Shown: positions 1 to 47,948 of the stretch, piece after piece
How positions within the stretch are numbered: the stretch's first letter is position 1
How the letters are laid out: each line of letters opens with the position of its first letter
DNA from: Bacteroidota bacterium
Lineage (GTDB): Bacteria; Bacteroidota; Bacteroidia; Palsa-965
DNA length: 47,948 nucleotides
Direction: 5' to 3'
Assembly: GCA_013289095.1 (NCBI GenBank)
Contig: JABDAO010000011.1
Location: 1-47,948, forward strand
Position numbers and translations under genes: made by a program
The notes under the pieces: generated by a model
Told to the model about the DNA's origin: nothing
The model's input: only the letters and a program-made list of their open reading frames with translations
Databases searched by the model: none

Positions 1-1998
1 AAAGAAGAACGATTTGCTGAAGAATTTTTCGACCGTGAGTTCCAACCCGTAGTTATCTCCCGTGCCTTTGTTGACAAGTGTATCGGGGAAGAAGCGGGTA
101 AACCCAGAACCCTGGTTCATGAGCGAAAATGCGGATGACTTTTTTTCGATTGGCACATCATACAGATGCTGATAATAGGCTTCCACCTTAACATGTGTAC
201 CGGGTGCAATGTAATTGTCGTACGAGAGTACAAAGTGTGCGCTACGGATAAACCCTACATCGAGGTTGTGCATGTAATAATTCCCGTTCGCATCTCTTAC
301 ATAATTGCCTTGGGCATCCTGCTGGTGATAAAAATAAACATAGGTAGGGAGCATCTGACTGTGCATACCCATGCCCAAACCGATAGATTGTTTTGAATTG
401 ATGATGTATTTAGCGCCCAGACGGGGCTCGAGCGATTTGCTTCCGTTCAGTGTCAGGTACTGTGCGTGCAACCCGCCCGTTACCGAAAACTTATCGCCCA
501 GCTTGTACTTGAGCTGCACATAAGGCTGGAAGAGAAAGTAATCGGTGGTGTTGTCCCAACGATTCACCCAATGGTAGGTATTGGTATTGTAGGCAGAGTC
601 GATGGTGCTGGTACGGTAGAGATCATTGAACATACCGGCTTTCATACTCAGTTTGTTGCTGAATTTTTTGTTCAGAAAAAAATTAAAGGAATATTTCTCA
701 TCATTAAACCGGTAGGCGATGTTCGGAACGATGGAATCGAGCTTAAAATTTCCGCTCCGGTATACCACGGCCTGGTTACTGAAAGACCCTGCATCTGAAC
801 CCGCCAGTGTGACTTTTAGGTAGGTGGTGCTGTTCAGCGATTTGGAATAGTTCATCCCCACGATGCCGGTAGAGGAACCAAAAAGCTGGTTCTCGTTACT
901 GGCCCCGTAGAGATCCTGAGTGGGTGATGTATAATCGCTTACGACGATATCAATATTGCTCATCCCTCCAAGTCCGAAGAAGGACAGATCGCCCCCATGC
1001 TTCAACGGGAAATTGAGTTTAAAAGAGCCATCCTGATAGTTGGGCACAGCGCTGGTCCCGATATTGATATTTGCCGCCGAGAACAGGGCAAGTGAGGAGT
1101 AACGGTAGGTTGCCAGATAGCTGGCGCCAGTGCTTTTGCTGATAGGCCCTTCGGCAGTTACCTCGGTGCCGAGGAAACCGAGCTGGGCAGTAACTTCATG
1201 CTCTTCATTGTTCCCGTTGCGCATTTTCAGGTCGAACACACCTGCAATGCCGTTGCCATATTCGGCCGGGAAGGCTCCGGTGTAGAAATCAGAATTGGCG
1301 AGCATTTTATTGTTGAGCATGCTCACCGGCCCTCCGGTGGTGCCTGCAACGGCAAAATGGTTGGGATTGGGTATATCCACATCTTCCAGGCGCCAGAGTA
1401 TGCCCAAGGGAGAGTTGCCACGCACCACAATATCGTTTCGGGAATCATCCGCCCCTTGCACACCGGCATAGTTCGAAGCCATCCGCGCAGGGTCTCCCCT
1501 ACTGCCTGCATACCTGTTTGATTCTTCGACCGAGAAGGTACGCGAACTCACCATGGCCATCTCATTCTGCACGTCGCCGGGGTGGGCAGTGCCTGTTACC
1601 ACCACGGCATCAATCTTGACGGCCGATTCTTCCATGTCGAAATTCAGGATCACCTCTTTGGCCGAATTGACAATGATATTGGTACGTACCACAGGCAGAT
1701 ATCCAACCAAATTGGCTTTGACCGTATACTTGCCCAAGGGGATATCATTGAGACGATAATTCCCACCTGCATCCGTATTGGTGCCCATCACCAGGGTTGA
1801 GTCTTTAAAAAGCCGGATGGTTACGGTCATCATCCCGGCCTGGCTTTCCTTGTCGGTTATTTTTCCCCGAATCACCTGTTTGATATCACTTTGTGAAAAT
1901 GCCAAATTGGCACCGATAAACAGAAGCATCACACCAAGCCTGATGCTGATCTTGATGCGCTGTAAAAAATACAAGGGTTGAGTATGGGTTTGTTTCAT
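1..1998 (-). CDS. TonB-dependent receptor with N-terminal carboxypeptidase-like regulatory domain (truncated by window edge)
   Basis: Open reading frame from ATG at 1998 running off the left edge (absent from the ORF track because no stop lies in the window). Translates MKQTHTQPLYFLQRIKISIRLGVMLLFIGANLAFSQSDIKQVIRGKITDKESQAGMMTVTIRLFKDSTLVMGTNTDAGGNYRLNDIPLGKYTVKANLVGY..., then plug-like ..VVVTGTAHPGDVQNEMA..SRGDPARMASNYAGVQGADDSRNDIVVRGNSPLGILWRLEDVDIPNPNHF. Confidence 0.9.
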   Translation of the reverse strand, partial: MKQTHTQPLYFLQRIKISIRLGVMLLFIGANLAFSQSDIKQVIRGKITDKESQAGMMTVTIRLFKDSTLVMGTNTDAGGNYRLNDIPLGKYTVKANLVGYLPVVRTNIIVNSAKEVILNFDMEESAVKIDAVVVTGTAHPGDVQNEMAMVSSRTFSVEESNRYAGSRGDPARMASNYAGVQGADDSRNDIVVRGNSPLGILWRLEDVDIPNPNHFAVAGTTGGPVSMLNNKMLANSDFYTGAFPAEYGNGIAGVFDLKMRNGNNEEHEVTAQLGFLGTEVTAEGPISKSTGASYLATYRYSSLALFSAANINIGTSAVPNYQDGSFKLNFPLKHGGDLSFFGLGGMSNIDIVVSDYTSPTQDLYGASNENQLFGSSTGIVGMNYSKSLNSTTYLKVTLAGSDAGSFSNQAVVYRSGNFKLDSIVPNIAYRFNDEKYSFNFFLNKKFSNKLSMKAGMFNDLYRTSTIDSAYNTNTYHWVNRWDNTTDYFLFQPYVQLKYKLGDKFSVTGGLHAQYLTLNGSKSLEPRLGAKYIINSKQSIGLGMGMHSQMLPTYVYFYHQQDAQGNYVRDANGNYYMHNLDVGFIRSAHFVLSYDNYIAPGTHVKVEAYYQHLYDVPIEKKSSAFSLMNQGSGFTRFFPDTLVNKGTGDNYGLELTVEKFFSKSFFF

Positions 1999-2382
1999 AA
2001 AGCAGGATGCGATTTGTTTGTACAAGACAAAACTCAACCCAAACCGGGTATTTTCATAACTGGTTTGAGCGTGAGCTGATGGCTTATTTTTAAATATTCA
2101 TTGAAAAACAGGAATCTGCAGGCAAAGATAGAAGCATTTGCATTTTATCCCGCATTTTTCAGTTGAAGATGGCTAACGCTCTGAAAGGGCCTCCAGCTCT
2201 CAGAAGCAGCGAAATAACCCATCCCGATGAATATCGGGACTGCACAAAATCCAAACACTGAACAGTAGCGCACTACGTTTCTACTGTTCATTTTGGGTTT
2301 ATGCAACACGAGCAATCAGGGCCTTACAAAGTACGAAAGGTGTGGGATAAGCTTTTCGGGTATCGATAAAAAGAGTTTTTTC

Positions 2383-5300
2383 CTAATCCACCAACGAAAC
2401 CAATTCCCTGATCTCCTGATCGCTCAACTCCCCCACCCATTTCTCACCGCCTGCTATGGTAAGATTGGCCAGGCTTTTCTTGGTCTTTAACATCTCATCG
2501 ATACGTTCCTCCAGGGTGCCCTTGGTGATGAGGCGGTGTACCATCACATTGCGGAGCTGCCCGATGCGAAAGGCACGGTCGGTGGCCTGGGCTTCGGTGG
2601 CAGGGTTCCACCACAGATCGTAGTGGATGACATGGTTGCCGGCGGTAAGGTTCAGACCGGTGCCTCCTGCCTTCAGGCTCAGGATAAAAGTATCGTGCAT
2701 GGGGTTTTCCTGAAAGGCCTTGACCATATCATCCCTATCCTTGCGTGTAGAACCTCCGTGGAGCTGAAGCGCCTTTTTACCGAACCGGGTCTGAATAACT
2801 TGTTGGAGGATATCGCCGGCTTCTTTGTATTGCGAAAAGATGAGCACCTTTTCGTTGTTTTCATAAATGGTCTCAAGCAGCTGGAACAACAGGAGCATCT
2901 TGCCGCTTTGTTCGGGCGCCGCCTCCGCCTCTGTTTTGAGGTATTGGGCAGGGTGGTTGCATATTTGTTTCAAGACGGTAAATAATTTTAAGATCAACCC
3001 CCGCCGTTGAATACCGGCAGTGTCTTCCATGCCCTGGAGCAGATCGGTGGTGAGGTTTTTATAGAGCGCCGCCTGTTCTTTGCTGAGGTGGCAATATTGG
3101 TTGTTTTCAATTTTATCGGGCAGATCGGCAATGATGGCTTTGTCTGTCTTTACCCTGCGCAGGATGAACGGGGCGGTTATCTTCAGGAATTTATCCAACA
3201 AGTGTTTGTCCTGGTTCAGTTCTATGCCCTGGGCAAAATTCGAGTTGAACCAGTTTTCGGTGCCCAGGTAACGAGGGTTCACAAAATCGAAGATGCTCCA
3301 ATATTCGCCCAACCTGTTTTCAACCGGGGTCCCGGTCATCGCAATGCGGATCGTCGAGGGGATCATCTTTACCGCTTTGGTGAGTGCAATGCTGTTGTTT
3401 TTAATGTTCTGGGCCTCATCAATGATCAGGGCCGACCAATGCTTTTTTCGCAATTTTTCATTGTCAGACCTTACCACCCCATAGGTAGAAATGACCACAT
3501 CCACCTTCCTGAACCCATCGTCTCTTCCTGCTCCGTGATAAATCATAGACCGGAGATCGGGGGCGAAACGCGCCAGCTCATTTTCCCAGTTGCTCAACAG
3601 GGTAGTCGGGGCCACCACCAGGGCAGGGCCCTTGTCGAGCAAGCCCTCCTCTTTGAATTTAAGAAGGGCCGTAATCACCTGTAAGGTTTTGCCCAGGCCC
3701 ATATCATCGGCAAGCAGAGAACCAACACCGAGCTTTGCATTTTTGTAGATCCACGAATAACCCCGGTGCTGGTATGGCCTCAGTTGGGCATGAATCCCCA
3801 GGGGTTGTTCAATGAGCTCAATCTGGCTGAGCGCCCGGATCTGTTTCCGCAGCTCCGGGTCAACCAACACCGATGCCCCCTGATAATCCTCGCTCAGGGC
3901 TGCCTGCAAGAGCTCTATAGCCGAAGGCGTTTCGGCCGTTTCGAGTTTTTTGATGATGCGTTCAATTTCATCCCGGGTCATGCTTATATACTGATCGCGT
4001 ATTTTTACGAGACCGGCTGTTTCGGTGGTCATTTTTTTAAACTCCTGCACATCCATAAACTGATCGCCGAGCGCTATCTTCCAGTCGAAACTAAGTGTAT
4101 CATCGAGTGAAAAGAAAGAGCGGTTCTTTTTCCTTGCTTTCAGGGCCAGGGTGATTTTGGGCCGCAGCAGCGATTGAAGGCTTTTGGGCAGCAGCGTCTC
4201 GATGCCAAGCATGCGTATGACCGGAAGGATGGCGGTGAGCACTTCCGAAAAGCTCCGGGTGGTGTACTGAAGCCGTTCTTGCCCGCCGGAGGCAATGACC
4301 CGCTCGAGTTCGGGCATGTAATGCGAGAGCAATTGTATGTTTTTCAACGCATCCAGTTGTTTTTCTTCATGATGCGCTAAAAAAGAACGGAGTGTTTCAA
4401 GCCCCAGCAGGGGTTTTTGAATGTTCCGGATGAGGACTTCCACCTCAAAACCTTCTCTCACGCCTTCGCTACGGCTCATGCGTTCATGAATCTGCAGGAC
4501 CGGCGAAAAGTCGCGCTTACCGATAAAAAAACGTTTCAGCCAGAGCTGGATGGTAGTCGGTATTTCTTTCCCGGCAAATGAATTGAAACGCACCGCCTCG
4601 TTTTGAAAAAAGAGGCGGATGATGGCCGCATCGGTTTTATTGGTTGTTTCGAAGAGCTTTAATGCAGAAAGGTCATGACAGCGCTCGGCCGATTTGCCGG
4701 TAAACAAAAAACAAAGCAACAGCAAACCATCTTCCGGGTTCAGCGCCTTGTAACCAGCCACAACACGTTTGCCCCTGGTCATGGTTGTTTTTTGAATCAT
4801 AGACATTCCGGGAGGGTAGCCCTGCAGGAGTAACTCAAAGACATGTTTAACGCCCGGGTTGATCAGGGCAGGGATCCATTGTATGCGGTACATATTTTCA
4901 CCGCACCTCATCAACCGGGGCAAAAGCGCACAACGCTCGGCGAGGATATTACAGAACCGAAAGGTCTGGTACAGGGTGATGAAGGATGGTGAATAATTCG
5001 AGAGATGTTTGCTCTCGGTTTGGGCCAGCAATACAAGCATTTTCTCGGGGTGTACGGGTTTTACATACCCGTGCTCATCGGTTGCCCTCAATTCAAGATC
5101 GGCGTTGGCCCCGGCCACAAGCGTATATTCGTAAAACCGGTATGCATCGGGCAGCACGGCGACCCCATGTTTTAGCGAGGCCAGGTAGAACAGTTCTGTT
5201 TTGACATGCCTTTTGTAAAAGCCCAGCATCACTGTTTTAAAATCAGAACTATAAAACAGCGGAGATGCCGGAAACAACATAGGCAATGAAACTTGCAGGT

Positions 5301-5940
5301 TTTCGATGACCGAAAAATCGGGGGCCGGCCCCGCTACGGGTTTCTTTTTCTTCGACGGTTTTCGCCTCACCACACCTTCTTCGAGGCTATACACATGCTC
5401 GGTCTCCATATCTTCAAGCGGTATCCCCTCGCCGGCCAGCTCTTTTACAATATCAAAGCCGTGGAGACTGAAGACCCTGAACGGGTTTTGGTCGATCTGG
5501 TTTGCGACAATGTAGATGACAGCGGCAATGTGTTTACAGGGCACAGCCCAATCTGGGCAAGAACAGGTAAGTTTTAGATCCTTCCAGCTTTTCGGAAAGA
5601 TCCGAATGCCGTTCCGCTCGGCAATCTGGAGTATTTCGGCGGGCAACACACGGTTCAGCAATTGCGGGATCAACAAAGGGTTGCCCCGGATGGTTTCGAT
5701 GAGGATCTTTTTTTCAGCACGGGTAAATGGAGGCGCTACAATGGAAACCGAATACGGGTTACGGCGGCTGCCTTGCACCAGGGCACGGATAGTATTCGCC
5801 TCGATGGAAATTTCGACCACCTTGCCTGCGTTTGCATACGCTTTGCCCCTGGGCAAACGGTTCGAGAAATCGATCCTGTCGAGCGCCTGGAGCCATTGCT
5901 GGCCCCACCAGGTGCGGCCATATTTTTGCGCCATTTTCAA
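2383..5940 (-). CDS. SNF2-family DEAD/DEAH helicase with N-terminal SWIM zinc finger
   Basis: 1185 aa; SWIM motif CSCPDWAVPCKH; Walker A LLADDMGLGKTLQ, DEAQ box (IIDEAQNIKN), helicase C domain (LSLKAGGTGLNLTAGNHVIHYDLWWNPATEAQATDRAFRIGQ). Confidence 0.95.
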   Translation of the reverse strand: MKMAQKYGRTWWGQQWLQALDRIDFSNRLPRGKAYANAGKVVEISIEANTIRALVQGSRRNPYSVSIVAPPFTRAEKKILIETIRGNPLLIPQLLNRVLPAEILQIAERNGIRIFPKSWKDLKLTCSCPDWAVPCKHIAAVIYIVANQIDQNPFRVFSLHGFDIVKELAGEGIPLEDMETEHVYSLEEGVVRRKPSKKKKPVAGPAPDFSVIENLQVSLPMLFPASPLFYSSDFKTVMLGFYKRHVKTELFYLASLKHGVAVLPDAYRFYEYTLVAGANADLELRATDEHGYVKPVHPEKMLVLLAQTESKHLSNYSPSFITLYQTFRFCNILAERCALLPRLMRCGENMYRIQWIPALINPGVKHVFELLLQGYPPGMSMIQKTTMTRGKRVVAGYKALNPEDGLLLLCFLFTGKSAERCHDLSALKLFETTNKTDAAIIRLFFQNEAVRFNSFAGKEIPTTIQLWLKRFFIGKRDFSPVLQIHERMSRSEGVREGFEVEVLIRNIQKPLLGLETLRSFLAHHEEKQLDALKNIQLLSHYMPELERVIASGGQERLQYTTRSFSEVLTAILPVIRMLGIETLLPKSLQSLLRPKITLALKARKKNRSFFSLDDTLSFDWKIALGDQFMDVQEFKKMTTETAGLVKIRDQYISMTRDEIERIIKKLETAETPSAIELLQAALSEDYQGASVLVDPELRKQIRALSQIELIEQPLGIHAQLRPYQHRGYSWIYKNAKLGVGSLLADDMGLGKTLQVITALLKFKEEGLLDKGPALVVAPTTLLSNWENELARFAPDLRSMIYHGAGRDDGFRKVDVVISTYGVVRSDNEKLRKKHWSALIIDEAQNIKNNSIALTKAVKMIPSTIRIAMTGTPVENRLGEYWSIFDFVNPRYLGTENWFNSNFAQGIELNQDKHLLDKFLKITAPFILRRVKTDKAIIADLPDKIENNQYCHLSKEQAALYKNLTTDLLQGMEDTAGIQRRGLILKLFTVLKQICNHPAQYLKTEAEAAPEQSGKMLLLFQLLETIYENNEKVLIFSQYKEAGDILQQVIQTRFGKKALQLHGGSTRKDRDDMVKAFQENPMHDTFILSLKAGGTGLNLTAGNHVIHYDLWWNPATEAQATDRAFRIGQLRNVMVHRLITKGTLEERIDEMLKTKKSLANLTIAGGEKWVGELSDQEIRELVSLVD

Positions 5941-6101
5941 CTATGGGTTTTTCAATACTTGTTTCTTAGGTATGTACGAAACAACGTTTAATGATCGTAA
6001 TTAAACGGCTTACCTGGTCTTTTGTTTTCAACAAGGCTGGATAAAGGCCCCAGCGCCCGACCGGTTCCCTGCTTAGAACAGGGGTGTGCAACAACGCAGG
6101 T

Positions 6102-6749
6102 TCAGGAGCACATCATTTTTACGGCCACAATCAGTAAATCGGTAGTCTGGTTTCCGCCTTTGGATGGATACACTTTCCGTTGCAGATGGACAATGTCAAA
6201 TCCGTTTTCGAAAAGCGCGTTTTGCAGAAATCCGGCTTCATGGTAATACAGATAACAGCGGTCGTTTTCGTCCTGGCTTGATGACCGGAACCCCGATCTG
6301 GAGGGGTCATCTTCCATGGTGCTTAAATACAGCGCACCACCGGCGATCAAGATTTGTCTGGCATCGGCTATTAATTTCACCACATCTTCGCCGGCCAGAT
6401 AAGGCAAACAAAATCCGCACATAATCCCAACGTATTGTTTATCCAGGGCAACAATATCCCTGCAGTCCATCAATCTGTATTCAGCCTGGGGGTTGTTGAT
6501 CCTTGCCCGTTCGAGCATGTTCCGGGCCAGATCAATGCCCAGGATCCGAAAACCGGGCCTCTTCTGCAGCAGATACCGGGAAATATTGCCAGGCCCGCAG
6601 GCTATATCCAGAATCTCCGCATCTTCATGCGGGATCTGGGCACAGAACACATCAAAGGACTCGTGGTACATAGACAGATCCATAAATTTGCATTCATAGT
6701 CCGATGCGTATTTATTGAAAACGGCGGTGGCGAGCTCGGTGTGGTTCAT
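6102..6749 (-). CDS. class I SAM-dependent methyltransferase
   Basis: 215 aa; motif I EILDIACGPGNISRYLL, motif II LGIDLARNMLERAR. Confidence 0.9.
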   Translation of the reverse strand: MNHTELATAVFNKYASDYECKFMDLSMYHESFDVFCAQIPHEDAEILDIACGPGNISRYLLQKRPGFRILGIDLARNMLERARINNPQAEYRLMDCRDIVALDKQYVGIMCGFCLPYLAGEDVVKLIADARQILIAGGALYLSTMEDDPSRSGFRSSSQDENDRCYLYYHEAGFLQNALFENGFDIVHLQRKVYPSKGGNQTTDLLIVAVKMMCS

Positions 6750-7164
6750 GGTTTAAAAAACAGAAATCGGATGAACGAATAACGTGATGAAGGGTTGATC
6801 AGCAATTCGCTGAAGCCCATTCGCAAAGCCCCGGCACAGAAATGTTTATTGTGTTACACCGTGCCGGCAGATGCTTGAAAGGTATTTCCTGGTTATGTCT
6901 CCCAACAAACTTGTCCTGAATCCGGTTTCTGTCTGATGAAGAATTCCCGATTCGCGGGAATTTGGTTTTCATAATCTTGTTAAACATTGCCTCTTGGTCA
7001 GTTTTTAGTTTTCCGATCAGACATTTCAAATTTACATAAATAATACAAAACCCCGATTCCGGGCGGGGATTATTCCAGGGCAATCGCATCTGGATTCCCG
7101 AAAGTTACGTTTGCCAGCTTTAACAGACGGAGGCAGCAGACCTGGTATTGGGTGAAGAACAATA

Positions 7165-7290
7165 AAATCGGAACATGTCATTCTCCGAAGGGAAGGTGTC
7201 GTGCTCCGTGCGAAACATGTCCTTCTCCGATCGGTATCTGTCCCACTCCGTTCTGAATGTGTCGTATTCCAAATCTGATTCCGTCCGAAA
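7165..7290. repeat. degenerate 21-bp-period array (flank of the main array)
   Basis: tgtc marks at 7176, 7197, 7218, 7239, 7260 (spacing 21 each); unit like gaacatgtcNttctccgNNcg. Confidence 0.8.
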
Positions 7291-7325
7291 CATGCCTCTC
7301 TCCGGCAGGACGCAGCCTCGATAAG

Positions 7326-8010
7326 GAACCTCGGGGAACATGTCGGGAACCTAAGGGAACGTGTCGGGAACCTTGGGGAGCATGTCGGGAACCAAAGGGA
7401 ACATGTCGGGAAACTAAGGGAACGTGTCGGGAACCTTGGGGAGCATGTCGGGAACCAAAGGGAACATGTCGGGAACCTAAGGGAACGTGTCGGGAACCTT
7501 GGGGAACGTGTCGGGAACCTCAGGGAACATGTCGGGAACCTCGGGGAACATGTCGGGAACCTTGGGGAGCATGTCGGGAACCTAAGGGAACGTGTCGGGA
7601 ACCTTGGGGAGCATGTCGGGAACCTCAGGGAACATGTCGGGAACCTCGGGGAACGTGTCGATAACCTTAGGGAACATGTCGGGAACCTTGGGGAACGTGT
7701 CGGGAAACTCAGGGAACATGTCGGGAACCTTAGTGAACGTGTCGGGAAACTAAGGGAACATGTCGGGAAACTAAGGGAACGTGTCGGGAACCTTGGGGAG
7801 CATGTCGGGAACCTCAGGGAACATGTCGGGAACCTCGGGGAACGTGTCGATAACCTTAGGGAACATGTCGGGAACCTTGGGGAACGTGTCGGGAAACTCA
7901 GGGAACATGTCGGGAACCTCAGGGAACGTGTAAGGAACCTTAGGGAATGTGTCGGGAACCCTGAACATGTCGGGAGCCCTGGGGAGCATGTCGGGAACCC
8001 CAAGGAATGA
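7326..8010. repeat. ~32-copy 21-bp tandem repeat (consensus CGGGAACCTNRGGGAACRTGT)
   Basis: tgtcggg recurs from 7341 to 7989; 648 bp fits 30 x 21 plus one 18-bp unit. GGGAAC recurs twice per unit, spaced 10/11 bp. Confidence 0.97.
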
Positions 8011-9006
8011 GCTGCCTTTTAAAGGCGCACCTCCGAACAACAAAGGTCTCTTTCAGGACAACTAACTTCTCCTGTAGGACAATTTGTGCCATTTGTATCG
8101 ATACCGTTCGGAAATGTCTCCAGTTACATGAAAAGGCATTGGCCAAATAAACCCGCGCTCATCCTCCAATCAAGCGACATTTAAACCGTGTAATCGGTAA
8201 CGATTCGCTTCGGAAGTTTTGAATTCGAAATCTTTTTAGACGCGATTGCCCTGGGGATTATTCTTGCCCAGCCTTTGTTTCCGGAAACCGGGAGCAGGCG
8301 TCAATCCAACCGCAAGCAGCACGACCAGGCCCATGGAACATCGGCAGGAAGCCTTTGTTGTCAGGAAGATCAGCCATCCCCGCTTTAGCTGGCTGGGAAC
8401 ATGCCCCCCCCCCGTCAACGCGAGGCATCTCACACCGGTACGCTTTTACCAGGGAGGATCAGCAAGCAAAGCCATTTGGTGTCTGCCGGGCATAGTAAAA
8501 GTCGGGGCAATACTGGTTTTATTTTACTATACCTAAATGAGTTTTCTTTTTTTTCAAACGAATGAATGAACGCCATTTCTCCCAGCTGCTTCAAATTTTA
8601 TATTTCATACTTCGCCTTAAATCATTCTTCTGAGTTCAAGAAATACGGTCTGCACGAATACTTCCCTCCCCTTATCCATGCACTATTGCTCACTAAAACA
8701 GGAGCTTCTGAACGCCGGGGTTCAGTTCCCCGGCCGGTTTAATCTGTATACAGAAGATCCTAAAAAATCAGACAACAGAAACAATTTATTTATTCAATGG
8801 GATGCGTTTCACCTTCCTGAAAAAAATAAAATGCCAAAAGATATTTCAGATATAATGGACACTCAAAAGCAAGCCCAAACATATTGCGATCTAAATAATT
8901 AGCAATAGCTTCGTTTCTGTTCATAGGGCCGGGTAACGCATGGGGGCTCGCCCGGCATTATTTGCAAATAAGAAAACTAAAAACTCACTGCCTAAACTTT
9001 CACACA

Positions 9007-10956
9007 ATGAAAACAACCACACTCCTCTTATACCTTTTTTGTGTAAGCACACTGGCTTTTTCTCAAACACAGCGTGTTGAACTCTATGAAAATTTTACGG
9101 GAGAAGATTGCCCTGCCGCTCCGGCAGCAGATTCTACCGTGCACCTTTTAATAAATGCAAACCCAGGTAAAATTGTTGCAATAGCCTACGAAACCCGGTT
9201 ACCAAACCGGCCTCCCGGAGGTTCCCTCTACAGCCAGGACAGCAGAGATATCCGTAACCGGGTGAGCTACTATGGGATCACGCTTGTTCCCTATGCGCGT
9301 TTCGACGGAAAAACACTGGCCGATCCGGCCAATGCAACCTTGAACGGGCTTTCCACACTCTTGACCCAAAACACCATAGACACCACAGCGGCCAATGTGA
9401 ATGCACCCTTTACGGTAAAAATGTCGCACACGTTCAATACAACTTACGACAGTGTCACCGTACAGATGGTCATCACGGCTACCGAGGCCCTCACCTTTAC
9501 CGGCACACTCAAAGCCCAGATAGCCATGGAGGAGGCAAAGATTAAACTTCCAGCTCCCAGCGGCTCAAACAGACAAACTACTTTTTACAACGTATGCCGT
9601 TTGATGCTCCCACCCGACACCGCCAACGGAGGGCCTTCGCTCGGAACAACCCTTCCGGCCGTCTGGGCTTCGGGCCAGACACAAACGCTGAGTTATAAAG
9701 TGTTGGTCCCCACGTCTATTTATGACAAAGGCCAGATCTGTTTTGCCGGTTTTGTACAAGATTCAACAACCTTTGTGGTTGAACAGGCTGGAATAGATGT
9801 CATCCAACCCATACCAAACGATGCATCCCTAACCTATCTGAAACCCTTTCCGTTCCTGCTGTGCAATACCGATTCGGTAACCCCCGTTGCAACCCTCTAC
9901 GATCGGGGGGCCGATACCTTGCATAATTGCATACTTACTGATTTCATCAATACTGGGGGCCTTCTTCAATCAACCTGGACCGGGACGCTTGCCCCGGGCG
10001 ATTCCACCACCGTATCGCTGCGAAAATTAGGCGTTGTCACCGGATTGAATACATTAACGGTTGGGGTTGTCTCGCCCAACGGAGTGTATGCCGTAAACTC
10101 CAGCAACACAACCCAGACCCAATCTTTTAACATCGACAGCACTGCAGTCATGGCCCCGATGGTACAACCCTTTAACCCGGTAAGCGGTTATCCGAACTTC
10201 CCTCCCCACGGATGGCTGATCGACAATCCGAGCAATAATACCACCTGGGCTGCATCGAACAACGTGGGTGATCTGGCGCTTGGCTGCGCCCGCATGAATT
10301 TCGCCAACTCCCCTCCCGGCGATATCGAGTATTTATATTGCATCAACGTAAACCTGAGCGCAGGCAATACGGCTGTCATTTTCTTTGATGTAGCCTATTC
10401 GCCTTACCCGGGCTATCCCGATTCGCTCGTCATTCAGGCTTCAGACAATTGTGCCGCCACCTGGACCACCGTCTATTCAAAAGGCCCCAACGACCTGGCC
10501 ACTGCTCCGCTCGATACCACCACCAACTTTACCCCTTCGGCAGCTCAGTGGAGACATGATGTCGTAAACCTCAATGCTTTTGCCGGACAAGACAATGTGC
10601 TTGTACGTTTTAAAGCCATCAGCGGGGGAGGAAACAACCTGTATATTGACGATGTAAACATCTCGAATTCAGCGCTTGGAATAAAAGAAAACACTCTTTC
10701 GGCCACGGTGAATGTACATCCCAACCCCTTCTCTACATCCACCCTCATCGATTTCAACCTTAGCCAGGGCCAAGACGTGGTTTTTAAGGTCTATAACCTC
10801 CTGGGCAGAGAAGTCTTTGCTTCACCCCCCTCCTCCTTCCCGGCAGGCGAGAACACCCTTGGCTTTCGTGCATCTACGCTGGCCGACGGGGTTTACTTTT
10901 TGCAGCTGAATACAACCGAAGGAACTACTTCTCAAAAAATAGTGATTTCCAGATAA
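9007..10956 (+). CDS. secreted Omp28-like protein with T9SS C-terminal sorting domain
   Basis: ORF 8962-10956; likely start ATG 9007 followed by signal peptide MKTTTLLLYLFCVSTLAFSQ. Omp28-like VELYENFTGEDCPAAPAAD. C-terminal VNVHPNPFSTSTLIDF..GREVF..LADGVYFLQLNT..SQKIVIS is a typical T9SS type A sorting domain. Confidence 0.88.
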   Translation: MKTTTLLLYLFCVSTLAFSQTQRVELYENFTGEDCPAAPAADSTVHLLINANPGKIVAIAYETRLPNRPPGGSLYSQDSRDIRNRVSYYGITLVPYARFDGKTLADPANATLNGLSTLLTQNTIDTTAANVNAPFTVKMSHTFNTTYDSVTVQMVITATEALTFTGTLKAQIAMEEAKIKLPAPSGSNRQTTFYNVCRLMLPPDTANGGPSLGTTLPAVWASGQTQTLSYKVLVPTSIYDKGQICFAGFVQDSTTFVVEQAGIDVIQPIPNDASLTYLKPFPFLLCNTDSVTPVATLYDRGADTLHNCILTDFINTGGLLQSTWTGTLAPGDSTTVSLRKLGVVTGLNTLTVGVVSPNGVYAVNSSNTTQTQSFNIDSTAVMAPMVQPFNPVSGYPNFPPHGWLIDNPSNNTTWAASNNVGDLALGCARMNFANSPPGDIEYLYCINVNLSAGNTAVIFFDVAYSPYPGYPDSLVIQASDNCAATWTTVYSKGPNDLATAPLDTTTNFTPSAAQWRHDVVNLNAFAGQDNVLVRFKAISGGGNNLYIDDVNISNSALGIKENTLSATVNVHPNPFSTSTLIDFNLSQGQDVVFKVYNLLGREVFASPPSSFPAGENTLGFRASTLADGVYFLQLNTTEGTTSQKIVISR

Positions 10957-10977
10957 ACCCAACATGAACATTAGAAA

Positions 10978-11110
10978 GGTTCCCTGGCGCCTTTCAAAGG
11001 TTCCATAGTGCCTGTGAAAGGTTCTGATGTGCCTTGATAAGGCACTAAGATGCCTTGCAATGGTTACGAGGTGCCTTAACAATGAACCTAAGAAAGCATC
11101 CTGTGAACCC
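10978..11110. repeat. degenerate 21-bp tandem repeat (consensus ~AAAGGTTCCNNNGTGCCTTNN)
   Basis: GG marks at 10978, 10999, 11020, 11041, 11062 and TGAACC marks at 11083, 11104, all spaced exactly 21 bp. Confidence 0.85.
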
Positions 11111-11239
11111 AGTTATCAGTCGGATATGCTTCTGCCCCCCCCTCTCGAGCTGCTGAATGACAACAAATTCCATCATTAATTTCAAATTCTTTGCAGGATT
11201 CGAAATTTCCACTAATTTTGCGCCTCGTTAAGAAAGAAT

Positions 11240-11313
11240 GGATCGGTAGTTCAGCTGGTTAGAATGCCGCCCTGTCACGGCGGAGGTCGCGGGTTCGAGT
11301 CCCGTCCGGTCCG
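11240..11313 (+). tRNA. tRNA-Asp(GTC)
   Basis: GGATCGG TAGTTCAGCTGGTTAGAAT GCCGCCCTGTCACGGCGG AGGTC GCGGGTTCGAGTCCCGT CCGGTCC G; full cloverleaf pairing, anticodon GTC, CCA not encoded. Confidence 0.97.
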
Positions 11314-11326
11314 CAACTACAAATAG

Positions 11327-11361
11327 AAAAGCCCTGTATATCAATGATGTACGGGGCTTTT
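11327..11361 (+). terminator. hairpin downstream of tRNA-Asp
   Basis: AAAAGCCCTGTATATCAATGATGTACGGGGCTTTT inverted repeat followed by T-rich sequence. Confidence 0.75.
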
Positions 11362-11370
11362 GATTTGGCT

Positions 11371-11390
11371 GTTGTCGGTTTCGTTGTCGG
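11371..11390. promoter_or_regulatory. putative integrase arm-type direct repeats, left end
   Basis: GTTGTCGGTTTC GTTGTCGG; matched by GTTGTCGGTTTT x2 at the other element end. Confidence 0.45.
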
Positions 11391-11425
11391 ATTGAGAGCT
11401 TTAGAACATAATGCCCAATCTGAAA

Positions 11426-12412
11426 CTATTCTAACTCCGAATCAATATCCTGAACCATTTTTACCAATTCAGGAGTTGGTGAAAATTGGGTAAGTACCTG
11501 ATCGGTTTCCTTATTGACCCAATCTAATTTAGACTGATCGTATTTCCAATCTTTGGAATCTGTTAATATGATAGTTTCATTTTCTTTTGAAGAGGCAGGC
11601 ATTTTGAAACCAAAATGCTCGACTAGATGGCGGCCCTTCATTGCGTTCAGAATGTTATAAATAGCCATTGCATAAACCCGCTCTGCTCCTTTCCTCTTTT
11701 CTTTTTTATCCGGGTTCGGCTGGGTAAAGATTTTGGTTCCGTATTTTATGGTTTCTATCAAATCCTTTTCCATATCTACAATCGGTCGCATGTGTTGAGC
11801 CTTCCTGCTGGTAAATATTTGCTTGTCCGATTTCCAGAGGTTGAGCCATTCATCAATTAAGATTTCAGCCATTTTTTTATTAGCGACCACAATATGAAAA
11901 TGGGGGTTGTACGTCCTTTTCATGGAATTAAAGTTACATTCCAATGCTCTGATTCCACTCAACTTCATGCCAGTACCCCGGTCATTCCTTTTTTTATACT
12001 TAGCGACAATTTTGTTGAACCCTCTTATCATGCCTTCGTTAATCCATTTGTTGAGATTCTTTGCAGGAATAGCTTTTACGGTAAGGGTAACAAAATAAGG
12101 GGCTTCCCAGTGTTTAAGGACAGGATAATATTTATTTATCATAACAGCTTTTTTGTTTCCAGCACATACGGTACAAATACGACTTCTGCAATAATTGGCC
12201 GAATACATTCGACCGTTTGCTGTCGTGACTTTATCTAAGCAGTAGTAAGCATTCCAAAGAGATTTCTGAAACCGTTTGTTTCCTTTTTTTTCTGCAATTT
12301 CTAACAGGACTTTTATTAATATCCGGGAAATCATTTTCTTTTTTCCCCTGCTTTGTTGCAATTTTTGATCCGTCAAATCACTGCCTTTCCCTTTTACTAA
12401 TCGTTGTTTCAT
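11426..12412 (-). CDS. rolling-circle replication initiator (Rep_1-like HUH endonuclease)
   Basis: 328 aa; HUH-type motif TYNPHFHIVVANK, upstream PYFVTLTVKA (motif I), downstream DLIETIKYGTKI with candidate catalytic Tyr. Confidence 0.82.
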   Translation of the reverse strand: MKQRLVKGKGSDLTDQKLQQSRGKKKMISRILIKVLLEIAEKKGNKRFQKSLWNAYYCLDKVTTANGRMYSANYCRSRICTVCAGNKKAVMINKYYPVLKHWEAPYFVTLTVKAIPAKNLNKWINEGMIRGFNKIVAKYKKRNDRGTGMKLSGIRALECNFNSMKRTYNPHFHIVVANKKMAEILIDEWLNLWKSDKQIFTSRKAQHMRPIVDMEKDLIETIKYGTKIFTQPNPDKKEKRKGAERVYAMAIYNILNAMKGRHLVEHFGFKMPASSKENETIILTDSKDWKYDQSKLDWVNKETDQVLTQFSPTPELVKMVQDIDSELE

Positions 12413-12499
12413 GGCTTTTGGGTTATTTTATTTGTCCTGAATATTTCTAATGTATCAAGCATCCCGTTCCGAAATTTCGGTTGGAATGGGGGGAATCAG

Positions 12500-12790
12500 T
12501 TATCCCCGGCGGTATTTTACCGACTGAACTTTGCTAACAGAATTTTCTACCTCTGCCTTTTTATACCGAACACGTGACTGAATACGGTATGAGGGGATTG
12601 TACCCAGCTTGCTCCATTCGTTAAGCGTAGGCAAACTTATTCCCAAAATTGCAGCGGCCTGATTCCGGGTAATAAACTCGGTTTCGGGAAGATGTTCGGG
12701 ACTGTGGCTTTTGAGTTCTGACTTAACGCAATCTCTGATTAGCGTTTCAAAATCTTTTAGAGAAATTGGGGAAAGAATAAAATCATTCAT
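12500..12790 (-). CDS. helix-turn-helix (HTH_17/excisionase-like) DNA-binding protein
   Basis: EFITRNQAAAILGISLPTLNEWSKLGTIPSYRIQSRVRYKKAEVEN; internal ATG at 12790 (MNDFILSP) is the likelier start of the track ORF 12500-12838. Confidence 0.85.
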   Translation of the reverse strand: MNDFILSPISLKDFETLIRDCVKSELKSHSPEHLPETEFITRNQAAAILGISLPTLNEWSKLGTIPSYRIQSRVRYKKAEVENSVSKVQSVKYRRG

Positions 12791-12887
12791 GGCGTAAGAA
12801 TATGCCACAAAGCACCAACAAAAAAAAAAGGAAATCAAGAAATAAGGAAGGACAAAGACAACTTGTCTCTGGACAAAGACAACTTGT

Positions 12888-14624
12888 CTAAGTATTACGA
12901 ATGGCTCTTTCGAGGGTTTTAGGACTTATACGATGCTTTTCACAGGTGGCTTTTTCAGCTTTATTGTGTGAGTATTTTTTATTCCGGGTGAAACGGTTAT
13001 AGGTTGCGAGGTATTCCTTATACTTTACTTCTGTACTTGGGAGTTTTTTTCGTTGGGTTTTACCTACCGACTTCGATGAAACAAGCGTAGGTTTGTTAGC
13101 ATTTTTTCCATCCTCGGTGTAAGGGTCCTCGGCAATTTGCTCATGCGAACAGACTTCAAAATCCTTAAAAAGAAGAGGGTGTTTTATTTTCAGTTCATCT
13201 ACCTTGCTAACTATGCCTGAATCGAAACCATATTCTTTGATTATTGTTTTATTCACAATTTCCCAAAAATCATTTTTGGCATGTACCCACCCCTTATGAC
13301 CGCCTTCGCAACCAGAGTGAAAATAATTTGTGTGAAGTGTCCTAATGTAGGTTTTGGCGTTCGCGCCATACAACGTGTCTGGAGTTAGAGCAAAATTATC
13401 TTCAAAATACTTTACCCCCTCCGCAAAGGCTTGACAGTAAACCCCAACATAGTTTCTGCCATTAAATGTTTCATTAATGTTTTCATCCGAGTTCCATGCC
13501 GGAATTTGTCTGGAATTTAATATTAGCATCAAATATGGGGAGTAAACCGGAATCTTAAACGGGTACTCCTTTCTGGAGAAAGTGAAGCTGTCGATTCCTT
13601 TAAAGTGTTGTAAGTTTTTGTTATCCCTAAAATATTCAAGATCAATAAAATAGCTATGTAACTCCTCTTTGGTTCTGTCCTTTAGCTGTTGAAGTGGCGG
13701 GGCCGTTTGAATGATGTTATTAATTTCACTAGGTGGTTCAGGTTTCGCTAATGGAGCTATCGTAAACGGAAATTCATTTTGAAAGTAAGAGGGGGTTTCA
13801 AGGACAAGCAACCAAGCACGGTAATTCCTTCCAACCTCTTCACCCATTTCGTAAAATGCATTTGCTTCATAATAAGCATTTTCATTCGCTAGGGCTTTTT
13901 TGCCCTGATTTTTATATGTGGTAGTAAATCCATGTGCCATATTAATATTGATCGCTTTTAGAATTAATTCCTTAATGTTTTCAGGAGTGGAAATAAAGGG
14001 AGTGAAGGTTGTTTCAAATCCTTTTAGAAATCCAATGGCATAACAGTCGAAAACCATGAGAAATTCATCTGCTAATCTTTTATTATCCTTATGAGAAAAG
14101 CAAAGTAGTTCGTAGGAGCCATGTAGAACAGGAATGCATTTGGCAGTGGCAGTGTCAATGTAGATGAATTTGTTTCGTTCCATGTAATAGGTCATTACAT
14201 TTTCAGGAACAAAACCCATTTGGAAATTCAGTTTGTGTTTTCCTTTGTCAAAAGAAATGATGTCAATAGAAAGGTTGAATTGTTTTGGGAGTTTATTTGC
14301 AACCTGCCAGCTTTCCTTTTCTTTTTCTACTCTCGCTCTAATTTCGTTCTCTCGTTCGGCATTGTCTCTAAGGAAATTAAGAAAATTCTCTTTAGTAAAT
14401 TCTTTGCAATAGGACTGTTCATTTTCTATTTCTATGCCTTTATTTACTCTCAAATAATTCAGGAATGCTCCTTCGTGAATTTGCTTAAAAATAGCCTTAC
14501 TAACTTCAATTTCTTTCGGATTTTTTCCTTCACATTCACCTAGTGGAATAGCTCCCCAGAGAATTGCATCTTCAAATAATTCATCAAAGGATTTGTATGT
14601 CTTTTCGATTTCCATTACATCCAC
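12888..14624 (-). CDS. 578-aa protein of unknown function (element cargo)
   Basis: Long ORF with GTG start directly after the upstream stop; no family recognised. Basic C-terminus NRFTRNKKYSHNKAEKATCEKHRISPKTLERAIRNT. Confidence 0.85.
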   Translation of the reverse strand: MDVMEIEKTYKSFDELFEDAILWGAIPLGECEGKNPKEIEVSKAIFKQIHEGAFLNYLRVNKGIEIENEQSYCKEFTKENFLNFLRDNAERENEIRARVEKEKESWQVANKLPKQFNLSIDIISFDKGKHKLNFQMGFVPENVMTYYMERNKFIYIDTATAKCIPVLHGSYELLCFSHKDNKRLADEFLMVFDCYAIGFLKGFETTFTPFISTPENIKELILKAININMAHGFTTTYKNQGKKALANENAYYEANAFYEMGEEVGRNYRAWLLVLETPSYFQNEFPFTIAPLAKPEPPSEINNIIQTAPPLQQLKDRTKEELHSYFIDLEYFRDNKNLQHFKGIDSFTFSRKEYPFKIPVYSPYLMLILNSRQIPAWNSDENINETFNGRNYVGVYCQAFAEGVKYFEDNFALTPDTLYGANAKTYIRTLHTNYFHSGCEGGHKGWVHAKNDFWEIVNKTIIKEYGFDSGIVSKVDELKIKHPLLFKDFEVCSHEQIAEDPYTEDGKNANKPTLVSSKSVGKTQRKKLPSTEVKYKEYLATYNRFTRNKKYSHNKAEKATCEKHRISPKTLERAIRNT

Positions 14625-15011
14625 TTAAAACAAAGAAAGCTGGCTATCATCATCCTGAACCTGTCGTTTAAGCCGGGATTGGTGAACAGGCTTATCTACC
14701 TCTTCAAATATTTCCTGCCTTTCTTCACTCTTAGCAACAACCGTTTCAATGTCAGCAATAGCCAATTCAATCTCATTGGGAGCATCAGGAATATTGTTTT
14801 CCGCTTTGTAAATACGGGCTTCTATAATCTGGCTTCTCCAAATTTCCATCAACTCAAGGGAGGAGGTAAGCCCCTTTTGAATAGCTATATCCGATTGAAG
14901 ATATATTGCTTCCAATTTTTCAGTCAGCTTTCTATCTGACATTGCAGCGAGGAGAGTTATATTTCTCTCTGCATTTTCGAGGGCTTCATGTATCCTAATG
15001 TCGTTACTCAA
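14625..15011 (-). CDS. 128-aa hypothetical protein with C-terminal QLSLF (beta-clamp-binding-like) motif
   Basis: ORF overlaps the end of the R-M gene by 8 bp; ends ...QVQDDDSQLSLF*. Confidence 0.85.
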   Translation of the reverse strand: MSNDIRIHEALENAERNITLLAAMSDRKLTEKLEAIYLQSDIAIQKGLTSSLELMEIWRSQIIEARIYKAENNIPDAPNEIELAIADIETVVAKSEERQEIFEEVDKPVHQSRLKRQVQDDDSQLSLF

Positions 15012-17826
15012 GGATACCTCCTTCCACTATTTTTATGTCAGCTTCAGTCAGATCGTATAATTTGTAAATGAGATGATTTATCTTCTCCTCATTATGTTCT
15101 ATCCGTTGTTTTGTTTGCTCAATTTTAGTTTGAAGCGAAATGTCTTTTAATTCCTCATTCAGGGTCAGAAGAGAATCAACACACTTAACGATTTCATCAT
15201 GCCACCCTTTTTCTTCTTTCTTTGAGAAATCAATCATCGAAATTGGAATTGCTTCGATCTCTGATTTTTTTATTTTCGGAAAAATAGTCTTGAAATCTGA
15301 ATTGACTTTTCTCCAAAACCATTTACCCAAATGGCTATTGATTATTGCAAGAATATATTTTAATGAATAATCCGTTATCGAAATTAAATTGTATAGCGTA
15401 TTTAGGGTGTAATAATTCCGTCCGTCAAACGTGGCAACCGGAGTATTCCCGATTTGCCGAATTAGTATTTTGTTGTTTAGAAAATATTTCTCATCCCTTT
15501 TTCTATGCAGTAAATCTCCATAATGCACATAAATGCCCCTCCAGTTAGTTTTATAACTGTTAATGTCTTTTCCGTCTAATACCTTTTTCCATGACTTGCT
15601 TTTCGCTTTATTAGAGAGGAAATCTTCTTTAGTATTTGTGCCATGACTTCCTCCCAATTGAATACCAATGCAGGTATCCGTGATTTCTCCAAGATGAATT
15701 GAATTTGCTTCAATTCGATTAAGGAGGTCTTCTGTTGAATCATCATTAGCGACATTAAACTTGAAATTTTGATTTGATAAAAACTTCTTAGTCGAAATCT
15801 TTGTAACACTTTCCCCCTCAATGGTTATAACGCTATCTTTAAGGCTTAAACTATTACTCACAACCAATATAACCGTTTCAACCTGTGCATCTTCAAAAAC
15901 TCTATTCTTAAATACTCGGATAGTTTCCAGTGAATAGCTTTGTAAAATCAGTTGTCTGATTTTTGTAGCATTTTCATTTACAAGAATTGTATTAGGAATG
16001 ATGAAGCTGAATTTTCCGTTTTTCTTTAAAAGAGACAGGGCCTTTTCGCAAAAAAAGACATATAAATCATATTTCCCTCCGTATGATTTATATTTCGTTG
16101 AAATGTACGTCTTTATTGAATCGTCAAAGGTTTCCCTTCCTAAAACATAAGGAGGATTCCCAATTACTACATCAAATCCACCCTGCTTAAATATTTCTGA
16201 AAATCCCTTTTTCCAGTTAAATGGCTTTATTTTGCGTTCGTACCCTAAATCAATTTCGCTGTCATAAAAATCAGTATCAATTAAGCTATTTCCATTTTTA
16301 ATATTGTTGTCAAGGTCAGGTAGAACTCGTTCGTGAAATAGACTTATCTGTTGCTTAATGGAGGCTTCCGTCTCTCCTTCCATACATTTGAGCAACAAAC
16401 TAAGTTTTGTTACCTCAACAGCGTTTGAATCAATATCAACGCCAAAAATATTATTGAGAAGGATGCGTTTTTTTTCATGAGTGGTTAGAGTGCCTTGGGG
16501 AGTGAAAGGGTTATCTTTTCCTCTTTTCGTTACGTATCCCTTTTCGTGATACCAATTGACGTGATGGTTCAGCAGATACTCAAAAGCACCAACCAGAAAA
16601 GAACCGCTACCGCAAGCGGGGTCCACAATGGTTATTTTCTCAATTTCTTTGGGTGATTTGCCGTCAATGAGTTTTCCGACCGTGTTTTTTACAATGTATT
16701 CAACAATGTACTGAGGGGTGTAAAAAACGCCTCCGGCTTTTCTTACTTCCGGTTTCTCTTCAATTTTTACTCCCCTTGCCGGAGTTATCCGAATTACCTT
16801 GCCCAAAAATTGCTCGTAGGCATTGCCCAAAATCTCAACTGGCATTACCGAAAATTCGTAGTTACATAAGGGGTAATACAATTCATCAACTACAATTTTC
16901 AGAACCTTGTTATCAACTTTGAGTTTTGGAGTAATAACGTCTTTCTCGAAATCGAATAGGCCGGAATTGTATTTGTCATCTGCCTGCTGAAACAGATCGA
17001 ACAGATTTTTATAGGAATCGCCCTTTGATACGGCTTTTTGCAATTGTCCGTAGGGTTCAACGGCCCGGTCTTCGCAAAAGCGGAGGAAGATCAAACGGTC
17101 AATTGTTTGCTGAACAGCAAAGTTCAGCTCCTCATCATCTATTTTTTTGTTGTTAAAGGCAATGCTTTTGGCAAGGTATTGCCTCCATTCGTCCAAGCTC
17201 TTTACAAAGCGCTTATCCAGTGTGTCGGTTCCGCGCTTGCTTGCAGAACTCTGAACAAACTTATCAAAACGGCCCTTGGTAACTGCTTCGTGTGAAAACG
17301 TGTCGTAAAGGAAATCAAAATCTTTGCCGAAGTCCTCAAAACCGATGTATTTTAACCGGGCTACATTTGCGCTGTCGTTCAGGTTTGGGACTTTGGAGCA
17401 ATCGTAAACGATAAACTCCTCAAAATTGGTAAGGATTGAAACGTAGGCTTGTGCGCTGCTTCCGTAACGTCTTAGTTGATAAGCAGACTCTTTGTTTGCC
17501 TTGAGGGAAACGGAGGGCTTTTTAGCCTCAACGTAGAACAGACGTTTTGTTGTGCTACCAGAAAGACGAAAACCGTAATCCGGAGCTTTTGCTCTGTCTT
17601 TTCTTCCCTCCCGGACAACTACCTTGTCCTCGTAAATTACTTCCCGGTATGCTTCAGAATCACCCTTTTCATTGTCTATATCCCAGCCCAATGCTTTAAA
17701 AAACGGATTAATAAAGTCCTGTCTGGTCTTCTGTTCATTGTAATCGGGCAAATGATAGTCTTTCCGGTGTTCCCGGAATCGTTCAACAAGTGCTTCTATG
17801 ATGGATTTGGCTTGCTCTCTGGACAT
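15004..17826 (-). CDS. Type IIG-like restriction-modification enzyme (Eco57I-type methyltransferase fused to HsdR_N-like nuclease)
   Basis: PD-(D/E)xK-like APDYGFRLSGSTTKRLFYVEAKKPSV; methyltransferase motifs ITIVDPACGSGSFLVGAFEYLL and VVIGNPPYVLG; C-terminal TaqI-like specificity region. Likely start MSREQAKS at 17826 within ORF 15004-17880. Confidence 0.92.
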   Translation of the reverse strand: MSREQAKSIIEALVERFREHRKDYHLPDYNEQKTRQDFINPFFKALGWDIDNEKGDSEAYREVIYEDKVVVREGRKDRAKAPDYGFRLSGSTTKRLFYVEAKKPSVSLKANKESAYQLRRYGSSAQAYVSILTNFEEFIVYDCSKVPNLNDSANVARLKYIGFEDFGKDFDFLYDTFSHEAVTKGRFDKFVQSSASKRGTDTLDKRFVKSLDEWRQYLAKSIAFNNKKIDDEELNFAVQQTIDRLIFLRFCEDRAVEPYGQLQKAVSKGDSYKNLFDLFQQADDKYNSGLFDFEKDVITPKLKVDNKVLKIVVDELYYPLCNYEFSVMPVEILGNAYEQFLGKVIRITPARGVKIEEKPEVRKAGGVFYTPQYIVEYIVKNTVGKLIDGKSPKEIEKITIVDPACGSGSFLVGAFEYLLNHHVNWYHEKGYVTKRGKDNPFTPQGTLTTHEKKRILLNNIFGVDIDSNAVEVTKLSLLLKCMEGETEASIKQQISLFHERVLPDLDNNIKNGNSLIDTDFYDSEIDLGYERKIKPFNWKKGFSEIFKQGGFDVVIGNPPYVLGRETFDDSIKTYISTKYKSYGGKYDLYVFFCEKALSLLKKNGKFSFIIPNTILVNENATKIRQLILQSYSLETIRVFKNRVFEDAQVETVILVVSNSLSLKDSVITIEGESVTKISTKKFLSNQNFKFNVANDDSTEDLLNRIEANSIHLGEITDTCIGIQLGGSHGTNTKEDFLSNKAKSKSWKKVLDGKDINSYKTNWRGIYVHYGDLLHRKRDEKYFLNNKILIRQIGNTPVATFDGRNYYTLNTLYNLISITDYSLKYILAIINSHLGKWFWRKVNSDFKTIFPKIKKSEIEAIPISMIDFSKKEEKGWHDEIVKCVDSLLTLNEELKDISLQTKIEQTKQRIEHNEEKINHLIYKLYDLTEADIKIVEGGILE

Positions 17827-17982
17827 AAATTGGTTAAAGGAGGTTAAATATAGCCAAATGGAGGAAAGTATTGGGGGCAATGAGGGAAATATTCTGTTTT
17901 TTTACAAACGTTAGGACGGAACGAAAAAGGAGTCCGTTGTGGACTCCTTTTTCATTGTAAAATGACAATTGACCGGGAAGGG

Positions 17983-18282
17983 TTATTTATGTGCAAGGTT
18001 CTTAACATCATTGATATAATCCTTGATGAGAGTAACCATAGTAGGCGTATGATCTGCGAGTAGAAACCGGCCCTTGATAAAGTCAAAACCATGTTTTTCA
18101 ACAAGCGAGCCTATGGAAGAGTTCAAAAATGAACTTGACATCGGGGTACATGCTTTTAATGAAAGAACAATGATAGAACCGTTGGTTAAAGCCTTGTCCA
18201 TTGCTAAAAAAAGCAAGACCCCCTCAGTATTTGTGGAGGTTCCGGTTACTATATCCTTAACTACAATTATTTCCTTTTTCAT
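17983..18282 (-). CDS. STAS-like domain protein (DUF4325-like)
   Basis: 99 aa MKKEIIVVKDIVTGTSTNTEGVLLFLAMDKALTNGSIIVLSLKACTPMSSSFLNSSIGSLVEKHG; layout matches STAS-like DUF4325 (by eye). Confidence 0.7.
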   Translation of the reverse strand: MKKEIIVVKDIVTGTSTNTEGVLLFLAMDKALTNGSIIVLSLKACTPMSSSFLNSSIGSLVEKHGFDFIKGRFLLADHTPTMVTLIKDYINDVKNLAHK

Positions 18283-18289
18283 AACAGTT

Positions 18290-18356
18290 CGTCAAAGGTA
18301 CGACAAAAACAGGACAAAAATATGACAAAAACCGGGCAAGAGTATGATAGAAATCG
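18290..18356. repeat. 11-bp-period direct repeat upstream of the STAS-like gene
   Basis: GTCAAAGGTAC GACAAAAACAG GACAAAAATAT GACAAAAACCG GGCAAGAGTAT GATAGAAATCG: six contiguous 11-bp units. Confidence 0.7.
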
Positions 18357-18365
18357 GGGTGTTTC

Positions 18366-19271
18366 TTAAAATAGCTCAACTTCCTCCGAAGATTCAGCTT
18401 CAAGTAATTGAAAATGAGATGTATTCAGCTTTATCACCAAATACGTTCCCGGAAATGAAAATGCAAGGTTATCTAATTCTGATTTAACGTTTACGCTTTG
18501 AATTTGTTTCGAATAAAACGCCCGGTTGGATACAATTGTTATTTCACCCTTATTTGCTTTAACGATAGTGAGAATTATGTCTAATCCAAAGCCCCGGTTG
18601 TGAGGGTTGCTTTTTGTTGAAAAACCCAACTCTAAAGCCTTTTGAAGAGCCTGACTGTCATCTAACCTACCTTTCACGTCACCTATAAATTCATTCACCT
18701 TATTGGGGATACCCTTCCCAAAATCACATATTGAAATACAAAGCTCCGACTTCTGTTTGTAGAATTGAGTTGCGATAAATCCACTCACTTTGGATTCAGA
18801 ATGATCGGTAATGTTATTTAATGCTTCTACAACCGTTAGCCTCAATGGGGTTAAATCTTTCTCCTTCAGAGAATGAGCAGCATAGAAATTTTGTATCACA
18901 CCAGCAAAAGCATCAATATTTTCGACCTTGTGTTTCCAGATTGGCATTGTATTGGTTAACCGGGCTTTGAGGCAATAATTCCTATTTGAATTGCTTGTCC
19001 AATACTGATCAAATTTAGAGTATTTGATAAAATTGCCGGAATCAGTACCCTCTCTGTATAATATCCTGATTCTTGCTCCTGACAGCCTGTATTCTTCAAT
19101 TAAACAAGCCAGAGAAGTTAAATGGTAAGGAAAGAGAAACGAGATTTGGCGAAAATCAAAAATGAATAATCTCCCCGCGTTAGACCTATCTGAGTTACGG
19201 TTATTGACAATGAAACGTAACCACTCGACTAAGTGTTCGCAATTGGGTATTTTAATGGTAATCTTTTGCAA
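18366..19271 (-). CDS. STAS-like N-terminus fused to GHKL/HATPase_c ATP-binding domain
   Basis: 301 aa; N-box VEALNNITDHSES, G1 SICDFGKGIPNKV, G2 NPHNRGFGLDIILTIVKANKGEI; N-terminal LFIFDFRQISFLFPYHLTSLACLIEEY resembles a STAS domain. Confidence 0.85.
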   Translation of the reverse strand: MQKITIKIPNCEHLVEWLRFIVNNRNSDRSNAGRLFIFDFRQISFLFPYHLTSLACLIEEYRLSGARIRILYREGTDSGNFIKYSKFDQYWTSNSNRNYCLKARLTNTMPIWKHKVENIDAFAGVIQNFYAAHSLKEKDLTPLRLTVVEALNNITDHSESKVSGFIATQFYKQKSELCISICDFGKGIPNKVNEFIGDVKGRLDDSQALQKALELGFSTKSNPHNRGFGLDIILTIVKANKGEITIVSNRAFYSKQIQSVNVKSELDNLAFSFPGTYLVIKLNTSHFQLLEAESSEEVELF

Positions 19272-19380
19272 AATCAGCTATGGTTTAGAGAAATGGATAC
19301 AATCCAATCTAATTTCAAAAGTACAGGTAAAAAAATCTGATATTAATTTACGACCGAAAGTTGCAAAGAGTTTACTCATT

Positions 19381-20685
19381 TCAGACTGCAACAAGCCTCT
19401 GTTTTTCCTGCCAATGCAACCTCAACAGATTAGCATTCTCATTCGGTGTAATCTTGATATACCTCATAAACGCTTTTTCTGTCCGGTGTCCGGTTATCTT
19501 CATAATCGAAATAGCAGGGAATCCACTAAGATACAGATTTGAAGCAAAACTCCTCCGGGCCGTATGTGTGGTAACAAGCTCAAATTTTTTCCGGTTTGTA
19601 GAAATGTTCAGACCTCCTTTGGTAATGCTTGTTGAGGTTTTGGCATGGAGGCTTTCAACCATGTGTCCCAGCTCTTTCAGGTATTGATTCATTTTTACGT
19701 TGGAAATAGCCGGGGGCAATGAGTTGGGATATTTTCCTTTATACTTTGCCATTATCTTCTTAACGGTCGGATGAATCGGAATTACAACCGTTTCCCCTGT
19801 CTTTTGGGTTTCAAGCTCAATTTCTTCGATTTTGATGTTTTCAGGCTGGATATTTGAAAAGTCAGAAAAGCGTAAACCAGTCCAGCATCCGACAATAAAT
19901 AGATCCCGTATCCGGTCCAAGCGCGGGTTATCTGATAAATCCAAAGCGCATATTTCGGCAAGCTCTGATTCTGTCAGGTAAATGCTCTCTGTATCTTCCC
20001 GGATAACCCTAAACCGTTTGCTTTTGTGTGAAAGGTTCGTGCTTAGACCCCGTTCAGTAGCTTCATTCAAAAAGGTTTTGAGCGTTTTCATGTGTTTGCC
20101 TATGGTATTATTGGCAAAACCCAGGTCTTTGGTCAGGTATTCGGTAAAGTCGTGGTAAAAGTCCAGATCAATGGTATCAAAGTCAATCCGTTTCCGTTTG
20201 AGCTGTTTGAAGTTCCGCAATACCTGTAAGGTGTTCCGGTAAATCTGAATAGTGTCTTTGGAGAAAGTCTTCCCCGTCTTTTCGTTTACTCGTACTCTGG
20301 ATTCCTCAATGAATTTTTCAGTGAACCGGAATAAATCCAACTTTATGGTTTCGGCTTCCGGGTTCAGCTTTTTATTCAACAGGTCGCGGAACTCTTCGAT
20401 TGAAGGGAGCTTGTTTTCATTGTCGTTTTGATATTGTCTGAAAACGTCTTTTGCGGAGCTTTCCAGAAAGTTCAGACGGGCGTTAAATTCCGGGTGTTCC
20501 GGGAATGTCTTTGTTTCTTTCGCCCGCTGGTAATTCCGTTTGTCGGGGTCTGATTCCCAAAATTTCGGGTAAATGCTCTCTTTGGTAGGATAAACGAGCC
20601 TGTTGTTATTCCACCGGATAACGAGATGTATAGCTGTTTCTGTGGAGGTTCCTGCTTCCCGGAGGTTGAAATTGAATTTTGCCAT
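19381..20685 (-). CDS. tyrosine-type site-specific recombinase (integrase)
   Basis: 434 aa; WTGLRFSDFSNI (box I Arg), HTARRSFASNLYLSGFPAISIMKITGHRTEKAFMRYIKI (box II H-x-x-R, H/Y). Confidence 0.96.
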   Translation of the reverse strand: MAKFNFNLREAGTSTETAIHLVIRWNNNRLVYPTKESIYPKFWESDPDKRNYQRAKETKTFPEHPEFNARLNFLESSAKDVFRQYQNDNENKLPSIEEFRDLLNKKLNPEAETIKLDLFRFTEKFIEESRVRVNEKTGKTFSKDTIQIYRNTLQVLRNFKQLKRKRIDFDTIDLDFYHDFTEYLTKDLGFANNTIGKHMKTLKTFLNEATERGLSTNLSHKSKRFRVIREDTESIYLTESELAEICALDLSDNPRLDRIRDLFIVGCWTGLRFSDFSNIQPENIKIEEIELETQKTGETVVIPIHPTVKKIMAKYKGKYPNSLPPAISNVKMNQYLKELGHMVESLHAKTSTSITKGGLNISTNRKKFELVTTHTARRSFASNLYLSGFPAISIMKITGHRTEKAFMRYIKITPNENANLLRLHWQEKQRLVAV

Positions 20686-20734
20686 TTTGTGCTGTTTGGA
20701 TTAACGAAATACAAAAATAGGCTTTCTTTTTTCT

Positions 20735-20758
20735 GTTGTCGGTTTTGTTGTCGGTTTT
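20735..20758. promoter_or_regulatory. putative integrase arm-type direct repeats, right end
   Basis: GTTGTCGGTTTTGTTGTCGGTTTT between int start and attR. Confidence 0.45.
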
Positions 20759-20900
20759 CTTTAATTATCCCTTATTTTGCTTAATCGTTCTTTTCTTCAT
20801 AATCTCTGAAAAGCCCAATAGATAAGGGAAGTACGAAAGGAATCGGGAAAAGCCGGAAACAAAGGTAGCGGTCCCGTCCGGTCCGCAAACACAAAAAGAG

Positions 20901-20936
20901 AAGCCCTGTATATCAATGATATATAGGGCTTTTTAT
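20901..20936. terminator. attR-side copy of the tRNA-Asp hairpin
   Basis: AAGCCCTGTATATCAATGATATATAGGGCTTTTT. Confidence 0.65.
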
Positions 20937-20944
20937 TTAACTTA

Positions 20945-21245
20945 TACCCCGTCCAGTAGCTTCATTCAGGAAGGTTTTGAGGGTTTTCATGTGTAGTATT
21001 GAGCTTTATCACCAAATATGTGCCCGGAAATGAAAATGCAAGGTTATCTGCCTCTGATTTAACGTTTCTGCTTTTAATTTGCTTCGAATAAAACGCCCGG
21101 TTAGACACAATCGTTATTTCGCCCTTGTTTGCTTTAACGATAGTGAGAATTGTGTCTACTCCAAATCCCCGGTTGTGAGGATTGCTTTTTGTTGAAAACC
21201 CCAATTCCAAAGCCTTTTGAAGAGCCTGACTGTCATCTAATACGC
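20945..21245 (-). pseudogene. decayed fragments of a second integrase and a second HATPase gene
   Basis: 20947-20993 (ACCCCGTCCAGTAGCTTCATTCAGGAAGGTTTTGAGGGTTTTCATGTG) matches int at ~20048-20095; 21005-21242 matches the HATPase gene at ~18422-18664 at roughly 90% by eye (DDSQALQKALELGFSTKSNPHNRGFGVDTILTIVKANKGEITIVSNRAFYSKQIK). Confidence 0.9.
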
Positions 21246-21563
21246 TGGTTAAAGAAGATTGAATATGGGGCATCTCTAATAACCCCATCCAAATTGTACC
21301 TTCGTCCGCCACGGCAGACGAACCTAGACGCAAAGCATTTAGTTTCCCGTAAACTAGGATATTCGGCTCTATCGGGTTACAATTGTTCTTTGCGCGGTAT
21401 AATCAACCCCGCTCGGAATCAGTGTCCCCGTCAGTACATGTCCTCCCAAACTGATCACCCTCTTTTCATGAAGCTTCGGCCCCCGTTTCGCCATTAAAAA
21501 AACCTTCTGTAGTTTTGGTGCAAATACATACGCCGCAAACAACGAATCAATACAATCCCTTCT

Positions 21564-22268
21564 ATGATCACAAAAAAAGTCATGTTACAAGTAAGCGATG
21601 GCAGCTCCATGCAAGCCTATGTAGCAATACCAGAGGGGCAGGGGCCGTTTCCGGGCGTTCTGGTGCTTCAGGAAGCATTTGGCGTGAATGGGCATATCCG
21701 GGGCATTGCCGAGCGGATTGCAAAGGAGGGTTATCTTGCTATTGCACCCGAATTGTTTCATCGTACAGCCGAACCTGGATTCGAAATCGGGTATACCGTT
21801 GATTTTTCGTTGATCATGCCCCATTTCCAAACCATGACCCCCGAAAGTTTGAGTATGGACATACAGGCGGCATACGACTGGCTGCAACAACAAAACAATG
21901 TCATATCTGCTAAAATAGCCAGTATCGGCTTTTGTCTGGGTGGCAGGGCCACGTTCCTGGCCAATGCCAATCTTCCGCTCTCCGCCGCCATTTCTTTCTA
22001 TGGGGGCCGAACCGATGCCCTGGCTGACAGAGCCCCCCTGCTCCATGCCCCCCATCTGTTTTTCTGGGGAGGCCTGGATAAACACATCGCGCAAGAGCAG
22101 ATTGATACCGTTATCAATGCCGTTAAACAGGCAGGCAAGCCGTATACCAACGTGGTTATTTCGTATGCCGACCATGGCTTTAATTGTGATGACCGGGCCA
22201 GCTATAACAAACAAGCAGCAACCGAAGCATGGGCCTTGTCGATGGCATTCCTGAAGAATAATTTGTAG
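21564..22268 (+). CDS. dienelactone hydrolase family protein
   Basis: 234 aa; FPGVLVLQEAFGVNGHIRGIAERIAKEGYLAIAPELF, IGFCLGGRATFLAN (nucleophile Cys), YADHGFNCDDR. Confidence 0.92.
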   Translation: MITKKVMLQVSDGSSMQAYVAIPEGQGPFPGVLVLQEAFGVNGHIRGIAERIAKEGYLAIAPELFHRTAEPGFEIGYTVDFSLIMPHFQTMTPESLSMDIQAAYDWLQQQNNVISAKIASIGFCLGGRATFLANANLPLSAAISFYGGRTDALADRAPLLHAPHLFFWGGLDKHIAQEQIDTVINAVKQAGKPYTNVVISYADHGFNCDDRASYNKQAATEAWALSMAFLKNNL

Positions 22269-22308
22269 CCCTCAAACCCGTTGGCCTTGATACCAGGATT
22301 GACAAAAC

Positions 22309-22356
22309 ACAACAAGCCCGCTAACATCAGGTGAATATTACTGATGCCGCGGCTTG
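22309..22356. terminator. stable hairpin downstream of dienelactone hydrolase
   Basis: ACAAGCCCGCTAACATCAGGTGAATATTACTGATGCCGCGGCTTGT; long imperfect inverted repeat. Confidence 0.5.
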
Positions 22357-22366
22357 TAATGCTTTG

Positions 22367-22461
22367 GGGCATCTCTAATAATCCCTTCCAAACATTCCCT
22401 CTCCGCCTGCGGCGGAGAGGGTCAGGGAGAGGTCAATAAAATGGGGTTATTGGAGATGCCC
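22367..22461. mobile_element. MITE-like inverted repeat, copy B
   Basis: GGGCATCTCTAATAATCCC ... GGGGTTATTGGAGATGCCC with internal CTCTCCGCCTGCGGCGGAGAG palindrome. Confidence 0.8.
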
Positions 22462-22532
22462 TGTATTGCCTTTGGACTCTTATCACAAAAGCGTATTATT
22501 GTTCATGACTTAAACCCTAAGAAATTCAACAA

Positions 22533-23060
22533 ATGAAAAAAACCAGTTTACTGATTTTTGCAATCGCTGCCTCATTCTGTGTTGGCTATGCATTCAATAC
22601 ACTCGTCACCACCCGGTCAAACCGTCTTGCAGAAGTAAAAAAAGTGACCGGCATAGGCGGTATTTTTTTTAAGTGTAAAGACCCAAAACAAATGAGGCTG
22701 TGGTATCAAACGCATCTTGGTCTAAATGTCAATAACTATGGGGCCGTTTTTGAATGGAGACAAGGAGCCGACACCACCAGGAAAGGATTTACGCAATGGA
22801 CCCCTTTTTCGGAAAAGACAAAATATTTTGAACCTTCTCAGCGCGACTTTATGATAAACTACCGGGTTGAAAACCTGAATGCGCTGGTTGATGGATTGAA
22901 AAAAGAAGGGGTGACTGTTACAGATACCATCGAAACGGTTGAGTACGGAAAATTTGTCCACATCCTTGATATGGAAGGGAACAAAGTGGAACTGTGGGAA
23001 CCGAACGATCTGGCTTATGATAAATTAGGCAAACAAATGGGGAGCAAGACTACCAAATAG
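22533..23060 (+). CDS. VOC/glyoxalase-fold protein with N-terminal signal/anchor
   Basis: MKKTSLLIFAIAASFCVGYAFNTL then IGGIFFKCKDPKQMRLWYQTHLGL..EYGKFVHILDMEGNKVELWEPND. Confidence 0.88.
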   Translation: MKKTSLLIFAIAASFCVGYAFNTLVTTRSNRLAEVKKVTGIGGIFFKCKDPKQMRLWYQTHLGLNVNNYGAVFEWRQGADTTRKGFTQWTPFSEKTKYFEPSQRDFMINYRVENLNALVDGLKKEGVTVTDTIETVEYGKFVHILDMEGNKVELWEPNDLAYDKLGKQMGSKTTK

Positions 23061-23199
23061 CCATCAGAATACCGAAAGCTGATTAACATCATCCTGCTCA
23101 ATCCCCCTGGAGCATCTCTTATGAACGGGTAAATATCAGGCCGGCACAACTCCAATTGCTGTCACAGATACGAACCCTGGGTATGCAAACGCAAAGCCG

Positions 23200-23232
23200 A
23201 AAGCCCCGTATATACAGGATATACGGGGCTTT
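23200..23232. terminator. hairpin similar to the tRNA-Asp terminator
   Basis: AAAGCCCCGTATATACAGGATATACGGGGCTTT. Confidence 0.7.
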
Positions 23233-23264
23233 CTATGCTAAACAAGAATGATGACAGATCTCTT

Positions 23265-26200
23265 TTATTCCTGAATGATAATCTTCTTGGTTTGTATTTT
23301 CCCATCGCATTGTAAAGTCACGATATAGATTCCAGGGTTTAGCTGAAGATCTTTGGCATTCACAGTAATTTTCCCGGAAGCAAGATCTGCACCTGCAAAA
23401 GCGGCCCTTCGTTTGCCAAGCATATCAGTAATGAGGATGCTTGCTTCCTTGAGATCAACAATCGTGTATTCAATCGCGATGTTCTCATTGGCTGGGTTTG
23501 GATAGATGGCCAGGGATGCAGCAGGAGCCGCATTAGTGATTGCTGCAACCGGTGCAGGGGCTATCCTGAAATTGTTCAGGGAGTTATTGCTGCACGAGAA
23601 CCCATCCTGGAAGTTACCGTTCATGCCACCGGTGCCAATACCGAGCTGCCCATTTGAATTCTGGCCGGTTGAACAATACTGGGCGTGATCAGTCGATTGA
23701 ATCCCGATGGTAGAATAATTTGATGACGAAATTGCCGACCATGTACCTGCTCCAACCTGTGTAGGCACATTGAGCGGAGTGAAGTTTAGCTGACTAAAAC
23801 CCAATTGATAACAGTTCGGACAAGAACCGGCATAATCAATACCCCAAGACCAAAGTGTGTTGTCGGCAGCGCTGATTGCAAAGGAAGAGCCACTTCCTGC
23901 GCCAACAGCCAGATAGGTAGAACCGGCATTGATTTGTTCCGGGTATGCGGTTGAGGTGGTTGTTCCATCGCCCAGCTCGCTCTCTGAATTATCTCCCCAG
24001 GTCCAGAGTGAACCATCGGTCTGGATTCCAACGGTATGAGCCGCACCCGTTGCAACCGAAAGCCAGGTAGCACCCCAGAATTCATTTACCGGGGTCGATC
24101 GGTTGGTCGAGGTACCGTCTCCCAGGTTGCCAGAAGAATTACTGCCCCAACCCCAGAGGGTCTGATCGCTTCTGATAGCAAATCCAAACCAGCTGGATGC
24201 GCTAGAATAGACACTTACATAGTTGGTGTTTACCTTATCGACCTGGACAGGCACATTTGAATTCTGTGTCACCGTACTGCCACACTCCCCCTGCAGACCA
24301 TAGCCCCAGGCCCAAAGGGTGCCGTCTGATCTGACGGCATAAGTATTCGAGTTTCCACAGGCCACAGCTATCCAGGTATATTTATATTTTTCCTGAACAG
24401 GAGCGGTTCGGTAATAAGCCGTTGTTCCATCCCCCAACTGTCCTGCTGCATTGCAGCCCCAACACCAGAGACTGCCGTCTGCCATGATAGCGGCAGAATG
24501 CTGAAATCCGGTTGCCACTTTCACAAATTTCTTACCGTTAGGGCTTGCAACCGCCTCGGGGGCAAGTACCGAAGCGCTGCTCACAACACCTCCCTGCCCA
24601 AGCTCACCTTGATAATTTTCGCCCCAGGACCAAAGATTCCCGTCAGACACAAGCCCGTTGGTATGATCTCCCCCCACCGTAACCGAGAGCCAGGCCGGTG
24701 AATAGGTACCTACCACCTGGAAATTATCAATACTGATGACACCTGCCGCAGTAAGTTGGGTGCTTGGAGTCAAACGGATGTAGAGATTTTCCACATTATC
24801 AGCCAGGGTTCCCAGGCTTATTCCATTAGGAATGACATCCTCAAAAAAACCCTTGTCCTGAAATGTGTATGAGGTTGCCGTGGTAAAATTTACTCCATCG
24901 CTGCTGTAATCTACAGTAATTGATACCGGGCCATGTGTAGAAGATCCGGCTGAAAAATAAACCCCATATGTCTTAAAATTTGCCAGCTCATTTGCCGTAC
25001 CACTCAACTGGAACATCCAATAGCCCTGAGGGTTCTTGGGCGAATTGACTCCCCCCGGGTTGGTAGCTGTAAGCGCATTGTCGGTTGCATTATTGTTGTC
25101 CACATATCCATTTGGGCTATCAGTACCTCCTGCAAGTGCAAAAGGGATATTGGAGGTCAGCGTGCAGCTTACGTTCGGATCGGAAGGAGCAGGATTGAAC
25201 GGGAAAGCAGAATAGCTGTTCACGTTTTGATCGAATGTATAGTTGACGAGTACTTGTTGCTTGTTTTGAAGCGGAATAATAAACTGGGGGCCCAGATTGG
25301 GTTTCTCCCCCAGGGTAAGAATACCGGCGGCTGAACTCAGGGCAATGCCAGATAGAACACTCCCGTTCACTTCGTCACCATAAACTGCCGAACTCCCCAG
25401 GTTACCCCATTTCGAACTGTGGTTGAGGTAAGCCACGCTCATGACCGAGGGCGTGTTTGTACAGCTGTTCTGATTCCAGTTTAACGTTACATTCACCGCC
25501 GAGCTTCCGTTGGTTTGCTGCAAATTCCAGTATTCGCAGCTGCTCAAAGAAGCCAGGGTTGTGTCGAGTGTAGTTCCAGAAGTGGGAGGAGGGGCATGAA
25601 AATACTGCGCAGTAAAAGCATCGGTGTTCAAGACCGGTGCGCTGATGGCAAGAGGCTGGTAGACGCCTGCATTGCCAGCAGGAAATGTAAATGCCGTATT
25701 CCCGATCTTTTTCATCGGACCATCCACATAACTCGATGACGACCCGCCCGAAACCGATCCGGTTGCGCCCACCGTCAATAAAGCAGCATTCGTGGTTTTC
25801 AGGTTCCCCTGATGCAGTGTCAGTAATTGATTTACGGTAATGTTGCTAGCCAGGACCCCAGCTCCTGTACTATTGTTTATTTCGATGTTCGAAAACTGCC
25901 AGGTTGAATTGATCTGACTGATAACCTGGTTGGCCGTGCCATCCAGCGTCAAGCCTCCTGTTCCACCACCGGTAATATTGGCATAATTGGCAGGAGCTAC
26001 AGGGGCCGCGCCGATGGTAACATTTCCACCTACATTCACCGGAATATTCAGGTTCACGACTCCTACCCCGTTCTGACTCTTGGTGCCCTGCATATTAAAA
26101 TTACCAAGTGCGCTAACCGAACCAGTGCCATTCACGTTCAGGATGATGTCGGGGTTACGCCCGATAAATACAGAGTCGGCTGCAATCAGGTTGGCATTGA

Positions 26201-26951
26201 TCAGCATGGTTTGAGTTTGGCTTGTACAGCCCCAGAGACTTAGTTCCTGGAACGTAAACTCGTTGAAGTTCGAATTGCCATTTATGGTGAGTGTGCTGTT
26301 ATTGGTTGCAGGCGTAATAAAACGGGCTTCTCCAGTGCCTGCAACAATAGTTCCTGCATTAAAGCCGATGGTGGATGAATAGAAGGGGAAGCATTTCAGG
26401 ATACCCGAACCCATATTGAGGATTCCTCCAATCTGCGTAAAATTAGAAGCGGCCCAGAACATACATGTATTCAGGTTGAAGTTGTTTGCAACCTCAACCG
26501 GGGCATTCGATTTTATCGTTGCGTTCGAAAACTCCACCGATCCGCCTGAACCGGAGCTCACCGGAGCCGACTGATAGCCTGTAAAACTACCTCCGTGAAA
26601 ATTAGCCACACCGGTTGCCGGAGTGCCGCTGATGGTAAACGTAATGGGTGTTGTTCCGGTATAAGAGCAGGTGATGGCGCCCGCATACCCCCACTGAATA
26701 TCCAGACCTGCAATCGTGGTGTTTGAGGTAACGTCGATGGTGCAATTTCCAATGCTGTTTCCGTCAAAAATAACCGTTGTAGATGAGGCTGGAACCCCAG
26801 CTCCCCCGATACCACCCGATGTCAACGACCAGTTTGCGTGATTGCTCCAGCTGCTGTTGTTTGTTCCAACCCAATACAGATTGGCCCCCGACATCGTTTG
26901 TAAAATCATGGCCAGCAATGCGATGACCAAAAGTTGTTGTTTGTGTTTCAT
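23265..26951 (-). CDS. large secreted RCC1-repeat protein with T9SS sorting domain
   Basis: 1228 aa; signal peptide; repeated ..GDHTNGLVSDGNLWSWGENYQGELGQG.., ..WGSNSSGNLGDGTSTNRSTPV.. RCC1 units; C-terminal IYPNPANENIAIEYTI..LNPGIYIVTLQCDGKIQTKKIIIQE. Confidence 0.93.
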   Translation of the reverse strand: MKHKQQLLVIALLAMILQTMSGANLYWVGTNNSSWSNHANWSLTSGGIGGAGVPASSTTVIFDGNSIGNCTIDVTSNTTIAGLDIQWGYAGAITCSYTGTTPITFTISGTPATGVANFHGGSFTGYQSAPVSSGSGGSVEFSNATIKSNAPVEVANNFNLNTCMFWAASNFTQIGGILNMGSGILKCFPFYSSTIGFNAGTIVAGTGEARFITPATNNSTLTINGNSNFNEFTFQELSLWGCTSQTQTMLINANLIAADSVFIGRNPDIILNVNGTGSVSALGNFNMQGTKSQNGVGVVNLNIPVNVGGNVTIGAAPVAPANYANITGGGTGGLTLDGTANQVISQINSTWQFSNIEINNSTGAGVLASNITVNQLLTLHQGNLKTTNAALLTVGATGSVSGGSSSSYVDGPMKKIGNTAFTFPAGNAGVYQPLAISAPVLNTDAFTAQYFHAPPPTSGTTLDTTLASLSSCEYWNLQQTNGSSAVNVTLNWNQNSCTNTPSVMSVAYLNHSSKWGNLGSSAVYGDEVNGSVLSGIALSSAAGILTLGEKPNLGPQFIIPLQNKQQVLVNYTFDQNVNSYSAFPFNPAPSDPNVSCTLTSNIPFALAGGTDSPNGYVDNNNATDNALTATNPGGVNSPKNPQGYWMFQLSGTANELANFKTYGVYFSAGSSTHGPVSITVDYSSDGVNFTTATSYTFQDKGFFEDVIPNGISLGTLADNVENLYIRLTPSTQLTAAGVISIDNFQVVGTYSPAWLSVTVGGDHTNGLVSDGNLWSWGENYQGELGQGGVVSSASVLAPEAVASPNGKKFVKVATGFQHSAAIMADGSLWCWGCNAAGQLGDGTTAYYRTAPVQEKYKYTWIAVACGNSNTYAVRSDGTLWAWGYGLQGECGSTVTQNSNVPVQVDKVNTNYVSVYSSASSWFGFAIRSDQTLWGWGSNSSGNLGDGTSTNRSTPVNEFWGATWLSVATGAAHTVGIQTDGSLWTWGDNSESELGDGTTTSTAYPEQINAGSTYLAVGAGSGSSFAISAADNTLWSWGIDYAGSCPNCYQLGFSQLNFTPLNVPTQVGAGTWSAISSSNYSTIGIQSTDHAQYCSTGQNSNGQLGIGTGGMNGNFQDGFSCSNNSLNNFRIAPAPVAAITNAAPAASLAIYPNPANENIAIEYTIVDLKEASILITDMLGKRRAAFAGADLASGKITVNAKDLQLNPGIYIVTLQCDGKIQTKKIIIQE

Positions 26952-27496
26952 GATCGTTGTTTAGTGTGAGATTAAATTCCTTAATACCCAGTTCCTGTTG
27001 ATCAGCCCAGAATACTTCAACCATCAGGGTTTGAAGAGATCTATTCTGAACGGGGATTCCTGATTTAAAATTTTCGCGAAAGATAGAGAGGGGAACCAAT
27101 TCTAAAAATAAAATTGAATAAGCCCTGCCAACTACTGAATAAGCGACGGCGTACATTGAATAATCGAAGGTGCGTGAGCCCAGGACCAACACAACAAAAG
27201 AATTATTGAATGAAAGGCTTCTTCCAGCAAGATCACTGTAAATCAATTGGAGATCCGGTTTTGGGGCTATTACACAAGATCCGTCCCTGGGGCCCGCTTG
27301 AAGGCCTGTTGCCACCCTTCACAAATCAGACAGCCGGATGGCGACTATTGGAAGAAAAGGAGCAAAACAGGAATGTCTGCATCACAGACAAAGGCCCGCT
27401 TGCCTGCATGTAAAAAATCGCAAATTTCATCTTTGATGCCACCTAAAAAAAAGAATTCAAATCTTATTATCTTTGATCAAGCTAACTTGTTAACCC

Positions 27497-27874
27497 ATGA
27501 ACACGATCGGTTATTTCGAAATACAGTCATCTGATCCCCCAAGGGAAGTAAAGTTTTATGCTGCTTTATTCGGGTGGACATTTACGCGTCAGGAATTTGT
27601 TCCGATAGAATACTACAGCATCGAAACAAAGACCCTACGCGGAGGCCTCTTAAAGAGGGCGGCCCCTCTTCCACCCCCTCAAAGCGGGACAAATGCATTC
27701 GTGAACTCCATAGAGGTTGCAAATTTTGACCACACACGCGAACTCATTCTCCAAAGCGGTGGTATGGTTGCCTTACCGAAGTTTGCCATTCCCCAAAAAT
27801 GCTGGCAGGGCTATTTCATTGATCAGGACAACAATACGTTCGGGATTTTTGAAGTTGATGCCCGTGCGAAATAA
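27497..27874 (+). CDS. VOC family protein
   Basis: MNTIGYFEIQSSDPPREVKFYAALFGWTFTRQEF..GYFIDQDNNTFGIFEVD. Confidence 0.88.
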   Translation: MNTIGYFEIQSSDPPREVKFYAALFGWTFTRQEFVPIEYYSIETKTLRGGLLKRAAPLPPPQSGTNAFVNSIEVANFDHTRELILQSGGMVALPKFAIPQKCWQGYFIDQDNNTFGIFEVDARAK

Positions 27875-28278
27875 TTCTTGTACCAAAGAGAAATACTCAA
27901 CATCAAATAGACGGGCATTCGCGCACAAGCCATCTAATGCACAAGCTGGGTTTATTCTTTTCAATAGAAAATGCTTCCACCTTCACAGAGGATAATTCTA
28001 CCCCCGAAACCGCTCCGTTCATCGAAAAGACAAAATGAAGGTTTCTTAAACCCCTTTCTTTGTCAGTGTTTAAAACGTATTGCATACAGTAAATGGTGAA
28101 TACGTTTTAAACTGCCAAATTGAATTCCAGATTTTGCATGCAAGCCAACTTGCAAGCGGGCAAAAAGTTGCCATCCTCCCGCGCAACTCAATGTCATTTC
28201 CACCGGCAGGATCTGGAAAATTTCCCTTGTACGAACGATCTATTCAGAAATGAATGAACCTATTTATTCCAAAACACC

Positions 28279-29271
28279 ATGAAAAAACATTTCTTTTTCA
28301 TATCAATGTTCCTGGCAGCAGGCAACTTTTGGGGCATAGCCCAGACCAGAAACACACCAAACAGCCCGGCAGAATATTCGCTTCTAAACGAGAACGGAAT
28401 AGAAAATAATAAAGTGCCCGATTCATCCAAAACAAAGAAGTTAAACAATTTAGGCTATATAAACCCGACCACCAACCCGGTTGTGACACCCTGCGACCCA
28501 ACCTGTCCGCCCTGGACATTGGGTGGAAATATGCTCAGTACCGTGACACAAGCAACGATAGCAAATGCCATCCTGGGCACCTGCGATGCAAACGATTTTA
28601 TTCTGGAAGCAAATGGCATTCCTTCGCTCTGGATAAAACCCACCGGCAAAATAGGAATTGGGACTTCCCAGCCTGTCTCAAAACTCACGCTTGCAGGAGG
28701 TGATCTTGGCATCGATGCCGGCCACCGGATCCAAAGTAACAGCTTCGGTGATGACTATATCGATCTGAGGGAAGCTGAATATAATTTCATTGCCCGGGGC
28801 CATTCCTTGCTGCATCTCAACCAGCTCTTCAATATGGCATCCACCATCAGTCTGGGCGATGGGAGCAATATTAACACCTTGATCAATGCCGGTGGAGGCA
28901 CGGCCGTTTATGTGGAAGGAACAACTGGCAATGTGGGTATAGGCACCATCACGCCCGACCCGAACTTTAAATTATCGGTCAACGGCAGCATCCGGGTAAA
29001 AGAAGTGCTGGTGCAATCGGGCTGGAGCGATTTTGTATTCAGCCCCGGTTACCGGCTTGAACCCTTGCCCATGGTGGAGAAATACATAAGGGAACAAGGC
29101 CACCTCAAAGACATCCCCGCTGCCGCCGAAATAGCTGACTGTGGGCTGAACATCTCGGCAGTGATGCCGGTGATGATGAAGAAAATTGAGGAACTTACTT
29201 TGTATGTTGTTGAGCTGGAGAAGGAGGTAAGGCAGTTGCGGGTGCAGCAGGAGAAGGAGGTGAAGAAATAA
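28279..29271 (+). CDS. secreted tail-fiber-like surface protein
   Basis: Signal peptide; KIGIGTSQPVSKLTLAGGDL, GNVGIGTITPDPNFKLSVNGSIRVKEVLV and C-terminal VEKYIREQGHLKDIPAAAEI..VVELEKEVRQL coiled coil, typical of Bacteroidota tail-fiber-domain proteins. Confidence 0.75.
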   Translation: MKKHFFFISMFLAAGNFWGIAQTRNTPNSPAEYSLLNENGIENNKVPDSSKTKKLNNLGYINPTTNPVVTPCDPTCPPWTLGGNMLSTVTQATIANAILGTCDANDFILEANGIPSLWIKPTGKIGIGTSQPVSKLTLAGGDLGIDAGHRIQSNSFGDDYIDLREAEYNFIARGHSLLHLNQLFNMASTISLGDGSNINTLINAGGGTAVYVEGTTGNVGIGTITPDPNFKLSVNGSIRVKEVLVQSGWSDFVFSPGYRLEPLPMVEKYIREQGHLKDIPAAAEIADCGLNISAVMPVMMKKIEELTLYVVELEKEVRQLRVQQEKEVKK

Positions 29272-29321
29272 TTGGATCAAAGCCAATTGATTGATTAATT
29301 AATTATTAAAAGCCATTTGTT

Positions 29322-30830
29322 ATGAAAAGGAAAATCAGTTTCTTGCTCTTTATTATTCCATTGTTTTGTGACCTCATAGTTCGGGCACAAATTAACTTTC
29401 TTTATAATCCTTGGTTTTCGATAGCGAATCCTGGCCATTATCCTTCCTGCGATTACTCGGATTACTCCAGAGATATTGACCAGGATATTGCTTCATGGTA
29501 TAATGCCCGTACAGTTGGCACTCTCTTGGGTAGAGGCAGTCCGAATAGGAATTCATTTCCAGATTGGATGGATACCTTTTGCGCAGGAACAATTTCCGGA
29601 TTGCCGTATTACGGGAACTTTATCTTTGAAGAAACAAATTCGAATTCCTTTGGCTCATCTGATGCTATCAGACAGAGTATTAAAATGTGCATGAATCCGA
29701 ATGATTCGTACATTTTTAAATTAATCTACACCGGTGTTAATTATAAGCATGGGTGGAGCGGTACCTCCGTCACGACAGAAAGAATCTATCTCACTGAATA
29801 CACCTTACACTGGAATGCGACATGGGGTAATGTTAGGCTTTCTTGGACTATGTATCCACCGATGTATAATCTAGGCGGATGGGTTGAGGGCGGCATGGTG
29901 ATTCCAAGTAGATTGGGAAACGTATTCAAGGATTTACACAATATTGTCATTGCAAATGAAACAGGTGCATGTTACATTTCATACGTTGAACTTTCAGAAC
30001 TTTGTAATGCGGGTTTGATGATACAGAACCATACTTTTCATCCCTTTATCAATGAACTGCCATATAAATGTTCTGGGGATTTAAGTGTTGGCAATAACGT
30101 AGGTGACAGAAACTCGCCGCCTGGTGATGTAACCGTTGAATCCGGGGCCAACATTATTTTTTCTGCCGTTAATTCCATTCGTCTTGAACCTGGTTTTCAC
30201 GCCAGCACTGGCTCTGAATTCATGGCAATATTGAAACCCTGCTCTGAAACTGCATATGGCAATGGTATGGGAGGTTTGGAAGATTCCTCAATTATTATTC
30301 AGGATGATCGACGGCAGTCCTTAGGATGTGACGACACGGTTCATATTGTCGGTCTTGACGGTGATACGATCTCATATAAACGATTTTGGTGGGATTTCGG
30401 TAACGGGAAAACATCGACGAGGAAGTCTGTCGATATTTTTTATGCCACCCCTGGTTCATATACGGTTAAGCTCGTCATAACTGATTCATTAGATGTTAGC
30501 GATACATTATCTAAGATATACATCCGACCCGATTGTGCCAACACTGAAAATTTATCGAGAATTAATACAGATAACATTTCGCATAATAAGAATAGCGAGA
30601 CTATTATGCTCTCTCCTAATCCCTCAAAAGGTTACTTTGACATTATCCTGGGCAACGACCACGTTTTCACTTCGTATCAAGTTCTCGATCAGATCGGACG
30701 AGTTATTATTGATAATAATATAGGCACCCTCACCAAGTTGGAACTCAATCTCGAGGTAAAAGGCATCTATATTCTGAGATTAAATTCACGGAATTGTGCG
30801 CCAATAACAAGAAAGCTAATTGTTGATTGA
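29322..30830 (+). CDS. secreted protein with 3-coathanger-stack and PKD-like regions and T9SS sorting domain
   Basis: VTVESGANIIFSAVNSIRLEPGFHASTGSEFMAILKPC (coathanger stack); FWWDFGNGKTSTRKSVDIFYATPGSYTVKLVITD (PKD); LSPNPSKGYFDIILG..KGIYILRLNSRNCAPITRKLIVD. Confidence 0.85.
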   Translation: MKRKISFLLFIIPLFCDLIVRAQINFLYNPWFSIANPGHYPSCDYSDYSRDIDQDIASWYNARTVGTLLGRGSPNRNSFPDWMDTFCAGTISGLPYYGNFIFEETNSNSFGSSDAIRQSIKMCMNPNDSYIFKLIYTGVNYKHGWSGTSVTTERIYLTEYTLHWNATWGNVRLSWTMYPPMYNLGGWVEGGMVIPSRLGNVFKDLHNIVIANETGACYISYVELSELCNAGLMIQNHTFHPFINELPYKCSGDLSVGNNVGDRNSPPGDVTVESGANIIFSAVNSIRLEPGFHASTGSEFMAILKPCSETAYGNGMGGLEDSSIIIQDDRRQSLGCDDTVHIVGLDGDTISYKRFWWDFGNGKTSTRKSVDIFYATPGSYTVKLVITDSLDVSDTLSKIYIRPDCANTENLSRINTDNISHNKNSETIMLSPNPSKGYFDIILGNDHVFTSYQVLDQIGRVIIDNNIGTLTKLELNLEVKGIYILRLNSRNCAPITRKLIVD

Positions 30831-30941
30831 ACAATTCTAAATCTAATAGCATTCATTGCCATTATGCGATAATGATTCGAAAGTAACTCGAATTTAGTCA
30901 AATACATAAACTATATGTATACCATTTTAAAGCCCGAAGCT

Positions 30942-31997
30942 ATGAAAATCAATTCATTCCAGACCTGCAGAATATTGATCTCCCTTTTTATCCTCACCCG
31001 ATCTCTGCCGCTCATCGCCCAACACTACCTCAGCAGCTCCCAATTATCCGGTCAAACAGCTGGATCAACCTCCGTCTTACCCTTTCTCCTGATTGCACCC
31101 GATGCCAGATCTGCCGCTATGGGTGATGCCGGTGTTGCCTCCACACCCGATGCAAGCTCCACGTATTGGAACCCGGCCAAACTGGCATTCATTGATACTA
31201 CGTTTGGGCTCAATGCCTCTTTTGTCCCCTGGCTCCGGGCATTGGTTCCGGATATTAACCTCTTTTCATTCAGTGGATATTACAAACTCACCGATACCAA
31301 ATCAATAGGGGCTTCGGTGCGTTATTTTTCGCTGGGTGATGTAACGATATCCAACCCCGGTGGAAGTTATCCCTTGTCGTACCACCCAAATGAATATGCT
31401 TGTGATTTGTCCTATGCACAAAAGCTGTTCAAGCATTTCTCCGCAGGCATCACGGGCAGGTACATCTATTCAAACGCCACGAACCAGGGGCAGATCTGGA
31501 ACGGATCAATCCATTCGGTTGAGACCGTCACCTTAGACCTATCAGCCTTCTACCATACCGATCAAATTCTGCTGGCCGGAAAACAGACGGTTTTAAACGT
31601 TGGCATTCATCTGTCAGACATTGGAAGCAAAATTGCCTATGTCGATTCAACCCGGAAGGATTACCCGCCTACAAACCTTCGTATAGGAGGGTGTTTAATA
31701 CTCGAACTGAATAAACAACATTCACTTTCAATTCTTGGAGATCTAAACCGGATGAGGGTTCCCAATCAGCCAGGTACCAGGTTTTGCGGAGGCCTTGAAT
31801 ATTGGTATGCTAAATTGTTCGCGGTGCGTATGGGTTACGTGTATCAAACATTTTCTGACACCGCTGTGGATTATTACACGTTGGGGTTCGGTCTGAAGTA
31901 CAAGAACGTTGCATTCGATTTTGCTGATTGGCTGCCTCCCGATGAGCGGAGCCCGATTCAGAATACACTGAGATTAACTGCGTCCTGCAATTTTTAA
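30942..31997 (+). CDS. PorV/PorQ family protein (T9SS-associated outer-membrane beta-barrel)
   Basis: SVLPFLLIAPDARSAAMGDAGVASTPDASSTYWNPAKLAFID is diagnostic of the PorV/PorQ family; ATG at 30942 gives a signal peptide. Confidence 0.87.
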   Translation: MKINSFQTCRILISLFILTRSLPLIAQHYLSSSQLSGQTAGSTSVLPFLLIAPDARSAAMGDAGVASTPDASSTYWNPAKLAFIDTTFGLNASFVPWLRALVPDINLFSFSGYYKLTDTKSIGASVRYFSLGDVTISNPGGSYPLSYHPNEYACDLSYAQKLFKHFSAGITGRYIYSNATNQGQIWNGSIHSVETVTLDLSAFYHTDQILLAGKQTVLNVGIHLSDIGSKIAYVDSTRKDYPPTNLRIGGCLILELNKQHSLSILGDLNRMRVPNQPGTRFCGGLEYWYAKLFAVRMGYVYQTFSDTAVDYYTLGFGLKYKNVAFDFADWLPPDERSPIQNTLRLTASCNF

Positions 31998-32009
31998 TCC
32001 CGCATTTTG

Positions 32010-32170
32010 AATTCGAAGCAGGCATTCGTGATGAATTCGGCAGGTTCATTTTAGGCAAACACATTGAATCTGAGAATGATTTTGTAATAAACCTGCTTTG
32101 CAAAGGCATATATATCCTGAAAATCACGAGCAGGTCAGGGTCATATCAAACAAGGAGGCTAATTGTTGAG
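32010..32170 (+). pseudogene. orphan T9SS C-terminal sorting domain fragment
   Basis: Frame from 32009: EFEAGIRDEFGRFILGKHIESENDFVINLLCKGIYILKITSRSGSYQTRRLIVE, similar to KGIYILRLNSRNCAPITRKLIVD of the 29322-30830 gene; no start codon, in frame with the next ORF. Confidence 0.7.
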
Positions 32171-32266
32171 AGAGCATTTTACTACTATAAATTAATCTTC
32201 AATAACATGAAAACGAAACGTTCAGGACACCAAAGATGCAAGTCGCCTTTTGATGCTCCCAGTAAA

Positions 32267-32995
32267 ATGAAATTATTTTGCCTGTGTATTCTACTCTCAG
32301 TAAAAATATCAGATGCCTTCGCTCAGAAAGATAGTAGTTTGGCACTTAAACCAATAATCTGTCATTGGGGACTCTATTACAGCCCAACTTATACGGTTCC
32401 TGTCACCCCCAAAATCTGGGATGTAGCTTTCAAAACCACAGGAACGGCAGAATGGGGTTCTGAAATTGGGAGCAGGATCGTTTTTCGGCTGAACCACTTT
32501 TTTTCCTTTGCAACGGGCCTTTCTTATAGTGTGATGAATTACCATACTCATATCTCTGGTACGGACAATTATTTGGTGCAGTCCGGAAGCCAATATTTAC
32601 CGGCTAGCAGTCTATTCATATTAAATGAAAATTGCTCCTATTATTCAATGAATGTTCCATTGTATCTTATTGGATCATTTTCATTCGGTCGCTTCCAATA
32701 TTACGCTGGCATTGGAGAAGAGAATTCGTTTTTCACCCGTTATATTCAACGTGACATAACAACCGATCAAAACACCACCAGAAATTTAACCACTGAATAT
32801 TTACCACGAAATCTTTATGACGAATTGTATTTCAGACCAGGAGTATTTATTGGTTCAAGTGTTAAGCACAAGAGCCGCATGAGTTTTTATTGTGAGGCAG
32901 GCGTTAAAGAATACAAATTCGGGAATGGGTATTTTGCAAACCTATACAATGCTTACATTAATTTCGGAATACTGTTTGCACCTTTTATGAGATAA
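32267..32995 (+). CDS. predicted outer-membrane beta-barrel protein
   Basis: ORF 32207-32995; ATG 32267 gives signal peptide MKLFCLCILLSVKISDAFAQ; amphipathic strands, aromatic-rich C-terminus (YNAYINFGILFAPFMR). Confidence 0.65.
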   Translation: MKLFCLCILLSVKISDAFAQKDSSLALKPIICHWGLYYSPTYTVPVTPKIWDVAFKTTGTAEWGSEIGSRIVFRLNHFFSFATGLSYSVMNYHTHISGTDNYLVQSGSQYLPASSLFILNENCSYYSMNVPLYLIGSFSFGRFQYYAGIGEENSFFTRYIQRDITTDQNTTRNLTTEYLPRNLYDELYFRPGVFIGSSVKHKSRMSFYCEAGVKEYKFGNGYFANLYNAYINFGILFAPFMR

Positions 32996-33006
32996 AATTA
33001 AATGAG

Positions 33007-33095
33007 GGGCATCTCTAATAACCCCACTTTATAGACCTCTCCCTGTCCCTCCACCAAGGGGAGGGAATGTTTGGAAGGGGTTATTAGAGATGCCC
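33007..33095. mobile_element. MITE-like inverted repeat, copy C (opposite orientation)
   Basis: GGGCATCTCTAATAACCCC ... GGGGTTATTAGAGATGCCC, 12 bp after the stop of the preceding gene. Confidence 0.85.
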
Positions 33096-33325
33096 ATTCT
33101 TTTGTATTTAGCACAGCAAACACAAAGATGACAGGATATAATATTCTCCGTGAACCTCCGTGCTCTCCCTACCTCCGTGTTAAATCCGATGCAGGTCAAG
33201 TACAACCCGCGCCTCATTTTGACCAAACTCACGCCTTTTCTTGACCGCCATCATTTACCGCCCCGCTTTCACTCAGTTTCTTTGCACTGACCACGAGTAG
33301 ATAAAAACGAAAAAACAGAAATGCC

Positions 33326-33991
33326 ATGAAAACAGATTCAGAAATCCAAAAAGATGTAATGGACGAGCTAGGCTGGGAACCATTACTCAATGCCACCGAA
33401 ATAGGTGTGGCCGTAAAAAACGCCATCGTCACCCTCAGCGGTACGGTTGATACCTATGCCAAAAAGATGGCAGCCGAAGCTGCCTCGAAACGGGTGATGG
33501 GTGTAAAAGCCGTAGTCGAGGAAATTGATGTAAGGCTAAGTTCCATGGGCCGGAGGACAGATGCCGATATTGCCCAGGCTGCCCTCAATGCCCTGACCTG
33601 GAATACATCCATCCCCGAAGACCGGATCAAGCTAAAGGTCGAAAACGGATGGGTAACACTCGATGGGGAGGTTGAATGGGAAAGCCAGCGCACCGGTGCA
33701 AAATTTGCCGTTCACAACCTGGTAGGCGTGGTGGGCATCACCAACAACATCAAACTTGCTCCCATCCTCAAAAGCCAGGATATCAAGACCAAGATTGTGG
33801 CTGCTTTCCACCGCAGCGCTACCGTCGATTCCAGCCGCATCAGCGTCCTGACCGATGGAAGCAAGGTTACCCTCATTGGCAAAGTTCGTACCCTGGCCGA
33901 AAAAGAAGATGCCGAAGATGCTGCCTACCTGGCCCCCGGTGTGAGCAGGGTAGAAAACAAACTCGAAATCGAACATGAAATCTTTGCCTGA
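33326..33991 (+). CDS. BON-domain protein (three BON domains)
   Basis: TEIGVAVKNAIVTLSGTVDTYAKKMAAEAASKRVMGVKAVVEEIDV; DRIKLKVENGWVTLDGEVEWESQRTGAKFAVHNLVGVVGITNNI; SRISVLTDGSKVTLIGKVRTLAEKEDAEDAAYLAPGVSRVENKL. Confidence 0.93.
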   Translation: MKTDSEIQKDVMDELGWEPLLNATEIGVAVKNAIVTLSGTVDTYAKKMAAEAASKRVMGVKAVVEEIDVRLSSMGRRTDADIAQAALNALTWNTSIPEDRIKLKVENGWVTLDGEVEWESQRTGAKFAVHNLVGVVGITNNIKLAPILKSQDIKTKIVAAFHRSATVDSSRISVLTDGSKVTLIGKVRTLAEKEDAEDAAYLAPGVSRVENKLEIEHEIFA

Positions 33992-34663
33992 TTTTCAACT
34001 TCAGCATACCCTACTCTTCCCTCCTGGCTTCAGATTGAGTAAATCAGTCTACCGAATGTCAGAGGGGAGAGTTTTTTTTGAAATGAATGTTGAAACACAA
34101 ACCAGGGTTCACGGCCAGTGAGAAAAACCACCGGTATGTTTGCATTCAGTCAAAACGTGTGGTATGAAATCGGGATGCATTTGAAAGAGCAAAACGGTGA
34201 AAAAGGATATGAATTCAAAAATCAGTCAAATTTGTACTGGCTTTGCCTGCAAAACCACCTTCTAAAACCCATACAGCGCTGGGCTTGCGTCAACTATCAA
34301 AGCGATCAACAGGATAAAAAAACACGTTTTCCTGATAATTACTAGTTTCTCTCCCCGGTCCTGTACATCAGATAAACGCATCTTAAAAAACGAAAAATAA
34401 CACGACTTCATGTAATATCTTTTGAAGTGTTCTGTTATTAATATCTGAAAGTGTAATTATATTTTCCCGATTAAAAGATCGTTTAAAATGAAAATGCTTC
34501 AAAAACAACAAATACAGTTCGAAAAAAATCTGGTTACGGGTGCTGGGCGTTGTTCGGTAATTAGCAGGTGTAGTACAAAAGGGGTTTGAGGGACTGCTTT
34601 GGAATACTAAAATGCGTTTATGTCATTTAATTTCATGTTGCTGTGAAAAAAATCCTTTTTGTA

Positions 34664-34957
34664 AGCTTTTCAAACCTTTTTGATATCAAAAAGGTTTGAA
34701 AACATTCCTCTTAGAACCATTTTGATATCAAAAAGGATTTGATTCACACCTTTCAAAACCATTCTGACATCAAAAATATCTCAATTGATACATTTTAAAA
34801 CTGTTTAGATATCAAAAGATTTTTAATTCAACCCATTTAAAACCTTTTAGATATCAAAAAGGTTTTAATTCAAGCCGTTCAAAACCATTTTGACATCAAA
34901 AAGGTTTTGATTCACATCATTTAAAACCTTTTTGATATCAAAAAGGTTTTATTTGGT
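34664..34957. repeat. 7-copy 42-bp tandem repeat carrying a long palindrome
   Basis: Centre GAtATC/GACATC at 34682, 34724, 34766, 34808, 34850, 34892, 34934: spacing exactly 42 each. Consensus AAAACCTTTTTGATATCAAAAAGGTTTT (28-bp palindrome) + gattcacatcattt. Confidence 0.97.
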
Positions 34958-34971
34958 TTGCATTGGCTTCA

Positions 34972-35065
34972 GGGCATCTCTAATAACCCCTTCCAAACAT
35001 TCCCTTCCGCCTGAGGCGGAGAGGGACAGGGAGGGGTCTATAAAGTGGGGTTATTAGAGATGCAC
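34972..35065. mobile_element. MITE-like inverted repeat, copy D
   Basis: GGGCATCTCTAATAACCCC ... GGGGTTATTAGAGATGCAC; internal CCGCCTGAGGCGG. Confidence 0.85.
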
Positions 35066-35066
35066 T

Positions 35067-35687
35067 CTATTCCTTCTCAATCACACACTTAAAAAAGCCC
35101 TTCATCCCGGCCGAAAAAACAGCTCGTTGAACTTCCTTACTAAACTCCTCTCCAAAATTGGATTCTCCAAAACTGCCTTTTCCATCAAAGGAAAGATAAC
35201 CTCTTAGTTCTTCTCCTGTTCCGGTGTTCGTGGTTTGAAGTATCAGTTCCTGAGTCACCGGACTTAGATGAATATCGGCTGGCGAAAAATCGAAGGAATA
35301 CATGAAGGTGGTAGTGAACAGGCCTCCTGCCATCCGTACGGTCAGCTCATGGTAACAACATACCGAAGGCCCGGTAATTACAAGCAACAGCGTATCATGA
35401 TGTGAAATGCACCGGCAAAACAAGAGCAAAGCTTCCCCGCAATCGCCCGAAGCCTCGATATTGGCCTGGATAGGTGCATTGAAAAAATCTTCGAGGCCCC
35501 CATAGAACAAAGACGAATCGCGCAAGGTATCCTGTCTTATAAAAAGCAGATCATGCAGTTTCCGGTCATACCGGATGCTGTCATATCGTATGCTGTCAAG
35601 ACGCGCAGGAACCGCTGTCTGGGCATGAACAAATGCATGCAGACAAAGGAACAGGAACAAAAAAAGAACCCGGTATCTGTAGGGCAT
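35067..35687 (-). CDS. hypothetical secreted protein
   Basis: ORF 35067-35792; internal ATG at 35687 gives signal peptide MPYRYRVLFLFLFLCLHAFVHAQ; short internal repeat DSIRYDSIRYD. Confidence 0.7.
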   Translation of the reverse strand: MPYRYRVLFLFLFLCLHAFVHAQTAVPARLDSIRYDSIRYDRKLHDLLFIRQDTLRDSSLFYGGLEDFFNAPIQANIEASGDCGEALLLFCRCISHHDTLLLVITGPSVCCYHELTVRMAGGLFTTTFMYSFDFSPADIHLSPVTQELILQTTNTGTGEELRGYLSFDGKGSFGESNFGEEFSKEVQRAVFSAGMKGFFKCVIEKE

Positions 35688-35773
35688 ACGTGAATTTACT
35701 GAATTAAATAGTCGCAAAGATACAGGCAAAGCACCCAGGTTCAAAGAAGAATCCGCTGTACTCCTCTCCTCCT

Positions 35774-35990
35774 CACAAACACACGTTGTCAATAGACAGA
35801 CATACTCATACTCCTGACAAACACACTTTGTCTACAGACAGATATACTCATACTCCAGACAAACACACTTTGCCTACAGACAGAAATACTCATACTCCTG
35901 ACAAACACACTTTGCCTACAGACAGAAATACTCATCCTCCTACCAATTATACCCTGAATATTGACAGACATATTCAAACTCCTGGAAAGC
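35774..35990. repeat. 42-bp tandem repeat made of two related 21-bp halves
   Basis: GACAGA at 35795, 35837, 35879, 35921, 35963 (spacing 42); halves GACAGACATACTCATACTCCT / GACAAACACACTTTGTCTACA both 21 bp and both starting GACAnACA. Confidence 0.95.
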
Positions 35991-36178
35991 ATCCTCTTCT
36001 CTTTCCAAACTATCTCCATCAGTTCCCGATTTCAGGACTGAGGTGGGCAGCGACGTTCAGCAGGCAGCTCCAATTTCAACGAAAATTGATGCATTTACCC
36101 TACATCAGGGCCTGAAAAAACTGCAATATTTTGCCTAATATTGTTGTATCCCTCTTTTTACAGGGATAGAAGTACCAC

Positions 36179-36946
36179 GTGAGCAGCATCTACCAGAAAA
36201 TAACAGAGATAGAAAACGGCAATCAAAAGGCCGCTTTGTGTACCATTGTTTCCACGAAAGGCTCTGCCCCCCGAAAAACAGGGGCCAAGATGCTGGTCTA
36301 TGCCGATGGCAGGCTGGAAGGAACCATTGGAGGCGGGGCCCTTGAAAAGAAGGTTACCGAACAGGCCCTCGAAGCGCTGCGGAACAATGCCCCAACCATG
36401 GTTGTTCATCATCTGGTAAGTGAACTGGCCATGTGCTGCGGAGGCACCGTACAGCTTTTTATAGAACCCATCATGAACAGAAAGAAACTCTATATCTTCG
36501 GGGCAGGCCATACCGGAAAAGCCCTCGCAGGCTTTGCGGCCGCGCTCGACTTTAACGTAACCCTCGTAGACGACCGGTACGACACACTCGAAAACACCGT
36601 TTTGCCCGATTGTACCGTGATGCATGAACACCATACCCATGCCATCACCCAACTGCCGTTTGATGAACATACCTTTATTGTAATTCTTACCTACACCCAT
36701 GCCAACGACCGGGAGATCCTGGCCCTGGTTTCCCAAAAACAACATGGTTATATTGGCATGATCGGAAGCGAACGCAAGGTATTGGTGGCCCGTAAAAACC
36801 TCGTTGCCTCGAATATGATGAACGAAGCCGAACTGGATGCCATTGATATGCCCATCGGAATCGATATCCGCGCCATTACCCCGCAGGAGATTGCCATCAG
36901 CATCCTGGCCAAACTCATTGATGTGCGAAACACCCAAACAGCTTAG
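36179..36946 (+). CDS. xdhC: XdhC/CoxI family xanthine dehydrogenase maturation protein (GTG start)
   Basis: MSSIYQKITEIENGNQKAALCTIVSTKGSAPRKTGAKMLV..GTIGGGALE; LYIFGAGHTGKALAGFAAALDFNVTLVDDR; YIGMIGSERK. Confidence 0.92.
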   Translation: MSSIYQKITEIENGNQKAALCTIVSTKGSAPRKTGAKMLVYADGRLEGTIGGGALEKKVTEQALEALRNNAPTMVVHHLVSELAMCCGGTVQLFIEPIMNRKKLYIFGAGHTGKALAGFAAALDFNVTLVDDRYDTLENTVLPDCTVMHEHHTHAITQLPFDEHTFIVILTYTHANDREILALVSQKQHGYIGMIGSERKVLVARKNLVASNMMNEAELDAIDMPIGIDIRAITPQEIAISILAKLIDVRNTQTA

Positions 36947-36958
36947 AAAATCAGTTTC

Positions 36959-38440
36959 ATGCAGGATACCATTTCATTTGTTCTCGACGGAAAAATACAA
37001 CGTCTCGATTTTAAAGGGGCCTATACCCCAACCACCACGGTGCTTAACTACCTGCGTGCCGGTCTCAGCCACAAAGGTGTTAAAGAAGGATGTGCCGAAG
37101 GCGATTGCGGAGCCTGTACCGTTGTGATTGCCGATCTGGATGGAGCCAACAAACTGCGTTACCAGGCCTGGGATTCCTGTCTGATATTCCTGCCCATGAT
37201 ACATGGCAAACAGCTCATTACTGTCGAAAATCTGAAACACAAGATGAACGGCATCGAAGCGCTGCACCCTGTCCAGGAAAACATGGTGAACTGCAACGGA
37301 AGCCAGTGTGGATACTGCACACCGGGTATTGTCATGTCGCTTTTTGCATTGTATAAAACAGAAGCCAGGCCTACACATGCCAGTATTGAAGATGCCCTTA
37401 CCGGCAATCTGTGCCGTTGCACCGGTTACAAACCAATCATCGAAGCAGCGGCAAAAGCCTGTGTGCATGATGGCAGAGATCAATTTACAGATCAGGAGCA
37501 GGACATTATTCATTTATTGTTGGAAATCAGAGCCGATGAAAAACCGGTTTCTGTTCATACCGGCGCCCAAAGCTATTTTCAACCCTTGACACGTACACAA
37601 GCCCTGGAATCGAGAAACAAAAAACAAGAGGCTATCCTGATAAGCGGGGCCAGTGATATAGCGCTGAGGGTCACCAAACGGCATGAGATCCTAAGTGAAA
37701 TAATCGACCTCTCGCATGTAGAAGAATTCAAACAATTCAGTACCGAAAACAACCGCATGACATTTGGGGCAGGCATGAGCCTGGAGGACGTAAGGAAACA
37801 TGCTAAAAATCTGCTGCCTGCCTTGTATGATGCGCTTTCTGTGTTCGGTTCGCGTCAGATCCGCTCGGTGGCTACGCTGGGCGGTAACCTGGGCTCGGCA
37901 TCGCCCATTGGCGATACCTTGCCGGTACTGATGGCCTATGACGCTTCGATTACACTCGAAAGCGTACAGGGCGAACGAACCGTGAACATCAACAACTTCA
38001 TACTCGGTTACCGCAAAACAGACCGCAAACCCCACGAACTGATTACCCGCGTGAGCATACCCAAGCCACGAAAACAAACCCTTTTAAAATTCTACAAAGT
38101 ATCAAAACGCAAGGATCTGGATATTTCGACCGTGAGCGCCGGGTTCAGCTTGGCGCTGGATGAAGACAAGGTAAAATCAATCACCCTTGCTTACGGGGGG
38201 ATGGCAGCCCTTACCAAACGCGCTTCGGCAGCAGAGGCTTTTTTAACCGGCAAGAAATGGGAACGCAGGGTTGTTGAGCAGGCCATGGAATTAATCATCC
38301 AGGATTTTACCCCGATCTCCGATGCCCGTTCGGGCGCTGTGTTCAGAAGCCTGGCGGCGAAGAATCTGTTGCTGAAATTTTGGTCGGAAACGGCAGCTGC
38401 TGTTTCGTCACCATTCAGTGATTCTGACGGAACCGGCTAA
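36959..38440 (+). CDS. xdhA: xanthine dehydrogenase small subunit (2Fe-2S + FAD)
   Basis: EGCAEGDCGACTVV, CNGSQCGYCTPGIVMSLFAL, GNLCRCTGYKPIIEAA; FAD region FGSRQIRSVATLGGNLGSASPIGDTLPVLMA. Confidence 0.96.
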   Translation: MQDTISFVLDGKIQRLDFKGAYTPTTTVLNYLRAGLSHKGVKEGCAEGDCGACTVVIADLDGANKLRYQAWDSCLIFLPMIHGKQLITVENLKHKMNGIEALHPVQENMVNCNGSQCGYCTPGIVMSLFALYKTEARPTHASIEDALTGNLCRCTGYKPIIEAAAKACVHDGRDQFTDQEQDIIHLLLEIRADEKPVSVHTGAQSYFQPLTRTQALESRNKKQEAILISGASDIALRVTKRHEILSEIIDLSHVEEFKQFSTENNRMTFGAGMSLEDVRKHAKNLLPALYDALSVFGSRQIRSVATLGGNLGSASPIGDTLPVLMAYDASITLESVQGERTVNINNFILGYRKTDRKPHELITRVSIPKPRKQTLLKFYKVSKRKDLDISTVSAGFSLALDEDKVKSITLAYGGMAALTKRASAAEAFLTGKKWERRVVEQAMELIIQDFTPISDARSGAVFRSLAAKNLLLKFWSETAAAVSSPFSDSDGTG

Positions 38441-38623
38441 GGTAACGCCCTTGACGCTAAGGACACGAAGGCACACTCAGGGTTTAATTGATTGAAGGTC
38501 TTCGTGTTTCTCAGTGCCCTCCGTGCCAAGGGGGCTACCTTCAGCGCAAAGAAATAAAGCCAGTACCGTTTTCGCCTGAACAATAATTTTTAAAAAAATA
38601 TTCAAGCCAATTTATAAACCCGC

Positions 38624-40939
38624 ATGAACAAATCCATCCCACACGACAGCGCCATCAAACACGTAAGCGGAGAATCTGTTTACATTGATGATATGCTTGT
38701 AAATGCCCAGTTGCTCCATGGCCGTGTGGTCTATAGCAAACATGCTCATGCCAGGGTGTTGTCGATAGAGCTGTCGGCAGCAAAAGCATTGCCAGGCGTT
38801 CTTTCTGTGCTCTACAGCGCCGACATACCGGGGCATAACCAGATGGGCCCCGTGATTCATGATGAACCGTGTCTGGCGGTGGATCAAGTGCATTGCGTAG
38901 GCCAGGCCCTGGTGCTGATAGCTGCCGTGTCGGAAGAAATTGCCATACAGGCCGAAGCCTTGATAAAGATTGAATACGAAGAACTGCCGGCAATTCTCGA
39001 CATCCGTTCGGCCATCGAACAAAATTCATTCCTTGCCCCTCCCCGCTTCATGAAACGCGGAGATGCCGATGCCGCTTTAAAAACAGCTATGCATGTTATT
39101 AAAGGAGAAATCGAGACCGGTGCTCAAGAACACTGGTACCTCGAAACACAAACCTGTTTGTGCATACCGGGCGAAGACAAGGAAATAACCGCCTACAGCT
39201 CCACCCAGCACCCGTCTGAAACACAGGCCATCATTGCCGAAGTCCTGGGAATAGCAAAGAACGAAGTGGTGGTTGAAATACGCCGTATGGGCGGGGCTTT
39301 CGGAGGCAAGGAAACCCAGGCCAATTGGATTGCTGCCTGGTGTGCCCTGCTCTGTCAGGCCACCAAACGCCCGGTAAAGATCCGTTTGTTTCGCGACGAC
39401 GATCAGATCATCACAGGCAAACGTCACCCCTACCTGATCAAATACGAAGTTGGTTTTGATGAATGCGGAAAGATCTCTGCCCTGAAATTCGAACAGAATG
39501 CCGACGGAGGCTATGCCACCGATCTGAGCATGGCCATCCTCGAACGCGCCATGCTTCATGCCGACAGCAGTTATTTTATCCCCAACATGCATGTTACGGG
39601 AAGGGCCTGCCGTACAAACCTCCCATCGAACACGGCCTTCAGGGGTTTTGGGGGGCCGCAAGGCATGGCCGGTATGGAAACCGTCATAGACCGCATTGCC
39701 CGGTTCCTGAAAAAGGACGGGGCTGAAATCCGAAAACTTAATTTCTATGGAACAGAAACCAACAACATCACGCATTACGGTCAGGAGGTAGAACTCAACC
39801 GTCTGCACATCCTGTATGACCAATTGATGGCTTCGAGCGATTATCTGGAACGGAGAAAATCTGTCAACACCTTCAATGCAAAGCATGAGTTTTACAAAAA
39901 AGGAATTGCCCTCACGCCGGTCAAGTTTGGCATTTCGTTCACCACTTCTTTTCTGAACCAGGCCGGTGCCTTGGTCAATATCTATAAAGACGGCACCGTG
40001 CTTGTAAATCACGGGGGCACCGAAATGGGACAAGGCCTGAACACCAAGATCCTTCAAATAGCTGCGGCTGAGCTGGGAATCAGTACCTCGTTCATCAAAG
40101 TAAATGCTACGAATACGTCAAAAGTTCCAAACACTTCGGCCACGGCGGCATCGGCCGGAACAGATCTGAACGGCATGGCCGTAAAAGTTGCCATTGATAT
40201 ACTCAAAGGAAGAATTGCGGAAGTGATGGCTTCGGAATTCTCGAAGAAATCAACCGGAGAACCCAGCCTCGCAGCTGACCTTGTTTTTAGTGACGATGTC
40301 ATCACCGACAGTAAATACCCCGATCGGAACATTGCCTTTGCCGATGCCATGCCCCTGGTGCATTTCAACCAGGTAAGCCTGAGCGCAGCAGGATTTTACC
40401 GCACACCCGATATAGGGTGGGACAAGGCAACAGGCTGGGGTAAGCCCTTTAATTATTTTGCATTCGGGATGTGCGTAAGCGAAGTGCTGGTTGATACACT
40501 AACCGGTTTTCACAAAAATCTGAGAACGGATATCTTACACGATGTAGGCGATTCGATCAACCCCGGGCTTGACATCGGTCAGGTAGAAGGAGGGTATATA
40601 CAAGGCGTTGGCTGGTGTACCACCGAAGAAGTAAAATGGAATGCAAACGGGCATCTGCTGAACCACAGCCCCGATACCTATAAGATACCCTCGGTACAGG
40701 ACATCCCGGCCGACTTCCGCACGCATCTGCTGCAAAGCGCACCCAACCCCCGGGCCATACGCAAGAGCAAGGCTGTGGCCGAGCCCCCGCTTATGCTTGC
40801 CTTTGCTACCTGGCTGGCCATTAAAGATGCCGTGTCGGCAGTAGGCAATCATGCATTTGAACCGGAGTTTAAATTGCCAGCTACCAATGAAGTGATTTTG
40901 TTGAGTATTGAGGGGTTGAGAAAAAAGACGAAATCCTGA
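38624..40939 (+). CDS. xdhB: xanthine dehydrogenase molybdopterin-binding subunit
   Basis: GRVVYSKHAHARVLSIELSAAKALPGV; RMGGAFGGKETQA; NTAFRGFGGPQGM; VNHGGTEMGQGLNTKILQIAA. Confidence 0.96.
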   Translation: MNKSIPHDSAIKHVSGESVYIDDMLVNAQLLHGRVVYSKHAHARVLSIELSAAKALPGVLSVLYSADIPGHNQMGPVIHDEPCLAVDQVHCVGQALVLIAAVSEEIAIQAEALIKIEYEELPAILDIRSAIEQNSFLAPPRFMKRGDADAALKTAMHVIKGEIETGAQEHWYLETQTCLCIPGEDKEITAYSSTQHPSETQAIIAEVLGIAKNEVVVEIRRMGGAFGGKETQANWIAAWCALLCQATKRPVKIRLFRDDDQIITGKRHPYLIKYEVGFDECGKISALKFEQNADGGYATDLSMAILERAMLHADSSYFIPNMHVTGRACRTNLPSNTAFRGFGGPQGMAGMETVIDRIARFLKKDGAEIRKLNFYGTETNNITHYGQEVELNRLHILYDQLMASSDYLERRKSVNTFNAKHEFYKKGIALTPVKFGISFTTSFLNQAGALVNIYKDGTVLVNHGGTEMGQGLNTKILQIAAAELGISTSFIKVNATNTSKVPNTSATAASAGTDLNGMAVKVAIDILKGRIAEVMASEFSKKSTGEPSLAADLVFSDDVITDSKYPDRNIAFADAMPLVHFNQVSLSAAGFYRTPDIGWDKATGWGKPFNYFAFGMCVSEVLVDTLTGFHKNLRTDILHDVGDSINPGLDIGQVEGGYIQGVGWCTTEEVKWNANGHLLNHSPDTYKIPSVQDIPADFRTHLLQSAPNPRAIRKSKAVAEPPLMLAFATWLAIKDAVSAVGNHAFEPEFKLPATNEVILLSIEGLRKKTKS

Positions 40940-40973
40940 TTTTTTTCGTAAATTCATCGAACTTAATTTGCTG

Positions 40974-41456
40974 GACATGGCATTTGAAAGCTTGACAGAT
41001 GATAAAATTGCTGACCTGCTTAATTGCACTAAACGGTTGACAAACCCTCAAGCCAGACGTAAAAGTAAAGACGGCCATGAGCAGATCAATTATCACGCGT
41101 CATCAACAGACGGATCTCAGCACGAATTTGAAATTTACAGAAGGCAGAATTTGAGAGAGGGTATGGAAGATGATTTTTCATGTGGCATAAGTTGGATTGC
41201 ACCAAATGGAGAAACACTTACGATAAAGAGGTACAACGGGCCGAATCATAACCATCCAAATCATCTCGAAGGGGAACACCTCGGGTTTAAATGTCATATT
41301 CACACAGCCACTGAAAAATACCTGAAGGCAAACCGAAAAGCAGAGGGATATGCAGTGGCAACAGACAGGTACATCACTATTGAAGGGGCACTGGATTGCT
41401 TAGTGGCAGATTGCAATGCAATTGGAATTTCAACATCACCAGACCACCTCAGTTAA
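40974..41456 (+). CDS. hypothetical His-rich protein (DUF6978-like, tentative)
   Basis: ~160 aa; KRYNGPNHNHPNHLEGEHLGFKCHIHTATEKYLKA; first gene of a compact cassette. Confidence 0.6.
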   Translation, partial: DMAFESLTDDKIADLLNCTKRLTNPQARRKSKDGHEQINYHASSTDGSQHEFEIYRRQNLREGMEDDFSCGISWIAPNGETLTIKRYNGPNHNHPNHLEGEHLGFKCHIHTATEKYLKANRKAEGYAVATDRYITIEGALDCLVADCNAIGISTSPDHLS

Positions 41457-41473
41457 ACGTAGCTTTTGGGATT

Positions 41474-42253
41474 ATGAACCTCGATATAAACAAACTTCAA
41501 GAGACACTCTGTTCACTATTGTGTACAGAGGTTAAAATACAACCTAAAAATGGCAAGCTCTTGTCTATTACAACCCCGTTCTTTTTTGCCGATGGTGACC
41601 CATATCAAATTTATATCAAGGAAATGCCAGGCGGCGTAATTAGGCTTACAGACATGGGCCACACGATGATGCACCTGAGTTATGACAACGATATTGACAA
41701 ATTCAGAGAGGGGACACGAGGCAAATTATTTGATCAGATAAAAGCCGAAACCTTCGTTGAGGAAGAAAATGGGGAGTTCTTTATTGAGACACCATTGAGC
41801 AACCTGGGGTTCAATATTTTCAGGCTGGGCCAGGCCCTCACTAAGATTAACGACCTCTCTTTTCTGAATCGGTCACGTACAGAATCAACATTCTATGATG
41901 ACCTACAGCAGCAACTCTTGAAGGTGGTTGGGCTGGAAAAGATAAAGAAAGATTATTACTTTGAAGGAATGGAAAACAGCATTGATTATCCGATTGATTT
42001 TAAAATTGAGGGTAAACATGCCCCATTATTTCTATTCGGAATCCCTAACCGGGACAAGGCACGGCTGACCACTATCGTTTTGGAGAGACTACTCAGGGTG
42101 AAAGCAGACTTCGACAGTTTACTCATCTTTTCCGATCAAGGATCAATCCCCAAACCCGATTTCGCACGGCTTATGAATGCTGGCGGGGAAATGATTGCTT
42201 CCTTAGATGCAGAGACTGATTTTTCAAGAAAACTTTTGAGAAAAATAGCCTAG
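41474..42253 (+). CDS. DUF1828/DUF1829 domain protein
   Basis: FFADGDPYQIYIKEMPGGVIRLTDMGHTMMHLSYDNDI (DUF1828-like) and IDFKIEGKHAPLFLFGIPNRDKARLTTIVLERLL..FDSLLIFSDQ (DUF1829-like); ATG at 41474 is the likely start. Confidence 0.8.
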   Translation: MNLDINKLQETLCSLLCTEVKIQPKNGKLLSITTPFFFADGDPYQIYIKEMPGGVIRLTDMGHTMMHLSYDNDIDKFREGTRGKLFDQIKAETFVEEENGEFFIETPLSNLGFNIFRLGQALTKINDLSFLNRSRTESTFYDDLQQQLLKVVGLEKIKKDYYFEGMENSIDYPIDFKIEGKHAPLFLFGIPNRDKARLTTIVLERLLRVKADFDSLLIFSDQGSIPKPDFARLMNAGGEMIASLDAETDFSRKLLRKIA

Positions 42254-42300
42254 CGACAACCTTGGGGGGATTGATCTCCATCTTACTAAAGTGCAAAACA

Positions 42301-42858
42301 ATGAAGTCATCAATACAATTAGGAATGACCAAAGCAGATTACCTGGAAAAACACATTCCTCATCGCATCAATCTGCTTCTCACATTCAGAGAGAGATTCG
42401 AAGGTCTTGATCCTGTTAAAACTGAGCTAGTCAGAGACCTGATGCGCTGTTCGAAGGATATCTCCATTCTAATGGTGCGCTTTCTTCTGGGAGAAGTCGG
42501 AATCACCTTAAAGAAAGGAGAACGGAATGTAAGTAAAAGAGAGAAAGGCATATTTACGCAAGAGGAACTTAGCGTTGATGAACTCACTCGGCACAATAAT
42601 TATGAATCAATACTCGAAACGCTTAAAGCTGCAAATAGAGCAGTTGCTCATATGGAAGATCCGGATGTCGACCATGTTTTTACGGATGATATAGGCGATA
42701 AGCAATTATTTACAACGATCACATACACTGAATCAGTGATAATCAAAAAGATTTACAAGGACGATTCAGAATTCAAGAAAGCAATGGAGATGAAATGGAA
42801 CCAGATGCATAGAGATCGTATTGTACTTTCAAATCTAATATCAGAACTACCGACATAA
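42301..42858 (+). CDS. hypothetical protein, third gene of the DUF1828 cassette
   Basis: ATG 42301 (MKSSIQLGMTKADYLEKHIPHRINLLLTFRERFEGLDP...); ORF 42262-42858. Confidence 0.7.
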   Translation: MKSSIQLGMTKADYLEKHIPHRINLLLTFRERFEGLDPVKTELVRDLMRCSKDISILMVRFLLGEVGITLKKGERNVSKREKGIFTQEELSVDELTRHNNYESILETLKAANRAVAHMEDPDVDHVFTDDIGDKQLFTTITYTESVIIKKIYKDDSEFKKAMEMKWNQMHRDRIVLSNLISELPT

Positions 42859-42884
42859 TACATCGTCTTCAGTTTTCACCTTCC

Positions 42885-44318
42885 TCACACCGCCAGCTTC
42901 TTCCTCCTCGCATCCAGGATCTTCACAAACGAGCGTGTCCGGATATCCTCCATAGTAAGCGTGGTAGCTTCCAGATCTTGTTCTTCAATGGCCCCGCAGT
43001 TCATGGCTATTAAAAAGAAGTTGAGCAAACCCTGACCGGTTGCCGCATCGTCAAACACATCGCCCGAGAGCGTTGCCTGTCCGGCTTTCTCCATAAAATT
43101 TCGCAAACGCAATGCCGCATCGGCATAACTCTCGAGGAAGAAGGCATAAACGGCAGCATACCTTACAGGCAACTGCGCCGGGTGCAGATCCCAACCCTGA
43201 TAAAGACCTTTCCAGAGCGAATGCCGGTTGTGGTCGTATGCAATCTTCCAGGCCCTATGTACTACTTCGGTATTTTCTTTTTGTTGGCTCTCGCTCAGGT
43301 CCTTCCCCCGGTGCGGCCCTACAGGCATTACATTGGTTGCCCCATCTGAGAGCCACACCCCTGTTCCGCCCAGGGCCACCTTCATCATGTGATGGGCAAA
43401 ATCGCATACGGCATGATCCATCTTTTGATAACGGGCGGTGATGTTGCAGGATGCCGTATAGTCGTAGGTGCCAAAATGGGCCCCGGTGCATCTTCCGTTG
43501 GCAGCCATGACCATTGCCAGCAAAGGGTTTTCGCCGGCGCTGCTCATGATGCTTTGGGTAGTCTCGACCATGAATTCCATTTTCAGCGATCCTTTTGCAA
43601 GACCGGTATGTGTCTCGATCACATCAAAGAGTTGCACAAGTGCAGTAACCTGCCCGGGTATCTGCACCTTGGGCAGGGTCACCACAAAGTTGGAAGGCAA
43701 CTTCCCTCCGCTGGCTTCAACCAGCGTGGAAACAAAGATATCGAGGGTACGAACAGAACGATTCTTGAGTTCTTCGGTAAAGGGTTTGATGCGTATGCCG
43801 ATAAATGGAGAGAGCGTTCCATCCTTCATTCCTTTGGCAACTTCTTTAGCCGCGAATTCTGCTGTAGCATCCTCTTCAGCATCGGGGCGGTTGCCATAAC
43901 CGTCTTCGAAATCGATCCTGAAATCTTCGATAGCCTCGCGTTCGAGTTTCCGGATGATTTTGTTGTAGACGGTATATGCCAGCCAGGCCGGATGATCACC
44001 GGCGCTCCGGGCCGTTTTCAACTGTGCTTCCAACGCCTCAATACCCTTTTGATCAGAAGGCAAAGCTGCATGACCGGGTAATTCCAGAGCACGGGCCAGC
44101 ACAGCAAAGTTTGGGGCATAGGTTTTTAAGTTGCCGACCGAAACACTTCCCATTTTCATGGTGGTGTCTGACTTAAACAGATTGGCACCCCCATAAACCG
44201 TATGCACCGGCTGACGTTCAGGCGAATCGCCGGGATATATTTTTTGGAAAGCGGTGTTTGCCGTTTTTAAAGAGTTCAGGATGTTGTCCTTTTCTGTGGA
44301 TGGGATGGATTGTTTCAT
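42885..44318 (-). CDS. DUF6986-like aldolase / malate-synthase-like protein
   Basis: EAIEDFRIDFEDGYGNRPDAEEDATAEFA; SLKMEFMVETTQSIM; GRCTGAHFGTYDYTASCNITARYQKMDH; TIM-barrel HpcH/citrate-lyase-like motifs. ATG 44318 (MKQSIPSTEKDN) likely. Confidence 0.78.
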   Translation of the reverse strand: MKQSIPSTEKDNILNSLKTANTAFQKIYPGDSPERQPVHTVYGGANLFKSDTTMKMGSVSVGNLKTYAPNFAVLARALELPGHAALPSDQKGIEALEAQLKTARSAGDHPAWLAYTVYNKIIRKLEREAIEDFRIDFEDGYGNRPDAEEDATAEFAAKEVAKGMKDGTLSPFIGIRIKPFTEELKNRSVRTLDIFVSTLVEASGGKLPSNFVVTLPKVQIPGQVTALVQLFDVIETHTGLAKGSLKMEFMVETTQSIMSSAGENPLLAMVMAANGRCTGAHFGTYDYTASCNITARYQKMDHAVCDFAHHMMKVALGGTGVWLSDGATNVMPVGPHRGKDLSESQQKENTEVVHRAWKIAYDHNRHSLWKGLYQGWDLHPAQLPVRYAAVYAFFLESYADAALRLRNFMEKAGQATLSGDVFDDAATGQGLLNFFLIAMNCGAIEEQDLEATTLTMEDIRTRSFVKILDARRKKLAV

Positions 44319-44525
44319 ATTTCCTTTCTTCTTTGTTAACAAATAAACATTCAACATTTAAGTAAAAACATAACCCTTACTTAAAATTTCGGATTATTAC
44401 CTTTTAATGCTACAATAGAATGATCAAACCTACTTAGTAGGCGCTGAAGCGCGGGGTTACGAACAAGATTTTAGTGATCGCCTAATAACCAAACACTACC
44501 CAATATTAAATAATTCATCTACACG

Positions 44526-44867
44526 TCAGCTTCCTCTGTAAGTAGAGTATCCGTAGGGATTCAACAACAAGGGTACATGGTAATGCTGATCATCCTTAAT
44601 TTCGAAAGCGATGGTTACCGAAGGATAAAAACCCTTTACCCCTATACGTGCATGATAAGCACCAGTGGCAAACAACAATCGGTAGTTACCAGGGGTTAAT
44701 TTCTGTGTATCGGGCACTAATCCCGGGAGCCGTCCATCGGCATTGGTTGTTCCTTTTCCGAGCAGGGTCCAGGGTCCGGTTTGTTCTTCTTTCTCCAGTA
44801 TGATCTCAATGCCAGAAACCGGTTTTCCGAGTGACGTATCCAAGACATGTGTAGTGATCTGGCTCAT
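44526..44867 (-). CDS. uraH: 5-hydroxyisourate hydrolase
   Basis: ITTHVLDTSLGKPVSGIEIILE..TNADGRLPGL; C-terminal YHVPLLLNPYGYSTYRGS signature. Confidence 0.97.
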   Translation of the reverse strand: MSQITTHVLDTSLGKPVSGIEIILEKEEQTGPWTLLGKGTTNADGRLPGLVPDTQKLTPGNYRLLFATGAYHARIGVKGFYPSVTIAFEIKDDQHYHVPLLLNPYGYSTYRGS

Positions 44868-45367
44868 TCCAATAGTTTTTTCAAACGCAGATGCGCTATT
44901 TTGTTTTGTTCTTTCATGGCTATCTCCAGTTCTTCGCCTGCTTCGTTAAACAAACGTTCATTGAGCAGATCAAGCATTTCTTTGGCTGTTTTACCGCTGG
45001 CACAAATAATGAAGATATACCCGAATTTCTGTTCATACCGTTCATTGCCCCTGGCCAGTTCTTCGAGTACACGCGCACTGGCTGTATTTACGCCGCTTTG
45101 TTCACCCCCAGCCCATTCCTTTGTCTCGGGGAATTTCTTTTCCAGGCTTTCGATATCGCCAATTCTCGGGTGCTGGTCGAAAGCTTCCAACGCATCTTCA
45201 CCCGAACACCGTTCCCAGATTTTATCAGAAGCAGTCAACAAGGCTGAAAGATCGGAATATGGTCTTTTGTCTGCAAGTGCGGCGGCCCATTTACGCGATC
45301 CGCAACATTTCACAAATTCTGCCAGGGCTGTATCCCGGTCGAGTGCATTGAGTTCGTCCAGTGTCAT
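44864..45367 (-). CDS. uraD: OHCU decarboxylase
   Basis: FVKCCGSRKWAAALADKRPYSD; DQHPRIGDI; NERYEQKFGYIFIICASGKTAKEML; 4-bp overlap with uraH. Confidence 0.95.
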   Translation of the reverse strand: MTLDELNALDRDTALAEFVKCCGSRKWAAALADKRPYSDLSALLTASDKIWERCSGEDALEAFDQHPRIGDIESLEKKFPETKEWAGGEQSGVNTASARVLEELARGNERYEQKFGYIFIICASGKTAKEMLDLLNERLFNEAGEELEIAMKEQNKIAHLRLKKLLE

Positions 45368-46392
45368 TTCAAAGGTTTGATATGTCCGTATAACCGCAAT
45401 CGGCTGACTCCTCCGTCAGGAAATATATTCAGGCGTATGTGAGAAAATGCTTCATCACCAGCGAAAAGCGTTTCAAAGAGATGTTCTTTGTCGGCTGCAA
45501 GTTTTGTGGAGGGAAGAATAGTCGTCCATTTCAGGCCGGCATTGCTCAGATCGGTGTCCTTGCCCGGCGCTACATCAAGGCCTTCGAGTGAACAGGTGTC
45601 GGGGTAGTTTCCTTTGAAATGACAGGTATCAACCAAAGCTTCCTTCAATGAAGCACGATGTGCCAGTTTTACGATTACCCAATCGCGGTTGTTGGGTGTA
45701 CGGTTGCGTTTGGTTTCCCATCCATCGCCCATATTCACCCCTCGTCCGGGCATGAGGAGGTTATCCATATGGCTAAAAAACATATCATTGCACAAAACTG
45801 ATTTGGCCCCGTTGGCAGCAGCAGCCAGGTCAACCAGATCGGTTGTTTTTACGCTGTTCCAGTTTTTGTACACTTCTCCATATACTTTCAAACGGGCTAC
45901 TCCCCCATCGGGAAAGATATTCAGCCTCAGATGCGTCCATACTTCGGCCGAAGAGACTTCAAAAAAGTGCTGACTGCCCGGATTAAGCGGCGCTCTTGGC
46001 AAGAGTTCTTTCCAGACAAGATCCTTGCTTTCGGGAAGAAAGGTTTTCGGATCGCCCTCAAACGAACAAACTTCAACCGAAGCAAACGGAGGATGATTGC
46101 CCAGAAAATGATTGGTATCGATATCCAGCCCGCGGATGATGCCCGGAGCGCCAAGCTGGATAATACACCAGTCGTGCCCGGCAATGCGTTTTCTTCTGCT
46201 TTCCCAACCGTCCATCCATTTTCCACGATCGGTGTATTTATCGGCAATAAAGATCCCCCGGCCCGGTTTCAACAGATTTTCTTTTTCTGCAAAGAAATCG
46301 TCGCTGCAAACAAGGGCTTTGGCCCCAAGCCGCTCGGATGCCAGGTTGATGAGGTTGGTGAATTCGGGTTTAAGTATTGTTTTATTTTCCAT
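45364..46392 (-). CDS. alc: allantoicase
   Basis: Two-fold repeated domain: MDGWESRRKRIAGHDWCIIQLGAPGIIRGLDIDTNHFLGNHPPFASVE and GDGWETKRNRTPNNRDWVIVKLAHRASLKEALVDTCHFKGNYPDTCSLEG; HIRLNIFPDGGVSRLRLYG. Confidence 0.96.
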   Translation of the reverse strand: MENKTILKPEFTNLINLASERLGAKALVCSDDFFAEKENLLKPGRGIFIADKYTDRGKWMDGWESRRKRIAGHDWCIIQLGAPGIIRGLDIDTNHFLGNHPPFASVEVCSFEGDPKTFLPESKDLVWKELLPRAPLNPGSQHFFEVSSAEVWTHLRLNIFPDGGVARLKVYGEVYKNWNSVKTTDLVDLAAAANGAKSVLCNDMFFSHMDNLLMPGRGVNMGDGWETKRNRTPNNRDWVIVKLAHRASLKEALVDTCHFKGNYPDTCSLEGLDVAPGKDTDLSNAGLKWTTILPSTKLAADKEHLFETLFAGDEAFSHIRLNIFPDGGVSRLRLYGHIKPLK

Positions 46393-46443
46393 ATACAGTT
46401 TCTAATTCGGATCGAAAATAACGAGGAGTGGTTTCACCGGGCT

Positions 46444-47820
46444 TCAGTTTCTTTGTCTCAGCAGGAGCTTCCCTTCTGGCGCTCCGATCACAGCGCCATT
46501 CTCGTAAACTTTCTTCCCACCTACATACGTTTGTTTTACTTCTCCATAAAGCGTTTCACCGGTATAGGGCGAGAGCTTATGTCTGAATTGTATGCTCTTT
46601 TCATCTACCTTAAACTGCTGGTTCGGGTCCCAGACCACCAGATCAGCATCATATCCTTTTTTAATCAATCCTTTGCTGTATTCATACCCGATAAACGAAG
46701 CCACATTGGCGCTCATCAGGGCCGCTATTTCTTTCAGGCTGAACCCCTGTTTGCGCGCCCCGGTCCACATCACCGGCAGGCTAAACTGCAGGCTGGCAAT
46801 GCCTCCCCAGGCCTCTTTCAGGTTACCGGTTTCTATTTTCTTCAGTTCCGGTGTAGCAGGCGAATGATCGGTCACCACAAAATCAATAATTCCTTCTTTC
46901 AGCGCTTTCCAGAGTCGCTCATTGTTTTCCTGTTCGCGAATGGGAGGGGCGCATTTATAAAGGGTATTTCCGTCTGGAATATCTTCGGCACAAAAATAAA
47001 GATACTGGGGGCATGTTTCCACAGTGAGTGGAAGGCCGCTGGCTTTTGCTTTTTTCAGCATCTCAAGGCTTCCGGAGGATGACAGATGCACAATATGCAC
47101 ACGGCAATTGAATTCGCGGCAGAGACCAACCATCAACGCAACGGCTTTATCCTCCCAGGAACGGGGCCGGGAACCCAGCCAGGCCATATAGCTCGAAGGA
47201 TTCTTTTCGAAGGCCGCAATGCCTGCATGAGGTTCTTCCAGCTCGGCATGAACGAGCAAGGGGATACGTGCGTCTGAAATTGAGGGCATGGCAATACGCA
47301 GATCGGCTTCGGTAACATTCGGAAATTCATCAATACCCGAATGTGTCAGAAATGCCTTGATGCCCAGCACACCTGTTTCGATCAATTCTTTCAGATCGGC
47401 TGCATTGCCAGGCACCAGACCACCCCAGAAACCGGTATTGCAATACAGCTTGCCCTGGGTTGACTTCAGTTTTTCTTTAAATGTATTGGCAGATATGGTG
47501 ACCGGACTGCTGTTCAACGGCATATCCACAATCGTTGTAATGCCACCCGCAATGGCGGCCCGGGTAATGGTTTCAAATCCTTCCCACTCGGTACGGCCCG
47601 GTTCGTTGACATGCACATGCGAGTCGATCAGACCCGGCATGAGCAGGAAATTGCCGACATCTTCAGAAGGAACATCCGGAAGCGTCTGTTTACCGGGAAG
47701 CAGCTCTTCAATTTTGCCTTTTCGGATGACCAGGGTCATGTCTTTCAGACCCCGTTCAGTCAGAACGCGAGTGCTGTGAATCGTTAAATCGGGTAGGGAG
47801 TTTTGTGTCACTTCAGGCAT
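46444..47820 (-). CDS. allB: allantoinase
   Basis: LLMPGLIDSHVHVNEPGRTEWEGFETITRAAIAGGITTIVDMPLNSSP; CRVHIVHLSSSGSLEML; FVVTDHSPATPELK. Confidence 0.95.
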   Translation of the reverse strand: MPEVTQNSLPDLTIHSTRVLTERGLKDMTLVIRKGKIEELLPGKQTLPDVPSEDVGNFLLMPGLIDSHVHVNEPGRTEWEGFETITRAAIAGGITTIVDMPLNSSPVTISANTFKEKLKSTQGKLYCNTGFWGGLVPGNAADLKELIETGVLGIKAFLTHSGIDEFPNVTEADLRIAMPSISDARIPLLVHAELEEPHAGIAAFEKNPSSYMAWLGSRPRSWEDKAVALMVGLCREFNCRVHIVHLSSSGSLEMLKKAKASGLPLTVETCPQYLYFCAEDIPDGNTLYKCAPPIREQENNERLWKALKEGIIDFVVTDHSPATPELKKIETGNLKEAWGGIASLQFSLPVMWTGARKQGFSLKEIAALMSANVASFIGYEYSKGLIKKGYDADLVVWDPNQQFKVDEKSIQFRHKLSPYTGETLYGEVKQTYVGGKKVYENGAVIGAPEGKLLLRQRN

Positions 47821-47948
47821 ACAGGCAAATATATCAAGAAGATGGGGATGCGGCGGAAAAATGTTTATTGAAATTGGATGAATTTATGAACTTTCCCCTC
47901 CCCACGCTCCCCCTTTTAGCTGCCGAAGCTTGAAGGTTAAGTACGTTC

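Follow-up and report, generated by a model that had tools for sequence, protein, structure and literature searches.

Rep_1 proteins serve as initiators of rolling-circle plasmids. Among them are the Bacteroides plasmid pBFP35 (5.6 kb) and the pC194/pUB110 plasmids, and an initiator of this family, 24-28% identical to those of the pBFP35 group, is encoded by the element that we describe here, which lies in a 47,948-nucleotide stretch of a Bacteroidota genome (contig JABDAO010000011.1, hereafter the window). In contrast to this element those plasmids are free, and pBFP35 carries a MOBV relaxase and a toxin-antitoxin system and has no integrase.

Actinomycete AICEs of the pSAM2 type combine tRNA-directed integrases with rolling-circle initiators and an FtsK-type Tra protein (PMC3218068). 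The window element resembles them in pairing a tyrosine integrase at a tRNA 3' end with a rolling-circle initiator, and may resemble them in replicating after excision, as AICEs do; it differs in having no FtsK/SpoIIIE Tra, in using Rep_1 instead of RepSA/RepAM, and in its Bacteroidota host. The Bacteroidota IMEs NBU1, NBU2 and Tn4555 (PMC5704250) are likewise small and integrative, with a tyrosine integrase and no T4SS of their own, but each has a relaxase of the MobP type; the window element has no relaxase that the scans could find, and a Rep_1 initiator stands in its place. A section title of the same source terms the maintenance of excised mobilizable elements unexplored. In Firmicutes, ICEBs1 mobilises three plasmids that have Rep_1 replicons, by way of the plasmids' own Rep (PMC5714925, PMC5357655). 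A further parallel in description is offered by the strand-biased circularizing integrative elements and similar islands that lack a relaxase, which are also integrative and are described as putatively non-mobilizable (PMC10214605); these come from Gammaproteobacteria.

An intact element integrated at tRNA-Asp

The 3' end of a tRNA-Asp gene is duplicated exactly as the 18-bp sequence GTCCCGTCCGGTCCGCAA, and the two sites occurred in no shuffle of the window (Table 1). This confirms the preliminary description of the locus, in which an 18-bp direct repeat of the tRNA end was said to bound about 9.6 kb; one core copy and the interior together measure 9,572 bp. Alignment of both ends showed that the att repeat extends to approximately 68 bp at 88% identity, spanning the tRNA end and a terminator-like hairpin. 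Downstream of their tRNA-Asp genes the congeners G010 and G008 have other terminators and unrelated sequence, and the shared terminator therefore probably belongs to the element family rather than to the ancestral tRNA locus. GC content is 33-43% within the element versus about 45-51% in most flanking bins.

Table 1 Features of the element and its integration site (window coordinates)
Feature	Coordinates	Strand	Evidence
tRNA-Asp (gtc), integration target, 3' end reconstituted	11240..11314	+	ARAGORN
attL: tRNA 3' end and terminator-like hairpin; exact 18-bp core 11299-11316	11298..11365	+	68-bp repeat, 88% to attR
Left arm-type integrase sites (putative), TTGTCGG pair, 12-bp spacing	11372..11390	+	Repeat search, shuffles
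Rep_1 HUH rolling-circle initiator	11426..12412	-	Pfam PF01446; invariant columns in Rep alignment
HTH_17 protein, excisionase/regulator-like (weakly excisionase-like)	12500..12838	-	Domain matches
Perfect 21-bp direct repeat (1.9 copies) that contains GACAAGTTGTC twice and folds into a hairpin; candidate origin for Rep or operator for the HTH protein	12850..12889
578-aa protein, no family; occupies the position that the variable X protein has in related elements	12888..14624	-	ORF, domain searches
128-aa protein, overlaps R-M gene	14625..15011	-	ORF
Type IIG restriction-methylation enzyme	15004..17880	-	Eco57I, TaqI_C; PADLOC REase_MTase_IIG 1.6e-197
STAS-like DUF4325 protein	17983..18282	-	Pfam
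GHKL/HATPase protein, 301 aa	18366..19271	-	phrog_3364, Pfam
Tyrosine integrase, SAM_5 type	19381..20685	-	Pfam Phage_int_SAM_5 and Phage_integrase
Right arm-type integrase sites (putative)	20736..20754	+	Repeat search, shuffles
attR: exact 18-bp core 20871-20888 and terminator-like hairpin	20871..20938	+	68-bp repeat, 88% to attL
Remains of an earlier relative of the element: int fragment 20941-20994, HATPase fragment 20996-21240	20941..21240	-	Each 91% identical

The integrase is intact, and its residues K295, R377, H400 and Y409 are invariant across seven elements. Just inside each end of the element the arm repeat TTGTCGGTTTNGTTGTCGG occurs once (0 in 100 shuffles). Judged from its sequence, this layout has the anatomy expected of lambda-like integrase arm-type sites, to which the integrase would bind. 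With an intact integrase and att repeats that restore the target, the locus has the features of the tyrosine-recombinase integrative elements found at gene 3' ends; its anatomy shows integration with restoration of the tRNA, and the site-specific integration proposed earlier is thus well supported.

Gene content and the replication initiator

All eight genes of the element lie on the minus strand, codirectional as had been described, and have intact, open reading frames. The initiator matches Rep_1 at 53.6 bits (cut-off 33.2; 2.9e-14) and contains an HxH motif at H171/H173, a candidate catalytic tyrosine at Y224 and a Cys motif; H171, H173 and Y224 are invariant in the Rep alignment. It accordingly has the HUH domain and candidate tyrosine that define a rolling-circle plasmid Rep. 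Comparison of the Rep with solved structures gave no meaningful match. Just upstream of the HTH gene lies the repeat with its two GACAAGTTGTC palindromes, which is a candidate for the Rep origin or for an HTH operator. The hairpins before the HTH gene were chosen by eye, and their z-scores do not constitute independent evidence. A k-mer comparison across the elements revealed no common origin motif.

The restriction gene encodes nuclease, methylase and specificity functions fused in one protein, as defines type IIG, and both PADLOC and Pfam thus bear out the defence-type cargo that had been suggested. The 128-aa protein is likely to be an R-M accessory. The 578-aa protein had no family match in Pfam, PADLOC, PHROG or NCBIfam-type searches, and its structural model (pLDDT 37) was too poor for use. 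Peptide-pattern scans of a collection of genome contigs returned no direct relatives of it or of the Rep. Between the STAS-like and HATPase genes there is also a 22-bp tandem repeat of 2.1 copies (18302-18347), a possible operator.

Pfam and NCBIfam scans found no relaxase family in the element, so that it lacks the recognised relaxase of an IME, and Pfam found none of the T4SS, coupling protein or FtsK-type Tra genes of ICEs and AICEs. No capsid, terminase or other virion gene was detected with Pfam or PHROG. These scans agree with the preliminary description, which had recognised no relaxase, T4SS or phage structural gene.

The same description called the element satellite-like, and for this we found no positive evidence. 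As a phage satellite it would excise and replicate on helper infection and be packaged into helper particles. Its size of ~10 kb, its int/HTH/replication layout and its defence cargo do resemble those of phage-inducible islands, and the Rep has partial similarity to the Reps of six inovirus records. However, Pfam and PHROG searches, in which the 578-aa and 128-aa proteins had no assignment, revealed neither capsid, terminase or pac genes nor any gene for morphogenesis interference, that is, nothing that would serve packaging or helper interference; the Rep had no PHROG match, and one viral-contig scan with the single Rep sequence as query returned no relative. We regard a satellite as highly improbable.

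Related elements carry the same module at other genes

Of 388 genomes sampled from the class, 12 contain relatives of the Rep, the window genome counted. In six of them (L047, L048, L049, L050, L051 and L052), none from the family of the window genome, genes for Int, a hypothetical protein (X), HTH and Rep occur in the same order on one strand. Cargo lies between Int and X in L049, as in the window, and L050 has none. Both boundaries could be placed in five of the six, always at gene 3' ends: that of the tmRNA in L047 (Rfam tmRNA; 15-bp core), tRNA-Ser in L048 (core repeat), tRNA-Lys in L049 (46 bp at 98%), secA in L052 (89 bp at 80%) and tRNA-Cys in L061/L051 (core repeat, read by eye at the contig edge). 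No flanking repeat was found for L050, which adjoins mnmE. The int-Rep pairing of the preliminary description, which proposed a search for it at tRNA-Asp in other Bacteroidota, is thus well supported by the recurrence of the module in these six genomes, with tRNA-Ser, tRNA-Lys, tRNA-Cys, tmRNA and secA as the sites placed here.

A paired arm repeat is common to both ends of the window element and of each of the five bounded relatives, with a score matched by none of 1000 shuffles. The arm motif of L051 is nearly that of the window, and its integrase is also the closest (53%). Rep identity is 37-48% in every pair versus 15-56% for Int, which points to Rep as the constant part of the module, with integrases that appear to have been exchanged or to diverge faster. 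The 578-aa protein and the X proteins of L048 and L051 were considered as homologues of a four-member X family, for which hhalign gave no support; a model of the X protein reached pLDDT 62 and had no Foldseek match below E 0.08.

The module has the patchy distribution typical of mobile elements: among 46 genomes of the order to which G117 belongs, only G117 itself has an intact Rep. A phylum-wide Rep search in a different draw of 396 genomes gave one further, distant match outside the window genome, with no integrase beside it. Several other Rep loci are incomplete. The contig of L054 ends just upstream of HTH-Rep, the divergent Reps of L040 and L055 lie on short contigs, and G010 retains a C-terminal Rep fragment (L006). 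Two Reps have no nearby integrase, one on a short contig (L053) and one in the window genome itself (L005), and we count both against the reading of the element as an integrative plasmid. Conversely, a relative of the L052 integrase (70% identical) occurs in G258 (L114, C12) at the 3' end of secA in a Rep-less island with att and arm repeats of its own. Rep is therefore dispensable for DNA mobilisation by integrases of the L052 type.

The second Rep of the window genome (L005; G000:C63, 1749-5028) is 43% identical to the first. It lies on the downstream side of tRNA-Val(tac), next to the candidate defence genes PDC-M04A/B and a gene whose product is of the GIY-YIG type; no integrase or repeat was found at this locus. 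On the same contig (12485-14754), the 3' end of tRNA-Val(gac) is repeated (89%) 2.2 kb downstream, and the one gene between the repeats, of the SLFN_AlbA_2/HATPase_c_4 type, is accompanied by no integrase; the segment may be an island of one gene.

Each of the five related elements that have cargo encodes an R-M system, of type I, ISP or II, compared with type IIG in the window. L048 and L051 have type I systems, L047 has a type ISP system, L049 a type ISP system with an Abi_2 protein, and L052 a DNA methylase together with an endonuclease of the ThaI type. Defence cargo is the rule in this small sample. The presence of several R-M types in five of six related elements, the sixth being cargo-free, suggests a dedicated route by which R-M systems spread among Bacteroidota.

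Since the kit recurs at different genes in bacteria that are only distant relatives, it appears to be a family of plasmid-like travellers, most of them with restriction systems. We tentatively suggest that these may form a Bacteroidota integrative plasmid family, unnamed so far, with one conserved Rep_1 lineage and interchangeable integrases, specialised in carrying R-M systems that guard the host and addict it to the element; Rep would be used to replicate and, when a helper is present, to transfer the element with no need of a dedicated relaxase. Searches of open-access text yielded no description of a Rep_1-plus-integrase family in Bacteroidota, and one may exist elsewhere.

Probable excision, replication and transfer

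Taken together, these features make the window element probably an integrative plasmid, one able to excise, to copy itself in rolling-circle fashion and to travel with the aid of a helper; its intact Int and Rep point to these capacities. We class it as a variant of the integrative plasmid/IME-like elements. The preliminary description had it excising and replicating as a circle, a claim with which the intact Int and Rep are consistent, whereas a direct search for the attP junction in the assembly that contains the element turned up the two integrated halves and nothing else, and the element is present in no plasmid record searched. The empty tRNA-Asp site expected in relatives was not cleanly recovered either: in G010 and G008 the element is absent from tRNA-Asp, but the surrounding genes show no synteny with the window, and a search by flanking genes among relatives of G144, of G060, of G125 and of the window genome found the flanks not conserved and no clean empty site.

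In the mechanism that we propose, Int recombines an attP core, comprising the tRNA-Asp 3' end and terminator, with the tRNA-Asp gene and so restores the 3' end of the gene, a step that the anatomy shows; the paired arm repeats at both ends would be bound by Int. The HTH protein is probably an excisionase or regulator. After excision, the Rep_1 HUH protein would nick an origin, which may lie in the repeat that precedes the HTH gene. Rolling-circle copying of the excised circle would then protect the element from loss. Given a conjugative helper, Rep may double as a relaxase, by analogy with the Reps of pC194/pUB110-type plasmids. The R-M cargo would defend the host and probably makes loss of the element costly to the cell.

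The balance between these roles could be reversed, such that the element is an integrative and mobilizable one whose Rep acts mainly as a relaxase, nicking an oriT for export via a resident conjugative T4SS, with replication secondary. The Rep_1 (PF01446) initiators of pC194, pBS42 and pHP13 do act as relaxases in ICEBs1 mobilisation (PMC5714925, PMC5357655), and the element has no other mobilisation gene. Such activity is, however, documented only with TcpA-type coupling in Firmicutes; the window element has no coupling protein and no demonstrated oriT, and the Bacteroidota IMEs in PMC5704250 use MobP relaxases. We consider this arrangement rather unlikely. For the integrative plasmid, a recurrent compact module that pairs a plasmid initiator with varied integrases and no relaxase makes both replication after excision and Rep-driven transfer directly testable.

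Earlier occupants and surroundings of the site

Outside the right repeat are remnants that match the middle of the int gene and the HATPase gene, in an order that does not fit a single intact element. They are most simply read as the outcome of tandem integration by at least one related element, with later collapse through deletion. Since the remnants of a related element lie beside attR, the site has been hit more than once; recurrent use of tRNA-Asp is supported, and the earlier events may have been one or several. These fragments, the Rep fragment of G010 and the integrase-less Rep locus of the window genome are decayed relatives, as might be expected if the window element were itself a defunct island, the product of an ancient integration that no longer moves. 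Against this, all genes of the window copy are open, its core repeat has no mismatch and each end has its arm sites, and we judge a defunct island improbable.

A dienelactone hydrolase gene is found near tRNA-Asp both in the window (21564-22268, downstream) and in G010 (upstream), with 58-59% identity; the difference in gene order indicates local rearrangement around tRNA-Asp. The window also contains tandem arrays of 21- or 42-bp units at 7325-7999 (32 copies), 34668-34951 (7) and 35769-35983 (5), and similar 42-bp arrays occur at 5296-5526 of L005.

Follow-up and report, generated by a model that had tools for sequence, protein, structure and literature searches.

A small protein coupled to a type IIG restriction–modification enzyme ends in a conserved motif predicted to dock on the host sliding clamp

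Clamp-motif proteins such as PolC, Pol IV, UmuC, MutS and IS transposases share the published consensus QL[S/D]LF or QxxLF (PMC12309361). For instance, B. subtilis PolC uses a C-terminal QLSLF as its clamp motif, with measured binding that is micromolar for the B. subtilis clamp and submicromolar for the E. coli clamp (PMC12309361). Type IIG and IIL restriction–modification (R-M) enzymes, such as the relatives of Eco57I and MmeI, unite a nuclease, a gamma-type N6 methyltransferase and one specificity domain within one polypeptide. R-M enzymes are usually held to find DNA by diffusion. In eukaryotes, the sliding clamp PCNA recruits the methyltransferase DNMT1 to nascent DNA. For enzymes that modify one strand, reviews call it "unclear" what sets the unmethylated daughters apart from foreign DNA (PMC4081073, PMC3874165). 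An R-M system coupled to the clamp did not turn up in the literature searched, which is weak evidence because the coverage was mostly without subscription papers and bioRxiv.

The locus analysed here lies in a stretch of 47,948 nucleotides from a Bacteroidota bacterium (GCA_013289095.1, contig JABDAO010000011.1, positions 1 to 47,948), referred to below as the window, and encodes a 128-aa protein, the adaptor, directly behind a single-chain R-M enzyme (Table 1). The enzyme matches Eco57I (1.1e-42), TaqI_C (6e-26) and HSDR_N (4.5e-8) in Pfam and REase_MTase_IIG (1.6e-197) in PADLOC, and it has the nuclease, gamma methyltransferase and specificity domain of type IIG enzymes in one chain; Pfam recognised no further methyltransferase in the surrounding element. 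It thus resembles the Eco57I and MmeI relatives, but the separate small subunit with a putative clamp-binding tail has no counterpart described for them in the literature searched. The adaptor in turn resembles the clamp-motif proteins in its terminal or linker-borne QxxLF, its disordered linker and the conserved DnaN pocket of its hosts, but its core is a predicted helical fold without a match in the fold search, it is coupled to an R-M enzyme, and it is no polymerase, repair protein or transposase.

Table 1. Coordinates of the main features; positions refer to the window unless a locus number is given.
Feature	Position	Strand	Basis
128-aa adaptor (helical core, disordered linker, C-terminal tail)	14625..15011	-	ORF and translation, 28-locus family, AlphaFold2
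Terminal QLSLF codons CAG CTT TCT TTG TTT, candidate beta-clamp-binding motif	14628..14642	-	homologue conservation
Overlap of R-M stop with adaptor start, 8 bp	15004..15011	-	direct reading
Single-chain type IIG R-M enzyme: HSDR_N-like nuclease, Eco57I/N6 methyltransferase, TaqI_C specificity	15004..17880	-	Pfam, PADLOC
Integrative element of ~9.6 kb at tRNA-Asp, carrying R-M and adaptor	11299..20938	.	direct repeats, tRNA overlap, Pfam
MazG-like and GIY-YIG/Schlafen-helicase/S24 genes upstream of adaptor	L040 9123-12339; L162 3013-6138		domains of both large proteins

The original prediction, made from the letters of the window, had described a 128-aa reading frame that overlaps the R-M stop and ends in a clamp motif, and both points were confirmed, the overlap by direct reading and the ending by translation, since the protein closes with ...RLKRQVQDDDSQLSLF, that is, with DDDSQLSLF at its very end. 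The start codon is TTG, the aligned position being ATG in most homologues, and a Shine-Dalgarno-like AAGGAGG is read 5 nt 5' of it within the last R-M codons. The source genome holds one copy. AlphaFold2 places helices at residues 3-12, 14-22, 26-46, 49-72 and 80-102, the helical core being confident to about residue 75 and the helix to 102 less sure, and gives pLDDT below 50 at 100-122, where the chain is predicted to be disordered; we accordingly divide the protein into a core (about residues 3-102), a linker (100-122) and the tail. The fold search gave no match with E of 0.001 or less, and the domain searches in Pfam and NCBIfam gave no significant match. They also returned no HTH family, and the adaptor, which does not have the small HTH of an R-M controller (C) protein, was rejected as one. 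Four other matches were set aside as chance: PglX (PADLOC, E 0.004), which only the window copy among 19 members matches, COX5A (Pfam, E 0.038), ElxO (PDB, E 0.02) and a Vibrio phage protein (E 0.8).

The adaptor family comprises 28 loci in all, from Bacteroidota, and 26 of these encode intact adaptors with identity down to about 32%. Among the genomes of the class, 19 of 395 gave adaptor matches; a scan of GTDB contigs found six loci, two of them new, and the tail-blind profile A2, built without linker or tail, added seven further members, all within one family. The two broken copies are a frameshifted one in L039, where SQLSLF and the stop still stand in another frame, and a frameshifted remnant without tail in L043, while L017, L023 and L116 encode distant relatives of the core only, also without tail. 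No relatives were found in viral contigs or plasmids, and none that were significant in phages. A phylum-wide sample returned the adaptor only as the window copy, and its range may therefore be limited to parts of a single class.

A tail of the form Q-x-x-L-F is present in all 26 intact members, as QLSLF, QMSLF, QLTLF, QISLF, QMNLF, QTSLF, QLGLF or QFDLF, with three residues beyond the F in L016 (QMNLFDES), and its Q, L and F are invariant in the last five residues of 19 aligned homologues. The predicted conservation of the terminal motif therefore holds, and homologues without it, which were looked for, do not occur among the intact close ones. All seven members added by the tail-blind profile are tailed as well (QMNLF, QISLF twice, QMSLF three times, QTSLF). 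Averaged over pairs, identity is 0.79 for the tail (last five residues), 0.50 for the core and 0.31 for the linker, which bears out the expectation that the linker would vary while the tail is kept; of 124 five-column windows, only 2 match the tail in conservation. Leucine is written in the tail with all six of its codons and serine with at least five, and since these codons vary while the residues stay, selection acts on the tail peptide. As background, 411 other, unrelated ORFs of the loci gathered were taken, of which only two end in Q..LF, both from one other family, PDC-M19B. The terminal motif is more than chance, as judged from the sequences, and the family carries a conserved motif of the form QL[S/D]LF or QxxLF in a terminal or linker position that is accessible.

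The presumed receptor is the host sliding clamp. DnaN was found in 15 of the 16 adaptor-bearing genomes, namely the source genome and 14 others. Although the aligned proteins have a whole-protein identity of only about 26% to E. coli DnaN, the residues T172, H175, L177, P242, V247, V360 and M362 (E. coli numbering), which we take to be the peptide-pocket residues of E. coli DnaN, persist in all 14 aligned sequences or in nearly all of them, so that the canonical peptide pocket is present in the hosts. In addition, the polymerase Y proteins of three adaptor genomes carry similar motifs, QFDLF (L126), QKNLF (L127) and QLNIF (L128). The adaptor variants fit the published consensus (PMC12309361), and docking of the tail in the host DnaN pocket is a strongly supported prediction. 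One could instead read the end of the window copy, with its DDD before the terminal F, as a mimic of the C-terminal tip of SSB and no clamp motif at all, given that SSB tips have acidic residues before a terminal F. This reading is hardly credible: the residues before the tail vary (KPEQLSLF, NSVQLGLF, SNIQFDLF), the acidic ones are not conserved while the Q is invariant, and L016, ending in LFDES, extends past the F where a required free terminal carboxylate would forbid it; an acidic tip of the SSB type was therefore rejected.

The link of the adaptor to the R-M enzyme, which the original prediction had proposed, also stood up. Among 26 loci with readable neighbours, 19 have the same R-M family 0-1.5 kb upstream of the adaptor, and stop and start overlap in nine loci, including L024, L029, L030, L036, L045, L161, L164 and L167. 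Where the two are not adjacent, usually one foreign gene stands between them (DUF559, BRO-N or an IS200-like Y1 transposase), and in L026 three genes do; unrelated single genes have landed in this gap repeatedly (L025, L031, L032, L041, L048). The adaptor occurs without the R-M gene in five loci, one of them a pseudogene, and many related R-M enzymes are found without an adaptor, which is thus not universally needed. The proposed link to the 578-aa protein encoded next to it did not hold, and this candidate partner was rejected, because its gene is private to the window locus and absent from all the others.

In the R-M tree, 12 of the 14 adaptor-bearing enzymes fall within a group of 13, and presence or absence of the adaptor changes four times, compared to 11.2 in shuffles. 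The distances among adaptors track those among R-M N-terminal halves (Mantel r 0.84, p 0.0002) better than those among specificity halves (r 0.44), even though the specificity half lies between the N-terminal half and the adaptor, and they do not track those of host DnaN (r 0.23, p 0.15). For this reason we infer that the adaptor core contacts the nuclease/methyltransferase half of the enzyme. Within the eight closest pairs the co-divergence is weak (r 0.40, p 0.07), and co-divergence of adaptor and R-M enzyme could be an effect of linkage alone.

R-M enzymes are not the only neighbours. In L040 and L162 two other genes take the place of the R-M gene upstream of the adaptor, one MazG-like and one for a GIY-YIG/SLFN-g3 helicase/S24 peptidase protein (the 109-aa gene of L162 is called MazG-like by its likeness to that of L040); this arrangement is a candidate for a second clamp-coupled system. 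PDC-M19B, a PADLOC candidate defence protein (L110 3305-4132, homologues L168-L185), closes in most of its homologues with a tail resembling QxxLF (QQSLF, QATLF, QGKLF, QTKLF, QISLF), one ending in QTSLPLQEY instead, and by its tails it is likely another clamp binder. The pair PDC-M19A/B is similar to the present system as a defence-candidate pair whose B protein is tailed in this way in most homologues; it differs in that its sequence is unrelated to the adaptor and it stands beside an R-M relative in L110 only. Given the adaptor tail, further defence genes, such as that of PDC-M19B, are worth examining for clamp motifs at the ends of their products.

Taken together, the adaptor would be an accessory subunit that serves a type IIG R-M enzyme made as a single polypeptide. 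The helical core of the adaptor may bind the conserved nuclease/methyltransferase half of the enzyme while the flexible adaptor tail would occupy the peptide pocket on the host beta sliding clamp, and the enzyme is probably tied through this tail to freshly copied DNA. Clamp docking would place the methyltransferase on newly replicated DNA, where unmethylated daughter sites could be modified before the same enzyme cuts, assuming modification of one strand. Since single-chain modifiers of one strand leave one daughter fully unmethylated, methylation of nascent host DNA before cutting is the most likely purpose of such docking, and we give this reading of the 128-aa protein an even chance of being right. 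A broader claim, that a portable adaptor family tethers defence enzymes (mostly type IIG R-M, in two loci a GIY-YIG/Schlafen-helicase) to the clamp for replication-coupled modification and so solves the problem of the unmethylated daughter for one-strand modifiers, is more tentative, and we would sooner doubt it than rely on it. The logic proposed is like that of maintenance methylation by DNMT1–PCNA (and UHRF1), in which a methyltransferase is brought to nascent DNA through the clamp; unlike there, the system is bacterial, the adaptor would act in trans and the enzyme also cuts, so the analogy is functional and inferred only. If true, bacteria would have a counterpart of clamp-guided maintenance methylation that works through a separate adaptor. 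A clamp-binding subunit is a concrete and testable answer to how the unmethylated daughter duplex escapes cutting, and such a tether could explain how type IIG enzymes spare their own host's new DNA.

In the main rival reading, clamp docking may instead serve restriction, with cleavage concentrated on replicating foreign DNA, which is rich in loaded clamps. The evidence of the tail, DnaN and R-M linkage fits this equally, and it gains from the company that the adaptor keeps, a candidate defence effector (GIY-YIG, Schlafen-type helicase and S24, with MazG-like) in place of the R-M enzyme, and from the QxxLF-like tails of a second defence-candidate family, PDC-M19B. However, clamps sit on host forks too, where it would be hazardous to bring a nuclease but no methylase, the two activities share one chain, and phages with a clamp of their own would escape, so that we consider restriction targeting unlikely. 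The adaptor might otherwise be a regulator that, clamp-bound or free, turns the nuclease off near host forks as an immunity or timing factor and recruits no methylase. A small partner with apparent translational coupling would suit such a role, and immunity remnants could account for the orphan copies in which the tail persists, but the absence of an HTH and of any known regulator fold in Pfam, NCBIfam and the fold search (E of 0.001 or less) makes it quite improbable. Nascent-DNA methylation is the preferred reading.

The original prediction had also considered that the clamp is hijacked for replication of the element. The element is bounded by a 68-nt direct repeat (11299-11366 and 20871-20938) and sits at tRNA-Asp (11240-11314), whose 3' end overlaps the repeat; its genes are int, GHKL, DUF4325, R-M, adaptor, 578-aa, HTH_17 and Rep_1. 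The presence of Rep_1 beside the window copy would suit an adaptor that recruits DnaN for the element, its adjacency to the R-M gene being accidental. Elsewhere, the R-M and adaptor pair occurs in many loci without the integrase, Rep, HTH or 578-aa genes of this element, so that the pair is a cargo module, and service to the element is disfavoured to the point of being very improbable. Just outside the element, at 20941-21333, the remnant of a second integrase (54 nt, 91%) is joined with part of a GHKL ATPase (252 nt, 90%), which points to a second, decayed related element. Between integrase and R-M lies a pair of a DUF4325 STAS-like protein and a GHKL ATPase (17983-19271), anti-sigma-like in kind, which perhaps regulates the element; its GHKL ATPase ends in ...EEVELF. 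At 7032-8003, highly repetitive ORFs are found on both strands, with PTCSLRFPTRS-like repeats, and this region is probably a tandem repeat array and no gene.
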